Below, piece by piece: positions 1 through 64,000 of a stretch of 64,000 nucleotides of DNA. This stretch comes from Caulobacter sp. 73W. GTDB lineage: Bacteria > Pseudomonadota > Alphaproteobacteria > Caulobacterales > Caulobacteraceae. The DNA lies in assembly GCF_041021955.1 (NCBI RefSeq), contig NZ_CP158375.1, positions 3,398,501 to 3,462,500 on the forward strand. Reading direction: 5' to 3'. A model generated the notes under the pieces. The model ran no database searches. It saw only the letters and a list, made by a program, of their open reading frames with translations, and was not told the DNA's origin. Numbering within the stretch: the stretch's first letter is position 1; every line of letters begins with the position of its first letter. Both the position numbers and the translations under genes were made by a program.

Positions 1-155
1 GTCCATGCCGCGCGACGGGGCGACCCGATCCTTGCGATTTGCCTGCCGCCCGGGTCGCGCCTATATTGAGCGCCTGTCCAGCAAGGGGGCCTCGGCCATG
101 ATCAGCACCGGAAACGACCGCACCGTCCTTTCCCTCATGCTGTCTCAAGGTCGCC

Positions 156-1733
156 ATGCCCGCCTTTCTTACTCTGGACTCCGTCGCCGCCCGCACGCCT
201 GACGGCCGGCCGCTTTTCGAGAACCTGACCCTGGCCTTCGGGCCGGGACGCACCGGACTTGTCGGCCGCAACGGCGTCGGCAAGACGACCCTGCTGCGCC
301 TGATCGCGGGGGAGGCGACCGCCGCCGCCGGTTCGGTCGGCGTCAATGGACGCATCGGCGTGCTGCGCCAGGCCCTGGCCCCGGCGCCTGACGTCACGGT
401 CGCCGACCTGCTGGGCGTGGCCGACGATCTGGCGCGTCTGGCCCGTATCGAGGTGGGAGCGGGCGACGAGGCCGACTTCTCCGATGCCGACTGGACGCTT
501 CCGGCGCGGCTGGACCAGGCGTTGGCGGAGGTCGGGCTGGCGGGGATCGACCCGGCGCGGCCGGCGGCCTCGCTCAGCGGCGGGCAGGCGACCCGCGCCG
601 CCCTGGCCAGGCTGCTGGTCGAGGCGCCGGACCTGATCCTGCTGGACGAGCCCACCAACAACCTGGACGCGGAGGGGCGCGAACTTGTGGTCCAGGTCCT
701 GCGCGGCTGGCGCGGCGGTGCCCTGGTGGTCAGTCATGATCGCGGCCTGCTGCGCGAGATGGACCGCATCGTCGAGCTGTCGAGCCTGGGCGCGCGGGTC
801 TATGGCGGGAACTACGACCTCTATGCCGAGCGCAAGGCCGAGGAACAGGCCGCCGCCGAGCGCGACTTGGCCGCCGCCGAACGGGACAGCGACCGCGTGG
901 CGCGCGAGGCGCAGGCGGCGCGGGAAAGGCAGGCCCGCCGCGACAGCGCCGGCAAGCGCTTCGCCGCCAAGGGCGGGACGCCCAAGATCGTCCTCGGCAT
1001 GATGGCCGAGCGGGCCGAGAACAGCGGCGCGCGCGGCGAGGTCCTGGCCGAACGCCAGCGCGAGGCGGCGGCCGAGCGGCTGGACGCGGCGCGGGAGCGT
1101 GTGGAGCAGGCGCGCGAACTTGGCTTCACCCTGCCGTCCACCGGCCTGCCGCCCGGGCGGACGGTTCTGGCGCTGGAGGATGTGTCGTTCGGCTATGACG
1201 ATGCGCCGCTCCTGGGCGGCGTGTCGCTGCGCATCACCGGGCCGGAGCGGGTGGCGATCACCGGGCCGAACGGCCGGGGCAAGACGACCCTGTTGAAGCT
1301 GGCTGCGGGGCTGATCGAGCCGACGGCCGGCCTCGTGACGCGGGGAGGCTCAGCGGCTTTGCTGGATCAGCGCACGGCGCTGTTGGCCGACGACGAGTTG
1401 ATCCTGCAGAACTTCCAGCGGCTCAATCCCGGCGCCAGCCTGAACGACGCCCACGCGGCCTTGGCGCGCTTCCTGTTCCGCAACACCGCGGCGCACCAGG
1501 TCGCGGGCTGGCTGAGCGGCGGGGAGCGCCTGCGGGCGGGGCTGGCCTGCGTCCTGGCGCAGCCTGAGCCGCCGCAACTGCTGATCCTGGACGAGCCGAC
1601 CAACCACCTGGACCTCACCAGCATCGCCGCCATCGAGACGGCGCTGTCCGCCTATGACGGCGCCATGCTGATCGTCAGTCACGACCCCGATTTCCTCGAG
1701 GCCGTGGGCGTGGAGCGGACGGTGGAGTTGTGA
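156..1733 (+). CDS. ABC-F family ATP-binding protein (Uup/YheS-like)
   Basis: A soluble ATPase with two ABC domains and no membrane segments, 525 residues. The first Walker A (GRNGVGKTT) is near residue 36, the first signature LSGGQ near 140, and Walker B LILLDEPTNN follows. A charged, Arg/Glu/Ala-rich linker lies around residues 225-325. The second Walker A (GPNGRGKTT) is near 369, LSGGE near 453, and Walker B LLILDEPTNHLD follows. Duplicated ABC domains joined by a charged linker define the ABC-F class, whose members act at the ribosome E site in translation or antibiotic protection. The exact subfamily cannot be read by eye. The gene converges on the flagellar operon, only 4 bases from the flbY stop. 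The 155 bases upstream hold no clear gene. Confidence 0.93.
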   Translation: MPAFLTLDSVAARTPDGRPLFENLTLAFGPGRTGLVGRNGVGKTTLLRLIAGEATAAAGSVGVNGRIGVLRQALAPAPDVTVADLLGVADDLARLARIEVGAGDEADFSDADWTLPARLDQALAEVGLAGIDPARPAASLSGGQATRAALARLLVEAPDLILLDEPTNNLDAEGRELVVQVLRGWRGGALVVSHDRGLLREMDRIVELSSLGARVYGGNYDLYAERKAEEQAAAERDLAAAERDSDRVAREAQAARERQARRDSAGKRFAAKGGTPKIVLGMMAERAENSGARGEVLAERQREAAAERLDAARERVEQARELGFTLPSTGLPPGRTVLALEDVSFGYDDAPLLGGVSLRITGPERVAITGPNGRGKTTLLKLAAGLIEPTAGLVTRGGSAALLDQRTALLADDELILQNFQRLNPGASLNDAHAALARFLFRNTAAHQVAGWLSGGERLRAGLACVLAQPEPPQLLILDEPTNHLDLTSIAAIETALSAYDGAMLIVSHDPDFLEAVGVERTVEL

Positions 1734-1737
1734 GGGC

Positions 1738-2181
1738 CTAAGCCCGCCGGTTCAGGGCGATGGCGACGCCGGCGTCGGCGGGGGCGTTGCGTTCGCCGCT
1801 GGAGCCGTAGCCGCCGACCGCGCCGCGCTGGGCCGCGACTTCGGCGGCGATGGCCTGGACCAGACCCTCGGTGACGGTCTTGGCGGCCTCCAGGGCGCGA
1901 CCGTGGCGGGCGAGGACGGAGTCGAACGCCTCGGTGGCGCGCAGCAGGCGCTGGCGCAGGGGCGGCGGGGCGCCGTTGAGGACCGAGGGATCGCGCTTCA
2001 GCCGCGCGGACTCGTGCCGGTAGATATTGGCCAGCTTGGCCAACTCCTCGATCGTGTCGGCGGCGTCGTGCGGGCGGCGGGTCTCGAAGGCCATGGCCTG
2101 CTGCGCCAGCAGCTCGGTCAGGCGCTCGGTCAGGTTCACCAGCGCTTCGGCGCGGACGACGACGTCAGGGTTTGCGGTCAT
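1738..2181 (-). CDS. flbY: Flagellar protein FlbY
   Basis: A small (147-residue), mostly helical, Ala-rich cytoplasmic protein. It is the last gene of a flgI-cheL-flbY operon, an order known from Caulobacter crescentus next to fliX. Its ATG overlaps the cheL stop as ATGA, so translation is probably coupled. A central helix carries TERLTELLAQQ and a later segment carries RDPSVLNGAPPPLRQRL, the sort of pattern seen in FlgN-like export chaperones, but that resemblance is only suggestive. The name rests mainly on gene order and size. The function in flagellar assembly is known from the locus, not from any motif here. Confidence 0.8.
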   Translation of the reverse strand: MTANPDVVVRAEALVNLTERLTELLAQQAMAFETRRPHDAADTIEELAKLANIYRHESARLKRDPSVLNGAPPPLRQRLLRATEAFDSVLARHGRALEAAKTVTEGLVQAIAAEVAAQRGAVGGYGSSGERNAPADAGVAIALNRRA

Positions 2182-2522
2182 TGGGCCGGGGTCTCCTTGA
2201 CGGGTTGGTCGGTCAGGCCTTGCAGCTTCAGCATCTCGCGCTCGACATCGGCCGCCAGGCCCACGCCGCCGCTGCGGGCCATCTGCTTGCCCATGGCCTC
2301 CAGCAAGAAGCCGCGGAACATCTGCTCGCCGTGGCCGCCGCTGAACTCGCCTTCGCCCAGGCCCTCGAACATCGGGGCCATCATCTGGGTCAGGAACGAG
2401 GCCTCGAAGGCCTGGGCCGTTTCCTTGATCTGGCCGCGCTTGGCCAGTTCGGCGGCGGTGGCCGGGGTGCGGGCGGCCCCCGCGAGGGCGGCGTCGATGG
2501 CGGAAAGGTTCATGCTGCTCAT
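2178..2522 (-). CDS. cheL: Rod-binding protein (CheL, FlgJ N-terminal domain)
   Basis: 114 residues. The segment from AFEASFLTQMM through GGHGEQMFRGFLLEAMGKQMA is the signature of the FlgJ N-terminal rod-binding domain, which helps the flagellar rod assemble in the periplasm. The peptidoglycan-hydrolase half of enterobacterial FlgJ is absent, which is normal in alphaproteobacteria, where the stand-alone domain is called CheL. The start was chosen at the ATG that overlaps the flgI stop as TGATG. The stop overlaps the flbY start as ATGA. No signal peptide is visible, in keeping with export through the flagellar type III apparatus. Confidence 0.88.
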   Translation of the reverse strand: MSSMNLSAIDAALAGAARTPATAAELAKRGQIKETAQAFEASFLTQMMAPMFEGLGEGEFSGGHGEQMFRGFLLEAMGKQMARSGGVGLAADVEREMLKLQGLTDQPVKETPAQ

Positions 2523-3634
2523 CACATCACCTGGATGTCGGCTTGCAGGGCGCCCGCAGCCTTGATCGCCTGCAGGATCGAGATCATGTCGCGGGGCGTG
2601 ACGCCCAGGGCGTTCAGGCCATTCACCAGGCTGGCCAGCGAGGCGCCTTCGTTCAGGGTGATCAGCTGACGGCCCTTTTCCTCGTCGAACGAGACGTTGC
2701 TCTGCGGCACGACGGCGGTCTGGCCCTGGCTGAAGGGCGCGGGTTGGCTGACGCCGGGGGTTTCCTGGACGCTGATGGTCAGGTTGCCCTGGGCGATGGC
2801 GACTGTGGAGACGCGGACGTTCTCGCCCACCACAATCACGCCGGACACTTCGTCGATGATCACGCGGGCCGGGGCGTCGGTCTTGACCGGCAGGCTCTCG
2901 ATCATGCTGACGAAGCTGATCAGGTCGCGGCCGGCCGGCGGGCGGACGGTGACGATGGTCGGGTTCTCGGACACGGCCGAGCCGAAGAACCGGGCGTTGA
3001 TGGCGTCGGCCACCTGGCGCGATGTGGTGAAGTCCGGATTGCGCAGAGTCAGGCGCATTTGGCCCATGCTGGCCAGCTGGAAGCCGGTCTCGTCTTCGAC
3101 GATGGCCCCGCCGGCGATCCGGCCGGAGGTCGGCACGCCCTTGGTCACCGACGAACCCGACGCGCCCTGGGCCGAGACCGAACCGGTTTGCACGGTGCCC
3201 TGGGCCACGGCGTAGATCTTGCCGTCGGCGCCGGCGAGGGAGGTGACCAGCAGGGTGCCGCCCATCAGGCTCTTGGCGTCGCCCACGGCCGAGACGGTGA
3301 CGTCCACGGCCGAACCCGGCGCGGCGAACGGCGGCAGCTTGGCCGTGACGATCACCGCGGCGGCGTTCTTGGAGTTCAGGTTGGCGTCGCGGATGTTGAT
3401 GCCCATCCGCTCGAAGCTGGCTTCCAGCGCCTGGCGGGTCATCGGGGAGTTGCGCAGGTTGTCGCCGCTGCCGTTGAGGCCGACGACCAGGCCCTGGCCG
3501 ATCAGGACGTTTTCGCGGACGCCCTCGAACTCGACGATGTCCTTGATCCGCGAGGCGGCCGAGGCCGTGCCGGCGAAGGCGAGGCTGGCGACGGCGAGGG
3601 CGGCGGCAAACAGAGGCGAAAATGAACGACGCAT
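2522..3634 (-). CDS. flgI: Flagellar P-ring protein FlgI
   Basis: Builds the periplasmic P ring around the flagellar rod. The 370-residue product starts with a Sec signal peptide (MRRSFSPLFAAALAVASLAFAGTASA, quoted only as positions 1-26), and the mature form opens with SRIKDIVEFEGVRENVLIGQG, the conserved FlgI N-terminus. RDMISILQAIKAAGALQADI ends the protein, also as in the family. The chosen ATG at 3634 puts the signal peptide at the very N-terminus; an in-frame ATG ten codons upstream (3664) would add non-signal residues. First gene of flgI-cheL-flbY, divergent from fliX, with which it shares a 186-base intergenic region carrying CtrA-like half-sites. Confidence 0.96.
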   Translation of the reverse strand: MRRSFSPLFAAALAVASLAFAGTASAASRIKDIVEFEGVRENVLIGQGLVVGLNGSGDNLRNSPMTRQALEASFERMGINIRDANLNSKNAAAVIVTAKLPPFAAPGSAVDVTVSAVGDAKSLMGGTLLVTSLAGADGKIYAVAQGTVQTGSVSAQGASGSSVTKGVPTSGRIAGGAIVEDETGFQLASMGQMRLTLRNPDFTTSRQVADAINARFFGSAVSENPTIVTVRPPAGRDLISFVSMIESLPVKTDAPARVIIDEVSGVIVVGENVRVSTVAIAQGNLTISVQETPGVSQPAPFSQGQTAVVPQSNVSFDEEKGRQLITLNEGASLASLVNGLNALGVTPRDMISILQAIKAAGALQADIQVM

Positions 3635-3757
3635 GGGGATCCCGATGAATTCGGGAGACGCCATGCCAGAACCGGGCCAGAAAGAATCCCAACGGAATCA
3701 AGGCGATTCCGGACGGGGCGTCGCGTATCCGGCGCCGAGGGCAATTTCTGCCCGGCA

Positions 3758-3801
3758 TTAACCATACCTCAAGCCCGCGTGGCCGAGAGTTATATGGTTA
3801 A
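3758..3801. promoter_or_regulatory. Pair of CtrA-type half-sites in inverted orientation
   Basis: TTAACCAT lies at 3758-3765 and its reverse complement ATGGTTAA at 3794-3801. They fall between divergent flgI and fliX, 20 bases upstream of the fliX ATG for the nearer one. TTAACCAT is the half-site recognised by the cell-cycle regulator CtrA in Caulobacter, and early flagellar genes are known CtrA targets. The canonical spaced box (TTAA-N7-TTAAC) is not present here. Binding is therefore an inference from two matching octamers and their position. Confidence 0.5.
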
Positions 3802-3820
3802 CGGGCGAGTGGAATTTACC

Positions 3821-4258
3821 ATGAAGGTAAGTGGTTCGAGCGGAGCTGGATCGGTGGGCGGCGTGGGTCGCGCCAAGGGGGCGTCGTCCGGCGGCGGCTT
3901 CTCCCTGCCGAGCGTCGGCGGAACGACCGCCGCCGGGGCGGCCGCAGGTGCGCAAGGCGTCACCGGCGTTGCCTCGGTCGACGCCTTGCTGGCCATGCAG
4001 GCGGTGGGCGGTCCCCTGGAGGGGCGTCGCCGCGCCGTGAAGCGGGCGGGGCGGATCCTCGATGTTCTCGATGAAGTGAAGATGGCGATGCTGGATGGCG
4101 GCCTGTCCGCTTCGCAGCTTCAAAAACTGGCTCGGGCGGTGCGCGATCAGCGCGATTCCACGGATGATCCGCAGCTTGAGGCGCTTCTCGACCAGATCGA
4201 AACCCGTGCCGCGGTTGAGCTGGCGAAGTTCGAGATGTCCCGGAAGGCCATGGCTTGA
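3821..4258 (+). CDS. fliX: Flagellar assembly regulator FliX
   Basis: 145 residues starting MKVSGSSG, like the Caulobacter FliX N-terminus (MKVSG). FliX works with the sigma-54 activator FlbD and couples completion of the early flagellar structure to late flagellar gene transcription. It is found only in alphaproteobacteria near Caulobacter. The first 65 residues are Gly/Ser/Ala-rich, followed by a helical C-terminal region with RAGRILDVLDEVKMAMLDGG and a conserved-looking LDQIETRAAVELAKFE tail. An upstream GTG at 3779 would extend the frame, but the ATG matches the family N-terminus. Divergent from flgI, as in C. crescentus. Confidence 0.93.
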   Translation: MKVSGSSGAGSVGGVGRAKGASSGGGFSLPSVGGTTAAGAAAGAQGVTGVASVDALLAMQAVGGPLEGRRRAVKRAGRILDVLDEVKMAMLDGGLSASQLQKLARAVRDQRDSTDDPQLEALLDQIETRAAVELAKFEMSRKAMA

Positions 4259-4279
4259 TGATCGTCATGCAATGGCACG

Positions 4280-4307
4280 TTGAACCGGAATTTTCTTTTG
4301 CTATAAG
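4280..4307 (+). promoter_or_regulatory. Candidate housekeeping (sigma-73 type) promoter for dksA
   Basis: TTGAACC at 4280-4286 and GCTATAAG at 4300-4307 are separated by 13 bases. This fits the Caulobacter housekeeping pattern TTGACGS-N10-14-GCTANAWC. It lies 45 bases before the dksA ATG. Assigned by eye only. Confidence 0.45.
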
Positions 4308-4352
4308 CGGCCTGCCTGCTGTGGGTGGGTTTTTATGGGGCGTGAGGCGCTA

Positions 4353-4781
4353 ATGACAGCGGCCGCGGTTCTGGTTTCGAAAGATACCTATCGTCCTTCC
4401 GAGGACGAAGAGTTCATGAACGAGCGCCAGCTCGAGTATTTCAAGCAAAAGTTGCTCGACTGGAAAGAAGAGATCCTGCGCGAATCTCGCGACACGGTCT
4501 CGCATCTCCAGACGGAGACCGAGAATCATCCTGACTTGGCCGACTGCGCCTCGTCGGAGACTGATCGGGCTCTTGAGCTGCGTACTCGGGATCGGCAGCG
4601 CAAATTGATCTCGAAGATCGACGAGGCGATACGCCGAATCGAGGACGGGTCCTACGGCTACTGCGAAGAGACGGGGGAGCCGATCGGTCTGGCCCGTCTG
4701 GAAGCGCGGCCGGTGGCGACTCTCAGCCTCGAGGCGCAGGAGCGCCACGAACGCCGCGAACGCGTCCACCGGGACGACTAA
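4353..4781 (+). CDS. dksA: RNA polymerase-binding transcription factor DksA
   Basis: DksA enters the RNA polymerase secondary channel and, with ppGpp, tunes stress and rRNA transcription. The 142-residue product has the coiled-coil region with the tip motif DxxDxA (D61, D64, A66) and the C-terminal region with YGYCEETGEPIG and RLEARPVATLSLEA. The zinc site is degenerate: the four usual cysteines are C104, T107, S125 and A128, so only one remains and zinc binding is unlikely. This resembles cysteine-poor DksA variants. The start at 4353 follows the Caulobacter-like N-terminus (MTAAAVLVSKDTYRPS); an ATG six codons upstream is possible. The neighbouring fliX-flgI locus gives no functional hint. 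Confidence 0.93.
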   Translation: MTAAAVLVSKDTYRPSEDEEFMNERQLEYFKQKLLDWKEEILRESRDTVSHLQTETENHPDLADCASSETDRALELRTRDRQRKLISKIDEAIRRIEDGSYGYCEETGEPIGLARLEARPVATLSLEAQERHERRERVHRDD

Positions 4782-4855
4782 GCCGTTCAGGCCGCTTGAC
4801 TTCCCGTCGTCGAGGGCCGACCTAGCCGGCCTTCGATGAGGAAGGCTGTGGTTCC

Positions 4856-6190
4856 ATGACCGTGAAGGTCCGTTTCGCGCCGTCGCCCACCGGGCGGCTG
4901 CATGTCGGCAATATCCGCGCTGCGCTGATCAACTGGCTGTACGCCAAGCGTCAGGGCGGGCAGTTCGTGCTGCGCATCGACGACACCGACCTCGAGCGTT
5001 CGACCAAGGAATTCGAGCAGGGCATCGAAACCGACCTGACCTGGTTGGGACTGGTCTGGGACGAACGTCACAACCAGTCCGCCCGCTTCCCCGTCTATCA
5101 ACAAGCCGTCGAGCGCTTGAAGGCGCAGGGCCGCCTGTATCCCGCCTATGAGACGGGCGAAGAGCTCGACCGCCGCCGCAAGGTGCAGCTGTCGCGCGGC
5201 CAGCCGCCGATCTACGACCGCTCGGCCCTGAAGCTGACCGACGAGGAGAAGGTCGCCCTGGAGGCCGAGGGCCGCCGCCCGCACTGGCGCTTCCGCCTGG
5301 AAGGCAAGCGCGTGAAGTGGATGGATCTGGTCCGTGGCGAGTGCGAGGTGGACACCGCCTCGATGTCCGACCCGGTGCTGATCCGCGAGGACGGCGCGTT
5401 CCTCTACACCCTGCCGTCGGTGGTGGACGACATCGACATGGGCATCACCCATGTGATCCGCGGCGAAGACCACGTCACCAACACCGGCGCGCAGATCGAG
5501 ATCTTCGAAGCACTGGGCGCGACCGCGCCGACCTTCGCGCACATGACCCTGCTGGTCGGGGCCGATGGCGGGGCGCTGTCCAAGCGTCTGGGTTCGCTGT
5601 CGATCGGCGAGATGCGCGACCAGGGCTATGAGCCTCTGGCCATCACCTCGCACCTGGCGAAGATCGGCACCTCGGATAACCTGGAGGCCGGAGAGTCTCT
5701 GGCGGCGCTGGGCGAGAGCTTCGAGTTCTCGAAGATGGGCCGTTCGGCCGCCCGCTATGACGAGGCCGACCTGGGCCGTCTGAACGCGGCGCTGCTGCAC
5801 GTCATGCCGTACGATGCGGCCAAGCCGCGCCTGGAGGCCCTCGGGGCCGATCTGGGCGAGGCGTTCTGGAACGCGGTGCGCGGCAACCTGAACCTGTTCG
5901 CCGACGTGAAGAGCCTGGCTGACGTGATCGCGGGCGAAGTGACGCCGGTGGTCGAGGACCAGGCGTTCCTGGACGCGGCCAAGGCCCTGCTGCCCGAGAC
6001 TGTCGGTCCGGAGACCTGGGGCGAATGGGTCAATGCGGTGAAGGAAAAGACCGGCGCCAAGGGCAAGGGCCTGTTCCTGCCCCTGCGTCGCGCGCTGACC
6101 GGTATGGATCACGGACCTGAAATGGGTCCGCTTCTCGCCCTGATCGGGCGGGAGAAGGCGGTCCGCCGGCTGTCCGGCGAAACCGCCTAG
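4856..6190 (+). CDS. gltX: Glutamyl-tRNA synthetase
   Basis: Charges tRNA-Glu in the cytoplasm. The class I signature is split between HVGNIRAALINW (HIGH-like, about residues 17-28) and LSKRLGSLSI (KMSKS-like, near 241-250). Further conserved blocks include RIDDTDLERST and the GEDHVTNT turn before the second signature. At 444 residues it is on the short side for GltX, and alphaproteobacteria often carry two GltX genes, one of them also charging tRNA-Gln for later amidation. Which type this is cannot be told here. It ends six bases before the stop of the convergent small exported protein, with a weak shared hairpin (CCGCCTA/TTAGGCGG) across both stops. Confidence 0.94.
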   Translation: MTVKVRFAPSPTGRLHVGNIRAALINWLYAKRQGGQFVLRIDDTDLERSTKEFEQGIETDLTWLGLVWDERHNQSARFPVYQQAVERLKAQGRLYPAYETGEELDRRRKVQLSRGQPPIYDRSALKLTDEEKVALEAEGRRPHWRFRLEGKRVKWMDLVRGECEVDTASMSDPVLIREDGAFLYTLPSVVDDIDMGITHVIRGEDHVTNTGAQIEIFEALGATAPTFAHMTLLVGADGGALSKRLGSLSIGEMRDQGYEPLAITSHLAKIGTSDNLEAGESLAALGESFEFSKMGRSAARYDEADLGRLNAALLHVMPYDAAKPRLEALGADLGEAFWNAVRGNLNLFADVKSLADVIAGEVTPVVEDQAFLDAAKALLPETVGPETWGEWVNAVKEKTGAKGKGLFLPLRRALTGMDHGPEMGPLLALIGREKAVRRLSGETA

Positions 6191-6195
6191 TCCTC

Positions 6196-6504
6196 TTAGG
6201 CGGCCTTGGCGGAGGCGTTGCATTCCGCCAGGGCTTCAGCCGAGAGCTCCTGGCCCTTGAAGGTGAAGGCCGCGACTTCGCCCAGCTCGCCAGCGACGCG
6301 CTTGCAGGCGCGGACCGGGGGCTGCGACTTCACGTTGCCGGCGACGCAGAGGGTGTCCTTGCACACCCAGGCGGCGCCGTCCTGGATCAGGCGGGTCTTG
6401 GCCGGGGCGGCCTTGAGGGTGACGGTCGCGCCGTCGGAAGCGGCTTGAACCGAAGTCGCGCCCATGAGGGCGGCCACGGCGACGACGCCGAGCACGATAC
6501 GCAT
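6196..6504 (-). CDS. Small exported protein, CC_3452-like (tentative)
   Basis: 102 residues with a Sec signal peptide (MRIVLGVVAVAALMGATSVQA) and a mature part carrying three cysteines: two in VCKDTLCVAG and one in VRACKRVAGELGEVAAF, plus one near the C-terminus (AECNAS). The spacing suggests disulphides in the periplasm. I recall similar small exported proteins in Caulobacter annotated only as the CC_3452 family. That match is from memory and not verified. No biochemical role is known to me. The start at 6504 is preceded by AGGAGA. An upstream in-frame extension to 6576 would bury the signal peptide. Confidence 0.75.
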   Translation of the reverse strand: MRIVLGVVAVAALMGATSVQAASDGATVTLKAAPAKTRLIQDGAAWVCKDTLCVAGNVKSQPPVRACKRVAGELGEVAAFTFKGQELSAEALAECNASAKAA

Positions 6505-6576
6505 GATGACTCTCCTATAAATCCCCCCGCCGGAGGGAGAGCCGGCGGACAGCGCATAGTGCGTTTTTATTAGCAA

Positions 6577-7182
6577 CTATGTCAAGCGAATGGCGTCGCT
6601 TACATCCTCGACGGGATCGGCCGCGACCATCGCGCGTAGAGCGGGGACCACGTCCTGGGGCTTGTCCACCACGCGGTAGGCCTCGCGGAACGAGGCCGGG
6701 GTGAAGCCTGTGGCGATGGTGTGCTCGAACAAGGCGAAGAGCGTGTCCCAAAAGCCGTCGGGGCTGTAGAACACCACCGGCTTGTCGTGCAGGTTCAGGC
6801 GGCGCCAGGACAGCAGTTCGACGATCTCCTCCAAGGTGCCGACCCCGCCGGGCAGCACGACGAAGGCGTCCGAGTTGTCGAACAGACCCTTCTTGCGCTC
6901 AGCCATGGTCTCGACGACCTGCGTCTCGACCTTGGTGAGAGGACGCTCCTTGCCGATCAGGAAGCTTGGGATGATGCCCAGGACCCGGCCGCCGGCGTCG
7001 TGCGCGGCTCCGGCGCTGGCGCCCATCAGGCCCACGCCGCCGCCGCCATAGACAAGGCGAAGGCCGGCGCGTGCGAATTCGCGGCCGACTTCGGCGGCGT
7101 CTTGCAACAGTTGGGGATCAACGGCGTCGGAGGACCCGCAATAGACGCAGACCGAATCCAGACGCCTGGACTCGTGCGACAT
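6577..7182 (-). CDS. LOG family protein (cytokinin riboside 5'-monophosphate phosphoribohydrolase type)
   Basis: 201 residues with the diagnostic LOG motif PGGVGTLEE (about residues 109-117), a Rossmann-like N-terminus with VCVYCGSSD and a YGGGGVGLMG turn. Members cleave the N-glycosidic bond of nucleoside 5'-monophosphates; in plants this releases cytokinins, and in bacteria many act on AMP or related nucleotides. The true substrate here is unknown. It stands alone, upstream and divergent from the lipoprotein/ABC exporter pair. The terminal helix ends with DVSDAIRLT. Confidence 0.9.
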   Translation of the reverse strand: MSHESRRLDSVCVYCGSSDAVDPQLLQDAAEVGREFARAGLRLVYGGGGVGLMGASAGAAHDAGGRVLGIIPSFLIGKERPLTKVETQVVETMAERKKGLFDNSDAFVVLPGGVGTLEEIVELLSWRRLNLHDKPVVFYSPDGFWDTLFALFEHTIATGFTPASFREAYRVVDKPQDVVPALRAMVAADPVEDVSDAIRLT

Positions 7183-7303
7183 GGTCGGTCACTCCAGGAA
7201 AGAACGTTTGGCGCGCTTGAAGGCGCGTCTTTTGATCACGATCTGGCTGTGATCGTGTGACGGTGAACATCGGCTGTCGGCGGCAAGGTTGCAAGGAGCG
7301 CGC

Positions 7304-8110
7304 GTGAATCGGGTCGGAAGGATGCTGTGGACGTCGGCGATCGTGGCGGGCGCGCTGGCCCTGAACGCCTGCGGACGCGAGCGTACGGCCGCCTGGAGCA
7401 CGCCGGCCCCGCCGCCCGCGCCAGATGCCGCCGAGGCCGCCTACATGGCGCCGCCGACCGTGACCGCGGCCGAATCGACGGCCGGCGGCCTGCGGCTTTC
7501 GGGCAAGGCGTCGGCAGGCGCCCGCGTGCGTCTGGGCGCGCCGACGGGGGAGACCCTTTTCGCCACGGCCGGTTCCGATGGTCGCTGGAGCTTGACCGCT
7601 CCCCGCGCCGACCAGCCGCGCCTGTTCGGCCTGTCCATGACCCAGAACGACCGCACGGTGCAGGCGGAGGGCTATGTGCTGGTCACCCCGACCGGATCGG
7701 CGGCTATCCTGCGCGCCGGCGCCGGGGCGGACGTCATCGCCGGGGCCGGCGCGCGTCCGCGCATCCTGGCGGTGGACTATGACCAGGAGGGCGGGGCGGT
7801 GATCTCCGGCCTCGCCGTGGCCGATACGCCGCTGGAGCTGCGCGTCGACGGCGTCACGCGCGGCCAGGGCGAAGCGGACGGCAAGGGCCGCTTCAGCCTG
7901 CCGCTGAGCCGCCCGCTGGAGCCCGGCGCCTATGAGATTGTGGCGGCCGGGCAGGGCGGCGAGGACGCCGCCCGCCTGTCCATCGCCACCGTCGGCCCTC
8001 TGCAGTCCGGCCCGTTCCAGGGCGAACGGGCGCCGCGCGGCTGGCGCATCGACTGGATGACCCCCGCAGGCGGCGTGCAGACCACCGTGGTCATGGAGGA
8101 CGGGGCTTGA
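7304..8110 (+). CDS. Lipoprotein with Ig-like beta repeats
   Basis: 268 residues. The N-terminal signal ends in the lipobox LNAC (ALALNACGRE), so the mature protein should be a periplasmic lipoprotein. Two stretches look like bacterial Ig/Big-type beta sandwiches: SGKASAGARVRLGAP...DGRWSL (about residues 62-95) and ISGLAVADTPLELRVDG...GRFSLPL (about 165-205). The GTG start at 7304 was preferred because AAGGAG lies 5 bases upstream; a TTG at 7289 would place the ribosome site inside the gene. Its stop overlaps the TTG start of the following ABC exporter (TTGA). This implies an operon and a shared job at the envelope. The ligand is unknown. Confidence 0.8.
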   Translation: MNRVGRMLWTSAIVAGALALNACGRERTAAWSTPAPPPAPDAAEAAYMAPPTVTAAESTAGGLRLSGKASAGARVRLGAPTGETLFATAGSDGRWSLTAPRADQPRLFGLSMTQNDRTVQAEGYVLVTPTGSAAILRAGAGADVIAGAGARPRILAVDYDQEGGAVISGLAVADTPLELRVDGVTRGQGEADGKGRFSLPLSRPLEPGAYEIVAAGQGGEDAARLSIATVGPLQSGPFQGERAPRGWRIDWMTPAGGVQTTVVMEDGA

Positions 8111-9969
8111 GCCTTCGCGCCGCCGCCGCGTCTCGCCGGCGCTACGTGAGCCCTGAGCCGCAGATCAAGGCCAAGCCCCTGACCGCCCTGGCGGACCTGG
8201 CCCGGCTGTTGCTGGCCTCGGACACGCCGGGCTTGAAGTGGCGGCTGACCTCCGCCCTGTTCCTGACCATCGTCGGCAAGGCGCTGGGCGTCTTGGGGCC
8301 GCTGCTGCTGGGTGCGGCGGTGAATCGACTGACGGCCGGGCAGGGGGCGGTGGCGACGGTCACCTTCGCCTTCGCCGGCCTGGCTCTAGGCTGGGCCCTG
8401 ATCCGCTTCCTGTCCTATGCGGCGCCCCAGGCGCGGGACGCCATCTTCACCCCCGTGGCGCAGGCCGCCCAGGCCAGGGCGGCGACCGAGACCTTCGCCC
8501 ACGCCCTGTCGCTGTCCATCGACTTCCACCAGACCAAGCGTACCGGCGCCCTGTCGCGGACCATCGACCGAGGCGCGCGGTCCATGGACTTCCTGGTCCG
8601 GTTCCTGGTGTTCAACATCGGCCCCACGGTGCTGGAGCTGATCATGGCCGCCGTGGTGCTGGCCAAGGCCTTCGACTGGCGCTTCGCCATGACGGCGGTG
8701 GGGACGGTCGCGATCTACGCCTGGATCACCCTGAGTATCTCCAATTGGCGGATCGAGCACCGACGGAAGCTGAACGAGGCCGACAGCGAGGCGGCCGGCC
8801 GGGCCGTGGACGCCCTGCTGAACTACGAGACGGTGAAGGCCTTCGGCGCCGAGGGGCGGGCGGCGGCGGGCTATGAAAGCGCCATGCGCGCCTATGGCCG
8901 GGCGCAGGTGAAATCGGCCACCTCGCTCAGCCTCCTGAACGTGGCGCAGTCGGCGATCCTCAGCCTGGGCCTCGGCGTCATGGCCGTGCTGGCCGGGGCG
9001 GAGGTTGCGGCCGGCCGGATCGGTCCTGGCGACGTGACCGCCTCGATCCTGATCCTGATCAACCTGTACAACCCGCTGAACATCCTGGGCTTCGCCTATC
9101 GCGAGATCCGCCAGGCCTTCATCGACATGGAAGCGATGATGGACCTTCGTCGGCAGAAGCCGGAGGTGGCCGAGGCCGCCGACGCCATCGACCTGCCGCC
9201 CTGCGACAGCCGGGGCGGGGCGGTGACTTTCGAGGATGTCTCCTTCCGCCACGGGGCGCGGTCGGAGGGCATCACCGATGTCAGCTTCACCGCCGAGCCT
9301 GGGACGACCACGGCGCTGGTGGGGCCGTCCGGGGCCGGCAAGACGACCCTGGTGCGGCTGGCCTTGCGCCTGATCGATCCACAGAAGGGGCGGGTGCTGC
9401 TGGACGGCGCCGACCTGCGCCGGCTGAAACAGCCGGCCCTGCGGCGAGCGGTGTCGCTGGTGCCGCAGGACGTGGCCCTGTTCAACGACACCCTTGCGGC
9501 CAATATCGGCTTCGCCCGGCCGGACGCCTCCGAGGACGAGGTCTGGGCCGCCGCGCGGGCGGCGGAGCTGGGCGCCTTCATCGAGGCCCTGCCGGAGGGC
9601 ATGGCGACCAAGGTGGGCGAGCGGGGGCTGAAGCTGTCTGGCGGAGAGCGCCAGCGCGTCGGCATCGCCCGCGCCCTGCTGGCAGAACCCCGCGTGCTGA
9701 TCCTGGACGAGGCGACCAGCGCCCTGGACAGCCGCACCGAGGCGGCGATCCAGGAAACCCTCAGGAAGGCCCGTAGAGGCCGTACGACCCTGGTCGTGGC
9801 CCACCGCCTGTCGACCATCGTCGACGCCGACCAGATCCTTGTCCTGCGCCGGGGCAGGATCGTCGAGCGCGGAGATCACGCGTCGCTGCTGGCGGCGGGC
9901 GGAGAGTATGCGGCCCTGTGGCGTCGCCAGACGCGCGACGGCGCGCTATCAGAGGCGTCTCAGGCTTAA
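8107..9969 (+). CDS. ABC exporter, Atm1/HMT1-type half-transporter
   Basis: 620 residues with an N-terminal membrane domain (about residues 45-330) fused to an ATPase domain. Walker A GPSGAGKT is near residue 407, signature LSGGERQRVGIARALL near 511, Walker B VLILDEATSALD near 530, and a switch histidine in VVAHRLSTI. The membrane domain carries FHQTKRTGALSRTIDRG and LLNYETVKAFGAE, which are typical of the mitochondrial Atm1 / bacterial heavy-metal-glutathione exporter class. Related proteins move glutathione-linked persulfides or metal conjugates out of the cytosol. The TTG start overlaps the preceding lipoprotein stop and is preceded by GGAGGA. A GTG at 8146 is an alternative. It is followed 12 bases later by a glyoxalase. 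Confidence 0.92.
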   Translation: MSLRAAAASRRRYVSPEPQIKAKPLTALADLARLLLASDTPGLKWRLTSALFLTIVGKALGVLGPLLLGAAVNRLTAGQGAVATVTFAFAGLALGWALIRFLSYAAPQARDAIFTPVAQAAQARAATETFAHALSLSIDFHQTKRTGALSRTIDRGARSMDFLVRFLVFNIGPTVLELIMAAVVLAKAFDWRFAMTAVGTVAIYAWITLSISNWRIEHRRKLNEADSEAAGRAVDALLNYETVKAFGAEGRAAAGYESAMRAYGRAQVKSATSLSLLNVAQSAILSLGLGVMAVLAGAEVAAGRIGPGDVTASILILINLYNPLNILGFAYREIRQAFIDMEAMMDLRRQKPEVAEAADAIDLPPCDSRGGAVTFEDVSFRHGARSEGITDVSFTAEPGTTTALVGPSGAGKTTLVRLALRLIDPQKGRVLLDGADLRRLKQPALRRAVSLVPQDVALFNDTLAANIGFARPDASEDEVWAAARAAELGAFIEALPEGMATKVGERGLKLSGGERQRVGIARALLAEPRVLILDEATSALDSRTEAAIQETLRKARRGRTTLVVAHRLSTIVDADQILVLRRGRIVERGDHASLLAAGGEYAALWRRQTRDGALSEASQA

Positions 9970-9981
9970 GGGAGCGCCCCG

Positions 9982-10422
9982 ATGGAATATCTGCACACCA
10001 TGGTCCGCGTGAAGGACATCGACGCGGCGCTGGCCTTCTATTGCGACGGCCTCGGGCTGGTCGAAGCCTATCGCACCGAGAACGAGAAGGGCCGCTTCAC
10101 CCTGGTCTTCCTGGCCGCCCCCGGCGACATGGACAAGGTGAAGGAAGGCAAGTCCCCCCTGGTCGAGCTGACCTACAACTGGGACACCGAGGATTATGGC
10201 GGCGGCCGCAACTTCGGCCACCTGGCCTATCGCGTGGACGACATCTACGCCCTGTGCCAGCACCTGATGGACAAGGGCGTGACCATCAACCGCCCGCCGC
10301 GCGACGGCCACATGGCCTTCGTCCGCTCGCCCGACGGTATCTCCATCGAGCTGCTGCAGAAGGGCGAGAACCTGGCTCCGGCCGAGCCCTGGGCCTCCAT
10401 GCCGAACACCGGGGTCTGGTAA
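9982..10422 (+). CDS. gloA: Lactoylglutathione lyase (glyoxalase I)
   Basis: A VOC-fold metalloenzyme that turns the methylglyoxal-glutathione hemithioacetal into S-lactoylglutathione. The 146-residue length suits a single-chain glyoxalase I. The four expected metal ligands are present: H5 (YLHTM), E62 (PLVELTYN), H80 (NFGHLAYRV) and E123 (ISIELLQ). The GNTEDY-type loop is seen as WDTEDYGGG. AAGGGAG lies before the ATG. The gene follows the Atm1-type exporter by 12 bases, so the two may be co-transcribed; both deal with glutathione conjugates, which is an inference from family knowledge. Confidence 0.94.
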   Translation: MEYLHTMVRVKDIDAALAFYCDGLGLVEAYRTENEKGRFTLVFLAAPGDMDKVKEGKSPLVELTYNWDTEDYGGGRNFGHLAYRVDDIYALCQHLMDKGVTINRPPRDGHMAFVRSPDGISIELLQKGENLAPAEPWASMPNTGVW

Positions 10423-10436
10423 GGCTGGCGATCCGG

Positions 10437-10462
10437 CATCCGACGGCTACGGTCGTCGGATG
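10437..10462 (+). terminator. Hairpin downstream of gloA
   Basis: CATCCGAC at 10437-10444 pairs with GTCGGATG at 10455-10462 around a 10-base loop. No T tract follows, so this may stabilise the transcript end and not terminate by itself. Confidence 0.4.
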
Positions 10463-10577
10463 GCTCATCCAAACCATGATGAGCAGCGGAGACGTCATGC
10501 GCGCGACGATGATGTCGCGGGCGAAAGTGCGTCTCAAATTGTCAGGGATCAGCGCCGATCGGCGGCGTTCTGAAACC

Positions 10578-10652
10578 TGGCTCCGCGGGTAGGATTCGAA
10601 CCTACGACCAGCCGGTTAACAGCCGGCTGCTCTACCACTGAGCTACCGCGGA
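10578..10652 (-). tRNA. tRNA-Asn (GUU)
   Basis: The minus strand folds as a full cloverleaf: acceptor TCCGCGG/CCGCGGA, D stem GCTC/GAGC, anticodon stem GCCGG/CCGGC around CTGTTAA, and T stem GTAGG/CCTAC around TTCGAAT. The anticodon is GTT. The body is 72 bases (10581-10652), and the 3' CCA is encoded at 10578-10580. Confidence 0.97.
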
Positions 10653-10715
10653 TCAGGTGTCTCAGAAGAGGTGGGGGCTATAGCCTCCGTGGGCGGGGGG
10701 CGCAACACTTCTTCG

Positions 10716-10746
10716 AAAGAAAAACAGCTCGGCGCGAACCGAGCTG
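10716..10746 (-). terminator. Rho-independent terminator of the glycosyltransferase gene
   Basis: CAGCTCGG and CCGAGCTG form an 8-bp stem with a 6-base loop. On the minus strand it is followed by TTTTTCTTT. It sits 45 bases beyond the glycosyltransferase stop. Confidence 0.88.
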
Positions 10747-10791
10747 TGGAAAGTTCAGATTGGTGGGTGTCTTCAAGAAGACGACCCCAGC

Positions 10792-11838
10792 TCAAGCCGA
10801 CGCGGTTAATCGCCGATTAACGCCCGCCGCGCCGGGTTTCAGCAGGCGGCGATAGACGTCCAGATAGCCGTCCACCATCCGGTCGACCGTGAAGCGCGCC
10901 TCGACCGCCGCGCGGCAGGCGGCGCGGTCGATGGTGTCGATCCGGGCCAGGGCGTCGGCCGCTTCGTCCAGCGATTCGACCAGGAAGCCGGTGATCCCAT
11001 GGTCGATCAGCTCGGACATGGAGCCGCGATTCATGGCGATGACCGGCGTGCCGCAGGCCATGGCCTCGATGACGCTGAGGCCGAACGGTTCGTCGAAGTT
11101 GATCAGGTGCAGCAGGGCGCGGGCCCGGCCCAGGGTGCGGGCCCGCTCGGCCCCGCCCACGGCGCCGATGAAGCGAATGCGCTCTCCATCGATCCCGGGA
11201 GCCACGTCGCGTTCGAAATAGCCCTGGTCCTGGACGATGCCGGCCATGGTCATGGACCGGCCCGTACGGCGCGCCAGCTCGACCGCCTCGGCCGCGCCCT
11301 TGTCGGGGTGGATGCGGCCGAAGAACAGCAGATCGTCGGTTCCCTCCGCGTCGAAGGGGAAGTCGTCCAGGTGAACGCCATGATGGACGGTGGCGGCGTA
11401 GCTGAGCGCCGGGTGGCGATTGGCGTCGCTGATCGACACATAGGCCCCCGCGTCGTCGTAGCGGCCATAGACCTCGACGATCGCCTCCGATGAGAAGCCG
11501 TGGATGGTGGTGACCATCGGCGTGTCCACCAGGCGCGAGAAGGCCAGGGGCACGAAGTCGGCCTGGTTATGGATGATGTCGAACTCGCCGGCCCGTTCGA
11601 AGACGTTGGCGACGTGCAGGGTCTCGGCCACCTTCACGTCCACGGGGGCTTCGGAATAGGGGCGGGGGACGACCCATTCCAGCTTGCCGGCGGTCAGGCT
11701 GTCGCCCGTGGCGAACAGCGTGACGTCCAGGCCGCGCGCGACCAGTCCTTCGGTCAGCAGGCTGGTGGCCAGCTCCCACGGGCCGTACTGGCGCGGCGGG
11801 GTGCGCCAGGAGATCGGCGCGAGCATGGCGATACGCAT
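10792..11838 (-). CDS. Glycosyltransferase family 4 protein
   Basis: 348 residues in the GT-B fold. The N-terminal acceptor half starts MRIAMLAPISWRTPPRQYGPWE, a Gly-Pro-Trp-Glu opening typical of GT4 enzymes. The C-terminal donor half has FFGRIHPDKGAAEAVELA and the EX7E-like segment EPFGLSVIEAMACGTPVIA. GT4 enzymes move a sugar from a nucleotide donor to glycans or small molecules; donor and acceptor are unknown here. The ATG at 11838 was chosen because the 60 residues upstream are low-complexity and lack family features. No other glycan genes adjoin it. The 3' end carries an exact CtrA-like box (see findings). Confidence 0.9.
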   Translation of the reverse strand: MRIAMLAPISWRTPPRQYGPWELATSLLTEGLVARGLDVTLFATGDSLTAGKLEWVVPRPYSEAPVDVKVAETLHVANVFERAGEFDIIHNQADFVPLAFSRLVDTPMVTTIHGFSSEAIVEVYGRYDDAGAYVSISDANRHPALSYAATVHHGVHLDDFPFDAEGTDDLLFFGRIHPDKGAAEAVELARRTGRSMTMAGIVQDQGYFERDVAPGIDGERIRFIGAVGGAERARTLGRARALLHLINFDEPFGLSVIEAMACGTPVIAMNRGSMSELIDHGITGFLVESLDEAADALARIDTIDRAACRAAVEARFTVDRMVDGYLDVYRRLLKPGAAGVNRRLTASA

Positions 11839-12080
11839 GAAGAAGCCCCTGCAGCCGCGCGAAGCCGCGCCGTCGATGGCAAGCGAACGTCTGCCGACGG
11901 TGGAGGTTTCAAGGGGAGGGGGAGAAGAAGGTGACCGGCCGGGAGCGTCTCGTCGGGGGGGCGTAAGGTGCTCACCGACCGGTCTGTTCCCCCTTTGGAT
12001 ATTTCCGCGCGGGGACATGACTAGAAAAGCCCGGCGCCGCGAAGCGTTCCAAGCTTGACCGCACGATCGTCAGAAAGTTC

Positions 12081-12743
12081 TCAGGCCCGGCTGCGAGCCG
12101 TGCGCAGGGGCAGGTTCGTGCGCGCCATGCGGCGGGCGACGACGCGCCAGCCGATCACCACGACCACGGCCGTCACCAGGGCGCCGACGATGATCAGGGT
12201 CAGCATGTCGGCCTCGCCCAGCGCCTCCAGCCGGGCCAGGCCCAGGGCGGCGAAATAGCCGGGAGCCAGCATGATCGGCACCCACAATACGGCCGAGACC
12301 ACGTTGGCGATCTGGAAGCGGCGGCTCTTCATCAGCATCATGCCGGCGACCAGCGGGATGAAGGCGCGCAGCGGGCCGAAGAACCGGCCGATGAAGATCG
12401 AGATCGGACCGTAGCGGCGGAAGAACAGGCGCGTGCGGGCGATGACCCGGCGGTGCGGCTTGAACTCCGGCCGGCGCAGGGCGCTCGGCCCCCAGCGGCG
12501 GCCTAGCTGGTACGACACGGCGTCGCCCAGCACCGCGCCGGCGATGCACCACAGAAGAACGGAAGCGGGATCGAGCACGCCGGCCGCGACCAGGCCGCCG
12601 GCGATGACCATCAGGGCGGTCGCCGGAACGAAGGCGCCGATGAACACCAGGGATTCAATGAAGGTGATCAATCCCAGCACGGCTCCCGCCCAGGCATGAT
12701 GCCGCGAGATGAAGTCGCCGAGCGGATTGAGAAGCGCGTCCAT
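12081..12743 (-). CDS. DedA family membrane protein
   Basis: 220 residues with several hydrophobic segments. The DedA/VTT core is visible as FIESLVFIGAFVPATALMVIAGGLVAA and, later, GRFFGPLRAFIPLVAGMM, with the conserved arginines in RFFGPLRAF. DedA proteins are inner-membrane transporters; recent work links them to lipid-carrier (undecaprenyl phosphate) or phospholipid flipping, and to membrane-potential and drug-tolerance phenotypes. Substrate cannot be read here. The gene stands alone between the glycosyltransferase and the exported methyltransferase, all on the same strand with gaps of about 110-240 bases. Confidence 0.93.
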   Translation of the reverse strand: MDALLNPLGDFISRHHAWAGAVLGLITFIESLVFIGAFVPATALMVIAGGLVAAGVLDPASVLLWCIAGAVLGDAVSYQLGRRWGPSALRRPEFKPHRRVIARTRLFFRRYGPISIFIGRFFGPLRAFIPLVAGMMLMKSRRFQIANVVSAVLWVPIMLAPGYFAALGLARLEALGEADMLTLIIVGALVTAVVVVIGWRVVARRMARTNLPLRTARSRA

Positions 12744-12855
12744 GGTGATCCCTGTCTGGACGGGGATATGGGCTTTTCGGCGCCCTTACGTCAGGGGGCG
12801 CAACGACGTGTCGGCGCATTCATTTGGTGCGTTGCAAAATTGGCGCAGGAGAGCG

Positions 12856-13386
12856 TCATTTGGCGGGAGGGATCGTCCACAGATAGATCGTGTTGCCGTC
12901 GATCTCGCGCACCTCGTCGGGCGTCCAGTCGCCCATGTGGAAAGCGTGGCTGACCACTCGCGTGCCGGGTTTCAGTTCGCTCAGCAGCTTGGGCCGTAGG
13001 CGCAGGGTCACCGTGTCGAGCAGGTAGAGCGTTACGACGCTGGCCTCGCTGAGGTCGGTGGCGAACAGATCCGCCTTGCGGAAGCTGACCAGGTGATCGA
13101 CCCGCTGTCGCCGCGCCTGGCGTGAGGCCTCGCGCACCAGGGCCACGTCGATCTCGATCCCCACCGCCCGCACGCCGAAGCGCTTGGCCGCGGTGATCGG
13201 AATGCGCCCGTCGCCGGAGCCGAGATCGTAGAGAACGTCGCCGGGACCGACCTTGGCCATTTCCAGCATGGCGTCCACCACCGACTGCGGCGTCACCACA
13301 TAGATGACGTCGGGCTTCGGCGGCGCGGCCGACGCGCCGCTGGCGGCCGCGAGCAGAAAGAGCAGGGCGAGGGCGAACGATCTCAT
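12856..13386 (-). CDS. Exported class I SAM-dependent methyltransferase-like protein
   Basis: 176 residues. Residues 1-20 form a clear Sec signal peptide (MRSFALALLFLLAAASGASA), then a Rossmann methyltransferase domain: TPQSVVDAMLEMAKVGPGD, motif I LYDLGSGDGRIPI, an acidic motif II strand GIEID, and motif IV-like VVTLYLLD. The motif I arrangement resembles the Dot1/Pcm-like group. A signal peptide on a SAM-dependent enzyme is unusual because the cofactor is made in the cytosol. No partner gene is evident. The target is unknown. Confidence 0.85.
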   Translation of the reverse strand: MRSFALALLFLLAAASGASAAPPKPDVIYVVTPQSVVDAMLEMAKVGPGDVLYDLGSGDGRIPITAAKRFGVRAVGIEIDVALVREASRQARRQRVDHLVSFRKADLFATDLSEASVVTLYLLDTVTLRLRPKLLSELKPGTRVVSHAFHMGDWTPDEVREIDGNTIYLWTIPPAK

Positions 13387-13520
13387 GCATCAAGGGGAGC
13401 ATGCCGCCGTCCCGGTTGGAAGCGTCGGCGTCAGGCGTTGCGGTAGCGCACGCCCTCCCAGCCCAGTCAGGGCAAAGCTGGCGGCGCGCATGACGCCGGC
13501 GGCGCGAACAAGGAGCAGGC

Positions 13521-13838
13521 ATGACGATCGAGTACATCCGCTACAGGCTTGCCGAGCATACGGCGGCCGAGCTGACCAACGCCTATGTCAAGGCGGAGGC
13601 CTTTCTTAAGGCGGCGCCTCAGTGTCTGGCGTTCGATTTGAGCCACTGTGAGGAAGACCCGGCGCTCATGACGCTTCGCATCGTGTGGACCTCCACGCAG
13701 GAGCATCTGACGGGGTTTCGCAAAGGCGAGCATTTCCCGGGCTTCCTCGCCTGCATCCGCCCGTTCATCGCGGAGATCGTCGAGATGAACCACTACGCCC
13801 CGACGACGGTCGCCTGGGTCAGGGACGCCGACGCGTAG
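13521..13838 (+). CDS. Antibiotic biosynthesis monooxygenase (ABM) domain protein
   Basis: A 105-residue ferredoxin-like alpha/beta protein with the ABM pattern: IEYIRYRLAE start, AYVKAEAFLKAAPQCLAFDLS, then LRIVWTSTQEHLTGFRKGEHF and a C-terminal strand. This small dimeric fold includes quinone/anthrone oxygenases and many uncharacterised stress proteins; no catalytic residue is diagnostic. An AAGGAG site lies before the ATG. The gene stands alone between the methyltransferase (opposite strand) and tRNA-Cys. Confidence 0.82.
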   Translation: MTIEYIRYRLAEHTAAELTNAYVKAEAFLKAAPQCLAFDLSHCEEDPALMTLRIVWTSTQEHLTGFRKGEHFPGFLACIRPFIAEIVEMNHYAPTTVAWVRDADA

Positions 13839-13863
13839 GCCGATCCGGGATTTCGAGAAAGTT

Positions 13864-13937
13864 TGGAGGCCTGACCGGGAATCGAACCCGGGTGCACGGA
13901 TTTGCAGTCCGCTGCGTCACCACTCCGCCATCAGGCC
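13864..13937 (-). tRNA. tRNA-Cys (GCA)
   Basis: The minus strand gives acceptor GGCCTGA / TCAGGCC, D stem GGAG-type arm, anticodon loop CTGCAAA with anticodon GCA, and T arm CCGGG-TTCGATT-CCCGG. The body is 71 bases (13867-13937) with an encoded CCA at 13864-13866. Confidence 0.96.
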
Positions 13938-14022
13938 GCCTCGGCGCCGCACAGGCGGCCGCCGAAGAGGGCGGATCGCTATCAGAAGGGCGCGGGCGTT
14001 GCAATCGAAGCCTTCAGATCGC

Positions 14023-14051
14023 TTGGCGTCGGCGACGCGCGGACCTATAAG
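14023..14051 (+). promoter_or_regulatory. Candidate promoter of the Pcm-like gene
   Basis: TTGGCGT at 14023-14029 and CCTATAAG at 14044-14051 are 14 bases apart, close to the Caulobacter housekeeping pattern. They lie 36 bases before the ATG. Assigned by eye only. Confidence 0.35.
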
Positions 14052-14086
14052 CGCACCGAATTTCAGCTTGGGCCCCAGAGGGATTG

Positions 14087-14659
14087 ATGAGCTCCGACTT
14101 CGCGGCCGCACGGATCAACATGGTCGATTGCCAGATCCGCATCAACGACGTCACCGACTTCGCGCTGCAGGACGCTCTGCGCGTGACTCCGCGCGAGACC
14201 TGCGTGCCGGCGGATCAGGCGTTCCGCGCCTATGCCGACCTGGAAGTGCAGTACGCGCCGGGCCGATGGCTGCTGCGCCCGCGCGACGTGTCCAAGCTGC
14301 TGCAGGCACTGCACCCCCAGGCGGGCGAAAAGGCCCTCGCCATCGCCGCGCCCTATGCTGGCGCGGTTCTGGAGAACATGGGCCTGGCGGTGACGCACAT
14401 CGCCGAGGGCGACCTGACGGCGGTGTCCGGCGGTCCCTATGACGTGATCGTCGTCGAGGGCGGCGTGTCGGAAATCCCGGCCAGCTGGACCGCGGCCCTG
14501 GCCGTGGGCGGCCGTCTGGGCGTCGTCGAGCGCGCCGGGCCGGTGGGCCGTGCGGTCGTGTACGTCCGCGCCGCGGACGGCGTGGGCCGCCGGGTGATGT
14601 TCGATTCGGCCGCGCCGCTGCTGGCCGGGTTCGAACCGGAAGCCAAGTTCTTCTTCTGA
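14087..14659 (+). CDS. Protein-L-isoaspartate O-methyltransferase-like protein with degenerate SAM site
   Basis: 190 residues. The N-terminal half matches the Pcm family: ARINMVDCQIRINDVTD, FALQDALRVTPRETCVPADQAFRAYAD and a PGRWLLRPRDVSKLLQAL stretch aligned with the Pcm region before motif I. Motif I itself, normally VLEIGTGSGY, reads ALAIAAPYAGAVLENMG, so the glycine-rich SAM loop is lost. The chain is also shorter than usual (about 210-220). It may be a non-catalytic relative or have a changed cofactor. The start is the ATG at 14087, after AGAGGGA; a TTG one codon earlier is equivalent. It precedes the tolC-type gene on the same strand, a neighbourhood I recall from Caulobacter. Confidence 0.82.
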   Translation: MSSDFAAARINMVDCQIRINDVTDFALQDALRVTPRETCVPADQAFRAYADLEVQYAPGRWLLRPRDVSKLLQALHPQAGEKALAIAAPYAGAVLENMGLAVTHIAEGDLTAVSGGPYDVIVVEGGVSEIPASWTAALAVGGRLGVVERAGPVGRAVVYVRAADGVGRRVMFDSAAPLLAGFEPEAKFFF

Positions 14660-14799
14660 TCTGAGCGCCCGCTTTTCAGGGCCGACATACGCCCGGCGTC
14701 CGCGTGTGAAAAAAGCTTAACTGGCCCCGGCTGATGCTGGGGCCTAAACGGCGCTCATATACAGGCGTCGTAGCGCGCTTCTTTCGAGGATGAACGGGG

Positions 14800-16293
14800 A
14801 TGTTCACTAGCCGTCGTGCGGGTTTGCTTGCCGCCGCTTGCAGCATTGGTCTGATGACGGGGGCCGGGACCGCCCACGCCGAGACCCTGGCCGAGGCGAT
14901 CGCCCTGGCCTACCAGACCAACCCGACCCTGCAGGCGCGCCGCGCCACGCAGCGCGCGGTGGACGAAACCTACGTTCAGGCCCGCACCGGCCTGCGCCCG
15001 ACCGTCAACGGCTCGCTGGGCGCCAACTACAGCCATATCAAGCCGGGCAGCCCCGGCCAGATCGACACCAACGGCGACGGCATCCCCGACGTGACGGTGG
15101 GCGGCTCGTCCGAGAACAACACCGGCTCGGCGCAGCTGACGGTCACCCAGCCCCTCTACACCGGCGGTCGCGTCAGCTCCGAAGTCGCCGCCGCCGAGGC
15201 CGACGTGAACGCCGGCCGTCAGGGCCTGCGCTCGGTCGAGCAGAGCGTGCTGACCTCGGTCATGCAGGCCTATGTGGACGTGCGCCGCGATCAGGAACGC
15301 CTGCGCATCAGTCAGGAGAGCGTCTCGGTCCTGCAGCGTCAGCTGGACGAATCGAACGCCCGCTTCGAGGTCGGCGAGATCACTCGCACCGACGTGGCCC
15401 AGTCCCAGGCTCGCCACGCCGCCGCCCGCGCCGCCCTGGCTTCGGCCCAGGCGCAGCTGGCGGTCAGCCGCGCGACCTACGCCGCCGTGGTCGGCCAGAA
15501 CCCGACTGACCTGGCCGCCGAGCCGTCGCTGCAGGAGGCCCTGCCGGCGACCGTCGACCTGGCTTTCGAGTCGGCCGAGCAGCAGAACCCGCAGATCCTG
15601 GCCGCCGACTTCACCGAGCAGGCTAGCCGCGCACGCATCGCTTCGGCCAAGGCCGCCACGCGCCCGACCGTCGGCCTGTCCGGCGCCCTGGGCTATACCG
15701 GCCACATCGAGCCGTTCCACCTGGACGAATACGACCGCGCCATCCGCGTGGGCGCCACCGCCAGCGTGCCGATCTTCACCGGCGGCCTGACCACCTCGCG
15801 CATCCGCGCGGCGGTCGAGCGCAACAACGCCGACCGCATCGCCATCGAGGGCGCTCGCCGCCAGGTGATGCAGCAGGTCTCGACCTCCTGGAACCAGCTG
15901 CTGGGCGCTCGCGCCAACCTGGCCTCCAACGAGGAGCAGGTCCGCGCCGCCCGCATCGCCTTCGAAGGCGTGCGCCAGGAGAACCAGGTCGGCCTGCGCA
16001 CCACTCTGGACGTGCTGATCGCCGAGCAGGACCTGCGCAACGCGGAGCTGGCCCTGGTCAACGCCCGTCGCGACGAATATGTGGCCGCCGCCAACGTTCT
16101 GGCGTCCACCGGTCGCCTCGAAGCCCGCATCCTGGCGGCCGACGTGCCGGTCTACGATCCGGCCGCCAACTTCAACAAGGTGAAGGGCAGCTTCGCCATG
16201 CCGTGGGACGGCGTGGTCGCCGGCGTCGACAGGATCGGCGCTCCGTCGATCGCCCCGGCGCCCGCCGACGGGCCGATCGCCACCGCCAAATAA
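14800..16293 (+). CDS. TolC family outer-membrane efflux/type I secretion protein
   Basis: 497 residues with a signal peptide (residues 1-28, cleavage after AHA) and the two-fold repeated TolC architecture: ETLAEAIALAYQTNPTL at the mature N-terminus, coiled-coil helices full of Ala/Arg/Glu, and a second repeat from TVDLAFESAEQQNPQIL. TolC trimers form the outer-membrane tunnel for type I secretion and RND efflux. In Caulobacter two such proteins (RsaFa, RsaFb) export the S-layer protein; I cannot tell which role applies here, because no ABC/membrane-fusion partner is adjacent. It is followed by popZ and valS. Confidence 0.93.
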   Translation: MFTSRRAGLLAAACSIGLMTGAGTAHAETLAEAIALAYQTNPTLQARRATQRAVDETYVQARTGLRPTVNGSLGANYSHIKPGSPGQIDTNGDGIPDVTVGGSSENNTGSAQLTVTQPLYTGGRVSSEVAAAEADVNAGRQGLRSVEQSVLTSVMQAYVDVRRDQERLRISQESVSVLQRQLDESNARFEVGEITRTDVAQSQARHAAARAALASAQAQLAVSRATYAAVVGQNPTDLAAEPSLQEALPATVDLAFESAEQQNPQILAADFTEQASRARIASAKAATRPTVGLSGALGYTGHIEPFHLDEYDRAIRVGATASVPIFTGGLTTSRIRAAVERNNADRIAIEGARRQVMQQVSTSWNQLLGARANLASNEEQVRAARIAFEGVRQENQVGLRTTLDVLIAEQDLRNAELALVNARRDEYVAAANVLASTGRLEARILAADVPVYDPAANFNKVKGSFAMPWDGVVAGVDRIGAPSIAPAPADGPIATAK

Positions 16294-16335
16294 CAAGCTT
16301 GACCGCTTCATAATGAAGCAGTCGCGAAACTGACG

Positions 16336-16368
16336 AGGGCAGGCTCCGCCATCCGCAGGGCCTGCCCT
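16336..16368 (+). terminator. Possible terminator after the tolC-type gene
   Basis: AGGGCAGGC (16336-16344) pairs with GCCTGCCCT (16360-16368) around a 15-base loop. Only TTG and later TTT follow, so strength is uncertain. Confidence 0.45.
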
Positions 16369-16513
16369 TGCTGCGTTTAGGACAAGGCGGGGCCGGGCAG
16401 GGGCGGGGCGAGTCCTTGTCGCTCCACAGACCTGTCGTCAAAGCGGTTTCCACTTTGTGGGGATGCAGGCTAGGCTCGCGCGGAATCGCACCGCCAATAG
16501 AGACGGCCCGCAT

Positions 16514-17047
16514 ATGTCCGACGCGCAAGCTCAAGAACCGACGATGGAGGAGATCCTCGCCTCCATCCGCCGCATCATCTCCGAAGATGACGCGCCAGCG
16601 GAGGAGGCCGCCGCGGAGGAGGCTCCGGAGCCCGCCGCCGACGAGTCCTCGTACGAGGAATACACGCCCGACACGTCGGCCGACGACGCCGGCGAGGATG
16701 TGCTGGAGTTGACCGAGCCGCTGGATGCGCCGGTGGAAAGCCACGGCGATCTCGACGTCTACACCCCGCCGGCCGCCGCCGCCGCCGCTGAGCCGGAGCC
16801 GGCTCTGCCGCCGCTGGCGGAGACCGAGCGCCTGGTCGGCGATCAAGCCGCCGCCGCCGCCGCCTCGGCCTTCACCAGCCTGTCGGCCGCCATCACCATG
16901 CCCAAGGAAGGCCGCACCCTCGAGGACGTCGTCCGCGAGATGCTGCGTCCCATGCTGAAGTCCTGGCTGGACGACAACCTGCCCCGCATCGTCGAGGCGC
17001 AGGTAGCCCAGGAAGTCGAACGCATCGCCCGCCAGCGCGCGGGCTGA
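16514..17047 (+). CDS. popZ: Polar organizing protein PopZ
   Basis: A scaffold that self-assembles into a condensate at the cell pole and anchors the chromosomal centromere through ParB, plus many regulators. The 177-residue length equals that of C. crescentus PopZ. The N-terminal client-binding helix is intact (EPTMEEILASIRRIISEDD, about residues 8-26), followed by an acidic, Pro/Glu/Asp-rich linker (about 27-115) and a C-terminal oligomerisation region with MPKEGRTLEDVVREMLRPML and ESW-like SWLDDNLPRIVEAQV (about 130-170). The start at 16514 matches the family; an upstream ATG at 16457 adds unrelated residues. The popZ-valS neighbourhood also occurs in Caulobacter. Confidence 0.95.
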   Translation: MSDAQAQEPTMEEILASIRRIISEDDAPAEEAAAEEAPEPAADESSYEEYTPDTSADDAGEDVLELTEPLDAPVESHGDLDVYTPPAAAAAAEPEPALPPLAETERLVGDQAAAAAASAFTSLSAAITMPKEGRTLEDVVREMLRPMLKSWLDDNLPRIVEAQVAQEVERIARQRAG

Positions 17048-17071
17048 CCGCCGCTTCAGGCTGAAATTCAG

Positions 17072-17103
17072 CGCCGCGACGGTTTCCCCGTCGCGGCGTT
17101 TTT
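17072..17103 (+). terminator. Rho-independent terminator of popZ
   Basis: An 11-bp perfect stem, CGCCGCGACGG (17072-17082) with CCGTCGCGGCG (17088-17098), a 5-base loop and a run of five T at 17099-17103. It separates popZ from valS. Confidence 0.93.
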
Positions 17104-17178
17104 CATTTTCGCCAGACAAACTGACGCCTTGGCCGCCTTTCCTGCTATAGGGCGCGGCTGGAAATCCATTTCATCGCC

Positions 17179-19884
17179 ATGCTTGAAAAAACCTTCGATC
17201 CAAAGACCGTCGAACCGCGCCTTTACGAAGCTTGGGAGGCGTCCGGCGCCTTCAAGCCCACGGACGACCCGAACGCAGAGCCGTTCAGCATCGTCATCCC
17301 GCCGCCGAACGTCACCGGTTCGCTGCACATCGGGCATGCGCTGAACAACACGCTGCAGGATGTGCTGACGCGCTTCCACCGCATGCGCGGCAAGGCCGCC
17401 CTGTGGCTGCCGGGCACCGACCACGCGGGCATCGCCACCCAGATGGTGGTTGAGCGCCAGCTGGCCGCCGCCGGCAATGTCAGCCGCCGCGACATGGGCC
17501 GCGACGCCTTCGTCGAGAAGGTCTGGCAGTGGAAGGCCGAGAGCGCCGGTTCGATCCAGAACCAGCTGCGCCGCCTGGGCGCGTCCTGCGACTGGAGCCG
17601 CGAGCGCTTCACCCTGGACGAGCGCCTGTCGGCGGCCGTCCGCAAGGTGTTCGTCCAGCTCTACAAGGAAGGCCTGATCTACCGCGACAAGCGGCTGGTG
17701 AACTGGGACCCGCACTTCCAGACCGCCATCTCCGACCTCGAGGTCGAGCAGAAGGAGGTCGACGGCCACTACTGGCACTTCGCCTACAAGCTGGACGGCG
17801 GCGTCACCTACGAACACCCGATCGCCTTCGACGAAGAAGGCAAGCCGACCGAGTTCGAGACCCGCGACTTCATCGTCGTCGCCACCACCCGTCCGGAGAC
17901 CATGCTGGGCGACACCGGCGTGGCCGTGCATCCGGATGACGAGCGCTACAAGGGTCTGGTCGGCAAGTCGGTCCGCCTGCCGATCACCGGCCGCCTGATC
18001 CCGATCGTCGCCGACGACTACGCCGACCCGACCAAGGGTTCGGGCGCGGTGAAGATCACGCCGGCCCACGACTTCAACGACTTCCAGGTCGGCAAACGCG
18101 CTGGGCTGGAGGCGATCAACATCCTCGACGCCTACGGCCGCATCAGCGAGCCGGCGCCCGCCGAATACGTCGGCATGGACCGCTTCGCCGCCCGCAAGGC
18201 CATCGTGGCCCGGGCCGAGGAAGAGGGCTGGCTGCGCGAGATCGAGAAGACACGCCACATGGTCCCGCATGGCGACCGTTCGGGCGTGGTCATCGAGCCG
18301 TGGCTGACGGACCAGTGGTACGTCGACGCCGCCACCCTGGCCAAGCCGGCCATCGCCGCCGTGGAGAACGGCGACACGGTCTTCGAACCCAAGAATTGGG
18401 AGAAGACCTACTTCGAGTGGATGCGGAACATCGAGCCGTGGTGCGTGTCGCGCCAGCTGTGGTGGGGCCACCGCATTCCGGCCTGGTACGATGAAGACGG
18501 AGGCATCTACGTCGAGGAGACGGAGGAAGCCGCCCGCGCCGCCGCCGGTAACAAGACGCTGAAGCAGGACGAGGACGTCCTGGACACCTGGTTCTCGTCC
18601 GGCCTGTGGCCGTTCTCGACCATGGGCTGGCCGGAGAAGACCTCGGACGTGGAGCGGTTCTATCCGACCCATACCCTGGTCACCGGCTTCGACATCATCT
18701 TCTTCTGGGTCGCCCGGATGATGATGATGGGCCTGCACTTCACCGGCGAGGCTCCCTTCAAGCGCGTGGTCATCAACGCCCTGGTCCGCGACGAGAAGGG
18801 CCAGAAGATGAGCAAGTCCAAAGGGAACGTCATCGATCCCCTGGAGATCATCGACGACCTGGGCTGCGACGCCATGCGCTTCACCCTGACGGCGATGTCG
18901 GGCCAGGCGCGCGACATCAAGCTGTCGCGCCAGCGTATCGAGGGCTACCGCAACTTCGGCACCAAGCTGTGGAACGCCGCGCGCTTCGCCCAGATGAACG
19001 AATGCGTCCGCGTGGAGGGCTTCGACCCCGCCGCCGTGACCCAGACGATCAACAAGTGGATCCGCGGCGAGACGGCCAAGACCGCCGCCGAAGTGACCAA
19101 GGCGCTGGAGGCCGCGGCCTTCGACGAGGCGGCCGGCGCACTGTACCGCTTCGTCTGGAACGTCTTCTGCGACTGGTATCTGGAGCTGGCCAAGCCGATC
19201 CTGAACGGCGACGACCAGGCGGCCAAGACCGAGACCCGCGCCACCGCCGCCTGGGCCCTGGATGTGTGCCTGAAGCTGCTGCACCCGGTGATGCCGTTCA
19301 TCACCGAGGAGCTGTGGGACAAGACGGCCGAGTTCGGTCATCCGCGCGACGGCATGCTGATCAAGGCCCAGTGGCCCGACCTGCCGCTGTCCTTCGTGGA
19401 CGAGGGCGCCGAAGCCGAGATCGGCCTGATCGTGGCCGCTGTCAGCGAGGGCCGCTCGGTCCGCGCCGAGCTGAACGTGCCGCCGTCGGCCAAGCCGCCG
19501 CTGCTGGTGCTGGAAGCCAGCGACGCTCAGCGCGCCGCCTTCCAGTCCAACGCCGCCGTCATCGCCCAGACCCTGCGCGTGTCGGGCGTGAAGTTCGAGG
19601 CGACCGCGCCGGAGGGGGCCATACCCTTCGTGGTCGAGGGCGCGACCTTGGCTCTGCCGGTGGCCGAGTTCATCGACCTGACGGCGGAGAAGGCGCGTCT
19701 CGGCAAGGAGATCGCCAACCACGTCTCCGACATCGAACGCACGGCCAAGAAGCTGGACAACGCCGACTTCATCGCCCGGGCCAAGCCCGAGGTGGTCGAG
19801 GAGAACCGCGAGCGTCTGGCCGCCGCCGAGGCCGCCAAGGCCAAGCTGGAGGCCGCTCTGGCCCGTCTGGAAGCGGTCGGCTGA
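17179..19884 (+). CDS. valS: Valyl-tRNA synthetase
   Basis: Charges tRNA-Val. 901 residues, class I. HIGH is present exactly as [12 protein letters not shown] near residue 50, and [14 protein letters not shown] is near 543. The editing domain is seen with [22 protein letters not shown] and the tail has a C-terminal coiled coil rich in Ala/Glu/Lys (about residues 830-900), which grips the tRNA. A candidate -10 element GCTATAGG lies at 17144-17151, 28 bases before the ATG, so the gene probably has its own promoter after the popZ terminator. Confidence 0.97.
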
Positions 19885-19912
19885 CGACGGCTGAAGGCGG
19901 AATGTGATGCAG

Positions 19913-19944
19913 GGGCGGCGGCTGGAGATCAGCCGCCGCCCTTT
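19913..19944 (+). terminator. Rho-independent terminator of valS
   Basis: A 12-bp perfect stem, GGGCGGCGGCTG (19913-19924) with CAGCCGCCGCCC (19930-19941), loop GAGAT, then TTT. Confidence 0.85.
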
Positions 19945-20080
19945 GCATTTATGACCAGCAACAATTCCTAACTTATCAACGATCCGTCTGGGTCAAACGG
20001 TCGTTTACATCCCGCCTCCGGCGGTGTTTTCTGTGCGACGAGGCGCTCGACAGAAGCGCAGACTTACCCGGGAGTGCACG

Positions 20081-21835
20081 ATGACCCAGGCCGCGACCGC
20101 CGCCGCCGCTCAACCTTGGCCCGCCATGTCGGTGAAGCAGGCCTTCGCCATGATCACGGCGCCGGGCACGCCCTGCGAAATGGACGAGATCGAGATCCGG
20201 GGCGTGATGACCCGGATCTGGAAGAACGCGCCGCCGACCCTGCGCACCGTGGTCGAGATCGGCCGCGCCCACGCCGACAAGGTCTTCCTGGTCCACGAGG
20301 AAGAGCGGGTCACCTTCGAGGCCTTCTATCGCGCCGTCGCCGCCTTCGCCGCCGAACTGCTGTCCTTTGGGGTGCAGAAGGGCGACCGCATCGCCCTGGT
20401 GATGCGCAACCTGCCGGAATGGCCGGTGGCCTTCTATGCCGGCATGTCGGTCGGCGCGATCGTCACGCCGCTGAACGCCTGGTGGACGGGACCGGAGCTG
20501 GAATACGGCCTGACCAATTCCGGCGCGAAGGTGCTGATCGTCGATTCCGAGCGCTTCGAGCGCCTGGCTGAGCACCTGCCCAACTGCCCCGAGCTGAAAC
20601 GCGTCTATGTCAGCCGTGAGATGGACGAGATCACCCATCCCTACGTCTGCAAGCTGGAGACGAAGATCGGCGGGCCGAACGACTGGGCGAACCTGCCGAA
20701 CGCGGCGCTGCCGGACGTCGACATCCACCCGGATGACGATGCGACGATCTTCTACACCTCGGGCACCACGGGTAAGCCCAAGGGGGCCCTGGCGACCCAC
20801 CGCAACATCAACTCCAACATCATCGCCGCCCTGTGCTCCGGCGCGCGGTCGTTCCTGCGCCGTGGCGAGGCGCCGCCCGCGCCCGATCCGATGGCTCCGC
20901 AGAAGGCGTCCCTGATCTCGGTGCCGTTCTTCCACGCCACCGGCTGCTTCGCGGTGCTGAACCCCTCGCTGTTCGCCGGCGCCAAGCTGGTGATGATGCG
21001 CAAGTGGGACCCGGAAAAGGCCATGCAGGTGATCGAGCGCGAGAAGATCACCCAGATCGGCGGCGTGCCGACCATCGCCTGGCAGATCATCGAGCATCCA
21101 GCCCGCGAGAAGTACGACCTGTCGTCCATCGAGACGGTGGCCTATGGCGGCGCGCCCTCCGCGCCCGAACTGGTCCGAAAGATCAAGGAACTGTGGCCCA
21201 AATCCCTGCCGGGCAACGGTTGGGGCATGACCGAAACCTCGGCCACCGCGACCAGCAACTCGGCCGAGGACTATGAGCATCGCCCCGAAAGTTGCGGCCC
21301 CGCCGTGCCGGTCACCGACCTGAAGATCATGAGCATTGAGGGCGACCGCGAGCTGGCGATCGGCGAGGTGGGCGAGCTGTGGTGCAAGGGGCCGCAGGTG
21401 GTGAAGGGCTACTGGAACAAGCCGGAAGCCACGGCCCAGACCTTCGTCGACGGCTGGGTGAAGACCGGCGACCTGGCGCGCCTGGATGAGGAAGGCTTCT
21501 GCTTCATCATCGACCGGGCCAAGGACATGCTGATCCGCGGCGGCGAGAACATCTACTGCATCGAGGTCGAGAACACCCTCTACGACCATCCGGCGGTGAT
21601 GGACGCGGCCCTGGTCGGCATCCCGCACAAGACCCTGGGCGAGGAGCCGGCGGCGGTGGTCACCCTGAAGCCGGACGCCCACGCCACCGAGACCGAGCTG
21701 CGCGCCTTCGTCGCCGACCGAATGGCGGCCTACAAGGTGCCGGTGAAGGTGGTGTTCTGGCACGAGACCTTGCCACGCAACGCCAACGGCAAGATCCTCA
21801 AGAACGAACTGAAGAAGGTGTTCGTGGAGGGCTGA
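20081..21835 (+). CDS. Acyl-CoA synthetase (class I adenylate-forming ligase)
   Basis: Activates a carboxylic acid as acyl-adenylate, then forms the CoA thioester. The 584-residue product has the P-loop motif YTSGTTGKPKGAL (about residue 225), the A5 motif WGMTETSATA (about 383), and A7-A8 GDLARLDEEGFCFIIDRAKDMLIRGGENI. The A10 lysine lies in RNANGKILKNELK near the C-terminus. The chain length suits fatty acid or aromatic acid ligases; the substrate is not readable. The start at 20081 is preceded by GGGAG. An upstream frame to 20024 has no family features. It is followed by a small DUF1801 gene 4 bases later. Confidence 0.9.
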   Translation: MTQAATAAAAQPWPAMSVKQAFAMITAPGTPCEMDEIEIRGVMTRIWKNAPPTLRTVVEIGRAHADKVFLVHEEERVTFEAFYRAVAAFAAELLSFGVQKGDRIALVMRNLPEWPVAFYAGMSVGAIVTPLNAWWTGPELEYGLTNSGAKVLIVDSERFERLAEHLPNCPELKRVYVSREMDEITHPYVCKLETKIGGPNDWANLPNAALPDVDIHPDDDATIFYTSGTTGKPKGALATHRNINSNIIAALCSGARSFLRRGEAPPAPDPMAPQKASLISVPFFHATGCFAVLNPSLFAGAKLVMMRKWDPEKAMQVIEREKITQIGGVPTIAWQIIEHPAREKYDLSSIETVAYGGAPSAPELVRKIKELWPKSLPGNGWGMTETSATATSNSAEDYEHRPESCGPAVPVTDLKIMSIEGDRELAIGEVGELWCKGPQVVKGYWNKPEATAQTFVDGWVKTGDLARLDEEGFCFIIDRAKDMLIRGGENIYCIEVENTLYDHPAVMDAALVGIPHKTLGEEPAAVVTLKPDAHATETELRAFVADRMAAYKVPVKVVFWHETLPRNANGKILKNELKKVFVEG

Positions 21836-21839
21836 TCTC

Positions 21840-22205
21840 GTGGTGCAGTCGAAAGCCGCGACCGTCGACGCCTACATGCAGACGATCGAAGCCGATCGTC
21901 TGCCCGCCCTGCAGCGCCTGCGCGACCTGTGTCGCGGCGTCCTCGACGGCTACGAGGAGAAGATGGCCTGGGGCATGCCGGGCTACAGCCTGAACGGACA
22001 GGATCCATCCGTCGCCTTCAACAGCCAGAAGCGGCACATCGCCTTCTATGCCGGCTCGGTCGCCGTCGAGCGGTTCAAGGAAAGGTTGGGCGCCATCGAC
22101 TGCGGCAAGGGTTGCATACGGTATAGCCGCCCTGACAAGATCGACTTCCAGGTGGTCGAGGACATCCTCAAGGACATCAAGGCTCGCGGCCAGGGAATGG
22201 TCTGA
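21840..22205 (+). CDS. DUF1801 domain protein (YdhG-like)
   Basis: 121 residues with the DUF1801 pattern: VDAYMQTIEADRLPALQRLRDLC, the conserved EKMAWGMPGY, and FNSQKRHIAFYAGSV with a C-terminal IRYSRPDKIDFQVVEDILK. The fold is shared with iron chaperones related to frataxin-like FtsJ-independent proteins (YdhG), but function is poorly known. The start is GTG at 21840, 4 bases after the ligase stop, so co-transcription is likely. A second GTG follows at 21843. It converges on the amidase gene with a 4-base gap. Confidence 0.85.
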   Translation: MVQSKAATVDAYMQTIEADRLPALQRLRDLCRGVLDGYEEKMAWGMPGYSLNGQDPSVAFNSQKRHIAFYAGSVAVERFKERLGAIDCGKGCIRYSRPDKIDFQVVEDILKDIKARGQGMV

Positions 22206-22209
22206 CCGC

Positions 22210-23685
22210 CTAGACGTGGACCGGCGGACGGCGGTGCGCCCACGGGTGGGCGTGCTCCAGTTCGTAGGCCAGTTCGAACAGGGTCTTCTCGTCGCCGGTC
22301 CTGGCCGCGAACTGCACGCCCACGGGCAGACCGTCCGGCGTCCAGTGCAGGGGCACGCTCATGGCCGGGGCGCCGGCCACATTCTCCAGTGGGGTGTAGC
22401 CCACATAGGCGACCAGGCGCTCGACCAGGGTGTCGAACGGCACGTCGCCGGACACGTAGCCCAGCTCCACCGGCGGCTTGCCCAGCACGGGCGACAGGAT
22501 GACATCGTAGCGGTCGAACCAGGCGTTGTAGGCCACGCCCGCGGCCTTCAGCCGGGTGAGCACCCCTTCCATGCCGCCCTTGGGCGCCTTGCCCAGTTCC
22601 GCCACGCCCAGGGAGAACGGCTCCATGATCGAAGCGTCCGGCGCTCGTCCCATGGCCTTGGTGATCATGTCCACCAGACCCGCGGCGGACGAGCCCCACA
22701 GGGCGTTGAAGTCGCGGGCGAACTGCTCGCCGTCGATGGGCCATTTGGTCGGCTCCACCTGGTGACCCAGGCCGCGCATCAGGTGGGCGGCGTTGTCGAC
22801 GGCGCGGGCCACCTCGATGTCAGGCTTCAGGCCCGTGCCGCCTTCGACCACCACGCCGACCCGCAGGCGGCGCTTGGATGGCTCCAGCACGAAGCCCACC
22901 GGGGGCAGGGGCGCGCCGGCGGCGCTGTTTTCGGTCGCGGCGAACAGGGCGGCGCTGTCGCGCACGCTGTGCGAGACGCAGTGCTCCACGGCCAGGTCGA
23001 TGGCGCGCGCAGGCTCCCGGCCGGGGATCATCCGCGCACGCGACGGCTTCAGCCCGAACAGGCCGCAGTTGGCGGCGGGGATACGGATCGAGCCGCCGCC
23101 GTCGTTGGCGTGAGCGATCGGCACCACGCCGGCCGCCGTGGCCGCCGCCGCCCCGCCGGACGAGCCGCCGCTGCTGCGGTTCAGGTCCCACGGATTGCGG
23201 GTCGGACCGGAGGCGAGGGGTTCGGTGGTCGGCAGGAAGCCGTATTCGGGCGTCGCAGACTTGCCGATGATGATGAAGCCGGCCCGCTCCAGCGCGTCGA
23301 CATAGGCATCCTGCGTCGTGGCCGCCTGGGCGCGGGCGCCGGTGCGCGAGCCATAGCGGGTGGGCAGGCCGACGACGTCGTTCAAGTCTTTTACCAGGAA
23401 GGGCACGCCGGCGAAGGGGCCGGTCTGGCCGCCCTTCTTGGCCTTGGCCATGGCGCGCTCGTAGTCGGGCGTGACCATGAAGTTGAGCTTGGGGTTCAGG
23501 GCCTCGGCGTGGCGGATGGCGGTCTCCACCGCCTCGACGGTCGAGATCTTCTTGCGGCGGATGCGGCTGGCGACTTCGCTGGCGTCGGGCGTCCAGGGCG
23601 TGCGCGCGCTGGCGACGGCGGGCAGGGCGGGCGCCAGGCTGGCGGCCGTGGCGGCGGCCAGCAGATCGCGACGAAGCAGAGACAT
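22210..23685 (-). CDS. Tat-exported amidase (amidase signature family)
   Basis: 491 residues. An N-terminal twin-arginine signal, LLRRDLLAAATAASLAPAL, suggests folded export to the periplasm. The amidase signature is complete: catalytic Lys in PFLVKDLND (K99), the Gly/Ser-rich SSGGSSGGAAAATAAG with the cis-Ser, and the nucleophile Ser in NDGGGSIRIPAANCG. These enzymes hydrolyse amide bonds via a Ser-cisSer-Lys triad; substrate is not readable. The start at 23685 was chosen because it places the RR motif at residues 5-6 and has GGGAGG upstream. A much longer upstream frame overlaps the divergent tlyA gene and is spurious. Confidence 0.92.
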   Translation of the reverse strand: MSLLRRDLLAAATAASLAPALPAVASARTPWTPDASEVASRIRRKKISTVEAVETAIRHAEALNPKLNFMVTPDYERAMAKAKKGGQTGPFAGVPFLVKDLNDVVGLPTRYGSRTGARAQAATTQDAYVDALERAGFIIIGKSATPEYGFLPTTEPLASGPTRNPWDLNRSSGGSSGGAAAATAAGVVPIAHANDGGGSIRIPAANCGLFGLKPSRARMIPGREPARAIDLAVEHCVSHSVRDSAALFAATENSAAGAPLPPVGFVLEPSKRRLRVGVVVEGGTGLKPDIEVARAVDNAAHLMRGLGHQVEPTKWPIDGEQFARDFNALWGSSAAGLVDMITKAMGRAPDASIMEPFSLGVAELGKAPKGGMEGVLTRLKAAGVAYNAWFDRYDVILSPVLGKPPVELGYVSGDVPFDTLVERLVAYVGYTPLENVAGAPAMSVPLHWTPDGLPVGVQFAARTGDEKTLFELAYELEHAHPWAHRRPPVHV

Positions 23686-23758
23686 CCAAACCCTCCCGTT
23701 TGTCCCAAACTGGCCTGTAATGCTTGGGTTTCGCAAGCCCGGGAGTCTAAGGAGAGGC

Positions 23759-24490
23759 ATGAAGAAGCGCGCCGATATCCTGCTGGTCGAACGCGGCCTG
23801 TTCGACAGCCGCGCCAAGGCTCGCGCCGCCATCGAGGCTGGGCGCGTAACGGCGGGCGGCGCGGTGGTGGCCAAGGCGTCCGACATGCTGGCCGAGGACG
23901 CGGACATCACCGCCGAGGCCGCCCATCCCTGGGTCGGGCGCGGCGCCCTGAAGCTGGATCACGCCCTGAATCTTTGGCCGGTCACCGTGCAGGGCAGGGT
24001 GGTCGTCGACGTCGGCGCCTCCACCGGCGGCTTCACCGAGGTCTGCCTGAGCCGGGGGGCGGCCAAGGTCTACGCTGTGGACGTGGGACGCGGGCAGCTG
24101 CACCCAAAGCTCGCGAGCGATGCGCGGGTGGTCGATCTGTCGGGGACGGACGCGCGGTCGCTGGACGCGGGCCTGATCCCGGAGGCGCCGCAGCTGATCG
24201 TCAGCGACGTCAGCTTCATCTCCCTGGCCAAGGCCTTGCCGGCGGCGCTCGCCCTTGCGGCTCCCGGCGCGGACCTCGTGGCGCTGATCAAGCCGCAGTT
24301 CGAGGTTGGCCGCGAGAACATCGGCAAGGGCGGGCTGGTGAAGGACGAAGCCGCGCGGGAGCGGGCGGTGGCCGACGTGCTGGCCTTCCTGACCGACAAC
24401 GGCTGGATCGTGCGCGAAACGGCGCTCAGCCCGATCCTCGGTGGCGAAGGTGCTGTCGAGCACTTCGTTTGGGCAATCCGCCCAGCTTGA
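23759..24490 (+). CDS. tlyA: TlyA family rRNA methyltransferase
   Basis: 243 residues: an S4 RNA-binding domain at the N-terminus (KKRADILLVERGLFDSRAKARAAIEAGRV, about 2-30), then an FtsJ-type methyltransferase domain with motif I VVVDVGASTGGFTEVCLSRGA (about 80-100). IVSDVSFISL and LIKPQFEVGRE are further conserved blocks, providing the catalytic Asp and Lys. TlyA-type enzymes 2'-O-methylate ribosomal RNA; they are also annotated as hemolysin A for historical reasons. AAGGAGAGG precedes the ATG. It is divergent from the amidase, with a 73-base gap. Confidence 0.93.
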   Translation: MKKRADILLVERGLFDSRAKARAAIEAGRVTAGGAVVAKASDMLAEDADITAEAAHPWVGRGALKLDHALNLWPVTVQGRVVVDVGASTGGFTEVCLSRGAAKVYAVDVGRGQLHPKLASDARVVDLSGTDARSLDAGLIPEAPQLIVSDVSFISLAKALPAALALAAPGADLVALIKPQFEVGRENIGKGGLVKDEAARERAVADVLAFLTDNGWIVRETALSPILGGEGAVEHFVWAIRPA

Positions 24491-24541
24491 CCATAACGGC
24501 GTTCGGCGAACAACTTTCCCGGGTCATTCGGGGAATGAACC

Positions 24542-25600
24542 ATGAAGCGTTGCATCGTCGCCTTGGCGAGTGCGGCCCTGCTCGGCTGCGCCACGCCCGT
24601 GACCGACGGACCGGAAGTCAGCATCGACGCCCGGAACGAGGAGATCCGGCGGCAGCAGGAATATGTGCTCGCTGTGCGCACGCAGGAGAGCGCTCGTTTC
24701 TATAAGGTCGCCCATCGGATCGCCGCCGCCAATGCAGAGCTCTGCCGCAGACGCGCGGTATCGATCGGCGCGACTTTTGAAACGATCTACGACTACGCCG
24801 CCCAAATGCGATCGGCCGCGAAGGCGGTGCGCGGCGTCTCAAGCTCGCCGCAGGTCGAATGGTTGGACGACAAAGGGCCGGCCGCGCTCGCGGGGCTTCG
24901 CATGGGCGACGTTCTTTTGGCCGTGAACGGCACGCCGATCGACAAGGGCCCTAAGGCTGGGAAGTCCGCGCGTGGCATGCTGGCGGCGACCCTGCACGGG
25001 CCTCAACGTCTGATGATCCTGCGCAATGGCGAGACCGTGAACCTCGATATCGTGGGCAAGCAGGTCTGCGGCTACCCGATGTATCTCGTGGACGATCCGA
25101 TGGTGAACGCCTCGGCGGACAGCAATGTCATCCGCTACAATCGGGGCATGCTCCGTTTTACGGAGAACGATGACGAAGTGGCTCTCATCCTTGGCCACGA
25201 GCTCGCACACAATGTCATGCAGCATATCCAGAAATCGCAGCTCAACAGAGCGGTGGGTGCGATCGGCGGCGCTTTGCTGGACGCTGCTCTAGGGGGTGAT
25301 GGAAGCCTCACGGAAGTTGGCGCCTCCCTCGGCGACGCCGCGTTTTCCCAGGCGTTCGAGGCGGAGGCGGACTATGTCGGCCTCTATTTCGCGGCGCGGG
25401 CGGGCTATGGCGCCAACGAGCCTGAAAAGCTCTGGCGACGCATGAGCACCATGGACCCAAGCCGGATCCGCAAGGGCTCCAGCCATCCGCCGAACGCAGC
25501 GCGTTACGTAAACCTCGCGGCGACGCAGCGGGAGATCGCTGAAAAGAAAGAGGCGGGGCAACCGCTGGTGCCCCGCCTTAAGAAGGATGCTGCTCTCTAG
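24542..25600 (+). CDS. M48 family metalloprotease lipoprotein with PDZ domain
   Basis: 352 residues. The signal ends with lipobox LLGC (Cys16), so the mature protein is lipid-anchored in the envelope. A PDZ-like domain follows (about residues 100-170, with AALAGLRMGDVLLAVNG). The gluzincin motif HELAH (H219, E220, H223) and the third ligand in FEAEADYVGLYF define an M48 protease. Related periplasmic M48 proteins act in envelope protein quality control. The PDZ-before-protease order is seen in a subset of M48 lipoproteins. It follows tlyA by 51 bases and converges on the glycine-zipper gene. Base composition looks less GC-rich than its neighbours in places. Confidence 0.9.
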   Translation: MKRCIVALASAALLGCATPVTDGPEVSIDARNEEIRRQQEYVLAVRTQESARFYKVAHRIAAANAELCRRRAVSIGATFETIYDYAAQMRSAAKAVRGVSSSPQVEWLDDKGPAALAGLRMGDVLLAVNGTPIDKGPKAGKSARGMLAATLHGPQRLMILRNGETVNLDIVGKQVCGYPMYLVDDPMVNASADSNVIRYNRGMLRFTENDDEVALILGHELAHNVMQHIQKSQLNRAVGAIGGALLDAALGGDGSLTEVGASLGDAAFSQAFEAEADYVGLYFAARAGYGANEPEKLWRRMSTMDPSRIRKGSSHPPNAARYVNLAATQREIAEKKEAGQPLVPRLKKDAAL

Positions 25601-25606
25601 AGCCGC

Positions 25607-26203
25607 CTAGTCGACGACCTGGTAGTCGCCGCGGGCGTCCTGGCAGACGCGGACGAAGCGCTTCTGGATGCGGCCGTCCGGCAGGTGGATCGGGCTTTCG
25701 GCCAGGGTGCAGCCGGCGGCGTCGCCACGGGCCTGGCCCACCGGCAGCGCGCGGTCGTCATAGCGGTCACGGTCGTCGTAGCGGGCCGAGTGACGGTCCT
25801 GATAACGATCGTAATAGTCGCGGCTGTCATAGTAGCCGACTTCCGGCGGGGGCGGCGGAGGCGTGTAGCCTGTGCGCTGGCCCGGTTGGCAGGCGGCGCC
25901 GTTGCGGCCCACCGCGCTGCCGGCGAAGGCGCCGACCAGGCCGCCGAGCACGGCGCCCTCGGTGCGGACGCCACGGGCGGCGACGCCGCTGCCGATCAGC
26001 GCGCCCAGGCCCGCGCCGACCAAGCCGCCGGCGGTGCCGCGGTTGGTCGTGTCACGACGGCAGGGGTCGTAATAGTAGCCGCCGCGGCTGTCGTAGTAGC
26101 CCGACTGGGCCGCCGCGACGGTGGGCGCGACCGAGGCGCCGGCCAGGGCCGCCACCGAGGCGACCAGGCCGAATCCGGCGGCGATCTTGGAACGGAACTT
26201 CAT
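25607..26203 (-). CDS. Exported glycine-zipper protein
   Basis: 198 residues: signal peptide (about 1-32), a tyrosine-rich stretch (GYYDSRGGYYYDP), a glycine-zipper membrane segment GTAGGLVGAGLGALIGSG...RTEGAVLGGLVGAFAGSAVG (about 57-100), then a Pro-rich and Asp/Arg/Tyr-rich linker and a C-terminal globular part with two cysteines (GCTLAESPIHL, RVCQDARGDYQVVD). Glycine-zipper 2TM proteins sit in the outer or inner membrane, like the SlyB/Rick_17kDa group; function here is unknown. The C-terminal GCTLAESP...RVCQDARGDYQ module recurs in Caulobacterales proteins. It is tandem with a shorter paralogue 51 bases upstream. Confidence 0.85.
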   Translation of the reverse strand: MKFRSKIAAGFGLVASVAALAGASVAPTVAAAQSGYYDSRGGYYYDPCRRDTTNRGTAGGLVGAGLGALIGSGVAARGVRTEGAVLGGLVGAFAGSAVGRNGAACQPGQRTGYTPPPPPPEVGYYDSRDYYDRYQDRHSARYDDRDRYDDRALPVGQARGDAAGCTLAESPIHLPDGRIQKRFVRVCQDARGDYQVVD

Positions 26204-26254
26204 GTCGTTATCCCCAAAGGAAGCGATGATGCTGCTTGTTGTTGTTGGCGAAAT

Positions 26255-26671
26255 TTAGCCGCGACCTGATGGACGCCATTCGCCGTTGCGGCCGCGGCAG
26301 ACCTCGAAGCCGTGGTTGCGGCCGCCGTAGTATTCATTGACCCAGCGGCAGTCGCGGCGAGCCTGGACGCGGCGCGGATAGTCCACGCACTTGACCCGGC
26401 CCTTGGCGATCTGGTGGCCGGCGACCGCGCCGACGACGCCGCCGAGGACCGCGCCCTCGGTCTTGGCGCCGTTGCCGGCGACCGCGCCGCCGAGCAGGGC
26501 GCCCGACAGGCCGCCGATAACGGTGCCCTGGTTGGCCTTGCGCTTCTGCTCGGAGCGGCAGATATCGCCCGAACCATAGGAGCGCGCCGACTGGGCGTTG
26601 GCGAATTGGGGGACAGCCAGGGTCGGGACGGTGACCGCGACGGCCGCGGCGAAAGCTAGAAGGGTCTTCAT
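26255..26671 (-). CDS. Exported glycine-zipper protein (second paralogue)
   Basis: 138 residues: signal peptide ending ANA (about 1-25), a cysteine (ICRSEQKRKANQ), then glycine zipper GTVIGGLSGALLGGAVAG...KTEGAVLGGVVGAVAGHQ, closely matching the neighbour's zipper (both share TEGAVLGG), and a short C-terminal part with CVDYPRRVQARRDCRWV and GFEVCRGRNGEW. Tandem paralogues on the same strand suggest local duplication followed by divergence of the flanks. The start at 26671 fits the signal peptide. The frame upstream to 26857 is spurious. Confidence 0.85.
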   Translation of the reverse strand: MKTLLAFAAAVAVTVPTLAVPQFANAQSARSYGSGDICRSEQKRKANQGTVIGGLSGALLGGAVAGNGAKTEGAVLGGVVGAVAGHQIAKGRVKCVDYPRRVQARRDCRWVNEYYGGRNHGFEVCRGRNGEWRPSGRG

Positions 26672-26879
26672 GTGGGCTACTCCTACCGACCGCTCGGCTT
26701 CCGGATTTTCGCCGGAACGCTGCTGATGGGATCTGATTAGATGACTGAAGCTGAACGGCGCTTGAGCGGGCCGTTCATCTTCGTTCATCCAGAGCCGCGG
26801 CAATGCGGAGCGGCGATCTGCGGCCGACTGTGATAAGGGCGGCGGTCTCGCCCCCACATAGCTTCACCGTGAAGCGAAA

Positions 26880-28157
26880 ATGAGCGGCGACAGAGGAAGT
26901 TCCGAGTTCATGGGCAAACCCGCCGAGGTCCGCGACCTGACCATCAACGCCATCGGCGCGCAGGGCGACGGTCTGGCGGAAGGCCCGGCCTTCGTTCCCT
27001 TGACCCTGCCGGGCGAACTGGTCCGAGCGCGGGTCGAGAACGCGCGCGGCGAGGTGCTCGAAATCCTGCAGGCCAGCGCCGAGCGGGTCTCGCCCGCCTG
27101 CGTTCATTTCGGCGAGTGCGGCGGCTGCGCCCTGCAACATTGGGACAGCGCCCCGTATCTTGAATGGAAGCGGGAGCAGGTCCGCCTGACCCTGGCGCGC
27201 GAACGGATCGAGACGGAGATTCTGCCGACCTTCGCCTCGCCGCCCGCGTCGCGGCGTCGCCTGTCGCTGCACGCCCGCAAGGGCAAGGGCGGCGCGCGCA
27301 TAGGGTTCAAGGCCCGGCGGTCCTGGGACCTGGTGGAGATCGGCGAATGCCCGATCACCGACCCGCGCCTCGTGGCGGCGTTCCCGGCCCTGCGCAAGCT
27401 GGCGGAGCCGTTCCTGGAGCATCCGAAGTCGGCCCCGACCCTGCACGTCACCCTGACGGCCACGGGCATCGACGTCGATGTAACGGGCGTGGAGCGCAAG
27501 AGCGGCGGCCTGTCCGCCGACGCCCGCATGCGCGCCGCCGAGGCGGCCCAGGCCGCGAACTTCGCCCGCGTCACCATGGCCGGCGAACCCATCTATGGCG
27601 AGCGCCAGGCGGTGGTCCGCATGGGCCCGGCCGCCGTCGCCCTGCCGGCGGGCGCGTTCCTGCAGGCCGTGCCGGAGGCGGAGAAGGCCATGGCCGATTT
27701 CGCGGTGGATGCCTCGCAAGGCGCCAGCCGCTTGGCCGACCTCTATTGCGGGGCGGGCACCTTCACCTTCCGCCTGGCCGAGATCGGCGCGGTGCATGCG
27801 GCCGACTTCACCGAAGGCGCCATCCGCGCCCTGAACGCCGCAATCGGCACAGCCCCGGGCCTGAAGCCGATCAAGGCCGAGGCGCGGGACCTGGTGCGCC
27901 GCCCGGTGCTGGCCACCGAACTGGCCAAGACCGATGTCGTGCTCATCGACCCGCCGCGCGCCGGCGCGGCCGAGCAGGTCGGGGAAATCGCACGCTCGAA
28001 GGTGGGCAAGGTGGTCTACATCTCATGCAACCCGGCCACCTACGCCCGCGACGCCCGCACCCTGGTCGACGCCGGGTTCAAGCTGGAGAAGCTGATGCCG
28101 GTGGACCAGTTCCTGTGGTCGCCTCACATCGAGCTAGCGAGTGTGTTCACCCGCTAG
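26880..28157 (+). CDS. Class I SAM-dependent RNA methyltransferase (TrmA/RlmD family)
   Basis: Methylates C5 of a uridine in tRNA or rRNA. 425 residues: an N-terminal TRAM-like RNA-binding domain (about 18-65), the iron-sulfur cysteines C74, C80, C83 (ACVHFGECGGC) and C157 (GECPI), motif I LADLYCGAGTFTFRLAE (about 281-297), IDPPRAGAAEQV, and the catalytic Cys in VVYISCNPATYARD. Four Fe-S cysteines place it with RlmD (RumA) rather than TrmA. The rRNA site cannot be assigned by eye. Start choice is open: ATG at 26880 (weak ribosome site) or 26910. Its 3' end overlaps the beta-lactamase pseudogene by 11 bases. Confidence 0.92.
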   Translation: MSGDRGSSEFMGKPAEVRDLTINAIGAQGDGLAEGPAFVPLTLPGELVRARVENARGEVLEILQASAERVSPACVHFGECGGCALQHWDSAPYLEWKREQVRLTLARERIETEILPTFASPPASRRRLSLHARKGKGGARIGFKARRSWDLVEIGECPITDPRLVAAFPALRKLAEPFLEHPKSAPTLHVTLTATGIDVDVTGVERKSGGLSADARMRAAEAAQAANFARVTMAGEPIYGERQAVVRMGPAAVALPAGAFLQAVPEAEKAMADFAVDASQGASRLADLYCGAGTFTFRLAEIGAVHAADFTEGAIRALNAAIGTAPGLKPIKAEARDLVRRPVLATELAKTDVVLIDPPRAGAAEQVGEIARSKVGKVVYISCNPATYARDARTLVDAGFKLEKLMPVDQFLWSPHIELASVFTR

Positions 28158-28940
28158 CCGTCAGGGCGTGGAACTGCTGGATAGCGGCGTAGCCGGCCAG
28201 GCCGTGGCCTTTCATCAGGCCCTCCAGCTCGACCATGTTGTGCTGAAGCAGGATCATCACTGATCCGTCGCTCGGATCAGCCTGCCACCCTCCGCCATAG
28301 GAGCGGGCGAGCCTGCCGTGCCGACGCCGCCCCTGCCGTGGGTCACCGCCGCCGTGGCGGGATCGGTGACCACCGCCAGGCCGAGGCCAAAGCCGTTGCC
28401 GGGCGCGAAGGTCGGCATCCCCAGGGTGGTGGCGCTGGCGCGCTGCTCGTCCGTCAGTTGGTTGGTGCTCATCAGCGCCAGGGTCTGCGGCTTCAGCAGG
28501 CGCACCCCATCCACCGCGCCGTCGCCCAGGAACAGCCGGCCGAAGGCCAGATGTTCGTCCAGGGTCGACCACAGCCCCGCGCCGCCGGAGACATAGACCA
28601 TGTCCGCCGGCCGCTCCGCTACGGTGGCGCCGCCCGGCGCGACGGTCAGGCGCGTCAGGCGGCCCTGGGTGTCGAAGCCGTGCAGGGCGACGCGGCGGTC
28701 ATGCTTGGCTGGCGGCACGATGAAGCCCGTGTCGGTCATGCCCAGGGGGCGGAATATCCGCCGCTCCAGCACCTCGCCCAGAGGCGCGCCCTCCATCCCG
28801 GCGATCAACAGGCCGAGCAGATCGGTGGAATGGCCGTAGTGAAAGCCCGCGCCCGGCTGCAGGGCGGCGAGGCCGGCCATCCCCGCGTCGGGCGCAAAGT
28901 CGCTGTCGATGTCCCCGCCGAGAGCAGCGCTATAGGCCGA
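28147..28940 (-). pseudogene. Beta-lactamase-fold (class C) serine hydrolase, truncated and frameshifted
   Basis: Reads as the C-terminal two-thirds of a serine hydrolase: LQPGAGFHYGHSTDLLGLLI, EVLERRIFRPLGMTDTGF, GLWSTLDEHLAFGRLFL and HGRGGVGTAG. Two lesions are visible. First, the N-terminal part with the SxxK nucleophile motif is missing; homology fades upstream of the segment that reads AYSAALGGDIDSDF, just before a palindromic repeat. Second, near 28305 a one-base shift moves the C-terminal end (SYGGGWQADPSDGSVMILL to the stop at 28147) into another frame. The last codons overlap the 3' end of the RNA methyltransferase. The gene is therefore non-functional. Confidence 0.85.
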
Positions 28941-28950
28941 ACAAAGCTCT

Positions 28951-28989
28951 TCGTGCTGAGGAGCGCGACAGCGCGTCTCGAAGCACGCA
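28951..28989. repeat. Palindromic intergenic repeat, family A, copy 1
   Basis: Shares ends GCTGAGGAGCG and CGTCTCGAAGCACGCA with the copies near 49.1-49.2 kb, with a small internal palindrome (GCGCGACAGCGCG). It separates the beta-lactamase pseudogene from the radical SAM gene. Confidence 0.8.
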
Positions 28990-28991
28990 CT

Positions 28992-30089
28992 TCACAACAG
29001 GCTCATCTGATCGCCCGCCTTGGGCGGCACGGCGAATTTTGTCACGTCCAGGGCGCTCCAACGCTTGTCCAGGCCCAGCCGCGTGGCGGCCAGTTTAAAG
29101 CGGCGGTTCATCACTTCGGCCACAGGCCCCTGGCCAGTCATGCGCTGGCCCCACTCGGCGTCATAGTCGAGGCCGCCGCGCATCTGGCGGACCAGGGACA
29201 TGACCCGACTGGCGCGGTCGGGATGGTCGGTGGCCAGCCATTCGCGGAACAGGTCCTTGATCTCGCGCGGCAAGCGCAGGGCGACATAGCCCGCTCCGAC
29301 CGCGCCGGCCTCGGCCGCGCGTTCCAGGACCGCCTCCATCTCGTGATCGTTCAGGCCGGGGATGGAGGGGGCGAACATGGCGATGGTCGGCACCCCCGCC
29401 TCGGTCAATTGGCGGATGGCGTCCAGCCGCCGCTCCGGCGTGGACGCGCGAGGCTCCATGCTGCGGGCCAGCCGGCGGTCCAGGGTGGTGATCGACACCG
29501 CCGCATGGGCCAGGTTCGCCTTGCCCATGGGCCCCAGGATGTCGAGGTCGCGGGTGATCAGCGCCGACTTGGTGATGATCGAGAACGGATGGTTGAACCG
29601 CTGCAGCATCTCCAGCACCGCGCGGGTGACCCGCATCCGCTTTTCCTGCGGCTGATAAGGATCGGTGTCGCCGCCGATATGGATGGGGCCAGGCTTGTAG
29701 GTCGGCTTGGACAGCTCCTTTTCCAGCAGTTTGCCGGCCTCTGGCTTGAAGTAGAGACGGCTCTCGAAATCGAGGCCCGGCGACAGGCCCAGATAGGCGT
29801 GGGCCGGCCGGGCGTAACAGTAGATGCAGCCGTGCTCGCACCCCCGATAGGGATTGATCGAACGGTCGAAGCCGATGTCCGGGCTGTCGTTGCGCGCGAT
29901 GATGGTCTTGGACTTCATCGGCTGGATGGTGGTCGACAGCACGCGGGGCTTGTCGTCCTCGACCGTCCAGCCGTCGTCGAAATCCTCCGACTTCAGTGTG
30001 TCGAAACGGCTGGTGACGTTGGTGCGAGCGCCCCGGCCCTTGATGTCGATCTTGCCGTTTAGGCGTTGAAGATTGAGAGGCGCGGCCAT
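28992..30089 (-). CDS. Radical SAM protein (PA0069 / SplB-like)
   Basis: 365 residues. The radical SAM cluster motif CxxxCxxC reads CEHGCIYCYARPAHAYLGL (near residues 84-91), giving the 4Fe-4S cluster that cleaves SAM. Further conserved blocks are DSPDIGFDRSINPYRG, HIGGDTDPYQPQEK and ITKSALITRDLDIL. The pattern matches the PA0069/Rv2578c group, related to spore photoproduct lyase, whose reaction is unknown. MSLL at the C-terminus follows a typical GDQ turn. It stands between the palindromic repeat and a split gene. Confidence 0.9.
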   Translation of the reverse strand: MAAPLNLQRLNGKIDIKGRGARTNVTSRFDTLKSEDFDDGWTVEDDKPRVLSTTIQPMKSKTIIARNDSPDIGFDRSINPYRGCEHGCIYCYARPAHAYLGLSPGLDFESRLYFKPEAGKLLEKELSKPTYKPGPIHIGGDTDPYQPQEKRMRVTRAVLEMLQRFNHPFSIITKSALITRDLDILGPMGKANLAHAAVSITTLDRRLARSMEPRASTPERRLDAIRQLTEAGVPTIAMFAPSIPGLNDHEMEAVLERAAEAGAVGAGYVALRLPREIKDLFREWLATDHPDRASRVMSLVRQMRGGLDYDAEWGQRMTGQGPVAEVMNRRFKLAATRLGLDKRWSALDVTKFAVPPKAGDQMSLL

Positions 30090-30695
30090 GGACGCATTCT
30101 AGCGCACCATGAGAACATAACAAGAACCTTTGGGTCTTTGCCCGTCTCAGCCTAGAATGGCTTCACGCAGGTTATGCCTGCGCGTACCTGGCCATCATCT
30201 CCAAACCCGCCGACGTCGCCGGTTGCTCTGGCTCGACATCCCTTTGTCGGCCTCCTGGACATGAACGGTTCGGGATTTTCGGCAAAGCGCCCGCCAGGGT
30301 CCAAGTCGAGCTTTGGTCGGCTTTCAACCTTGGCCCAGCGGCGAGTTCGCAGTCCTCACGCTCCTGACTTGTCAGGCCAAGCCGGGCGCATCCGCCGAGG
30401 CCTTTCAGAGGCGGGGCGGCCCGACCCGAAGCTGTCGAGGAGCCGGCGGGCGACCCAGCACCGGACCCAACGCCGGTGTTGGATGATACGAAAGGCTCGG
30501 GAATGGCTTCCGGCATCCCCTCCGGCTTTGCTCGCATAGGCCGCTTGGGAGCAGGTTGCAGCTCCGAATTCCGGCGCTCCTGCAGCTCAATATGGAAGGT
30601 CTGGGTTTCGTCGCGGAGGCGAAAATCGGGTCGTAAGCGGCCGATTTCGTAACTCAGATAGCCGATGACGGCGCCGTGGAGCGCTAGGGCGAGCG

Positions 30696-30699
30696 CTAG
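30696..30699. repeat. CTAG target-site duplication, left copy
   Basis: CTAG abuts the left end of the insertion element and is matched by CTAG at 31722-31725. It also contains the transposase stop. Confidence 0.85.
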
Positions 30700-31634
30700 G
30701 TGTCGTTTCCAAGAAGGTTGGTCACACGCTGCCAGGGTGTGAGGCCAGCGATGCCGGAGTGTGGTCGAGCCAGGTTGTAGCTGTCGGTCCAAGCCGTAAC
30801 GGCGCGTGCGCGTTCGTCGGAAGAGGAATAGGGTCTGGCGTAGGCCCATTCACGCAGGCTGGTCTGGATGAAGCGTTCGGCCTTGCCATTGGTGCGTGGG
30901 GTGTAGGGCCGGGTTCTGAGATGCCGGGCTCCGGCGAGTTTGAGAGCGGCGGCGAACTGCCTTGAGCAGTAGGCTGCGCCGTTGTCGGTCATCACCCGCT
31001 CGACCTGGACGCCTTGTCGGCTGAGCCAGGCCAGAGCGCGTTGCAGGAAGGCGGTCGTGTCGTCCTGCCGCTCGGACCCCAAGATTTCCGTGTAGGCCAG
31101 ACGCGAGGCGTCATCGACGCAGACGTGCAGGAACTCCCAGCCGGCGCGGTATGATCGACCCAGTCGGCGATCTTTGGTGATGCGGTGACCTTCGGTGGTG
31201 AACCGATTGAGCTTCTTGATGTCCAGATGGATCAGCTCGCCAGGCCGTGAGCGCTCATAGCGGATGACTGGAGCCTTGGGCTCAAGCATCTTCAGTTTGC
31301 CCAGACCCAGGCGACGCAAGACCAGGCCGACAGTCGAGCGGGCCATGCCCAGCCCCCGGGCTATGACCGGTCCGGTCATCCGCTGGCGGCGCATCGCTTC
31401 GATCTGGGCCTGGCGGTCCGCCGAGACACGAAGGGGGCATCGCCGCGGCGCTGAACTGCGGTCATGCAATTGCCGATCACCCGTGCGATGTCGGGCCAGC
31501 CATCGGTAGGCGCAGCGTCGTGATACGCCGCTCGCCGACGCTGCCCGAGCCACCGGCCAGCTGTCATCCTCAATACGGCTGATCATCAAGGCTCGACCAA
31601 CTGGCGTCAGCCGAGCATTCTTATGGACGTTCAT
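30696..31634 (-). CDS. IS481-family transposase (DDE)
   Basis: 312 residues, apparently intact. The N-terminal helix-turn-helix region (VARAASASGVSRRCAYRWLARH) binds the ends, and the rve-type integrase core has the DDE triad: HLDIKKLNRF (D), VMTDNGAAYCS (D) and TNGKAERFIQTSL (E). The C-terminal RPHSGIAGLTPWQRVTNLL is typical of IS481. The last sense codon ACC uses bases of the element end plus target, and the TAG stop lies in the CTAG target duplication at 30696-30698. The start at 31634 fits the conserved MNVHKNARLTP opening. Confidence 0.95.
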   Translation of the reverse strand: MNVHKNARLTPVGRALMISRIEDDSWPVARAASASGVSRRCAYRWLARHRTGDRQLHDRSSAPRRCPLRVSADRQAQIEAMRRQRMTGPVIARGLGMARSTVGLVLRRLGLGKLKMLEPKAPVIRYERSRPGELIHLDIKKLNRFTTEGHRITKDRRLGRSYRAGWEFLHVCVDDASRLAYTEILGSERQDDTTAFLQRALAWLSRQGVQVERVMTDNGAAYCSRQFAAALKLAGARHLRTRPYTPRTNGKAERFIQTSLREWAYARPYSSSDERARAVTAWTDSYNLARPHSGIAGLTPWQRVTNLLGNDT

Positions 31635-31721
31635 CCGGGGCCTCCGGAGCTAGAAGTTGTTGTGTCGCAACTCCAGCCTCTCAGCTCCGCCCCGGGTGAA
31701 CAACCTTCATAGCTTCGACAC
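30700..31721 (-). mobile_element. IS481-family insertion sequence, about 1.02 kb
   Basis: Ends match imperfectly as inverted repeats: left GTGTCGTTTCCAAGAAGGTT and right (complement) GTGTCGAAGCTATGAAGGTT, sharing GTGTCG and GAAGGTT. The element carries one transposase gene on the minus strand and is flanked by CTAG on both sides, the target known for IS481. Terminal bases TGT...ACA are present with one more base (G/C) on each side. Total 1,022 bp. It interrupts a small membrane-protein gene. Confidence 0.93.
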
Positions 31722-31725
31722 CTAG
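31722..31725. repeat. CTAG target-site duplication, right copy
   Basis: CTAG directly after the right end of the element, the partner of 30696-30699. Collapsing the two copies restores the host reading frame. Confidence 0.85.
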
Positions 31726-31864
31726 GCCTGCGATCCTACCGCGAGTGCGAAAGCTGGTCTTCGGCGTCGCGCCAGCCATCCTGCCCCCTCGGCTTTCCCA
31801 ATGGCTGTCGCGGATGATAACGGCAACTATTGGGCGATCGGCGCGAGGCGCGTCCCAATGATAT

Positions 31865-32254
31865 CTATCTGGCGGTTTGCAAGGCGGCTCTGGCCACAGC
31901 CGCCACGGCGGCGGCGCTGAACCCGAGCCACAGGCCCAAGGCTGACTCCGCGAAGGAGGGCGCGAGAATCCAGACCTCGGGGGCGGGCCGGATGTTGGCG
32001 AAGCCGATGCAGGCCTTCATCAGGTTGTAGGCCGCCAGCGAGGTCCCGATGAGCGGCGCGGCGACCATGACGCCGCTGAGAAAGCTTAGGGTGCGCTCCA
32101 GGCTCCTCGCACGGCGGACCTGCTGGACGGCCCACAGAATGATTGCGGCCGCTGACAGCAGCGCCAGCGCCAGGAAGATCGCCTGGAAGGGAAGCATGGC
32201 GTGCTCGAAGACCCGTAAGGGAGTCAGCCGCTGCTCGATGGGAAGCATCGCCAT
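31865..32254 (-). CDS. Small membrane protein, possibly ExbB/TolQ-like
   Basis: 129 residues with three hydrophobic segments: FQAIFLALALLSAAAIILWAV (about 24-44), GVMVAAPLIGTSLAAYNLM (about 62-80) and ALGLWLGFSAAAVAAVARAAL (about 105-125). The second and third segments, with AAPLIGTS...PSFAESALGLWLGF between them, loosely resemble the MotA/TolQ/ExbB core. The resemblance is by eye and the protein is shorter than ExbB. It ends 85 bases upstream of the split membrane-protein gene on the same strand, so the two may once have worked together. Start choice is open: ATG at 32254 (used) or 32248, or TTG 32269. Confidence 0.65.
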   Translation of the reverse strand: MAMLPIEQRLTPLRVFEHAMLPFQAIFLALALLSAAAIILWAVQQVRRARSLERTLSFLSGVMVAAPLIGTSLAAYNLMKACIGFANIRPAPEVWILAPSFAESALGLWLGFSAAAVAAVARAALQTAR

Positions 32255-32350
32255 CTCATGATCCCGCAAGTATTACATCCGTAGTCTATCTGTGGTCAGG
32301 CGGACGGTGGCGTCAAGCCGGGGCGTGGACGCGCGAACCTTGACCCGTCG

Positions 32351-32794
32351 ATGACGCCGCGCTTCATGGCCGCCATGCTCAGCGTGATCATTCCGACGAA
32401 CGACGACCCGGCCGGACTCGTCCGCACCTTGGCCGCCCTGGTTCCGGTGGCGATGGATGGGTTCGTGAAGGAGGTGATCCTCGCTGATCCCGCCGCACAG
32501 GCCTCGACCCTGGAGATCGCCGAGGAGACCGGCGCGCGGATCGTGGAGGGGCCGTTGAAGGCCGCCTGCGCCGTGGCGCGGCATCCCTGGATCCTGGTCC
32601 TGGGATCTGGTCGCGTGCTGCCGGCGGGGTGGGAGGAGGAGGCCGCGCGCCACATCGCCAATCATGGGAGCAAGGCGGCGACCTGGGGAAAGAGCGGTCT
32701 GTTCAGGCGCCCGAAGGCGGAGGACGGCCTACTGCTGCGAGCCGATCAGGATGCTGTCGATGCTCTGCGCCGCCGCCCACGGCGACTGGGCTGA
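32351..32794 (+). CDS. GT2-like glycosyltransferase fragment or short relative
   Basis: 147 residues. The N-terminal part matches a family 2 glycosyltransferase opening: LSVIIPTNDDPAGLVRTLAAL, EVILADPAAQASTLEIAEETGARIV, and a later PWILVLGSGRVLPAGWEEEA. The usual acidic donor motif (DGGS / DAD) is degraded, so activity is doubtful. The chain is about half of normal size and the 3' end overlaps the lytic transglycosylase gene by 66 bases in antiparallel. It may be a short Caulobacter-type GT2 relative or a decaying copy. Start is ATG 32351, or 32375 just before LSVIIP. Confidence 0.65.
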   Translation: MTPRFMAAMLSVIIPTNDDPAGLVRTLAALVPVAMDGFVKEVILADPAAQASTLEIAEETGARIVEGPLKAACAVARHPWILVLGSGRVLPAGWEEEAARHIANHGSKAATWGKSGLFRRPKAEDGLLLRADQDAVDALRRRPRRLG

Positions 32795-33847
32795 GAAGGA
32801 CCACTTGTCGAGCGACGCGTCGGCCAGCTTTTCCCCGCGCGCCAGGGCGTCCAGGGTGTGGTTCTCGCCGCCCATCATCTTCCGGTAGGTCCAGTAGTTG
32901 GCCATCACCTTCTCGACGTAGTTGCGGGTCTCCTGGGCGGGCAGGCTTTCGATCAGCAGCAGGCTGTCGCAATCGGCGCCCAGCTTCTCGGCGGCCTTGA
33001 TCAGGGTGCCCGGACCGCCGTTGTAGGCGGCCACGGCGCGCAGCAGGTCGCGGTTCTGCAGGCCGCGATCCATCAGCCAGGTGAAATAGTCCTGGCCGAC
33101 CCGCAGGTTGAAGGCCGGGTCGAACAGCGGGGTGTTGTCGGCCAGCAGCTTGTCGTCGCCGGCGGCGCGGGCGGCGGCGGCAGGCATCAGCTGCATCAGG
33201 CCCACGGCGCCCGCAGGCGAGACGGCCGTGGGGTCGAAGCGGCTCTCCTGCTTGACCAGGGCGTAGACCATGGCGCGGTCGATGGTGAAGCCGCCCACCG
33301 GCTCCAGCGCCGGCATGTCGAAACCCCGGGGGGCGGTGAGGGCTGGGCCGGAATAGGAAGCCCGGATCAGGCGGGCGATAGGGTCGACCTCGGCCGTCTG
33401 CGCGCCGTTAAGGGTCAGCTGACGCTCGGCGATCATGCCGTAGAAGGTGTGGGGCGCGGCGGCGGCCAGTTGCAGGAACTCGGCCGCCTGGTCGTGAGAG
33501 CCCGCGACGGTGGCCGAACGCGCGGCCCAGAACGCGGCGGCGGCGCGCTGCCAGCCGTCCTGCTTGGGATCGCCGGCGACGGCCTGGAAGAAGGTCTGGG
33601 CTTCGGAGGGGCGACCCAGGCGGAAGGCGGACAGGCCGGCGATCCAGCGTTCGCCCGCCATGGCGGCCAGGGTGAAGGCGCGTTTGACGTCGCCGCCGTA
33701 ATAGGCCTCGCGGGCCAGCTTGGCGCGATCGACCTTGACCGCGGCGGGGCGGCCCTTGCGGGGGCGCGCCTCGGCGGAGACGTGAGTCAGGCTCAGGCTG
33801 AACACGGCGACGAAGGCCATGAACAGCATGCGCGCGGATCGCTTCAT
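32729..33847 (-). CDS. Lytic murein transglycosylase (SLT domain)
   Basis: 372 residues. A signal peptide (KRSARMLFMAFVAVFSLSLTHVSA) leads to a helical superhelix region like that of Slt70, with EAYYGGDVKRAFTLAAMAGE and FWAARSATVAG. The C-terminal SLT domain has the catalytic Glu in YALVKQESRFDPTAVSPAGAVGLMQLMP and the AAYNGGPGTLIKA segment. It cleaves peptidoglycan glycan strands to 1,6-anhydro products in the periplasm. The start at 33847 fits the signal. Stretches upstream to 33940 are spurious. Its end overlaps the convergent GT2-like frame. Confidence 0.93.
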   Translation of the reverse strand: MKRSARMLFMAFVAVFSLSLTHVSAEARPRKGRPAAVKVDRAKLAREAYYGGDVKRAFTLAAMAGERWIAGLSAFRLGRPSEAQTFFQAVAGDPKQDGWQRAAAAFWAARSATVAGSHDQAAEFLQLAAAAPHTFYGMIAERQLTLNGAQTAEVDPIARLIRASYSGPALTAPRGFDMPALEPVGGFTIDRAMVYALVKQESRFDPTAVSPAGAVGLMQLMPAAAARAAGDDKLLADNTPLFDPAFNLRVGQDYFTWLMDRGLQNRDLLRAVAAYNGGPGTLIKAAEKLGADCDSLLLIESLPAQETRNYVEKVMANYWTYRKMMGGENHTLDALARGEKLADASLDKWSFSAQSPWAAAQSIDSILIGSQQ

Positions 33848-33914
33848 GCCGTCTGTTCCCGCTCCATTCGCTGTTGCGATTCTGGCGCGGTCCTTTTCCG
33901 ATGATGTCCTTTGA

Positions 33915-34730
33915 CTAGCCGGGCCGGCCCAGACGATCAAGCCGCTCCGAAAGCGTCAAAAGGTCCGTCCAGGCTTTCTTCTTTGCCGCGGGCTGCCGAA
34001 GCAGGAAGGCGGGATGCAAGGTCGGCATGGCGGGCAGGGTCTCGCCGCCGCCTTCCGGGGTCCATTCAAACCACCGGCCGCGCATGGACAGGATGCCCTC
34101 GCTGGTCTTGAGGATCGACTTGGCCGACGCGCCGCCGGCCAGCAGCAGCATCTTGGGCTTCACCAGCGCCACGGCCCGTTCGACGAAGGGCGCGCAGACG
34201 GCCTGCTCGGCGGGGCTGGGCGTGCGGTTGCCCGGCGGACGCCAGAAGACGGTGTTGGTGATGAAGACCCGGTCGCTCAGGCCGGCGGCGGCGATCATGC
34301 GGTCCAGCAGCTTGCCGGCTCGGCCAACGAACGGCGCGCCTTCGCGATCCTCGTCGGCGCCGGGCGCCTCGCCGATGATCATCAGGGGCGCTTCGGGATT
34401 GCCGCGCGAGAAGACGGCTTGGCGCGCGCCTTCCAGTTTCAGCGAGCAGCCTTCGAAGGCGGTGATTGCGGCGGACAACTCTTCCAGGGTGTTGGCCGCC
34501 GCCGCGGCCTGCTTGGCGGCGGCGATGCCGGCGCCGGTCTGGGGCGCGGCGGAAACGCGCCCGGCCATCTGGATCGGCGGGGGAGGGGGCGGCGCCTGGC
34601 GCGCCTTCAGCAGCGCCGCGCCCTCGGCCAGACGGTCGATGGGCGCGTCGGCATAGGACGCCTCGACGCCCGCCTCGGCCCAGAAGGCGAGCAGGCTCTC
34701 GACGGCGCGCATGTCGGGGGCGGCGAGCAT
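33915..34730 (-). CDS. Uracil-DNA glycosylase, type 4/5 family
   Basis: 271 residues. The diagnostic motif [24 protein letters not shown] is present (about residues 118-141), with [23 protein letters not shown] and HPAFLLRQP near the C-terminus. These enzymes remove uracil from DNA using a 4Fe-4S cluster; candidate cysteines occur at [12 protein letters not shown] and VCAPFVER. A Pro/Ala-rich linker (residues 40-70) precedes the domain. It lies 67 bases from the lytic transglycosylase start and 45 bases from the NUDIX gene, all on the same strand. Confidence 0.93.
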
Positions 34731-34775
34731 TCTTCTCTGTGAGGCCCCCCGCCGCCCGGGGTCAATAGGGAAGGG

Positions 34776-35351
34776 CTAGACCGGTCCCTTCAGCCGCACG
34801 TGCTGCAGCAGCATGATGGTCTTGGCGTCGGCGATGCGGCCGTCGCCGATCATCGCCCAGGCGTCGTCCAGGGACATCTCCAGGACCTCGATGTCCTCGC
34901 CTTCGCCGGCCACTCCGCCGCCCTCGCCGGTGCGGTCGTCGGGGCGGTAGCGGGCGATGAAGAAGCTGAGACGCTCCGTCACCGAGCCCGGGCTCATGAA
35001 CGCGTCGAAGACGCGGACCGGCGCGTCGATGCGGCAGCCCAGCTCCTCTTCAGCCTCCTTGACGATGGCGGTGGTGGGGTCGTTGTCGTCCAGCAGGCCG
35101 GCGCAGGCCTCGATCAGCGGCTCAGGATGGCCGTTGACGTAGGCGGGAAAGCGGAATTGCCGGGTAAGCAGCACGGTCCCCCTGTCCGGATCATAGGGCA
35201 GGATCACCGCGCCGTTGCCTCGATCGTAGGTCTCGCGGCTGAGAGTCTGCCAGGAGCCGTCGCGACGGCGATGCTCGAAGCGCGTTTTCTTCAGCAGGTA
35301 CCAGTCGTGCGACAGGACCGTTTCTTCTAATATGCGGACGTCTAGGCTCAT
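34776..35351 (-). CDS. NUDIX hydrolase, NudK/GDP-mannose pyrophosphatase type
   Basis: 191 residues. Domain opens with LDVRILEETVLSHDWYLLKKTRFEHRRRDGSW, followed by VLLTRQFRFPAYVNG and the Nudix box GLLDDNDPTTAIVKEAEEELG. The box glycine-to-glutamate pattern (Gx5Ex7REUXEEXGU) is slightly degenerate at REV (here EAEEELG). The NudK type splits GDP-mannose. Start at 35351 follows the MSLDVRI opening; an upstream extension is unlikely. Its ATG lies close upstream of the divergent ETF-QO gene region. Confidence 0.9.
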   Translation of the reverse strand: MSLDVRILEETVLSHDWYLLKKTRFEHRRRDGSWQTLSRETYDRGNGAVILPYDPDRGTVLLTRQFRFPAYVNGHPEPLIEACAGLLDDNDPTTAIVKEAEEELGCRIDAPVRVFDAFMSPGSVTERLSFFIARYRPDDRTGEGGGVAGEGEDIEVLEMSLDDAWAMIGDGRIADAKTIMLLQHVRLKGPV

Positions 35352-35477
35352 GCGTTGCTTATAGCGAACCTTTCGCAAGTGCAGCAAAGGCCTTGACCAC
35401 CCTTGCGTCGCTTCCCGATAAGCGATTCAAACAGATGTAAGCGGCGGGGGGACAAGCCGCGGCGTAAGGAGAGGGTC

Positions 35478-37148
35478 ATGTCGGAAACGATCGAACGCGA
35501 ATCCATGGAGTACGACGTCGTTATCGTCGGCGGCGGCCCCGCCGGTCTGGCGTCGGCGATCCGGCTCAAGCAGATGGCCGAGAAGTCCGGGACCGAGGTC
35601 TCGGTGGCGCTGGTGGAGAAGGGCTCCGAGGTCGGCGCCCACATTCTGTCGGGCGCGGTGATCGATCCCAAGGCGCTGAACGAGCTGTTCCCCGACTGGA
35701 AGGAGCGCGGCGCGCCGCTGGAGACCCCGGTCACCAAGGACAGGTTCATCCTGCTGGGCGAGGCGGGCGAGCTGTCGCTGCCGATGTTCGCCATGCCGCC
35801 GTTCATGCACAACCACGGCTGCTACATCGGCTCCCTGGCCAACCTGACTCGCTGGCTGGCCGAGCAAGCCGAGGCCCTGGGCGTCGAGATCTATCCGGGC
35901 TTCGCCGCCTCCGAACTGGTCTGGCGCGAGGACGGTTCGGTGAAGGGCGTCGTCGTCGGCGTGGTCGGCGTCGCCAAGGACGGCGAGCACAAGCCCGACT
36001 ACCAACCCGGCATGGAACTGCACGGCAAGTACGTGTTCATCGCCGAGGGCGTGCGCGGCTCGTTGGCCAAGGTGCTGATCAACAAGTTCGAGCTGGACGC
36101 CGGGCGCTCGCCCCAGAAGTACGGCATCGGCATCAAGGAGCTGTGGCAGATCCCCGCCGACAAGCACCAGCCGGGCCTGGCGCAGCACACCACGGGCTGG
36201 CCGCTGGACGACAAGACCGGCGGCGGCAGCTTCATGTACCACTTCGGGGACAACTACGTGGCTATCGGCTACGTGGTGCACCTGAACTACAAGAACCCCT
36301 GGCTGTCGCCGTTCGACGAGTTCCAGCGCTTCAAGCATCACCCGACCGTCAAGCAGCACTTGGAGGGCGGCCGCCGCATCGCCTACGGCGCGCGGGCCAT
36401 CACCGAGGGCGGCTACCAGTCGGTGCCCAAGCTCAGCTTCCCGGGCGGCGTGCTGATCGGTTGCTCGGCCGGCTTCGTGAACGTGCCGCGCATCAAGGGC
36501 AGCCACAACGCCATGAAGACCGGCATGCTGGCCGCCGAGGAGGCCTTCGCCGCCCTGCAGGCGGGCCGCGCCGGCGACGAGCTGACCAGCTACCAGACCG
36601 CCTATGAGAAGTCGTGGGTGGCCAAGGAGCTGAAGACCGTCCGCAACGCCAAGCCGCTGCTGTCCAAGTACGGCACCTTCATCGGCGGCGCGCTGGGCAT
36701 GTTCGACATGTGGACCAACCACCTGTTCGGCGTCTCGGTGTTCGGCACCATCAAGCACGACAAGACCGACGCCGCGTCCACCGGCCTGGCCAAGGACCAC
36801 AAGCCGCTGGTCTATCCCAAGCCCGACGGCGTGATCAGCTTCGACAAGCTGTCCTCGGTCTTCCTGTCGGCCACCAACCACGAGGAAGACCAGCCGGCGC
36901 ACCTGAAGCTGAAGGACCCTTCGGTTCCGATCCAGGTGAACCTGCCCAAGTACGGCGAGCCGGCGCGTCTCTACTGCCCGGCCGGCGTCTACGAGGTGCT
37001 CTACAACGAGCAGGGGGCCGACCCGCGCTTCCAGATCAACGCCCAGAACTGCGTCCACTGCAAAACCTGCGATATCAAGGACCCGTCGCAGAACATCGTG
37101 TGGACCACGCCTGAGGGCGGCGGGGGACCGAACTACCCCAATATGTGA
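35478..37148 (+). CDS. Electron transfer flavoprotein-ubiquinone oxidoreductase
   Basis: Passes electrons from ETF (fatty-acid and amino-acid oxidation) to ubiquinone at the inner membrane. The 556-residue protein has the FAD-binding GGGPAGLASAIRL (about residues 17-29) and a C-terminal ferredoxin region with the 4Fe-4S cysteines YCPAGVYEV and NAQNCVHCKTCDIKDPSQNI. Conserved ETF-QO blocks include GAHILSGAVIDPKAL and GGYQSVPKLSFPGG. It starts at the ATG after AAGGAGAGG. A TPR lipoprotein gene follows by 57 bases. Confidence 0.95.
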   Translation: MSETIERESMEYDVVIVGGGPAGLASAIRLKQMAEKSGTEVSVALVEKGSEVGAHILSGAVIDPKALNELFPDWKERGAPLETPVTKDRFILLGEAGELSLPMFAMPPFMHNHGCYIGSLANLTRWLAEQAEALGVEIYPGFAASELVWREDGSVKGVVVGVVGVAKDGEHKPDYQPGMELHGKYVFIAEGVRGSLAKVLINKFELDAGRSPQKYGIGIKELWQIPADKHQPGLAQHTTGWPLDDKTGGGSFMYHFGDNYVAIGYVVHLNYKNPWLSPFDEFQRFKHHPTVKQHLEGGRRIAYGARAITEGGYQSVPKLSFPGGVLIGCSAGFVNVPRIKGSHNAMKTGMLAAEEAFAALQAGRAGDELTSYQTAYEKSWVAKELKTVRNAKPLLSKYGTFIGGALGMFDMWTNHLFGVSVFGTIKHDKTDAASTGLAKDHKPLVYPKPDGVISFDKLSSVFLSATNHEEDQPAHLKLKDPSVPIQVNLPKYGEPARLYCPAGVYEVLYNEQGADPRFQINAQNCVHCKTCDIKDPSQNIVWTTPEGGGGPNYPNM

Positions 37149-37205
37149 GGCGCGACCGCACACCCTGCACTTGCGGCGGCACGGGAATGGGACAAGGTAA
37201 GGGGC

Positions 37206-38948
37206 ATGAAGTTCCTCCCCCGCCTTGTCGCCCTTGCCCCGCTTGTCCTCGCTGCCGCCTGCGCCGGGACGCCCAAGGCGGCGCCGGAAACGAACGCCTT
37301 CTCGGACTCCGACGTCATCGTCTCCAGCGTGGCGCGCAGCTCCACGCCGTATGGCCTGTTCCTGGCGGGGCAGGCGGCGATGAAGGCCGGCGACAGCCGC
37401 CAGGCCTCGGCGCTGTTCGATCGCGCGGACCAGATCGGCGGCGATGACGCGGTCAAGGAACGCGCCTTCACCGCCGCCCTGCTGGCCGGCGAGGTCCGCC
37501 GCGCCGCGACGCTCGCCCCGACAGACGAAGCCAGCGAGAACCAGCTGACCTATCGCCTCGGCCAACTGGTCGTGGCGGTCGAGGATTTGGCCTCCGGCCG
37601 GGCCAAGCAGGCGCAGGCCTCCCTGAGCGGCGGCCGCATCACCTTCCCCCACGCGGGCGCGGCCGCGCTGCTGGCGCCTTGGGCGGCCGCGGCGGCGGGC
37701 GACAAGGAAGGCGCGGTGGTCCGCCCCGAGGTGCGCGGCGACCGCGTGGTCCAGGTGTTCGGCCTGCTGGGTCAGGCGCACCTGTACGAGCGCGCCGGCC
37801 GCTATGACGAGGCCGAGACCGACTTCAAGGCCCTGACCAGCGACAGCCAGACCGGAACCCTGTTCAGCCTGGACTATGGCGGCTTCCTGGAGCGGCGGGG
37901 CCGCAAGCTGGACGCGGCGGCGGTCTACAGGGAGGCCCTGGCCATCCGCTCCAACGATGCGGGCCTGCGCTCGGCGCTGGCGCGGGTCGAGGCGGGCAAG
38001 TCCCCGCCCTCCGCGCCGACCCTGAAGCAGGGCGCGGCCCAGGCCCTGATCGCCGCCTCGGCGGTCTATATGGGCGAGCGCCAGCGGCAGATCGCCCTTT
38101 CCTATCTGCGCCTGGCGTTGCGGCTGGATGATCAGCGGGACGAGGCCTGGATCCTGGTGGGCGACCTGCTGGGCGCGGCGGGCGACACCCAGGCGGCGCG
38201 CGAGACCTATCTGCGGGTTGGGAACAAGTCCCCGCTCTACGCCTCGGCGCGGGGCAAGCTGGCCTGGACCTATCAGGCCGAAGGCGACAAGGACACGGCG
38301 ATCCGCCTGGTGCGCGAGACGGCGCAGGCCGCGCCGAACGAGGCCGACCGCCAGATCGCCTGGGCCGAACTGCTGCGCGCCAACGACCGCTGGGCGGAAT
38401 TGGTCGAAGTGCTGAATCCGGTCATCGCCCGCCAGGGCGCGAACGTCGATTGGCGGCTGCTGTACATGCGCGGCGTATCGCTGGAGCGCGCCGGCCGCTG
38501 GGCGGACGCCGAGAAGGATCTGGAACAGGCCCTGGCCCAGCGTCCGGACGAGCCGGAGCTGCTGAACTATCTCGGCTACACCTGGATCGACCGGGGCGAG
38601 CGGCTTCCCGAGGCCCTGGCCATGGTCCAGAAGGCCGTGGCCGTGAACCCGCGCTCGGGCGCCATGCTCGACAGCCTAGGCTGGGCCCATTACCGCATGG
38701 GCGACTACAAGGCCGCCGTCGAGACGCTGGAGCGCGCGGTGGTGCTGGAGCCGGCCGATCCGGACGTGAACAACCACCTGGGCGACGCCTATTGGCGCGT
38801 CGGCCGGCGCACGGAGGCCAACTTCCAGTGGACGCGCGTGCTGTCGCTGGAGCCGAGCGACGTGCTGCGTTCCGAGGTCGAGGCCAAGCTGAAGAACGGC
38901 CTGGGCGCCAAGGGGCCGGCTTCGTCCCCTTCCGTCGCCGAACGCTAG
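37206..38948 (+). CDS. TPR-repeat lipoprotein
   Basis: 580 residues. Lipobox LAAAC at the signal end, then at least eight tetratricopeptide repeats, best seen as RYDEAETDFKAL, RRGRKLDAAAVYREALAI, RAGRWADAEKDLEQALAQRPDEPELLNYLGYTWI, and YRMGDYKAAVETLERAVVLEPADPDVNNHLGDAYWRVGR. TPR lipoproteins are adaptors for envelope machines; this one resembles BamD-like or peptidoglycan-linked Caulobacter proteins without a specific match. It lies between ETF-QO and ispE (gap 9 bases to ispE), so the three may be co-transcribed. Confidence 0.9.
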   Translation: MKFLPRLVALAPLVLAAACAGTPKAAPETNAFSDSDVIVSSVARSSTPYGLFLAGQAAMKAGDSRQASALFDRADQIGGDDAVKERAFTAALLAGEVRRAATLAPTDEASENQLTYRLGQLVVAVEDLASGRAKQAQASLSGGRITFPHAGAAALLAPWAAAAAGDKEGAVVRPEVRGDRVVQVFGLLGQAHLYERAGRYDEAETDFKALTSDSQTGTLFSLDYGGFLERRGRKLDAAAVYREALAIRSNDAGLRSALARVEAGKSPPSAPTLKQGAAQALIAASAVYMGERQRQIALSYLRLALRLDDQRDEAWILVGDLLGAAGDTQAARETYLRVGNKSPLYASARGKLAWTYQAEGDKDTAIRLVRETAQAAPNEADRQIAWAELLRANDRWAELVEVLNPVIARQGANVDWRLLYMRGVSLERAGRWADAEKDLEQALAQRPDEPELLNYLGYTWIDRGERLPEALAMVQKAVAVNPRSGAMLDSLGWAHYRMGDYKAAVETLERAVVLEPADPDVNNHLGDAYWRVGRRTEANFQWTRVLSLEPSDVLRSEVEAKLKNGLGAKGPASSPSVAER

Positions 38949-38957
38949 GCTCGTCCC

Positions 38958-39839
38958 GTGAAGCTGAATGATGGCAGGGCCGCCTTCGCTCCGGCCAAGG
39001 TGAACCTGTTCCTGCACGTGGGCGGGCCGGACGCCGACGGCTATCACCCGGTCTGCAGCCTGATGGTCTTCGCCGACGTCGGCGACCGGGTGACGGTCCA
39101 GCCGGCCGATGCTCCAACCTTCGAAGTCACGGGCCCCTGCGCCGAGGGCGTGCCGGTCGATGACACGAACCTGGTGGTGCGCGCCGCCAATTCAGTGATC
39201 CGCCGCGCGGGCCGGCCGACGCCGCCCTTCCGCCTGATCCTGGAGAAGAACCTGCCCACCGCCGCCGGTCTGGGCGGCGGGTCCAGCGACGCGGGGGCGG
39301 CGTTCCGCCTGCTGCGCGAGGCGCTGGGCCTGCCGATGGCCGACGAGACGCTGGAGGCCCTGGCCGCCGAGCTGGGCGCGGACGGCGCCGTCTGCCTGTG
39401 GGCCAGGCCGGCGATCGGCGAGGGGCGGGGAGAGGTCCTCAGTCCCGCGCCCGGCCTGCCCCCGCTGCACGCGGTGATGGTCAATCCCGGCGCGCCGTCG
39501 CCGACGGGGGCCGTCTACAAGGCCTATGACGCCGCCGTCTCGCCCTGGGGGGCGGACCGGCCGCCGTTGCCGGATGCGTTTGAGAGCGCCGAAGAGGTCG
39601 CGGCCTTCCTCACCCTGACCCGCAACGACCTGGAGGCGCCGGCCGCGGCCCTAACACCGGTGATAGGCGAGGTGCTGCAGCTACTGCGCGAGGAGCCTGA
39701 AGTGCTGCTGGCCCGCATGTCGGGCTCCGGCGCGACCTGTTTCGCCCTGTGCGCCGGCGACATCGAGGCCGAGGGCCTGGCCGAACGCATCCAGGCCATG
39801 CGGCCCGGCTGGTGGGTCCGCGCCTGTCGGCTGGGCTGA
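38958..39839 (+). CDS. ispE: 4-(cytidine 5'-diphospho)-2-C-methyl-D-erythritol kinase
   Basis: GHMP kinase of the MEP isoprenoid pathway. 293 residues: APAKVNLFLHVGGPDADGYHPVCSLM at the start (catalytic-site region), the glycine-rich ATP loop PTAAGLGGGSSDAGAAFRLL (about residues 99-118), and the third motif MSGSGATCFAL near residue 254. The start GTG at 38958 gives the family N-terminus. It follows the TPR gene by 9 bases and ends at a strong hairpin shared with amtB. Confidence 0.94.
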   Translation: MKLNDGRAAFAPAKVNLFLHVGGPDADGYHPVCSLMVFADVGDRVTVQPADAPTFEVTGPCAEGVPVDDTNLVVRAANSVIRRAGRPTPPFRLILEKNLPTAAGLGGGSSDAGAAFRLLREALGLPMADETLEALAAELGADGAVCLWARPAIGEGRGEVLSPAPGLPPLHAVMVNPGAPSPTGAVYKAYDAAVSPWGADRPPLPDAFESAEEVAAFLTLTRNDLEAPAAALTPVIGEVLQLLREEPEVLLARMSGSGATCFALCAGDIEAEGLAERIQAMRPGWWVRACRLG

Positions 39840-39848
39840 GCTAGACCC

Positions 39849-39891
39849 AAAAAAGAGATGGGGCGCGGAGGTCCCCCGACCTCCGCGCCCC
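39849..39891 (-). terminator. Terminator between ispE and amtB
   Basis: A 14-bp perfect stem, GGGGCGCGGAGGTC (39860-39873) with GACCTCCGCGCCCC (39878-39891), and a CCCC loop. On the minus strand it is followed by ATCTCTTTTTT, so it best fits termination of amtB. It may also serve ispE. Confidence 0.85.
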
Positions 39892-39919
39892 GGTTCCCCC
39901 AGGAACCTCTCCCCGACGC

Positions 39920-41356
39920 TTACGAGTGGTAAGCGCGCTCGCCGTGCTCGGCGATGTCCAGGCCTTCTTCTTCAACTTCCGGCGCGGCGCGCAGGCCGAT
40001 CGTGAACTTGATCAGGAAGAAGACGATGGCGCTGGCGATGGCCGACCAGACGATCGTCACGCAGACGCCCTTCAGTTGGGCGATCACCTGGGTGACCATG
40101 TCGTAGGTCGCCGCGTCGCAGGTCGAGATGTCGCCGTCCGCCGCGCAGGTCGTGTAGTCCACGATGCCGGCGCCGCCGAGGGCGGGGTTGACCAGGATGC
40201 CGGTGGCGATGGCGCCGACGATGCCGCCGACCCCGTGGATGCCGAAGGCGTCCAGGCTGTCGTCGTACTTCAGGGCGTTCTTCACGACAGAGCAGAAGAT
40301 CACGCAGATCGGGCTGACCACCAGGCCCAGCACCACCGCGCCCATCGGGCCGGCGAAGCCGGCGGCCGGGGTGATGGCGACGAGGCCGGCGACCACGCCC
40401 GAGGCCAGGCCCAGCGCGCTGGGCTTACCGCGGGTGACCCACTCGGTGATGATCCAGGACAGGCCCGCCGCGGCCGTGGCCACGAAGGTGTTGATCATCG
40501 CCAGGGCGGCGTAGCCGTTGGATTCCAGGTTGGAGCCGGCGTTGAAGCCGAACCAGCCCACCCACAGCAGACCCGCGCCTACCAGCGTCAGGGTCAGCGA
40601 GTGCGGAGGCATCGGCTCCTTGCCGTAGCCGCTGCGCTTACCAAGGATCATGGCGCCGACGAGGGCCGCGATCCCGGCGTTGATGTGCACGACGGTGCCG
40701 CCGGCGAAGTCGAGCGCGCCAAAGCTCCAGATCAGGCCCGCCTTGATCGGCGCATCAGGCGCCGCGGCGATGGCGTCCGGTCCAGGCCACCACCAGACCA
40801 TGTGGGCGATCGGGTAGTAGGACAGGATCGGCCACAGAACCGCGAAGGTGACGATGGCCGCGAACTTCATCCGCTCGACCAGTGAGCCGACCACCAGGGC
40901 GGCGGTGATCGCCGCGAACGTCGACTGGAATGAAAGGAAGACAAATTCGGGGATGACGACCCCGGTGGAGAAGGTGGCGGCGTTGCTGGCAGGGGTCACC
41001 CCGCCCAGGAACAGGCGACCGAAGCCGCCCACGAAGGTGTCGAGCGCGCCGCCGTCGGTGAAGGCCAGGCTATAGCCCCAGAACACCCAGGCGACGATGC
41101 CGATGGCGCTGACCACCGACACCTGCATCATGACCGACAGCATGTTCTTGGCGCGCACGAGGCCGCCGTAGAACAGCGCCAGACCCGGCAGGATCATCAG
41201 CAGAACAAGAACGGTGGAGACCAACATCCACGCGGTGTCGCCCTTGTCGGGCACAGGCGCTGCGGCCTCTTGCGCGAGGGCCGGGAAGGACGCCATGGCC
41301 CCCGCGGCGGTCGCCGCGAGCGCTACGCCCGCCAGCGATTTGAATCCCAGTTTCAT
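39920..41356 (-). CDS. amtB: Ammonium transporter AmtB
   Basis: 478 residues: a cleavable signal (residues 1-28, ending ALA), then the Amt core with eleven expected transmembrane helices. Seen are MLVSTVLVLLMILPGLALFYGGLVRAKNML, QSTFAAITAALVVGSLVERM, FAGGTVVHINAGIAALVGAMILG and the twin-His region FGIHGVGG. The protein conducts ammonium and is blocked by GlnK under nitrogen sufficiency. It sits 29 bases after glnK on the same strand, the standard glnK-amtB operon. Confidence 0.96.
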   Translation of the reverse strand: MKLGFKSLAGVALAATAAGAMASFPALAQEAAAPVPDKGDTAWMLVSTVLVLLMILPGLALFYGGLVRAKNMLSVMMQVSVVSAIGIVAWVFWGYSLAFTDGGALDTFVGGFGRLFLGGVTPASNAATFSTGVVIPEFVFLSFQSTFAAITAALVVGSLVERMKFAAIVTFAVLWPILSYYPIAHMVWWWPGPDAIAAAPDAPIKAGLIWSFGALDFAGGTVVHINAGIAALVGAMILGKRSGYGKEPMPPHSLTLTLVGAGLLWVGWFGFNAGSNLESNGYAALAMINTFVATAAAGLSWIITEWVTRGKPSALGLASGVVAGLVAITPAAGFAGPMGAVVLGLVVSPICVIFCSVVKNALKYDDSLDAFGIHGVGGIVGAIATGILVNPALGGAGIVDYTTCAADGDISTCDAATYDMVTQVIAQLKGVCVTIVWSAIASAIVFFLIKFTIGLRAAPEVEEEGLDIAEHGERAYHS

Positions 41357-41385
41357 CGAGTTAACCCCTTGTCCCCGTATTGTTG

Positions 41386-42057
<672 letters not shown>

Positions 42058-42411
42058 ATGAGCGCGAGCCTGTGGCCGAAGATCCTGCCGATCCTTCTGC
42101 TGGTCGTATCCAACGTCTTCATGACGTTCGCCTGGTATGGGCACCTCAAGCACAAGGGCTCGGCCCTGGCGCTGGTGATCTTCACCAGCTGGATGATCGC
42201 CCTGCCTGAGTACATGCTGGCCGTTCCGGCCAACCGCATAGGTTCGGCGGTCTATACCGCGGGTCAGCTCAAGGCGATCCAGGAGGCCATCACCCTGATC
42301 GTCTTCGTAGTCTTCTCGGCGCTCTACTTGGGCGAGCCGATCCGATGGACGACGTTGGTCGGCTTCGGGTTCATTTTTATCGGCGCTCTCTTCATTTTCC
42401 TCAATCGCTGA
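42058..42411 (+). CDS. DMT-type membrane protein (DUF486)
   Basis: 117 residues with four hydrophobic helices: ILPILLLVVSNVFMTFAWYGHL, LALVIFTSWMIALPEYMLAVPANRIG, QEAITLIVFVVFSALYLGE, LVGFGFIFIGALFIFLNR. The conserved FTSWMIALPEYMLAVPANRIG block defines DUF486, distant relatives of small drug/metabolite transporters. Substrate unknown. AGGGG lies before the ATG at 42058. Confidence 0.9.
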   Translation: MSASLWPKILPILLLVVSNVFMTFAWYGHLKHKGSALALVIFTSWMIALPEYMLAVPANRIGSAVYTAGQLKAIQEAITLIVFVVFSALYLGEPIRWTTLVGFGFIFIGALFIFLNR

Positions 42412-42537
42412 GCGGTCCTGATCAGCAACGCCGTTGGCCGTTGCTGGAACCGGACAAGCCGCTCGCGCGCTTCATCGGCGGTGGGAAGCGGAGCCGCGCA
42501 ACCGGCCTCGCCCTGAAAAAAATCGATGAGGAAGACC

Positions 42538-42915
42538 ATGAAGATCGTTCAGCTCATGACCGCCGCCGCCGCTACCGCCCTTCTGGCTGGCGCGGCTCAC
42601 GCCCAGATGACGGATTCCCAGCCGGTGAACCCGAACACGGCCACGACCTCGTCTGACGCCGTGCGTCAGTCGGGCATGACCAACACCACTGATCCGGCCA
42701 TGACCGGCTCGGCCGGCACGTCGGCGACGATGGCCCCGACCGGCACGCGCACCGACGTGGTTTCGACCAGCTCGCCCGAGCAGCAGGCCTCGCTGAAGGC
42801 CGGCGACGCCAACGTCGTCTCCAACGGCCCGGTGGCCGACACCCCGGAGAACCGCGCCAAGTACGGCCAGCCGATGTCGCGCGCCGGCAAGCGCACCGAT
42901 CCGGCCGGCAACTAA
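42538..42915 (+). CDS. Small exported Thr/Ser-rich protein of unknown function
   Basis: 125 residues: a signal peptide ([22 protein letters not shown]), then a low-complexity Thr/Ser/Ala-rich mature region. The C-terminal half carries [37 protein letters not shown], the kind of conserved tail that I recall from small Caulobacterales proteins. GAGGAAG precedes the ATG at 42538. It is followed by a terminator and glyQ. Function cannot be assigned. Confidence 0.75.
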
Positions 42916-42954
42916 AACCCAGTCGCCTGACAGCCGACTTGGCTTGAAGGAGAG

Positions 42955-42985
42955 GTCGGCGGGCCCTATGGTCCGCCGACTTTTT
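42955..42985 (+). terminator. Rho-independent terminator before glyQ
   Basis: GTCGGCGG (42955-42962) pairs with CCGCCGAC (42973-42980), extendable by GCC/GGT with a CTAT loop, followed by TTTTT at 42981-42985. Ends the small exported gene 22 bases before the glyQ ATG. Confidence 0.85.
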
Positions 42986-43006
42986 CTGGCCCTCTCCCGA
43001 GCCCTC

Positions 43007-43891
43007 ATGTCCGCTGAAAAACCCAAGTCTTTTCAAGGTTTGATCCTCACCCTGCACGACTACTGGTCAAAGCAGGGCTGCGTGATCCTCCAGCCGCACG
43101 ACATCGAGGTAGGGGCGGGGACCCTGCACCCGGCCACGGTTCTGCGCGCGCTCGGCCCCAAGCCGTGGAACGCCGCCTACGTCCAGCCGTCCCGCCGTCC
43201 GAGCGACGGCCGCTATGGCGACAACCCCAACCGCCTGCAGCACTACTATCAGTACCAAGTCATCCTGAAGCCGAACCCGGCCGACATGCAGGACTTGTAT
43301 CTGGGCTCGCTCGAGGCCATCGGCCTCGACCTGCGCCTGCACGACATCCGCTTCGTCGAGGACGACTGGGAGAACCCCACCGTCGGCGCCTGGGGCCTGG
43401 GCTGGGAAGTCTGGTGCGATGGGATGGAGGTGTCGCAGTACACCTACTTCCAGCAGGTCGGCGGCCTGGACGTCAGCCCCGTCGCCGGTGAGCTGACCTA
43501 TGGTCTGGAGCGCCTGGCCATGTACGTGTTCGGCGTCGACAACGTGTACGACCTGCCGTTCAACGATGCGGGCGTCTCCTACGGCGACGTGTTCCTGGAG
43601 AACGAGCGCCAGCATTCTCAGGCCAACTTCCACGGCTATGACGTCGCCACCCTGAAGCGCCAGTTCGAGGACATGGAGCGCCAAGTGCCGCTCATGCTCG
43701 AGCGCGACTATCAGGGCCGGGCGCTGGTGCTGCCCGCCTACGACATGGTCCTCAAGGCCAGCCATCTCTTCAACCTGATGAACGCCCGCGGCGCGATCGC
43801 CGTCGCCGAGCGCGCCAGCTACATCGGCCGCATCCGCGACCTTTGTAAGATGTGCGCCCAGAAGTGGGTCGAGCAGCAGGAAGCCGCGTAA
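43007..43891 (+). CDS. glyQ: Glycyl-tRNA synthetase, alpha subunit
   Basis: Catalytic subunit of the two-subunit bacterial GlyRS. 294 residues with [31 protein letters not shown] at the start and [32 protein letters not shown], plus the class II motif [10 protein letters not shown]. The start at 43007 follows the terminator and fits the family N-terminus. The beta subunit gene begins 5 bases after the stop, an operon with glyS and likely ppdK. Confidence 0.97.
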
Positions 43892-43895
43892 GACC

Positions 43896-45905
43896 ATGCC
43901 CCAACTGCTTCTCGAACTCTTCTCCGAAGAAATCCCGGCCCGCATGCAGGCCCAGGCCGCCAAGGACCTGGAGCGCATGGCGCGCGAGCGTCTGGCCGCC
44001 GCCGGTTTCCTGCCCGAGGCCCTGACCGCCATCGCCGGCCCGCGCCGTCTGACCCTGGTGGCCGAAGGCCTGCCGGCCGCCCAGCCGGAGCGCCATGAAG
44101 AACTGAAGGGCCCCAAGGTCGGCGCCCCGCCGCAGGCCATGGAAGGCTTCCTGCGCAAGGCAGGCCTGACCCAGGACCAGCTGACCGAGCGTGACGGCGT
44201 CTATTTCGCCCACATCCACAAGGCCGGCCGCCAGACCACCGAGATCGTCGCCGAGATGGTCGAGGAGATCGTCCGCGGCTTCCCGTGGCCGAAATCGATG
44301 ACCTGGGGCTACGGCAAGCTGCGCTGGGTCCGCCCGCTGAAGCGCATCCTGTGCGTCTTCGACCGCGAGATCGTGCCCTTCGCCATCGACGGGATCGAGA
44401 GCGCCGACCTGACCGAGGGGCACCGCTTCATGGGCTCGGGCGAGCGCGTGTTCCGCGCCCGTGACTTCGACGAATACCGCCAGGGCCTGCTGGCCCACCA
44501 CGTCGTGCTGGACCCGGAAGAGCGCAAGTCGCGCATCCTGGAAGGCGCCAAGACCCTGTGCTTCGCCCGCAATCTGGAACTGGTCGAGGACCAGGGCCTG
44601 CTGGAAGAGGTCGCCGGCCTGGCCGAGTGGCCGACCCCGATCCTGGGCGACATGGACCCCGCCTTCCTGGCCCTGCCGCCGGAGGTGATCCGCACCTCCA
44701 TGCGCACGCACCAGAAGTACTTCGCGGTCCGCGACCCGGCGACCGGCAAGCTGGCCCCGCACTTCCTGGTGGTGGCCAACATCCAGGCGCCCGACGGCGG
44801 CGCCGAGATCGCCCGCGGCAACGCCAAGGTGCTGTCGTCGCGCCTGTCCGACGCCCGCTTCTTCTGGGACGAGGACGTGAAGGTCGGCTTCGACGCCTGG
44901 CTGAAGAAGCTGGACGGCGTCACCTTCCACGCCAAGCTGGGCACCATGGCCGAGCGCGTCGAGCGCATCGTCGCCCTGGCCCGCGAGATCGCGCCCCTGG
45001 TCGGCGCCGATGTGGAGAAGACCGCCGAAGCGGCGCGCCTGGCCAAGGCCGACCTGACCTCCGAAATGGTCGGCGAATTCCCCGAACTGCAGGGGATCAT
45101 GGGCGGCTACTACGCCCGCGCCTTCGACCTGGACGGCGAGATCGCCGACGCCGTGCGCGACCACTACAAGCCGCAGGGGCCGGGCAACTCCGTCCCGACC
45201 GCGCCGGTCAGCATCGCCGTGGCCCTGGCCGACAAGCTGGACACCCTGGTCGGCTTCTTCGCCATCGACGAGAAGCCCACTGGCTCCAAGGACCCCTTCG
45301 CCCTGCGCCGCGCGGCGCTCGGGGTGATCCGCATCATCACCGAGAACGGCCTGCGCCTGCCGCTTAGCGGCTTCTCGGCCAAGACCCCGGATCTGGTCGC
45401 CTTCTTCGCCGACCGCCTGAAAGTTGCGCTTCGCGACCAGGGCAAGCGCCATGACCTCGTGGACGCCGTGTTCGCCCTTGGCGACGACGACCTCGTGCGG
45501 ATCGTTTCGCGCGTGGAGGCGTTGGACGCCTTCCTGAAGACGGACGATGGGGCGAACCTTCTGGCGGGCTACAAGCGCGCCGCGAACATTCTGAAAGCCG
45601 AAGAGAAGAAGGGCGCCTTGCCCGATGGCGACGCGGTCGCCCTGGCCGGCGCGCCCGCCGAGGAATCGGCGCTGCTCGCGGCGGTGCAGCGCGCCCGTCC
45701 CGTTGTCGAAACGGCGCTGTCTTCGGAAGATTTTGCCGCCGCGATGCAGGCTCTCGCCGAGCTTCGTGCGCCGGTGGACGCCTTCTTCGAGAAGGTGCTA
45801 GTTAACGACACGGATGTTGCAGCGCGGGATAACCGTTTGCGGCTTCTGTCCCAAGTCAAGACGACCACGGAGAGGGTCGCGGACTTTTCACTTATCGCAG
45901 GGTGA
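43896..45905 (+). CDS. glyS: Glycyl-tRNA synthetase, beta subunit
   Basis: 669 residues beginning PQLLLELFSEEIPARMQAQA, the GlyS signature. Later blocks GPRRLTLVAEGLP, RWVRPLKRILCVFD and RLSDARFFWDEDVK are also conserved, and a C-terminal anticodon-binding region ends the chain. It binds tRNA-Gly and edits together with GlyQ. Located 5 bases after glyQ and 10 before ppdK. Confidence 0.97.
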   Translation: MPQLLLELFSEEIPARMQAQAAKDLERMARERLAAAGFLPEALTAIAGPRRLTLVAEGLPAAQPERHEELKGPKVGAPPQAMEGFLRKAGLTQDQLTERDGVYFAHIHKAGRQTTEIVAEMVEEIVRGFPWPKSMTWGYGKLRWVRPLKRILCVFDREIVPFAIDGIESADLTEGHRFMGSGERVFRARDFDEYRQGLLAHHVVLDPEERKSRILEGAKTLCFARNLELVEDQGLLEEVAGLAEWPTPILGDMDPAFLALPPEVIRTSMRTHQKYFAVRDPATGKLAPHFLVVANIQAPDGGAEIARGNAKVLSSRLSDARFFWDEDVKVGFDAWLKKLDGVTFHAKLGTMAERVERIVALAREIAPLVGADVEKTAEAARLAKADLTSEMVGEFPELQGIMGGYYARAFDLDGEIADAVRDHYKPQGPGNSVPTAPVSIAVALADKLDTLVGFFAIDEKPTGSKDPFALRRAALGVIRIITENGLRLPLSGFSAKTPDLVAFFADRLKVALRDQGKRHDLVDAVFALGDDDLVRIVSRVEALDAFLKTDDGANLLAGYKRAANILKAEEKKGALPDGDAVALAGAPAEESALLAAVQRARPVVETALSSEDFAAAMQALAELRAPVDAFFEKVLVNDTDVAARDNRLRLLSQVKTTTERVADFSLIAG

Positions 45906-45914
45906 GCTTTCAAT

Positions 45915-48596
45915 ATGCCGGTCGAGACGATGACCAAGACGCGCTGGGTCTATTCCTTTGGTGGAGGCGGCGCTGACGGCGACGCCTCGATGAAGAATCT
46001 GCTGGGGGGCAAAGGCGCCAACCTGGCCGAGATGTCTTCCTTGGGCCTGCCGGTCCCGCCGGGCTTCACCGTCACGACCGAGGCGTGCGTCCACTATTAC
46101 AGCAATGGACGCCAGTACCCGGCCGAGCTGGCCGAACAGGTGGCCGCCGGCCTGGCGACCGTCGAAAAGCTGACGGGCAAGACCTTCGGCGATCCGGCCA
46201 ACCCGCTGCTGGTGTCGGTGCGCTCGGGCGCCCGCGCCTCCATGCCGGGCATGATGGACACCGTCCTGAACCTGGGCCTCAACGACGAGACCGTGGCCGG
46301 CCTGGCCGCGCTGTCGGGCGACGAGCGCTTCGCCTATGACAGCTACCGCCGCTTCATCCAGATGTTCTCCAACGTGGTGCTCGGCCTCGACCACCACTCG
46401 TTCGAGGAGATCCTGGACGACCACAAGGACCGTCTGGGCGTCACCGTCGACACCGACCTGACCGCCGAGAATTGGCGCGCCGTGGTCAAGGACTACAAGG
46501 CCGTCGTCGCCCGCGAGCACGGCCAGCCGTTCCCGCAGGACCCGCAAGCCCAGCTGTGGGGCGCCGTCGGCGCCGTGTTCGCCAGCTGGATGAACGACCG
46601 GGCCAAGTTCTATCGCCGCATGCACGACATCCCGGAAAGCTGGGGTACGGCGGTCAACATCCAGTCGATGGTGTTCGGCAACATGGGCCAGACGTCCGCC
46701 ACGGGCGTCGCCTTCACCCGCAACCCGTCCACCGGCGAGGCGCGCCTGTACGGCGAGTTCCTGATCAACGCCCAGGGCGAGGACGTGGTGGCCGGCATCC
46801 GCACGCCGCAGTCCCTGACCAAGGTCGCCCGTGAGGAAATGGGCGACGTCTCTCCCTCGATGGAAGAGGCGATGCCGGAGGTGTTCGGCCAGTTCAAGAC
46901 CGTGGTCGAGACGCTGGAACGCCACTACCGCGACATGCAGGACATCGAGTTCACGGTGGAGCAGGGCACGCTCTACATGCTCCAGACGCGCAACGGCAAA
47001 CGCACCGCCAAGGCCGCGCTGAAGATCGCCGTGGACCTGGCCGCCGAGGGTGTCATCAGCCAGGACGAAGCCATCCTGCGCATCGAGCCGGCGTCCCTGG
47101 ACCAGTTGCTGCACCCGACCATCGACCCGACCGCCCACCGCGACGTGGCGGCCGCCGGCCTGCCGGCGTCGCCTGGCGCGGCCACCGGCAAGATCGTGTT
47201 CGACTCGGACGAAGCCGAACGCCTGGGCCACCTGGGCGAGGCGGTCATCCTGGTTCGTGACGAGACCAGCCCCGAAGACATCCACGGCATGCACGCGGCC
47301 AAGGGCATCATCACCGCCCGCGGCGGCATGACCAGCCACGCCGCCGTCGTGGCGCGCGGCATGGGCCGTCCCTGCGTCTCCGGCGCCGGCGAGATCGCGA
47401 TCTTCGAACAGCAGGGCCTGTTCCGTGTTCGCGGCCGTGAATTCCGCGCGGGCGACATCATCACCGTCGATGGCTCCAAGGGCGAAGTCTTGGCGGGCGC
47501 AGTGAAGATGATCGAGCCCGAGCTGACCGGCGACTTCGCCACCCTGATGGCCTGGGCCGACAAGGCCCGCCGCCTGAAGGTGCGCGCCAACGCCGAGACG
47601 CCGCTGGACGCCAAGACCGCCCGCCAGTTCGGCGCCGAAGGCATCGGCCTTTGCCGCACCGAACACATGTTCTTCGACGAGGACCGCATCGCCGCCGTGC
47701 GCGAGATGATCCTGGCCGACGACGAGCGCGGGCGCCGCACGGCCCTGGCCAAGATCATGCCGATGCAGAAGGGCGACTTCGTCCAGCTGTTCACGATCAT
47801 GGAAGGCCTGCCGGTGACGGTGCGCCTGCTCGATCCGCCGCTGCACGAGTTCCTGCCGCACACCGAGGGCGATGTCGAAGCCGTGGCCACCGCCACCGGC
47901 CTGGACGCCGCCAAGCTGATGCGTCGCGCCAAGGAGCTGCACGAGACCAACCCCATGCTCGGCCACCGCGGCTGCCGCCTGGGCGTCTCGTACCCCGAGA
48001 TCTACGAGATGCAGGTCCGCGCCATCATTGAGGCCGCCTGCGAGATCGCCAAGTCCGGCAAGGCCGCTCCGGTGCCCGAGATCATGCACCCGCTGGTCGC
48101 CAAGGGCGAAGAGATGAAGTTCCTGCGCGAGCTGACCGATCGGGTCGCCAAGGAAGTGATCGCCGAGCAGGGCGTCGAGCTGGAGTACATGGTCGGCACC
48201 ATGGTCGAACTGCCCCGCGCCGCCCTGCGGGCCGGCGACCTGGCGCAGAACGCCGAGTTCTTCAGCTTCGGCACCAACGACCTGACCCAGACGACGTTCG
48301 GCATCAGCCGCGACGACGCCGGCAAGTTCCTGAACGCCTATATCGACAAGGGCATCTTCGAGAAGGACCCGTTCGTGTCCCTCGACCAGGAAGGCGTGGG
48401 CGACCTGATCCGTCTGGCCGCCGAACGCGGCCGGGCGCAGCGTCCGGACGTGAAGCTGGGCATCTGCGGCGAACACGGCGGCGACCCCGCTTCGATCACC
48501 TTCTGCGAGCAGGTGGGCCTGGACTACGTGTCCTGCTCCCCCTTCCGGGTGCCGATCGCCCGACTGGCGGCGGCGCAGGCCGCGCTGTCGAAGTAG
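45915..48596 (+). CDS. ppdK: Pyruvate, phosphate dikinase
   Basis: Interconverts pyruvate + ATP + Pi with PEP + AMP + PPi. 893 residues: N-terminal ATP-grasp (LLGGKGANLAEMSSLGLPVPPGFT), the swivelling His domain GGMTSHAAVVARGMGRPCVSG with the phosphorylated His near residue 475, and the C-terminal PEP/pyruvate barrel with FFSFGTNDLTQTTFG and LGICGEHGGDP. In alphaproteobacteria it acts in gluconeogenesis or PEP cycling. It follows glyS by 10 bases and ends at a GC-rich hairpin. Confidence 0.97.
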   Translation: MPVETMTKTRWVYSFGGGGADGDASMKNLLGGKGANLAEMSSLGLPVPPGFTVTTEACVHYYSNGRQYPAELAEQVAAGLATVEKLTGKTFGDPANPLLVSVRSGARASMPGMMDTVLNLGLNDETVAGLAALSGDERFAYDSYRRFIQMFSNVVLGLDHHSFEEILDDHKDRLGVTVDTDLTAENWRAVVKDYKAVVAREHGQPFPQDPQAQLWGAVGAVFASWMNDRAKFYRRMHDIPESWGTAVNIQSMVFGNMGQTSATGVAFTRNPSTGEARLYGEFLINAQGEDVVAGIRTPQSLTKVAREEMGDVSPSMEEAMPEVFGQFKTVVETLERHYRDMQDIEFTVEQGTLYMLQTRNGKRTAKAALKIAVDLAAEGVISQDEAILRIEPASLDQLLHPTIDPTAHRDVAAAGLPASPGAATGKIVFDSDEAERLGHLGEAVILVRDETSPEDIHGMHAAKGIITARGGMTSHAAVVARGMGRPCVSGAGEIAIFEQQGLFRVRGREFRAGDIITVDGSKGEVLAGAVKMIEPELTGDFATLMAWADKARRLKVRANAETPLDAKTARQFGAEGIGLCRTEHMFFDEDRIAAVREMILADDERGRRTALAKIMPMQKGDFVQLFTIMEGLPVTVRLLDPPLHEFLPHTEGDVEAVATATGLDAAKLMRRAKELHETNPMLGHRGCRLGVSYPEIYEMQVRAIIEAACEIAKSGKAAPVPEIMHPLVAKGEEMKFLRELTDRVAKEVIAEQGVELEYMVGTMVELPRAALRAGDLAQNAEFFSFGTNDLTQTTFGISRDDAGKFLNAYIDKGIFEKDPFVSLDQEGVGDLIRLAAERGRAQRPDVKLGICGEHGGDPASITFCEQVGLDYVSCSPFRVPIARLAAAQAALSK

Positions 48597-48604
48597 AGAG
48601 GATT

Positions 48605-48630
48605 GGGCTCGCCGAAAGGCGGGCCCTTTT
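48605..48630 (+). terminator. Rho-independent terminator of ppdK
   Basis: GGGCTCGCC (48605-48613) and GGCGGGCCC (48618-48626) with a GAAA tetraloop and TTTT. The next start codon is only 4 bases beyond. Confidence 0.85.
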
Positions 48631-48633
48631 CAC

Positions 48634-49089
48634 ATGAACCTGCGTCCCGCCAGACCGGAAGAGCGCGAAGCGCTCGAGGCCCTGCAGATGACCGCCTCCC
48701 TGGCGGACGACGCCTATCGCCAGGCGCTCCTCGACAACCCCGAGGCCGTTCACCTGCCGATGGAGCAGATCGAGGCCGGACAGGTGGTGTTGGCCGAGGA
48801 CGAGTCCGGCTTGCTGGGCTTCTGCGTGGTGCTGCCGCGCGAGGACGGGCAGGCGGAACTGGACGGTCTGTTCACGCGGCCGGACGCTTGGGGCAGGGGT
48901 GTCGGGCGGGCGCTGACGCAGGATGCCCTGCATCGCGCCGCCGCCATGCGAGTCGCGACCTTGCATGTGGTCGCCAGCCTCGAGGCGCGCGGGTTTTACG
49001 AGCGCCTCGGCTTTGAGTTCATCAGCGATACGCCGACCCTCTTTGGGCCGGCGATCAGCATGTCGCAATCCGTCCCTATTTCGTCGTAG
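48634..49089 (+). CDS. GNAT family N-acetyltransferase
   Basis: 151 residues in the GNAT fold: LRPARPEEREALEALQM start, GFCVVLPREDGQAELDGLFTRPDAWGRGVGRALTQDAL holding the acetyl-CoA loop (RGVGRAL, about residues 89-95), and ARGFYERLGFEFISDTPT at the C-terminus. It transfers an acetyl group to an unknown amine. The ATG lies just after the ppdK terminator, so a leader with the usual ribosome site is hardly possible (see findings). Confidence 0.9.
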   Translation: MNLRPARPEEREALEALQMTASLADDAYRQALLDNPEAVHLPMEQIEAGQVVLAEDESGLLGFCVVLPREDGQAELDGLFTRPDAWGRGVGRALTQDALHRAAAMRVATLHVVASLEARGFYERLGFEFISDTPTLFGPAISMSQSVPISS

Positions 49090-49104
49090 AAGCTGGTGGC
49101 CCTG

Positions 49105-49150
49105 TGCGTCCTTCGAGACGCCCGCTGACGCGGGCTCCTCAAGATGACGA
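49105..49150. repeat. Palindromic intergenic repeat, family A, copy 2
   Basis: TGCGTCCTTCGAGACG-[CCCGCTGACGCGGG]-CTCCTCAAGATGACGA. The outer parts match the copy at 49167-49211 in reverse complement, and the central part is a hairpin. Confidence 0.88.
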
Positions 49151-49166
49151 ACTCAGCAAACCACGC

Positions 49167-49211
49167 TCGTCATGCTGAGGAGCGGCCGTGGGCCGCGTCT
49201 CGAAGCACGCA
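49167..49211. repeat. Palindromic intergenic repeat, family A, copy 3 (inverted)
   Basis: Inverted partner of the copy at 49105-49150, spaced by 16 bases. It carries TCGTCATGCTGAGGAGCG and CGCGTCTCGAAGCACGCA around the palindrome GCGGCCGTGGGCCGC. It ends 4 bases before the stop of the next gene. Confidence 0.88.
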
Positions 49212-49214
49212 AAT

Positions 49215-50414
49215 CTACTTCCGCTTCGCCGTCACCAGAACCGGCAGATCCCCCAAGGCCGGGTTGATGAAGTCCAGCCGCGTGCGGCCGTCTTCCGTTT
49301 CGCTGACCACCACGGGGGCGGCGGAATTGGTCAGGGTCCATCCGGCGGGCAGGACCACGGCGTTGGCTGGACGGCCCAGGGCGCGGTCGAAGACCAGCTC
49401 GTCGCCGACCAGCTTGTAGCGGCCGGGATCGGTATAGGTCTCGGCCAGGCGCAGACGCACGGATTCGCCGGCCTTCACCGCCGGGAAGCTGAACAGGACG
49501 ACCTCGGTCTCGGCGGTGACCTCACCCAGGCCGGGGTCCTTGATCCCAGCGGCGGTGATGGCGGCGCCCTTCAACTGCCGGGCCGTGAGCGCTTCGCCGG
49601 TGTCCATGTTGCGCGCCGAGGGCTTGGAGGCGGTGCTGCCCTTGCGCACGACATTGACGTACTGGCCGACGCCGGGCCGGTCCTCGGTATAGTCGTGATG
49701 GAGCGCGAAGCTGTGGGTCTCCGGGGCGTTCAGAAAATAGACGATGTCCCGCGTCTGGCGGGCGCGTTCCGATACCTTGGCCGCCGCGCTGTTCGCTGTC
49801 GGCGTCAGCTTGCCCGGACGGGCGCGCAGCTTCACAGGGGCCTGGGCCGGGGTGTTGTTGATAAAGCTGATCCGCAGGCGGCCGTCCGCCTCCTGCGCCA
49901 CCTGGGACGGGTAGTTGGACGTCACCAGCACGTAGCCGGCCGGCAGGACCACGGCGTTGCGCTTCACGCCCAGCGGACGGTCGAAGACGATGTCCTGGCC
50001 GTCCTGGAAGTAGGACTTGGCGTCCTCATAGGTCTTGTCGATGCGCACCCGGCCCTGGCCGCCGTCGGCCGGCACCGGGCGGGCCAGGGTGACACGGATG
50101 TAGTCGCTGTCGAGGCTGGCTTCCGGCAGGCCGGTGGCGCGGGCGGTCGCGCCGTCCACCACCTTGAATTCCAGCGGCTTGCCGGTGGCCATGTCGACCA
50201 CGCTCTCGTCGGTGGCGATGCTGCCTTTGCGGATGGGGTTGAAATAGGCCGTCGCGCCCGGCCGGGCGGCGGTCACGTCATAGATGATGCGGAACTTGCC
50301 CGATCCCGGGGCCAGCAGTTCGTAGCGGGTATAGGCGTTGATCTCCTGCGGCGCGGCCATGGCCGGCGCGGCGATGCAGACGACCATGGAGGCGATTGCG
50401 GCCAGGCGGATCAT
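49215..50414 (-). CDS. Exported protein with two related domains, function unknown
   Basis: 399 residues after a signal peptide (MIRLAAIASMVVCIAAPAMA). Two halves repeat one another: IRVTLARPVPADGGQGRVRIDKTYEDAKSYFQDGQDIVFDRPLGVKRNAVVLPAGYVL in the first, RLRLAETYTDPGRYKLVGDELVFDRALGRPANAVVLPAGWTL in the second, each followed by RISFINN / RLDFINP. The mature protein is rich in beta structure. Its ATG overlaps the stop of the upstream amidohydrolase gene (ATGA), so the two are translated together. I do not recognise the family. Confidence 0.85.
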   Translation of the reverse strand: MIRLAAIASMVVCIAAPAMAAPQEINAYTRYELLAPGSGKFRIIYDVTAARPGATAYFNPIRKGSIATDESVVDMATGKPLEFKVVDGATARATGLPEASLDSDYIRVTLARPVPADGGQGRVRIDKTYEDAKSYFQDGQDIVFDRPLGVKRNAVVLPAGYVLVTSNYPSQVAQEADGRLRISFINNTPAQAPVKLRARPGKLTPTANSAAAKVSERARQTRDIVYFLNAPETHSFALHHDYTEDRPGVGQYVNVVRKGSTASKPSARNMDTGEALTARQLKGAAITAAGIKDPGLGEVTAETEVVLFSFPAVKAGESVRLRLAETYTDPGRYKLVGDELVFDRALGRPANAVVLPAGWTLTNSAAPVVVSETEDGRTRLDFINPALGDLPVLVTAKRK

Positions 50415-52081
50415 TGGGCGGCGCCTTCACGCTGGTAGACGCGCTTGCCGCCCACCCAGGTCTCCTGGACCTTGATCTTCCACAGGTCCTTGGGCGGGAT
50501 CTTGTACGGGTCCTGATCGAGGATCAGGAAGTCGGCCCATTCGCCCTGCGCCAGGCTGCCGAACTTGCCCTCGCCGAACTCGGCATAGGCCGCGCCGGTG
50601 GTGAAGGCGGCCAGGGCCTCGTCCAGGGTCAGGGCCTCGCCCGGATACCAGCCGCCCAGGGGCTGGTCGTTGTGGTCCTGGCGGGTGACGGCGGCATGAA
50701 TGCCGAAGAACGGGTTCGGCGCCTCCACCGGGAAATCGGACCCGCCGGCGAACCTGGCGCCGCTGTCCAGCACGCTGCGCCAGGCATAGGCGCCCTTCAT
50801 CCGCGCCTTGCCCAGTCGATCCTCGGCCATGTTCTTGTCGGAGGTGGCGTGGGTCGGCTGCATGGAGGCGATCACCTCCAGCTTGGCGAAGCGGGGCAGG
50901 TCGACGGGATCGACGACCTGGGCGTGCTCGACGCGGTGGCGCAGGCCCTTGGGCGTCGAGGCCTTCACGCTCTCGAACGCATCCAGCACCTCGGCGTTGG
51001 CGCCGTCGCCGATGGCGTGGACATTGACCTGATAACCGCGCGAGGCCGCGCTGCGGACCATGGCGTTCAGCTTGTCCTGCGGCAGGAACTGCAGGCCGAT
51101 ATTGTGCGGATCGTCGCTGTAGGGCGCCTTCAGGAAGGCCCCGCGCGAGCCGAGCGCCCCGTCCGAATAGAGCTTCACCGATTTCAGGGCCAGGCGGTCG
51201 CCATGGGTCCAGTCGATGGGCCCCTTGGGCGAGATCGCCTCCAGGGACTCCATGCCGCCGGCCATGGCGTAGATGCGGGCGGTCAGTCGGCCTTCCTTGC
51301 CGAACCGGTCATAGAGCGCCCAGGTCTTGGGATCGGCGCCCGCGTCGCCCACGCCGGTCAGGCCGACCTCGGCCATGATCTTCAGGGCGGCGGACAAGGC
51401 GGCTTCCGCGTCAGCGGCGGTGGGGGCGGGGACCTTGGCGGCGACCATCTCCTGCGCCGCATCGACCAGCACGCCCGCCGGCGCGCCGTCGGCCTTGCGC
51501 TCGATGCGGCCGCCGGTGGGGTCCTTGCTGGCGGCGGTCACGCCCGCGATCTGGAGCGTTTTGCTGTTGGCCCAGCCGGCGTGGCCGTCCACCCGCTCCA
51601 GCCAGACCGGGCGGTCGCTGACCACCGCGTCCAGCTCGGCGGCGGTGGGGAAGCGGCCGAGCTTCCAGATTTCCTGGTTCCAGCCGCGCCCGATAATCCA
51701 CGGCTTGTCCGGATTGGCGGCGGCGTAGGCCTTCAGCCGCCGCAGCGCCTCGTCCAGTGACTTCGTGCCCGTCAGATCGAGCGCCAGGGCCTGGAAACCC
51801 AGGCCCATGACGTGGCCGTGGGCGTCGATCAGGCCGGGGATCACCGTCTTGCCGCCGGCGTCCACCATCACGTCGTCCGGTCCCCAGGCGATGCGGGGAA
51901 CGGCCTGGGTCACCCAGGCGATCTTGCCGTCCTTGCCGATGCGCAGGGTGCGGAAGGGGACCGCCTTGCCGTCCTTGCCCAGGGCGTAGCCGTTGGCGTT
52001 CATCACCCATGTGTCGGCCTTGGCCGCCGTGGTTGCGGCGAGCAGCGCGGCCCCCGCCAGGAACATCGCCTTCAGCTTCAT
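50411..52081 (-). CDS. Exported amidohydrolase, YtcJ/NfdA-like
   Basis: 556 residues with a signal peptide (MKLKAMFLAGAALLAATTAAKA). The amidohydrolase metal site is seen in VIPGLIDAHGHVMGLG (about residues 96-111), with RHRVEHAQVVDP and GSDFPVEAPNPFFGIHAAVTR further on. YtcJ-like enzymes hydrolyse amides or N-formyl compounds; the substrate is unknown. The gene is translationally coupled to the duplicated-domain protein that follows. The signal peptide and the partner's suggest both act in the periplasm. Confidence 0.92.
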   Translation of the reverse strand: MKLKAMFLAGAALLAATTAAKADTWVMNANGYALGKDGKAVPFRTLRIGKDGKIAWVTQAVPRIAWGPDDVMVDAGGKTVIPGLIDAHGHVMGLGFQALALDLTGTKSLDEALRRLKAYAAANPDKPWIIGRGWNQEIWKLGRFPTAAELDAVVSDRPVWLERVDGHAGWANSKTLQIAGVTAASKDPTGGRIERKADGAPAGVLVDAAQEMVAAKVPAPTAADAEAALSAALKIMAEVGLTGVGDAGADPKTWALYDRFGKEGRLTARIYAMAGGMESLEAISPKGPIDWTHGDRLALKSVKLYSDGALGSRGAFLKAPYSDDPHNIGLQFLPQDKLNAMVRSAASRGYQVNVHAIGDGANAEVLDAFESVKASTPKGLRHRVEHAQVVDPVDLPRFAKLEVIASMQPTHATSDKNMAEDRLGKARMKGAYAWRSVLDSGARFAGGSDFPVEAPNPFFGIHAAVTRQDHNDQPLGGWYPGEALTLDEALAAFTTGAAYAEFGEGKFGSLAQGEWADFLILDQDPYKIPPKDLWKIKVQETWVGGKRVYQREGAAQ

Positions 52082-52194
52082 CTCCAGCCCCGCATTTTTC
52101 TGAATCTTGCGGCGTCACCATAGCCGGGGGAAGGGCGGTGACAACCGGCCCGGATCATGTCCAACTCAAGGCCAAGCTTGGAGTCCGCGTCACC

Positions 52195-53385
52195 ATGTCG
52201 AGCTTTGATCCGGTCGCCGCGACGGCCGCCTATCTGGCCCAACTGCCCCCGGCCGCCCATGAGAAGGCGCAGGCCTACACCCAGGGTGGCCACTGGCTGA
52301 TCCTGTGGGGCGCGCTGGTGTCGATCGCCGCGGCCTGGATCATCCTGCGTCTGGGCGTGGCGCGCCGCGCGGCCGCCTCGGTGCAGCGCCGCCGGCCCCG
52401 GCCGTGGACCTCGGCCTTCCTGGCGGCGGCGGCCTTCTTCGCCGTCAGCTGGGCGATCGAACTGCCGTGGGCGGCCTATTCCGGCTGGTGGCGCGAGACG
52501 CAGTACGGCCTGACCAGTCAGCCCATCGCCGGCTGGCTGACCGAGCACCTGATCGGCGGGGTCATGGGCGTGGTGGTGACCGGCCTGCTGATCATGCTGA
52601 TCTACTTCCTGATCCGCCGCGCGCCGCGCCTGTGGCCTGTGCTCACCGGCCTGGTGGTCGGGGTCTTCGCCCTGTTCATGCTGTTCCTGCAGCCGGTCGT
52701 CATCGAGCCGATCTTCAACAAGTACGACCCGGCCCCGCCCGGGCCGGTGCGCGACATGGTGGTCGCCATGGGCCTTCAGGTCGGCGTCCCGACCGACAAG
52801 ATCCTGGTCTACAACGGCTCCAAGCAGTCCAACCGCTACACCGCCAACGTCTCCGGCTTCATGGGCACGTCCCGCGTGGCCATGAGCGACGTGATGTTCA
52901 AGAAGGACGCCGACCTGGCCGAGGTGCGCGGCGTCGTGGGTCATGAGATGGGCCACTACAAGCGCGGCCACCTGTTCGAGCTGATCGCCTTCTTCGGCTT
53001 CGGAACCATGATCATGGGCTTCATCGTCCAGGCCCTGTTCCCGGTCGCCACGCGCCTGCTGGGCGGCTGGGGCGTGACGGGGATCGCCGATCCGGCGGGC
53101 CTGCCGATCCTGATGATCTTGGTGACGGTGCTGGGCGTGCTGGCGACGCCGGCCGTGAACACCATGGTCCGCTACGCCGAGACGGACGCCGATCGCTATT
53201 CCCTGGAGAACTTCAACGAGCCGGACGGCCTGGCGCGCGCCCTGGTCAAGACGATCGAGTATCGGGCGGCGACGCCGGGCGCGGTGGAGGAGTTCATCTT
53301 CTACGACCACCCCTCGGTCGGCTCGCGCGTGCGCATGGCCATGGACTGGAAGGCGGCCCACCTGGGTGAGCCGCCCCGCCCTTAG
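52195..53385 (+). CDS. M48 family CAAX-protease-like membrane protease (Ste24 type)
   Basis: 396 residues. Several membrane segments surround a gluzincin core: VVGHEMGHYKRGHLFEL (HExxH) and the third ligand in YAETDADRYSLENFNEPDGLA. PVVIEPIFNKYDPAP, GSKQSNRYTANVSGF and DHPSVGSRVRMAMDWK are Ste24 hallmarks. In bacteria such proteases act on membrane proteins during envelope stress; there is no CAAX substrate in bacteria. The ATG at 52195 opens the family N-terminus. It converges on the KAS III gene with a 3-base gap. Confidence 0.92.
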   Translation: MSSFDPVAATAAYLAQLPPAAHEKAQAYTQGGHWLILWGALVSIAAAWIILRLGVARRAAASVQRRRPRPWTSAFLAAAAFFAVSWAIELPWAAYSGWWRETQYGLTSQPIAGWLTEHLIGGVMGVVVTGLLIMLIYFLIRRAPRLWPVLTGLVVGVFALFMLFLQPVVIEPIFNKYDPAPPGPVRDMVVAMGLQVGVPTDKILVYNGSKQSNRYTANVSGFMGTSRVAMSDVMFKKDADLAEVRGVVGHEMGHYKRGHLFELIAFFGFGTMIMGFIVQALFPVATRLLGGWGVTGIADPAGLPILMILVTVLGVLATPAVNTMVRYAETDADRYSLENFNEPDGLARALVKTIEYRAATPGAVEEFIFYDHPSVGSRVRMAMDWKAAHLGEPPRP

Positions 53386-53388
53386 GGC

Positions 53389-54510
53389 TTACCGCTTCCG
53401 GACGAACACGGTCCCGGCCGAGTAGCCGGCCCCGAAGCTGCAGATCAGGCCTTCGTCGCCGGCCTCGAACCCGTCGTGGTGCAGGTGGAAGGCGATGATC
53501 GAGCCGGCGGACGAGGTGTTGGCGTACTCGTCCAGGATGATGACGTTCTCGCCCGGCGCCGGATCGCGGCCCAGCACCTTGCGCCCGATCATCTCGTTCA
53601 TGTTGATGTTGGCCTGGTGCAGCCACATGCGCTTCAGGGCGTGCGGATCGACGCCGATGTCGTTGGCGTGCTCGACGATCATCTCGCTGACCATGGGCAC
53701 CACCTCGCGGAACACCTTGCGGCCCTCCTGCACGAACAGCTTGTCCTTAGCCCCGATGCCCTCGGGCGCGGTGTTGTTGAGGAAACCGAAGTTGTTGCGG
53801 ATGTTGTTGGAGAACTGCGTCTTCAACCGCGTCCCGAGGATATCCCAGCCCTTGCCCGCGGGGACGTCCTCGGCCCGTTCCACGATCGCCGCCGTGGCCA
53901 CGTCGCCGAAGATGAAGTGGCTGTCGCGGTCCTTGAAGTTCAGGTGGGCCGAACAGATCTCCGGGTTCACCATCAGTACCGCCTTGGCCGAGCCGGTGGC
54001 GATGAAATCGGCCGCCGTCTTGATGCCGAAGGTGGCGGACGAGCAGGCCACGTTCATGTCGAAGGCGAAGCCGTCGATGCCCAGGGCCTGCTGCACCTCG
54101 ATGGCCATGGCCGGATAGGCGCGCTGCATGTTGGAGGCGGCGCACAGCACCGCGCCGATCTCGCTGACCGGCTTGCCCCAGGCGGCGATGGCGTCCTTGG
54201 CCGCCGCGACGGCGATCTCGGCCAGGACCGAGATTTCCTCGTTCGGGCGCTCGGGGATGACCGGGCGCATGACCTCGGGGTCGATGACGCCGGTCTTGTT
54301 CATGACGAACCGCGACTTGATGCCCGACGCCTTCTCGATGAACTCGGGAGAGGAGGGGCTCAGGGCCTGCACCTCGCCGGCCTCGATGGCGGCGGCGTTG
54401 GCGCTGTTGAAGCGCTCGACGAAGGTGTTGAAGGCGTCGACTAGTTCGGTGTTCGAGACGCTGTGCGGCGGGGTGAACAGCCCGGTCGCGGCGATGACGG
54501 CTTGATGCAC
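53389..54510 (-). CDS. 3-oxoacyl-ACP synthase III-like enzyme
   Basis: 373 residues with the KAS III triad: Cys156 in MNVACSSATFGI, His in MWLHQANINM and Asn in EYANTSSAGSI. This longer type (about 370 residues, with extra segments between ERFNSANAAAIEAGEVQAL and the core) differs from standard FabH (about 320) and may accept longer or different acyl groups. It probably starts fatty-acid or specialised acyl chains. No ACP or other fatty acid gene is adjacent. Confidence 0.9.
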   Translation of the reverse strand: MHQAVIAATGLFTPPHSVSNTELVDAFNTFVERFNSANAAAIEAGEVQALSPSSPEFIEKASGIKSRFVMNKTGVIDPEVMRPVIPERPNEEISVLAEIAVAAAKDAIAAWGKPVSEIGAVLCAASNMQRAYPAMAIEVQQALGIDGFAFDMNVACSSATFGIKTAADFIATGSAKAVLMVNPEICSAHLNFKDRDSHFIFGDVATAAIVERAEDVPAGKGWDILGTRLKTQFSNNIRNNFGFLNNTAPEGIGAKDKLFVQEGRKVFREVVPMVSEMIVEHANDIGVDPHALKRMWLHQANINMNEMIGRKVLGRDPAPGENVIILDEYANTSSAGSIIAFHLHHDGFEAGDEGLICSFGAGYSAGTVFVRKR

Positions 54511-54733
54511 GAAAGACTTCCCGACGCCGCGCGAGCGCGGCTCACATTGGTTTTATGCCTCGATCAATAGCACGCCCGATAGCGCCGTCACCCGTCGCGA
54601 TGTGGCCTGGATGTGGCCGCGACGCCCCAATTAAGGCGGCAACCGCCCTTGGCAGGTCGCGTTTGGCTGCGAACCAGGGGCGTCCCGCGAGGGACGGACT
54701 GGGTGCTGTTCGAGTAGAGTGAGTACAATAAAA

Positions 54734-55273
54734 ATGAAGTCTCTCATGATCGCGGCTAGCGCCGCTGCTGTCGCCGTCGCCATCGTTCCCGCCGCGGCTT
54801 CCGCCCAGATGCTGGGCGAGACCACCGTCTACGGTACGGCCGGCGTCGCCAGGTCGGGTGTCGATGGCGCGGACCTCGGCTCCGTGCAGGGCCGTATCGG
54901 CGCGCGCTTCGGCCAGTACTTCGGCGTCGAAGGCGAAGCCGCCACCGGCATCGACAAGGACCATGGCTATGTGGGCGGCGTGCGCGTGAAGCGTGACCTG
55001 GACCACCAGATCGCCGGCTACGCGGTGGGCTATGTGCCCGTTAGGCCGAACCTCGACCTATTCGCGCGGGTCGGTTACGGCAACACCCAGATCAAGAGCT
55101 CCGTGGCCGGCATCGAAAGCGAGGCCGACGGCGACTCCTGGAACTACGGCGCCGGCGCCCAGTACTTCTTCGACGAGAAGAACGGCGTGCGCGTCGACTA
55201 CACCCGTCACGACTTCAAGAACGACGGCGGCAACGTCGATGTGACCTCTGTGTCGTACGTCCGCAAGTTCTAG
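54734..55273 (+). CDS. Small outer-membrane beta-barrel protein
   Basis: 179 residues. After a signal peptide (ending AASAQ), the chain has alternating beta strands with YG/FG turns, such as VQGRIGARFGQYFGVEGEA, GYVGGVRVKRDLDHQIAGYAVGY and ARVGYGNTQIKSS, ending YVRKF, the terminal Phe typical of OmpA/OmpW-like barrels. It belongs to the eight-stranded porin-like class. An in-frame GTG at 54719 is a less likely start. A strong hairpin terminates it. Confidence 0.86.
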   Translation: MKSLMIAASAAAVAVAIVPAAASAQMLGETTVYGTAGVARSGVDGADLGSVQGRIGARFGQYFGVEGEAATGIDKDHGYVGGVRVKRDLDHQIAGYAVGYVPVRPNLDLFARVGYGNTQIKSSVAGIESEADGDSWNYGAGAQYFFDEKNGVRVDYTRHDFKNDGGNVDVTSVSYVRKF

Positions 55274-55283
55274 AGCCTGACAG

Positions 55284-55317
55284 GGCCGCCCTTCCTCCTT
55301 GTGGAGGAGGGGCGGCC
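55284..55317 (+). terminator. Hairpin terminator of the beta-barrel gene
   Basis: A 15-pair stem with one G-T pair: GGCCGCCCTTCCTCC (55284-55298) with GGAGGAGGGGCGGCC (55303-55317), loop TTGT. T-rich only further on (GTTCTCATTCTT). Confidence 0.75.
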
Positions 55318-55384
55318 GTTCTCATTCTTGACGCCGGCGTCACCTTGGCGGACGCTCCCTTTCAAATGGGGAGGAAGCGTCGCT

Positions 55385-55708
55385 TTGGATAAGGCGCTGC
55401 TGATACAGTATCTCGGCTCGGTCCTGGCCGTGGTCTTCATGGTCGGCCTCGCCTGGTGGGCGAGGATCCCGCGGCCCACGCCGCCGCTGGACGAAGCCGC
55501 CGCCCGGGCGCTGCTGGCCGACGACTTCCCCGACATCAATCCCGAACAGGTCTGGATCGCCGACAATGGCCGCGGCGCCGTCGCGCGGGCCGGTGATAGG
55601 GCCCTGGTGCTGTTTCGGTTGGGCGACAGCTATGTGGCCCGCCTCGTGGCCTGGCGCGACGAGTTCGTCGGCGCCGCGCCCTGGCCGCCCAAGGGCGTTC
55701 GCGCATGA
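55385..55708 (+). CDS. Small membrane protein of unknown function
   Basis: 107 residues, one N-terminal transmembrane helix (LIQYLGSVLAVVFMVGLAWWARI), then a small globular part, DEAAARALLADDFPDINPEQVWIADNGRGAVARAGDRALVLFRLGDSYVARLV. The TTG start at 55385 was chosen because GGGGAGGAAG lies 8 bases upstream. Its stop overlaps the start of the sterol-desaturase gene (ATGA), so the two are coupled. No family recognised. Confidence 0.78.
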   Translation: MDKALLIQYLGSVLAVVFMVGLAWWARIPRPTPPLDEAAARALLADDFPDINPEQVWIADNGRGAVARAGDRALVLFRLGDSYVARLVAWRDEFVGAAPWPPKGVRA

Positions 55709-56607
55709 AGCCGGGCTTCGATCCCGTCACCCTGGCGGTGCCGTTCTTCGTCCTGGCCGTGGTGCTGGAGATCATTCTCGGCCGCCTGGGCAAGGGCAAG
55801 GCGGTCTATGAGCCGAAGGACGCCGCCACCTCCCTGCTGATGGGGTTCGGCAGCACCCTGGCCGGGCTTCTGACGGCCGGCGTGATGTTCGGCGCCAGCC
55901 TGTGGGTATATCAGCACCGCCTCTTCACCATCCCGATGACGGCGATCTGGGCCTGGGTGGCGCTCTTCTTCCTGGAAGACCTGACCTACTACTGGTTCCA
56001 CCGCCTGGCGCACGAGCGGCGGTTCTGGTGGGCCAGCCACGTCAACCACCACTCCTCGCAGCACTACAACCTGACCACGGCCCTGCGGCAGACCTGGACC
56101 GGCGGCGTGGCGGGGACCTGGGCCCTGTGGCTGCCGCTGAGCTTCCTCGGCTTCCCGCCGGCCATGGTGGCGATCCAGAAGGGCCTCAGCCTCGTCTACC
56201 AGTTCTGGATCCATACCGAGGTGATCAAGCGCATGCCGCGCTGGTTCGAGGCGGTGTTCAACACGCCCTCGCATCACCGGGTCCACCACGCCCGCAACGC
56301 CCGCTATCTCGACGCCAACTACGCCGGCGTCCTGATCATCTGGGACCGCATGTTCGGCACATTCATCCCCGAGAGCGACGAGGAGCCGCCGCGCTACGGC
56401 CTGGTGCGGAACCTGGGCGGGTTCAACCTGCTGCACGTCGCCTTCCATGAGTGGATCGGCATCGGCAAGGACCTGCTGAAGGCTCGCTCTCCGCGCGAGG
56501 TCGCGGGCTACCTGTTCGGCCCCCCGGGCTGGAGCCCCGACGGCTCCCGCGACACTTCCGCCACCCTGAAGGCCAAGTGGCGGGCGCGGACGGGGCGGGA
56601 CGGCTAG
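55705..56607 (+). CDS. Sterol desaturase / fatty acid hydroxylase superfamily enzyme
   Basis: 300 residues, membrane-bound di-iron enzyme. All three histidine clusters are present: FHRLAHERR, HVNHHSSQHYN and SHHRVHHARN. Four or more hydrophobic helices surround them. Substrate unknown; in bacteria related enzymes hydroxylate hopanoids, carotenoids or lipid acyl chains. It is coupled to the preceding small membrane protein. Its TAG stop shares CTAG with the stop of the convergent phzF-like gene. Confidence 0.92.
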   Translation: MKPGFDPVTLAVPFFVLAVVLEIILGRLGKGKAVYEPKDAATSLLMGFGSTLAGLLTAGVMFGASLWVYQHRLFTIPMTAIWAWVALFFLEDLTYYWFHRLAHERRFWWASHVNHHSSQHYNLTTALRQTWTGGVAGTWALWLPLSFLGFPPAMVAIQKGLSLVYQFWIHTEVIKRMPRWFEAVFNTPSHHRVHHARNARYLDANYAGVLIIWDRMFGTFIPESDEEPPRYGLVRNLGGFNLLHVAFHEWIGIGKDLLKARSPREVAGYLFGPPGWSPDGSRDTSATLKAKWRARTGRDG

Positions 56608-57443
56608 TCCAGCGGCCGCATCAGCCGCGCGGCGCCGGACACGCGGATGCTGGCGCCCTTCTCTGGGGTGATGGCGGCGGTCAAGCGGGACCGGGCGCCC
56701 ATGTCCTCGCCCTGGACGATCTCGATCGACCCGCCGTGCGGCCAGCCCAGGTCGCGCAGATAGCCGGCCAGGGCCGCCGCTGCGGCGCCCGTGGCGGGAT
56801 CCTCATAGACGCCGCCCGCCGCGAACGGATTGCGCGCATGGAACAGGCGCTCGGTCTCTGCGTGGACCAGGCTGATGGTCACCCACTCGTTCGCGCGCAT
56901 CAACGCCTGGCCCGCTGTCAGGTCATAGCGCATGGCCGAGAGGGCGGCGCGGCTGTTTAGCGCGAGCACCAGATGGGACGCGCCGCCGTTGATCCGCGCC
57001 GGCGGCAGGCGGGGATCGAGGTCGTCGGCGCTGTAGCCGAACAGGGCCAGGCCCGCCTCGACCTGTTCCGCGCTGGCCGGGGCGCTGTGAGTCGGCGGCG
57101 ACTGGAGCGCGGCCGTCAGGGCCTCGCCGTCGCGGCGGCCTTCCACCGAGATCGTCGAGTTGTTGAGACGCAGCGTATGGACGCCGTCGCCATGCTTCAG
57201 GGCCAGGACCGCGCCCAGGGCGATGGTGGCGTGGCCGCAGAACGGCACCTCCATCTCCGGCGCGAAATAGCGCGTGCGCCAGCCGTCGCCTTCGCGGGCG
57301 GAGAAGACGGTCTCGGAATACCCGACCTCCGCCGCCACCCGCTGCATCGCCTCGGCGGACGGCAGCGCATCGCACAGGACGACCCCAGCCGGATTGCCTC
57401 CGGCGTCACCATCGGAAAAGGCGGCGACATGGGCGACGTTCAT
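56604..57443 (-). CDS. PhzF family protein
   Basis: 279 residues in the diaminopimelate-epimerase-like fold. The PhzF signature is clear: AFSDGDAGGNPAGVVLCDALP at the start, GYSETVFS with the catalytic Glu, YFAPEMEVPFCGHATIALGA and, later, DPATGAAAAALAGYLRDLG. Members isomerise small acids or have unknown jobs; phenazine genes are absent here, so the phz name reflects family only. Confidence 0.92.
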   Translation of the reverse strand: MNVAHVAAFSDGDAGGNPAGVVLCDALPSAEAMQRVAAEVGYSETVFSAREGDGWRTRYFAPEMEVPFCGHATIALGAVLALKHGDGVHTLRLNNSTISVEGRRDGEALTAALQSPPTHSAPASAEQVEAGLALFGYSADDLDPRLPPARINGGASHLVLALNSRAALSAMRYDLTAGQALMRANEWVTISLVHAETERLFHARNPFAAGGVYEDPATGAAAAALAGYLRDLGWPHGGSIEIVQGEDMGARSRLTAAITPEKGASIRVSGAARLMRPLD

Positions 57444-57541
57444 GGGAGGACTCCAGACTGACAGGGCGCTTCGCCTACCAGTGTTACGGTCCGACTTGAA
57501 GCCAGATGCGGTGACGATTGTCTTAGAGAAGCTGACGGCGG

Positions 57542-57608
57542 CTTCTTCTCCTGCCCCACTTGCGGAGGAGGTGGCGCGGCGCGTCAGCGCCGTGACGGAG
57601 GGGGCGCT
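57542..57608. repeat. 67-bp repeat, family B, left copy
   Basis: Runs from CTTCTTCTCCTGCCCC to GTGACGGAGGGGGCGCT with a central palindrome GGCGCGTCAGCGCC. The right copy (57971-58037) is its inverted partner, differing mainly in the palindrome. Confidence 0.88.
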
Positions 57609-57951
57609 GCGGCAGCTTCGAACATCGACTGCGCGACGCCATCGGGATCGCGCATCACTTCACCTGCTTCGTAACGAAGAACGCGATAGCCGAGGGCCTC
57701 CATGTAGGCGTCGCGCCGTTCATCCTGTTGCGGATGATCACCGGTATTATGAACCCAGCCGTCAACCTCGATAACCAGCTTGGCGGCCTGCAATAGAAGT
57801 CCGCGATGTAGGGGCCGATGGGATGTTGCCGCCGAAATGCGACGCCGACCTGTCGGGCGGCTCTTAAGCGGACCCACAGCCAGACTTCCGGCGGCGACAT
57901 TTCACCCCGAAGCGACTTGGCGCGGCCATGCGTCTTGCTGGTCGATCTCAC
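57584..57951 (-). pseudogene. DUF559 (Vsr-like) endonuclease-domain gene, frameshifted
   Basis: Two frames together give a DUF559 protein: MSPPEVWLWVRLRAARQVGVAFRRQHPIGPYIADFYC in one, then AKLVIEVDGWVHNTGDHPQQDERRDAYMEALGYRVLRYEAGEVM in the other. The break lies near 57793, where one base appears missing between FYC and AAKL. DUF559 is a restriction-endonuclease-like fold related to Vsr. GTG 57951 is a plausible start (VRSTSKTHGRAKSLRGE). The last codons run into the left repeat. The gene is flanked by inverted copies of repeat B. It could be a sequencing error instead of decay. Confidence 0.82.
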
Positions 57952-57970
57952 AGCTTGAGCTTGGCGCAAG

Positions 57971-58037
57971 AGCGCCCCCTCCGTCACGCGGCTGTCGCCG
58001 CGCGCCACCTCCCCCGCAAGCGGGGCAGGAGAAGAAG
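57971..58037. repeat. 67-bp repeat, family B, right copy (inverted)
   Basis: AGCGCCCCCTCCGTCAC to GGGGCAGGAGAAGAAG, the reverse complement of the left copy outside the central palindrome. It lies 11 bases before the stop of the NAD regulator gene. Confidence 0.88.
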
Positions 58038-58048
58038 ATGGAACAGCG

Positions 58049-59035
58049 CTAAAGCAGCGGCAGCGACAGCCCGAACGCCGGGCGCGCGGCCAGGGCTTCT
58101 CGGCGGAAGCGGAACAGTTCGGCGGGGCGGCCGCCGGTCTCCACATCTAGCCGGCCGAGGCCTTCCACCAGATCCGTGCGCTCAACCACGCGGCGGAAGT
58201 TCTGCTTGTGCAGGGCTACGCCGGCGATGGCCTCCACCGTCCGCTGCAGGGCGCTGAGCGTGAACTCCGGCGGCATCAGTTCGAAGACGATGGGGCGGTA
58301 CTTCAGCTTGCCGCGCAGGCGGCCCAGGCCCGTGGCCAGGATGCGGCGGTGGTCGGAAATCATCGGCTCGCCGAAGGCCGGCGACAGGGCGGCGGGTTCG
58401 GCGGCGGGGCGGCCCTGGTCGCGGGCTAGGTCGCGGGCCGCTTCCGGGGCCAGGCCGGCCTCGTAAAGCAGCTCGTAGCGCTCCAGAACCCGTTCCTCGT
58501 TCCACGGCGCGCCGTCGAGGGCGAAATGCAGGCGCGCCCGCGACAGGCGGCTGTCGTCCTGTCCGGCCCAGGCGCGCAGGGCGGGGGCCAAGGCGTCGTC
58601 GATGGCGGCGGGGCGACCCTCGCGCCAGTCTTCCCAAGGGAAAAACCGCGACCACGGCGCCCAGGCGGTGTCGGCCTTGGCGCCCGCGGCGGCGGGGGTG
58701 AGCGCCAGATAGCCCACCGAGACCACGCGCGCCGCGCCGGCGCCGACCTCGGCCCGGGGGGCGTCGCGGCCCTTGTCGCCGAAGGTGTAGAGCTGTTCGA
58801 CATATCCCAACTCGAACCCCGTCTGCTCGGTCACGAAATCGCGCAGGGCCAGTTCGAAGGTGCGATCCGCCTGCGGGTTGAACGGGCCGAAGGGCAGGCC
58901 GGCCAGGGTCGAGGTGCGGTCGGTCACCGCGTCGTGCGGGCGCACGGTCAGGACGACGGCCTCGCCATCGCGGATGGCGACCGTGACGGCCGACAGTCCG
59001 ATGACGACGGAGGGGGCGTCCAGGCCGGTGTTCAT
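58049..59035 (-). CDS. NrtR-like NAD regulator (Nudix-derived transcription factor)
   Basis: 328 residues. The N-terminal half is a Nudix fold without a functional box (AVTVAIRDGEAVVLTVRPHDAV, FELALRDFVTEQTGFELGYVEQLYTFGDKGR), and the C-terminal half is a winged helix: KLKYRPIVFELMPPEFTLSALQRTVEAIAGVALHKQNFRRVVE. This layout is that of NrtR, a repressor of NAD biosynthesis genes that senses ADP-ribose; the alphaproteobacterial form is longer, as here. It is preceded by and coupled to the HD hydrolase (ATGA overlap). Confidence 0.88.
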   Translation of the reverse strand: MNTGLDAPSVVIGLSAVTVAIRDGEAVVLTVRPHDAVTDRTSTLAGLPFGPFNPQADRTFELALRDFVTEQTGFELGYVEQLYTFGDKGRDAPRAEVGAGAARVVSVGYLALTPAAAGAKADTAWAPWSRFFPWEDWREGRPAAIDDALAPALRAWAGQDDSRLSRARLHFALDGAPWNEERVLERYELLYEAGLAPEAARDLARDQGRPAAEPAALSPAFGEPMISDHRRILATGLGRLRGKLKYRPIVFELMPPEFTLSALQRTVEAIAGVALHKQNFRRVVERTDLVEGLGRLDVETGGRPAELFRFRREALAARPAFGLSLPLL

Positions 59036-59715
59036 TCGGTCTCGTGCGCGGCGGCGACCGGTTCGAAGCCGGCGGCCTCGGACAGGACATGGAAGCGGTG
59101 GACGTAGCGTTCCTGCGCCTCGCGGGGCGGCTGGGGATCGATCACCAGATTATAGCCGGCCGGCGGCGCGCCGAAGAAGCCCAGCGACTCCTCCACCGAG
59201 AAGCCCGCCAGCTGAGTCGCCTCGAAGAAGGCGCAGGCGCGGTCGGCCTGCTTGATCAGCTTCTTGATATCGGCCGGAACCTTCGGCGGCAGGCCGAAGC
59301 GGATGTGGATCGCATCTTCAAGCTTGGCCTCGAAAGCCTTGTAGCTCACGCCCAGCGCCGCCTTGAACGGCGAGATCATGTCGCCGATGACGTATTCCGA
59401 GGCGTCGTGCAGCAGGGCGGCCAGCCGCCACTTCGGCTCCAGGTCAGGGCGGATGTGGACGGCGATCTCCTCGACCACCACCGAATGCTGAGCGACGGAA
59501 AAGCCGTGCTCGCCGATCGTCTGGCCGTTCCAGCGCGCCACGCGCGCCAGGCCATGGGCGATATCCTCGATCTCGATGTCCATCGGCGACGGATCGAGAA
59601 GGTCGAGACGCCGGCCGGACAGCATGCGCTGCCAGGCCCGGGGAGGCGCCTTGGTTCTTTGCAGCCCTTTCGCCACTTGATCGTTCCCATAGTGAAGGCT
59701 GTTGGATTGGCCCAT
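59032..59715 (-). CDS. HD-domain hydrolase (YfbR-like)
   Basis: 227 residues. The HD motifs are GEHGFSVAQHSVVVEEI (first His) and WRLAALLHDASEYVIGD (HD), with a later Asp in QADRACAFFEA. Relatives such as YfbR are 5'-nucleotidases. The N-terminus reads GLQRTKAPPRAWQRMLSGRRLDLLDPSPMDIEIEDIAHGL, typical of this subgroup. Coupled to the NrtR-like gene downstream (ATGA overlap at 59032-59035), which hints at a shared nucleotide theme. Start ATG 59715 was chosen over TTG 59769, which overlaps the divergent gene's ribosome site. Confidence 0.88.
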   Translation of the reverse strand: MGQSNSLHYGNDQVAKGLQRTKAPPRAWQRMLSGRRLDLLDPSPMDIEIEDIAHGLARVARWNGQTIGEHGFSVAQHSVVVEEIAVHIRPDLEPKWRLAALLHDASEYVIGDMISPFKAALGVSYKAFEAKLEDAIHIRFGLPPKVPADIKKLIKQADRACAFFEATQLAGFSVEESLGFFGAPPAGYNLVIDPQPPREAQERYVHRFHVLSEAAGFEPVAAAHETE

Positions 59716-59783
59716 CGGTTGACGAAGATCAACGACGGGCGGGCCGCCGCCCACAAGAAATGCCTCCAAGAGGAGAATGGATC

Positions 59784-60599
59784 ATGAGCTGGGCAAGGAT
59801 CATGGCGCCGGTGGCCGGCGGCAAGGGTGATGATGCGGTTCTGGCCGCCGCCGCGGCCTTCGCCGCGCCCTTCGGAGCGGAGGTCGCGGCGATCCACACC
59901 CCGGCCGACGTGGCCGACCTGATGCCCTGGATGGGCGAAGGCTTCATGGGCGGGGTCCAGATCACCGCCATCGAAAGCCTGAAGGAAGCCACCGCCACGG
60001 GCGAACGGGCCGCGCGCGCCGCCTTCGACGCCTGCTCGGCCAAGACCAAGCGCTTCATCTCGCTGGAAAGCCCCGTCTGGGCCGGCCTGTCCATGCAGGG
60101 CCGCCTGTCGGACGTGGTGGTGTTCGATGACGCCGCCGCCCGCGGCCGCGGCCCCCTGGCCGAGGCCTTCCAGCAGATCGTCGCCGACGAGCAGCGCCCG
60201 ACCATCGTGGCGCGCCCGAACTTCAACGCTACCGGCGTGGCCCTGGTGGCCTGGGACGGCGGCAAGGAGGCCAGCCGCGCGGCCCGCACTGCCCTGCCGC
60301 TGCTGCAGAAGGCGTCGCGCGTGGTGATCTTCAGCGCGCCCAGCGCCACCTCGCGCAAGTTCGATCCGGCCGAACTGCAGGCCTTCTACGCCGTGCGCGG
60401 CGTGGTGGCCGAGGTCCAGACGGGCGGGGAGGGCGGCGACGCCGCCTCGATCCTGCTGGACGCCGCCAAGTCCCTGGGCGCGAGCCTGATGGTGGCGGGG
60501 GCGTTCGGCCACCCGCGTCTGCAGGAATACATCTTCGGCGGCACCACCCGCTCCCTGTTGGGAGCCGAAGGCGGCCCGTCGCTGTTCCTGTCTCACTAG
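59784..60599 (+). CDS. Universal stress protein (UspA family)
   Basis: 271 residues; longer than single-domain UspA, with one clear C-terminal Usp domain: LLDAAKSLGASLMVAGAFGHPRLQEYIFGGTTRSLL, the ATP-loop region of the family (about residues 225-260). The N-terminal half is a degenerate second Usp domain. AGGAGAATGG precedes the ATG. It is divergent from the HD hydrolase gene. Role in stress is inferred from the family only. Confidence 0.88.
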   Translation: MSWARIMAPVAGGKGDDAVLAAAAAFAAPFGAEVAAIHTPADVADLMPWMGEGFMGGVQITAIESLKEATATGERAARAAFDACSAKTKRFISLESPVWAGLSMQGRLSDVVVFDDAAARGRGPLAEAFQQIVADEQRPTIVARPNFNATGVALVAWDGGKEASRAARTALPLLQKASRVVIFSAPSATSRKFDPAELQAFYAVRGVVAEVQTGGEGGDAASILLDAAKSLGASLMVAGAFGHPRLQEYIFGGTTRSLLGAEGGPSLFLSH

Positions 60600-60667
60600 T
60601 CTCCGGATAGTCGCCGAATTCTCTCGGTTTCTGTCTCTCAATTCTCACAAGAAGAAGGGAAGACCCC

Positions 60668-61039
60668 ATGACCCTTTCGCGCATCGTGATGCGGCTGGCC
60701 CGCAACCCCGGCACCGAGTTCGCCGGCGGCGACGACCATCGCGGATACGCCCTGACCGCTCCGCTGAACAGCGACGGCATGCTGGACGAGGCGGCCTACT
60801 CCAAGGCCAAGGGGGACTGCACGGTCCGCCGCTTCGCCCCGGACGAGGACGCCGTCGACGGCCGCTTGGCGCGCAAGGGAAGCCGCTGGTTCTTCGACTA
60901 TGACGGGGACGACGACATGGACGACGAGCCCGTCCACCGTCTGGGCGAGCACCGCTTCGCCGTGGGTGAATACGTGACCGTCACCGACGAGGACGGCCGC
61001 CCCCTGACCTACAAGGTGGTCGAGGTGCAGCCGGTCTGA
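60668..61039 (+). CDS. Conserved small protein of unknown function
   Basis: 123 residues, acidic and cytoplasmic, opening TLSRIVMRLARNPGTEFAGGDDHRGYALTAPL, with WFFDYDGDDDMDDEPVHRLGEHRFAVGEYVTVTDEDG later. I recall similar small proteins in Caulobacter and other alphaproteobacteria, without a function. AAGAAGAAGGG lies upstream. Possibly co-transcribed with the stress protein (gap 68 bases). Confidence 0.8.
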   Translation: MTLSRIVMRLARNPGTEFAGGDDHRGYALTAPLNSDGMLDEAAYSKAKGDCTVRRFAPDEDAVDGRLARKGSRWFFDYDGDDDMDDEPVHRLGEHRFAVGEYVTVTDEDGRPLTYKVVEVQPV

Positions 61040-61048
61040 GCCGAAGGC

Positions 61049-61753
61049 TCACTTCTCGTCGACGTTCATCCGGACCAGCTTCTTCATGCTCGAGAAGACG
61101 CCGTCCTTGTCCTTGTCGTCGGTGTAGTCCCGGTCCTTGGCCTTGACCACGGCGATGACCAGGGGGCCCTTCACCGGCCCGCGAGCCTCGTAGCCGACGA
61201 CGTGCTGTTCCGGCGCGTCGTCGCCCGCCGCCAGGATCAGGCTGGCCCGGACGGCGTTCTCGCCGAAGTGCTCGGCGCGGATTTCCGCCCCGTTTTCGTT
61301 GGCGTTGATGTGGATGCCCGCGACGCGGACCTCGGCAGTGCCGCCGTCGCCGTTGGCGTCGTCATGCGCGGTGATGTGCAGGCCGGGCAGGTTGATCTCG
61401 GTGTGCTTGCCGTCCGAGCTCGGCTCGCGCGCCTGGAAGGGCACGATGGCGCGCAGTTCGGTCTCGATGGGCGACAACGCGGCCTGTGCGCCGCCGGGGC
61501 CGACGTCCAGCAGGCGCAGGGTCACCTCGGCGTTGCTGGCCGTATAGACGCAGGACTTGCCATCGGCGGCGACGCTGACGCGCTTCAGCTCCCCCTTCTG
61601 GTCGGGGCACTCCAGGCGCGCCTTCACGCTCATGGCCTTGTCGTTCCAGTGATTGTTCGACGGCTTCGGCGGCCTGCCGTCAGGGCCGCAGGCGGCCAGG
61701 GCGAGACCCGCGAAGCACAGGACGCCAGCGGTGGCCAGGAACGAGCGTTTCAT
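61049..61753 (-). CDS. Lipoprotein of unknown function
   Basis: 234 residues. Lipobox LAAC (ALAACGPDGRPP) after the signal. The mature part starts with a short hydrophilic stretch and a domain holding RLECPDQKGELKRVSVAADGKSCVYTASNAEVTLRLLDV, then repeated beta strands such as GKHTEINLPGLHITAHDDANGDGGTAEVRVAGIHINANENGAEIRAEHFGENAVRASLIL. Two cysteines may pair. Function unknown. The start ATG at 61753 is the second of two adjacent ATG codons. Confidence 0.85.
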   Translation of the reverse strand: MKRSFLATAGVLCFAGLALAACGPDGRPPKPSNNHWNDKAMSVKARLECPDQKGELKRVSVAADGKSCVYTASNAEVTLRLLDVGPGGAQAALSPIETELRAIVPFQAREPSSDGKHTEINLPGLHITAHDDANGDGGTAEVRVAGIHINANENGAEIRAEHFGENAVRASLILAAGDDAPEQHVVGYEARGPVKGPLVIAVVKAKDRDYTDDKDKDGVFSSMKKLVRMNVDEK

Positions 61754-61862
61754 CATTGTCTCCCCTATCGAACTGCGCGCGAGGGTGCGGCCAGCCCGGC
61801 AGGGGGTCCAATGAAATTGCGGTAAGACTGGGCGTCACCGCATTAAATCGCCGCAAGAATTG

Positions 61863-62726
61863 CTATGCTCCGGGGCGGCCCGAACCTTCACGACGGGCCA
61901 GGAAGGCCAGGCGCTCGAACAGGTGAACGTCCTGCTCGTTCTTCAGCAGGGCGCCGTGCAGGGGGGGGATCAGCTTGGTCGGATCCTTCTCGCGCAGGAC
62001 CGCCTCGTCGATGTCTTCCACCAGCAGCAGCTTCAGCCAGTCCAGCAGCTCGGAGGTCGAGGGCTTCTTCTTCAGGCCCGGCACCTTGCGCATGTCGTAG
62101 AAGATGCGCAGCGCCTCGCCGACCAGCTTGGCCTTGATGCCGGGGAAGTGGACGTCGACGATGGCCTGCATCGTCGCCTCGTCCGGGAAGCGGATGTAGT
62201 GGAAGAAGCAGCGGCGCAGGAAGGCGTCCGGCAGCTCCTTCTCGTTGTTGGACGTGATGATCACCACGGGGCGCACCGCCGCCTTGATCGTCTCACCCGT
62301 CTCGTAGACGTAGAACTCCATGCGATCGAGCTCCTGCAGGAGGTCGTTCGGGAATTCGATGTCGGCCTTGTCGATCTCGTCGATCAGCAGGACAGGGCGG
62401 ACGGGGGCGTCGAACGCCTCCCAAAGCTTGCCCTTCTTGATGTAGTTCTTGACGTCCTTGACCCGCTCGTCGCCCAGCTGGCTGTCGCGCAGGCGGGTGA
62501 CGGCGTCATACTCGTACAGGCCCTGCTGGGCCTTGGTGGTCGACTTGATGTGCCAGGTCAGCAGGGGCGCGCCCATGGCCTTGGCCACTTCGTAGGCCAG
62601 GACGGTCTTGCCCGTTCCCGGCTCGCCCTTGATCAGCAATGGCCGTTCAAGCGCGATGGCCGCATTGACGGCGACCTTCAGATCCTCGGTGGCGACGTAG
62701 TCCTGGGTGCCTTCGAAACGGCCCAT
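61863..62726 (-). CDS. MoxR family AAA+ ATPase
   Basis: 287 residues. Walker A GEPGTGKTVLAYEVA (about 34-48), Walker B VLLIDEIDKAD, sensor 1 VIITSNNEKELPDAFLRRC. MoxR ATPases usually work with von Willebrand factor A proteins in maturing complexes. Here the next gene on the strand is a lipoprotein, and no VWA gene is in sight in the window. The name is by fold; the substrate is unknown. KGKLWEAFDAPVRP is typical of the group. Confidence 0.93.
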   Translation of the reverse strand: MGRFEGTQDYVATEDLKVAVNAAIALERPLLIKGEPGTGKTVLAYEVAKAMGAPLLTWHIKSTTKAQQGLYEYDAVTRLRDSQLGDERVKDVKNYIKKGKLWEAFDAPVRPVLLIDEIDKADIEFPNDLLQELDRMEFYVYETGETIKAAVRPVVIITSNNEKELPDAFLRRCFFHYIRFPDEATMQAIVDVHFPGIKAKLVGEALRIFYDMRKVPGLKKKPSTSELLDWLKLLLVEDIDEAVLREKDPTKLIPPLHGALLKNEQDVHLFERLAFLARREGSGRPGA

Positions 62727-62765
62727 GCGATCGATCCAAACAAGTGTTCAAGAGATCGCAAACTA

Positions 62766-62803
62766 AAGGGCGGCGCAGGACATTCAAGTCCCGCGCCGCC
62801 CTT
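62766..62803 (-). terminator. Hairpin downstream of the small acidic gene
   Basis: GGGCGGCGC with GCGCCGCCC, plus inner GGAC/GTCC around loop ATTCAA, total span 62768-62801. On the minus strand CCCTTTAGTT follows, a weak T run. Confidence 0.65.
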
Positions 62804-62824
62804 GATCAGCCCTTTGGCGTCGCT

Positions 62825-63091
62825 CTAGTCGGCGCCGGGATTGATCGAGACCGGGTCGGAGGCCGGGAAGGTCTCCTTCAGGCCGTGGTCCAGCTGCTTC
62901 TCCTGGGAGAGATCACTGGGCGGAACCGTGGAGGATTCCTCGTCCTCATCGTCTTCGTCGAGCTCCTCATCGTCGAGGTCTTCATCCTCGTCGATGGTCT
63001 CATCGGCGGCGAGCCTGCGGATCGCGCCATCGTCCAGCTCGGGCTGACGCGGCAGCGGGTCATGGAATTTGTAATCGACTTCGGGGGTCAT
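62825..63091 (-). CDS. Small very acidic protein
   Basis: 88 residues with an acidic run (TIDEDEDLDDEELDEDDEDEE, positions about 34-54). The C-terminus reads LKETFPASDPVSINPGAD, a motif I recall from many short alphaproteobacterial proteins (KETFPASDP). AGGAG lies 8 bases before the ATG at 63091. Function unknown; possibly a protein-protein interaction tag. Confidence 0.78.
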   Translation of the reverse strand: MTPEVDYKFHDPLPRQPELDDGAIRRLAADETIDEDEDLDDEELDEDDEDEESSTVPPSDLSQEKQLDHGLKETFPASDPVSINPGAD

Positions 63092-63181
63092 AAGGGTGAC
63101 TCCTGGGGCGGGCGAGGACCGTCCTCGCCACGCTGAATCAACCCGCGTCAGCATCCGGAGTTCCTTCACATTGGCCGCTCT

Positions 63182-64000
63182 CTAGCCATTCATGGCGAAT
63201 GCCATGTCGCCCTTAACCGCTAAGTTCAGGGCGTCGGCCGTCTGACGAACGACAGGGGCCCAATCCAAAAAGCTCGTCAGCGGAAAGCAGCGCGCCTGAG
63301 GATACCAGGGGTAGTAATCAGCGCCCAACTGGGTCCACGTCGTCGCCGAGGCGATCATCCAAATTGGAGTTCCGACCGCGCCTGCAAGCTGCATCGTTGC
63401 GTTGGTGGACCCGAGAACAACATCAAGGGCGGAGACCAGCGCAGCAACATCATCAAGATCTTCTTTGAGATCTATCTCGGGCGGTTGAAAAATCTCGACG
63501 CCTAGGACTTGCTTTGCGTACCGAATTTCATCTTCGCAGTCTCCATACTGAGTATTTATGAAAACGGCTCCTGGAGTTTTCAGGATATCGCTCCAAGCCT
63601 CGAAGGGTGAAAAGTAGCGATTTCGGTCGCCGTCGATTTTGGCGCTTTTCCAGAGAAGGCCAATTTTCGGACCTGCGGGTAGGCTTTCAAGCCAGCCTTT
63701 CCAGTGCGCCACCCTTTCTGGGGCCGCGATGAGAAGGGGACCCCGGCGACCAAAGGACTCCAGATCGTTGCGGTACTTTCTTAGAAATGTTCCTACAGGA
63801 GACCAGTAATCGATCGAGCTCCAATCCTCGATTTCCAAACTACCTCTTGTCACTCGCCCTTCAAGACGGGCGGTCTTGTGGGTCACCACGGTCGCTTGCG
63901 GGAACGAGCGTCTAAACAACGGCGCCAGGCGTCGTTCTACGACAATCGTCAGATGACCGTCCGGTCCCAGCTCTTCCGACACGTCGGGCAGCGCGTGAGA
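63182..64000 (-). CDS. C-terminal part of a GT-B-fold glycosyltransferase-like protein (partial)
   Basis: The frame stays open to the window edge, so the N-terminus lies beyond. The visible 272 residues resemble the glycosyltransferase half of TPR proteins: LTIVVERRLAPLFRRSFPQATVV, GPKIGLLWKSAKIDGDRNRYFSPFEAW, FINTQYGDCEDEIRYAKQVLGVEIFQPPEIDLKEDLDDVAALVSALDVVLGSTNATMQLAGAVGTPIW and YPWYPQARCF. This pattern is that of FlmG / FlbA-type flagellin-glycosylation proteins in Caulobacter; the TPR part would lie off the window. The DNA here is visibly less GC-rich than the surrounding genome. Confidence 0.78.
   Translation of the reverse strand, partial: SHALPDVSEELGPDGHLTIVVERRLAPLFRRSFPQATVVTHKTARLEGRVTRGSLEIEDWSSIDYWSPVGTFLRKYRNDLESFGRRGPLLIAAPERVAHWKGWLESLPAGPKIGLLWKSAKIDGDRNRYFSPFEAWSDILKTPGAVFINTQYGDCEDEIRYAKQVLGVEIFQPPEIDLKEDLDDVAALVSALDVVLGSTNATMQLAGAVGTPIWMIASATTWTQLGADYYPWYPQARCFPLTSFLDWAPVVRQTADALNLAVKGDMAFAMNG

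Follow-up and report, generated by a model that had tools for sequence, protein, structure and literature searches.

Inverted double-hairpin repeats enclose a frameshifted DUF559 nuclease gene in Caulobacter sp. 73W: the probable remains of a small mobile element

Results

A broken DUF559 gene lies between inverted arms

The window analysed here, a stretch of 64,000 nucleotides from the genome of Caulobacter sp. 73W, carries at 57542–58037 a unit of about 500 bp (given no strand as a whole) that consists of a DUF559 gene and two inverted arms. The left arm (57542–57608, forward strand) and the right arm (57971–58037, reverse strand) are double-hairpin repeats of 67 nt each in opposite orientation, identical at 60 of 67 positions and separated by 362 nt. 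The right arm is predicted to fold into two hairpins (z −1.95); folding of the left arm is weaker and no better than that of shuffled sequence (z −0.37). The gene is read from the reverse strand and is recognized by the PF04480 profile in two pieces, an N-terminal half at approximately 57787–57927 (profile positions 3–51, 44 bits) and a C-terminal half at approximately 57617–57790 (positions 52–106, 44–46 bits), both above the Pfam cut-off of 20.6 bits. As the halves sit in two frames the gene must be frameshifted, with the break near 57787–57790, and the C-terminal open reading frame (57584–57877) stops within the left arm. The preliminary description of this DNA had reported the framing repeats, the run of the C-terminal codons into the left repeat and the frameshift, and all three observations hold. 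Outside the unit lie genes for a PhzF-like protein (56604–57443, reverse strand, PF02567) and an NrtR-like regulator (58049–59035, reverse strand, PF21906), the unit being placed directly behind the stop codon of the latter. No RNA family in Rfam accounts for the unit, the one match being far under the gathering score (E 0.21). When scored for inverted arms the unit reaches 53, compared with a best score of 15 among 144 mock genes of equal length placed in related loci for the chance estimate.

The arms recur in the same genome as compact gene-less pairs

The DUF559 gene of the window is the only one found in its 4,007,162-base genome. A search of that genome with the arm gave 25 matches at E ≤ 0.001, both window arms included, and beside the window's own pair there are five pairs of matches that face each other closely. 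At the loci read these are compact elements of about 140 bp, made up of an arm, a spacer of about 20 nt and an inverted arm with no gene, so that the window unit has the design of a compact element with a gene in place of the spacer and the genome holds one broken full copy and many short ones. Across the loci of this and other genomes, most arms are built on one plan, with CCCTCTCCC-loop-GGGAGAGGG as outer hairpin and a tail close to GGGTGAGGGG on the inner side; a second hairpin is frequent. Compact pairs also adjoin unrelated genes in the absence of any DUF559 gene, as would be expected of non-autonomous copies.

Identity with the CGTC-tagged REPs was considered and rejected; set against the account of these in the available part of PMC3733652, the arms are without the CGTC tag, the 8–9 bp A-T-starting stem and the CCA tail. 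At one intergenic site of the window's genome (L005) and its orthologues (L189, L193 and L188) different palindromic repeat subfamilies are present.

Gene-sized pairs of inverted arms mostly bracket DUF559

DUF559 genes were found in 114 of 149 genomes of the family, with up to 13 matches per genome, and were absent from 35. Three sets of loci were scored for inverted arms. In the first 30 loci (one per genome, best-scoring taken first) arms scored at least 24 in 18 and at least 18 in 24, displaced controls in the same loci giving 0–22 with one at 72. The second set drew on 18 genomes and comprised 40 regions, each at most 20 kb long (790,539 bases together), picked solely for holding DUF559; these contain 41 DUF559 domains, 36 of which are bracketed by inverted arms. 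When all inverted-repeat pairs with a gap of 250–700 nt in these regions were collected, 38 of 42 proved to bracket DUF559, the 38 representing 36 elements because L068 and L070, where the assembly has N, each give a second pair and count twice. The four gene-sized pairs without DUF559 have scores of 24–26, among the lowest of all, together with one secondary DUF559 pair (26). Of the ten pairs with gaps of 700–2000 nt just two bracket DUF559; some of the remaining eight reach scores of up to 77. The third set was the best 80 of at least 470 named loci, several per genome and some repeating earlier loci; five could not be tested as they lie at contig ends. Among the remaining 75, arms scored at least 16 in 62 and at least 24 in 53, with 13 below 16, as against none of the 144 mock genes of equal length in third-set loci (maximum 15). 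Arms were present at 32 of 36 loci named as Caulobacter, Caulobacteraceae or Caulobacterales and at 30 of the other 39.

Judged from these counts, the pairing of DUF559 with arms is obligate-looking in both directions. The preliminary description had set against its proposal of a mobile cassette the twin prospect of repeats equally frequent beside unrelated genes and no empty sites. What was found is a strong preference of gene-sized pairs for DUF559, though compact pairs adjoin unrelated genes, together with empty sites for the window unit in two genomes, for another DUF559 element in three and for short elements at five places (described below).

The protein is predicted to have a Vsr-like nuclease fold

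An alignment of 17 diverse members shows sixteen invariant residues (R10, E17, W21, Q37, D46, F47, L54, E57, D59, G60, H63, D70, R73, G81, R86 and I103); in a wider set of 45, where the numbering is shifted by one, D60, H64 and D71 are invariant and E58 is conserved in at least 90%. An AlphaFold2 model of the Caulobacter radicis protein (pLDDT 85.7, pTM 0.79) has as its top structure match another DUF559 protein (PDB 3hrl, TM 0.80), followed by the domain of the homing endonuclease I-Bth0305I (TM 0.70). Escherichia coli Vsr comes lower (TM about 0.5, E 0.04), after mitoribosomal proteins and PvuRts1I. A profile search agrees, with 7.5e-38 for 3hrl and 0.0023 for 3r3p (I-Bth0305I). We read the E/D/H/D residues on this model as a putative EDxHD-type site in a Vsr-like fold. 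All 45 proteins match the NCBIfam entry PRK09767.1, the first with 80.5 bits against a cut-off of 218; PADLOC gave weak matches only, and none for the first protein. The median dN/dS over 91 pairs of 14 Caulobacter genes is 0.18 and, by this measure of its codons, the DUF559 coding region is under purifying selection.

Boxes of the form GTTC-N7-GTTC, which are of the LexA type, lie 27–53 nt upstream of 5 of the 41 DUF559 domains of the second set (L092, L062, L067, L078 and L079); the 790,539 bases hold 24 such boxes on both strands, and in the named set the figure is 1 of 79. This suggests an SOS-controlled DUF559 subgroup.

The Caulobacter crescentus DUF559 protein VsrA (CCNA_02930) is induced in the SOS response, and the SOS response of a methylase mutant needs VsrA, according to the available part of PMC12907096; a member of the DUF559 family therefore affects DNA in vivo, as far as that part of the source goes. 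It could be argued from this dependence, from the purifying selection and from the boxes just upstream of 5 of 41 genes that DUF559 proteins are host repair proteins, Vsr-like as proposed for VsrA, whose genes lie in repeat-rich intergenic spots where repeats accumulate around them. We give this explanation only a very small chance, as up to 13 matches occur in one genome yet none in 35 of 149 family genomes, paired inverted arms flank 62 of 75 DUF559 loci but no mock gene, and dispersed copies have exact ends (see below).

Orthologous sites occur with and without the element

The flanks of the window unit are adjacent without it in two related genomes (G193 and G158; 81–91% identical), and comparison with these empty sites places the inserted stretch at about 57530 to 58039. 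A second DUF559 site (L071), also directly behind a stop codon, was followed through more genomes. The full element is present in G116, G091 and G086; in G159 the flanks are separated by 498 nt; in G142, G149 and G177 a single outer hairpin is left; and in G155, G121 and G184 there is no repeat. In five further genomes the left flank alone was matched (in one of these, G101, an arm starts just behind the stop codon), and in G022 the left flank had no match. For the short elements, three relatives were examined at the counterparts of nine sites in the window's genome, which gave 26 places (L019, of ten compact sites, was not in the query). Both flanks are kept without the repeat at five places, namely L010 in G181, L013 in G193 and G181, L016 in G158 and L022 in G193; L010 is without a repeat in G158 and G193 too, but there the right neighbour differs. 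A single hairpin is left at four places, and several hold another repeat family or subfamily. Since both ends carry the outer hairpin, a palindrome in itself, the single-hairpin remnants could be products of excision or slippage. A separate palindromic repeat, TTCGAGACGC...GCGTCTCGAA (L190, L203, L199 and L194), is present at sites where the window's genome has compact elements.

No clear target-site duplication was seen at the empty sites read for the window unit, L071 and the short elements. Two candidate features of the target were considered. A palindromic target had seemed possible from single cases of inversely complementary flanks, but was rejected, as 81 flank pairs (among them many copies in both strands and registers off by one) are no better than mismatched pairs (best-of-9 register, 4.00 versus 4.00). 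For the outer hairpin as a direct target duplication, copies were inspected by eye; the loops on the left and right mostly correspond in inverted orientation, some copies in G116 matching neither way, and we therefore treat the outer hairpin as probably part of the inverted arm. Many DUF559 sites are common to several species, and the elements are therefore likely to be old residents that move infrequently.

Copies with exact ends are dispersed within single genomes

Caulobacter endophyticus (G146) has four DUF559 copies whose alignment is exact between the two outer hairpins; all six pairings of their 400-nt flanks are without a match. Four copies in Caulobacter sp. Root655 (G116) also align exactly between outer hairpins; the left flanks of L069 and L072 are 83–84% similar, so that this pair may have been copied within a larger repeat, and L070 and L072 share a 21-nt match in their right flanks. 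The flanks of L069, L070 and L072 are in part a further dispersed repeat of about 150–200 bp in the genus. The two genomes contain 50 (G146) and 52 (G116) arm matches. At 15 places read in them, one DUF559 element (L233) has lost an internal part and keeps both gene ends, several copies of about 200–240 bp retain both element ends, and several hold another repeat inside. The nested repeat at L236, L238, L242 and L251 in G146, GTCATCCCGG...CCGGGATGAC, is CGTC-REP-like.

Filled and empty alleles at one site, and a fold nearest to that of I-Bth0305I after another DUF559 protein, are what a free-standing homing endonuclease would give, which cuts the empty allele and is copied in at that same site by host repair, with the hairpins as incidental terminators. 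Several similar copies in unrelated flanks within one genome, gene-less short copies with the same ends and arms that co-vary with the nuclease (next section) all argue against it, and we allow homing a small chance. The likeness to homing arrangements suggested in the preliminary description survives for the predicted fold and residues, but the copies lie in unrelated flanks rather than at one homologous site.

Arms and nuclease co-vary

For 36 elements from 16 genomes, arm similarity and protein similarity are correlated between genomes (rho 0.75; Mantel test, 0 of 2000 permutations), a value inflated because some pairs are orthologous sites. The within-genome comparison is free of that effect, and rho for its 39 pairs is 0.91. 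In C. endophyticus four similar nucleases have arms with similarities of 0.91–1.00, and the arms of a fifth, distant nuclease are only 0.22–0.24 similar to these; a like contrast is seen in Caulobacter zeae (G086; 0.68–0.87 versus 0.20–0.25). Different arms for two lineages in one genome are what specific enzyme–end pairing would predict. Over 75 genomes of the genus the median number of arm matches among those listed is 15.5 in the eight with the window's DUF559 lineage (the window's own broken copy included) and 3 in the other 67 (P = 0.002, species not being independent). These counts may be too low, as 12 candidates were scored per genome.

These data bear most directly on the possibility that DUF559 merely rides between arms that are moved by some other trans-acting enzyme, for example a RAYT/TIRYT Y1 transposase. 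Thirteen of the 67 genus genomes without the window's lineage still have strongly matching arms, as such a passenger arrangement would allow, and an inner tail present in many arms, GGGGTGAG, fits the GGGGWSAS of some tyrosine-transposase terminal inverted repeats given in the available part of PMC3733652. According to the same part of that source C. crescentus encodes tyrosine transposases, and a Y1_Tnp match was obtained in Caulobacter vibrioides, which served as control. In eight of eight genus genomes searched, the window's genome and the two examined in most detail among them, there was, however, no Y1_Tnp (PF01797) match; the arms follow the DUF559 lineage even inside one genome; and the gene-sized inverted pairs contain DUF559 (38 of 42) and not assorted genes. 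We therefore regard a passenger role as unlikely. The fit of GGGGTGAG to GGGGWSAS, as far as that motif is described in the available text, may reflect shared origin or convergence.

Arm-bearing DUF559 loci reach beyond the Alphaproteobacteria

In a sample of the class, DUF559 was present in 77 of 240 genomes and arms scored at least 20 at 17 of 30 loci (one of which, L145, has an uninformative control at a contig start), the other 13 lying below 20. In a sample of the phylum, DUF559 was present in 108 of 299 Pseudomonadota genomes, and arms scored at least 18 at 15 of 28 new loci, 9 of 16 of those outside the class, with 13 of the 28 below 18. Among named loci, arms were found in Variovorax, a Spongiibacteraceae MAG, a Planctomycetia MAG and Spirosoma terrae, where they are of similar design and different sequence, and were not found at the loci of both Bordetella MAGs, a Rhizobium isolate and a Bradyrhizobium isolate. 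Arm-bearing loci thus extend outside the Alphaproteobacteria. Seven places were read among 37 plasmid records: long arms occur in Sinorhizobium meliloti (score 106) and short ones in Deinococcus (21), Picosynechococcus gives a weak match (16), and the loci of E. coli, Azospirillum, Sphingomonas and Synechocystis showed no arms (8–11).

On the pSymB plasmids of S. meliloti Ak57 (L444) and 1021 (L451) DUF559 lies between 114-nt arms that are 96% identical. Part of this arm is present without the gene in 25 of 30 plasmid records among the matches listed, at least 139 rhizobial and related records have a match to part of the S. meliloti query, and the one gene-less copy read is a double palindrome. 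These Sinorhizobium repeats may correspond to RIME elements.

Discussion

We interpret the window unit, with a probability of roughly 0.7, as a degenerate copy of a mobile element, some 500 bp long, that consists of one DUF559 nuclease of Vsr/I-Bth0305I (EDxHD-type) fold between inverted double-hairpin arms. The traits on which this rests, all seen by comparison of genomes, are ends at the outer hairpin, presence and absence at orthologous sites, dispersal, gene-less derivatives, single-hairpin remnants and the pairing of arms with nucleases. They are best read as those of a REPtron-like element whose dedicated mobilization protein would be the nuclease, to which we infer the catalytic role. 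The mobile cassette of the preliminary description, with a nuclease that helps to spread the repeats, is upheld as to mobility, with co-variation and exact-ended copies in its favour; the part played by the nuclease itself is the portion that we infer. Its likeness to REP/RAYT arrangements stands for the inverted flanking repeats and for co-evolution, but the gene does not encode an HUH Y1 transposase.

In the mechanism we envisage, the nuclease would recognize the hairpins of its own arms and nick the DNA at the outer hairpin or close to it. A strand, either released or copied, would then enter a new place, often just behind a stop codon, and the insertion would be completed through host replication and repair. 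Short copies would be moved in trans; as the sole full copy in the window's genome is frameshifted, it presumably no longer serves the compact elements there.

A more far-reaching claim, which we put forward tentatively and hold to be slightly short of evenly balanced, is that these units form a new class of transposable element, widespread in the Pseudomonadota and extending at least to the Bacteroidota (Spirosoma) and one Planctomycetia assembly. The sole transposition protein encoded by the element would be a stand-alone Vsr-like nuclease, about 113–130 residues long, that recognizes its double-hairpin ends; gene-less derivatives would account for a large part of the palindromic repeats of CCCTCTCCC...GGGAGAGGG type in these genomes, and the whole would amount to a RAYT/REPIN-like system invented a second time, with an unrelated enzyme. 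Bacterial genomes commonly contain palindromic repeats and, in the available parts of PMC2817692 and PMC3733652, only the RAYT-linked families have a candidate mobilizer. DUF559, a common family of unknown function, seems to supply the enzyme that matches a large family of hairpin repeats, and this type of unit may explain a common family of bacterial repeats. In the literature, most preprints and subscription journals aside, we found no title or abstract that connects palindromic repeats, or mobility as a repeat-bearing element, with DUF559 or Vsr-like genes, and the available part of the RepRanger paper (PMC12306157) mentions neither an endonuclease nor a transposase. The recurrence of the pairing in many bacteria, as a unit present in some genomes and absent from others, suggests an unrecognized kind of mobile DNA. 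If confirmed, it would add a further enzyme fold to the nucleases of transposition, give DUF559 a role and provide a testable prediction for each arm–nuclease pair.

Several known systems share some of these features. VsrA of C. crescentus is a DUF559 protein of the same genus that is SOS-induced and affects DNA in vivo; it is described as a predicted mismatch-repair protein, and the available part of that text (PMC12907096) contains no word in palindrom-. Unlike a Vsr mismatch-repair gene, the window gene adjoins PhzF-like and NrtR-like genes and not one for a cytosine methyltransferase, although linkage of Vsr to a methyltransferase is, by the available part of the same source, not strictly required. 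I-Bth0305I, an EDxHD/Vsr-like homing endonuclease (PDB 3r3p), has a related fold and catalytic-type residues, but the DUF559 units have spread to unrelated sites and are bounded by matched hairpin arms in inverted orientation. With MITEs and their parent insertion sequences the units have in common terminal inverted repeats, a one-gene copy, short copies with the same ends and empty sites; they differ in that the unit encodes no transposase of the DDE, serine, tyrosine or HUH kind, that a target duplication is not visible, and that single-hairpin remnants occur. The CGTC-tagged REPs of the Alphaproteobacteria are also palindromic intergenic repeats that form inverted pairs and have no known mobilizing enzyme, being without a dedicated transposase in the available part of Di Nocera et al. 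(PMC3733652), but their sequence and stem rules are different.

The closest parallel is the REPtron, together with its REPINs or BIMEs. RAYTs are defined by inverted flanking REPs, by co-evolution with these and by a correlation with REP abundance (Nunvar et al., PMC2817692, available part), and DUF559 units resemble REPtrons, as described in the parts seen of PMC2817692 and PMC3733652, in having a nuclease gene between inverted palindromic repeats, co-evolution of gene and repeat and many gene-less pairs. The further REPtron trait given there, repeats that are more numerous where the gene is present, may hold in part for them. They differ in that the enzyme is a DUF559/Vsr-like nuclease and not an HUH Y1 enzyme, and in that the arms are about 65 nt long, usually have two hairpins and are not of the CGTC type. 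As the enzyme is unrelated and Y1 was absent from all eight genus genomes searched, the DUF559 unit is not a member of the REPtrons but would be REPtron-like in its working.
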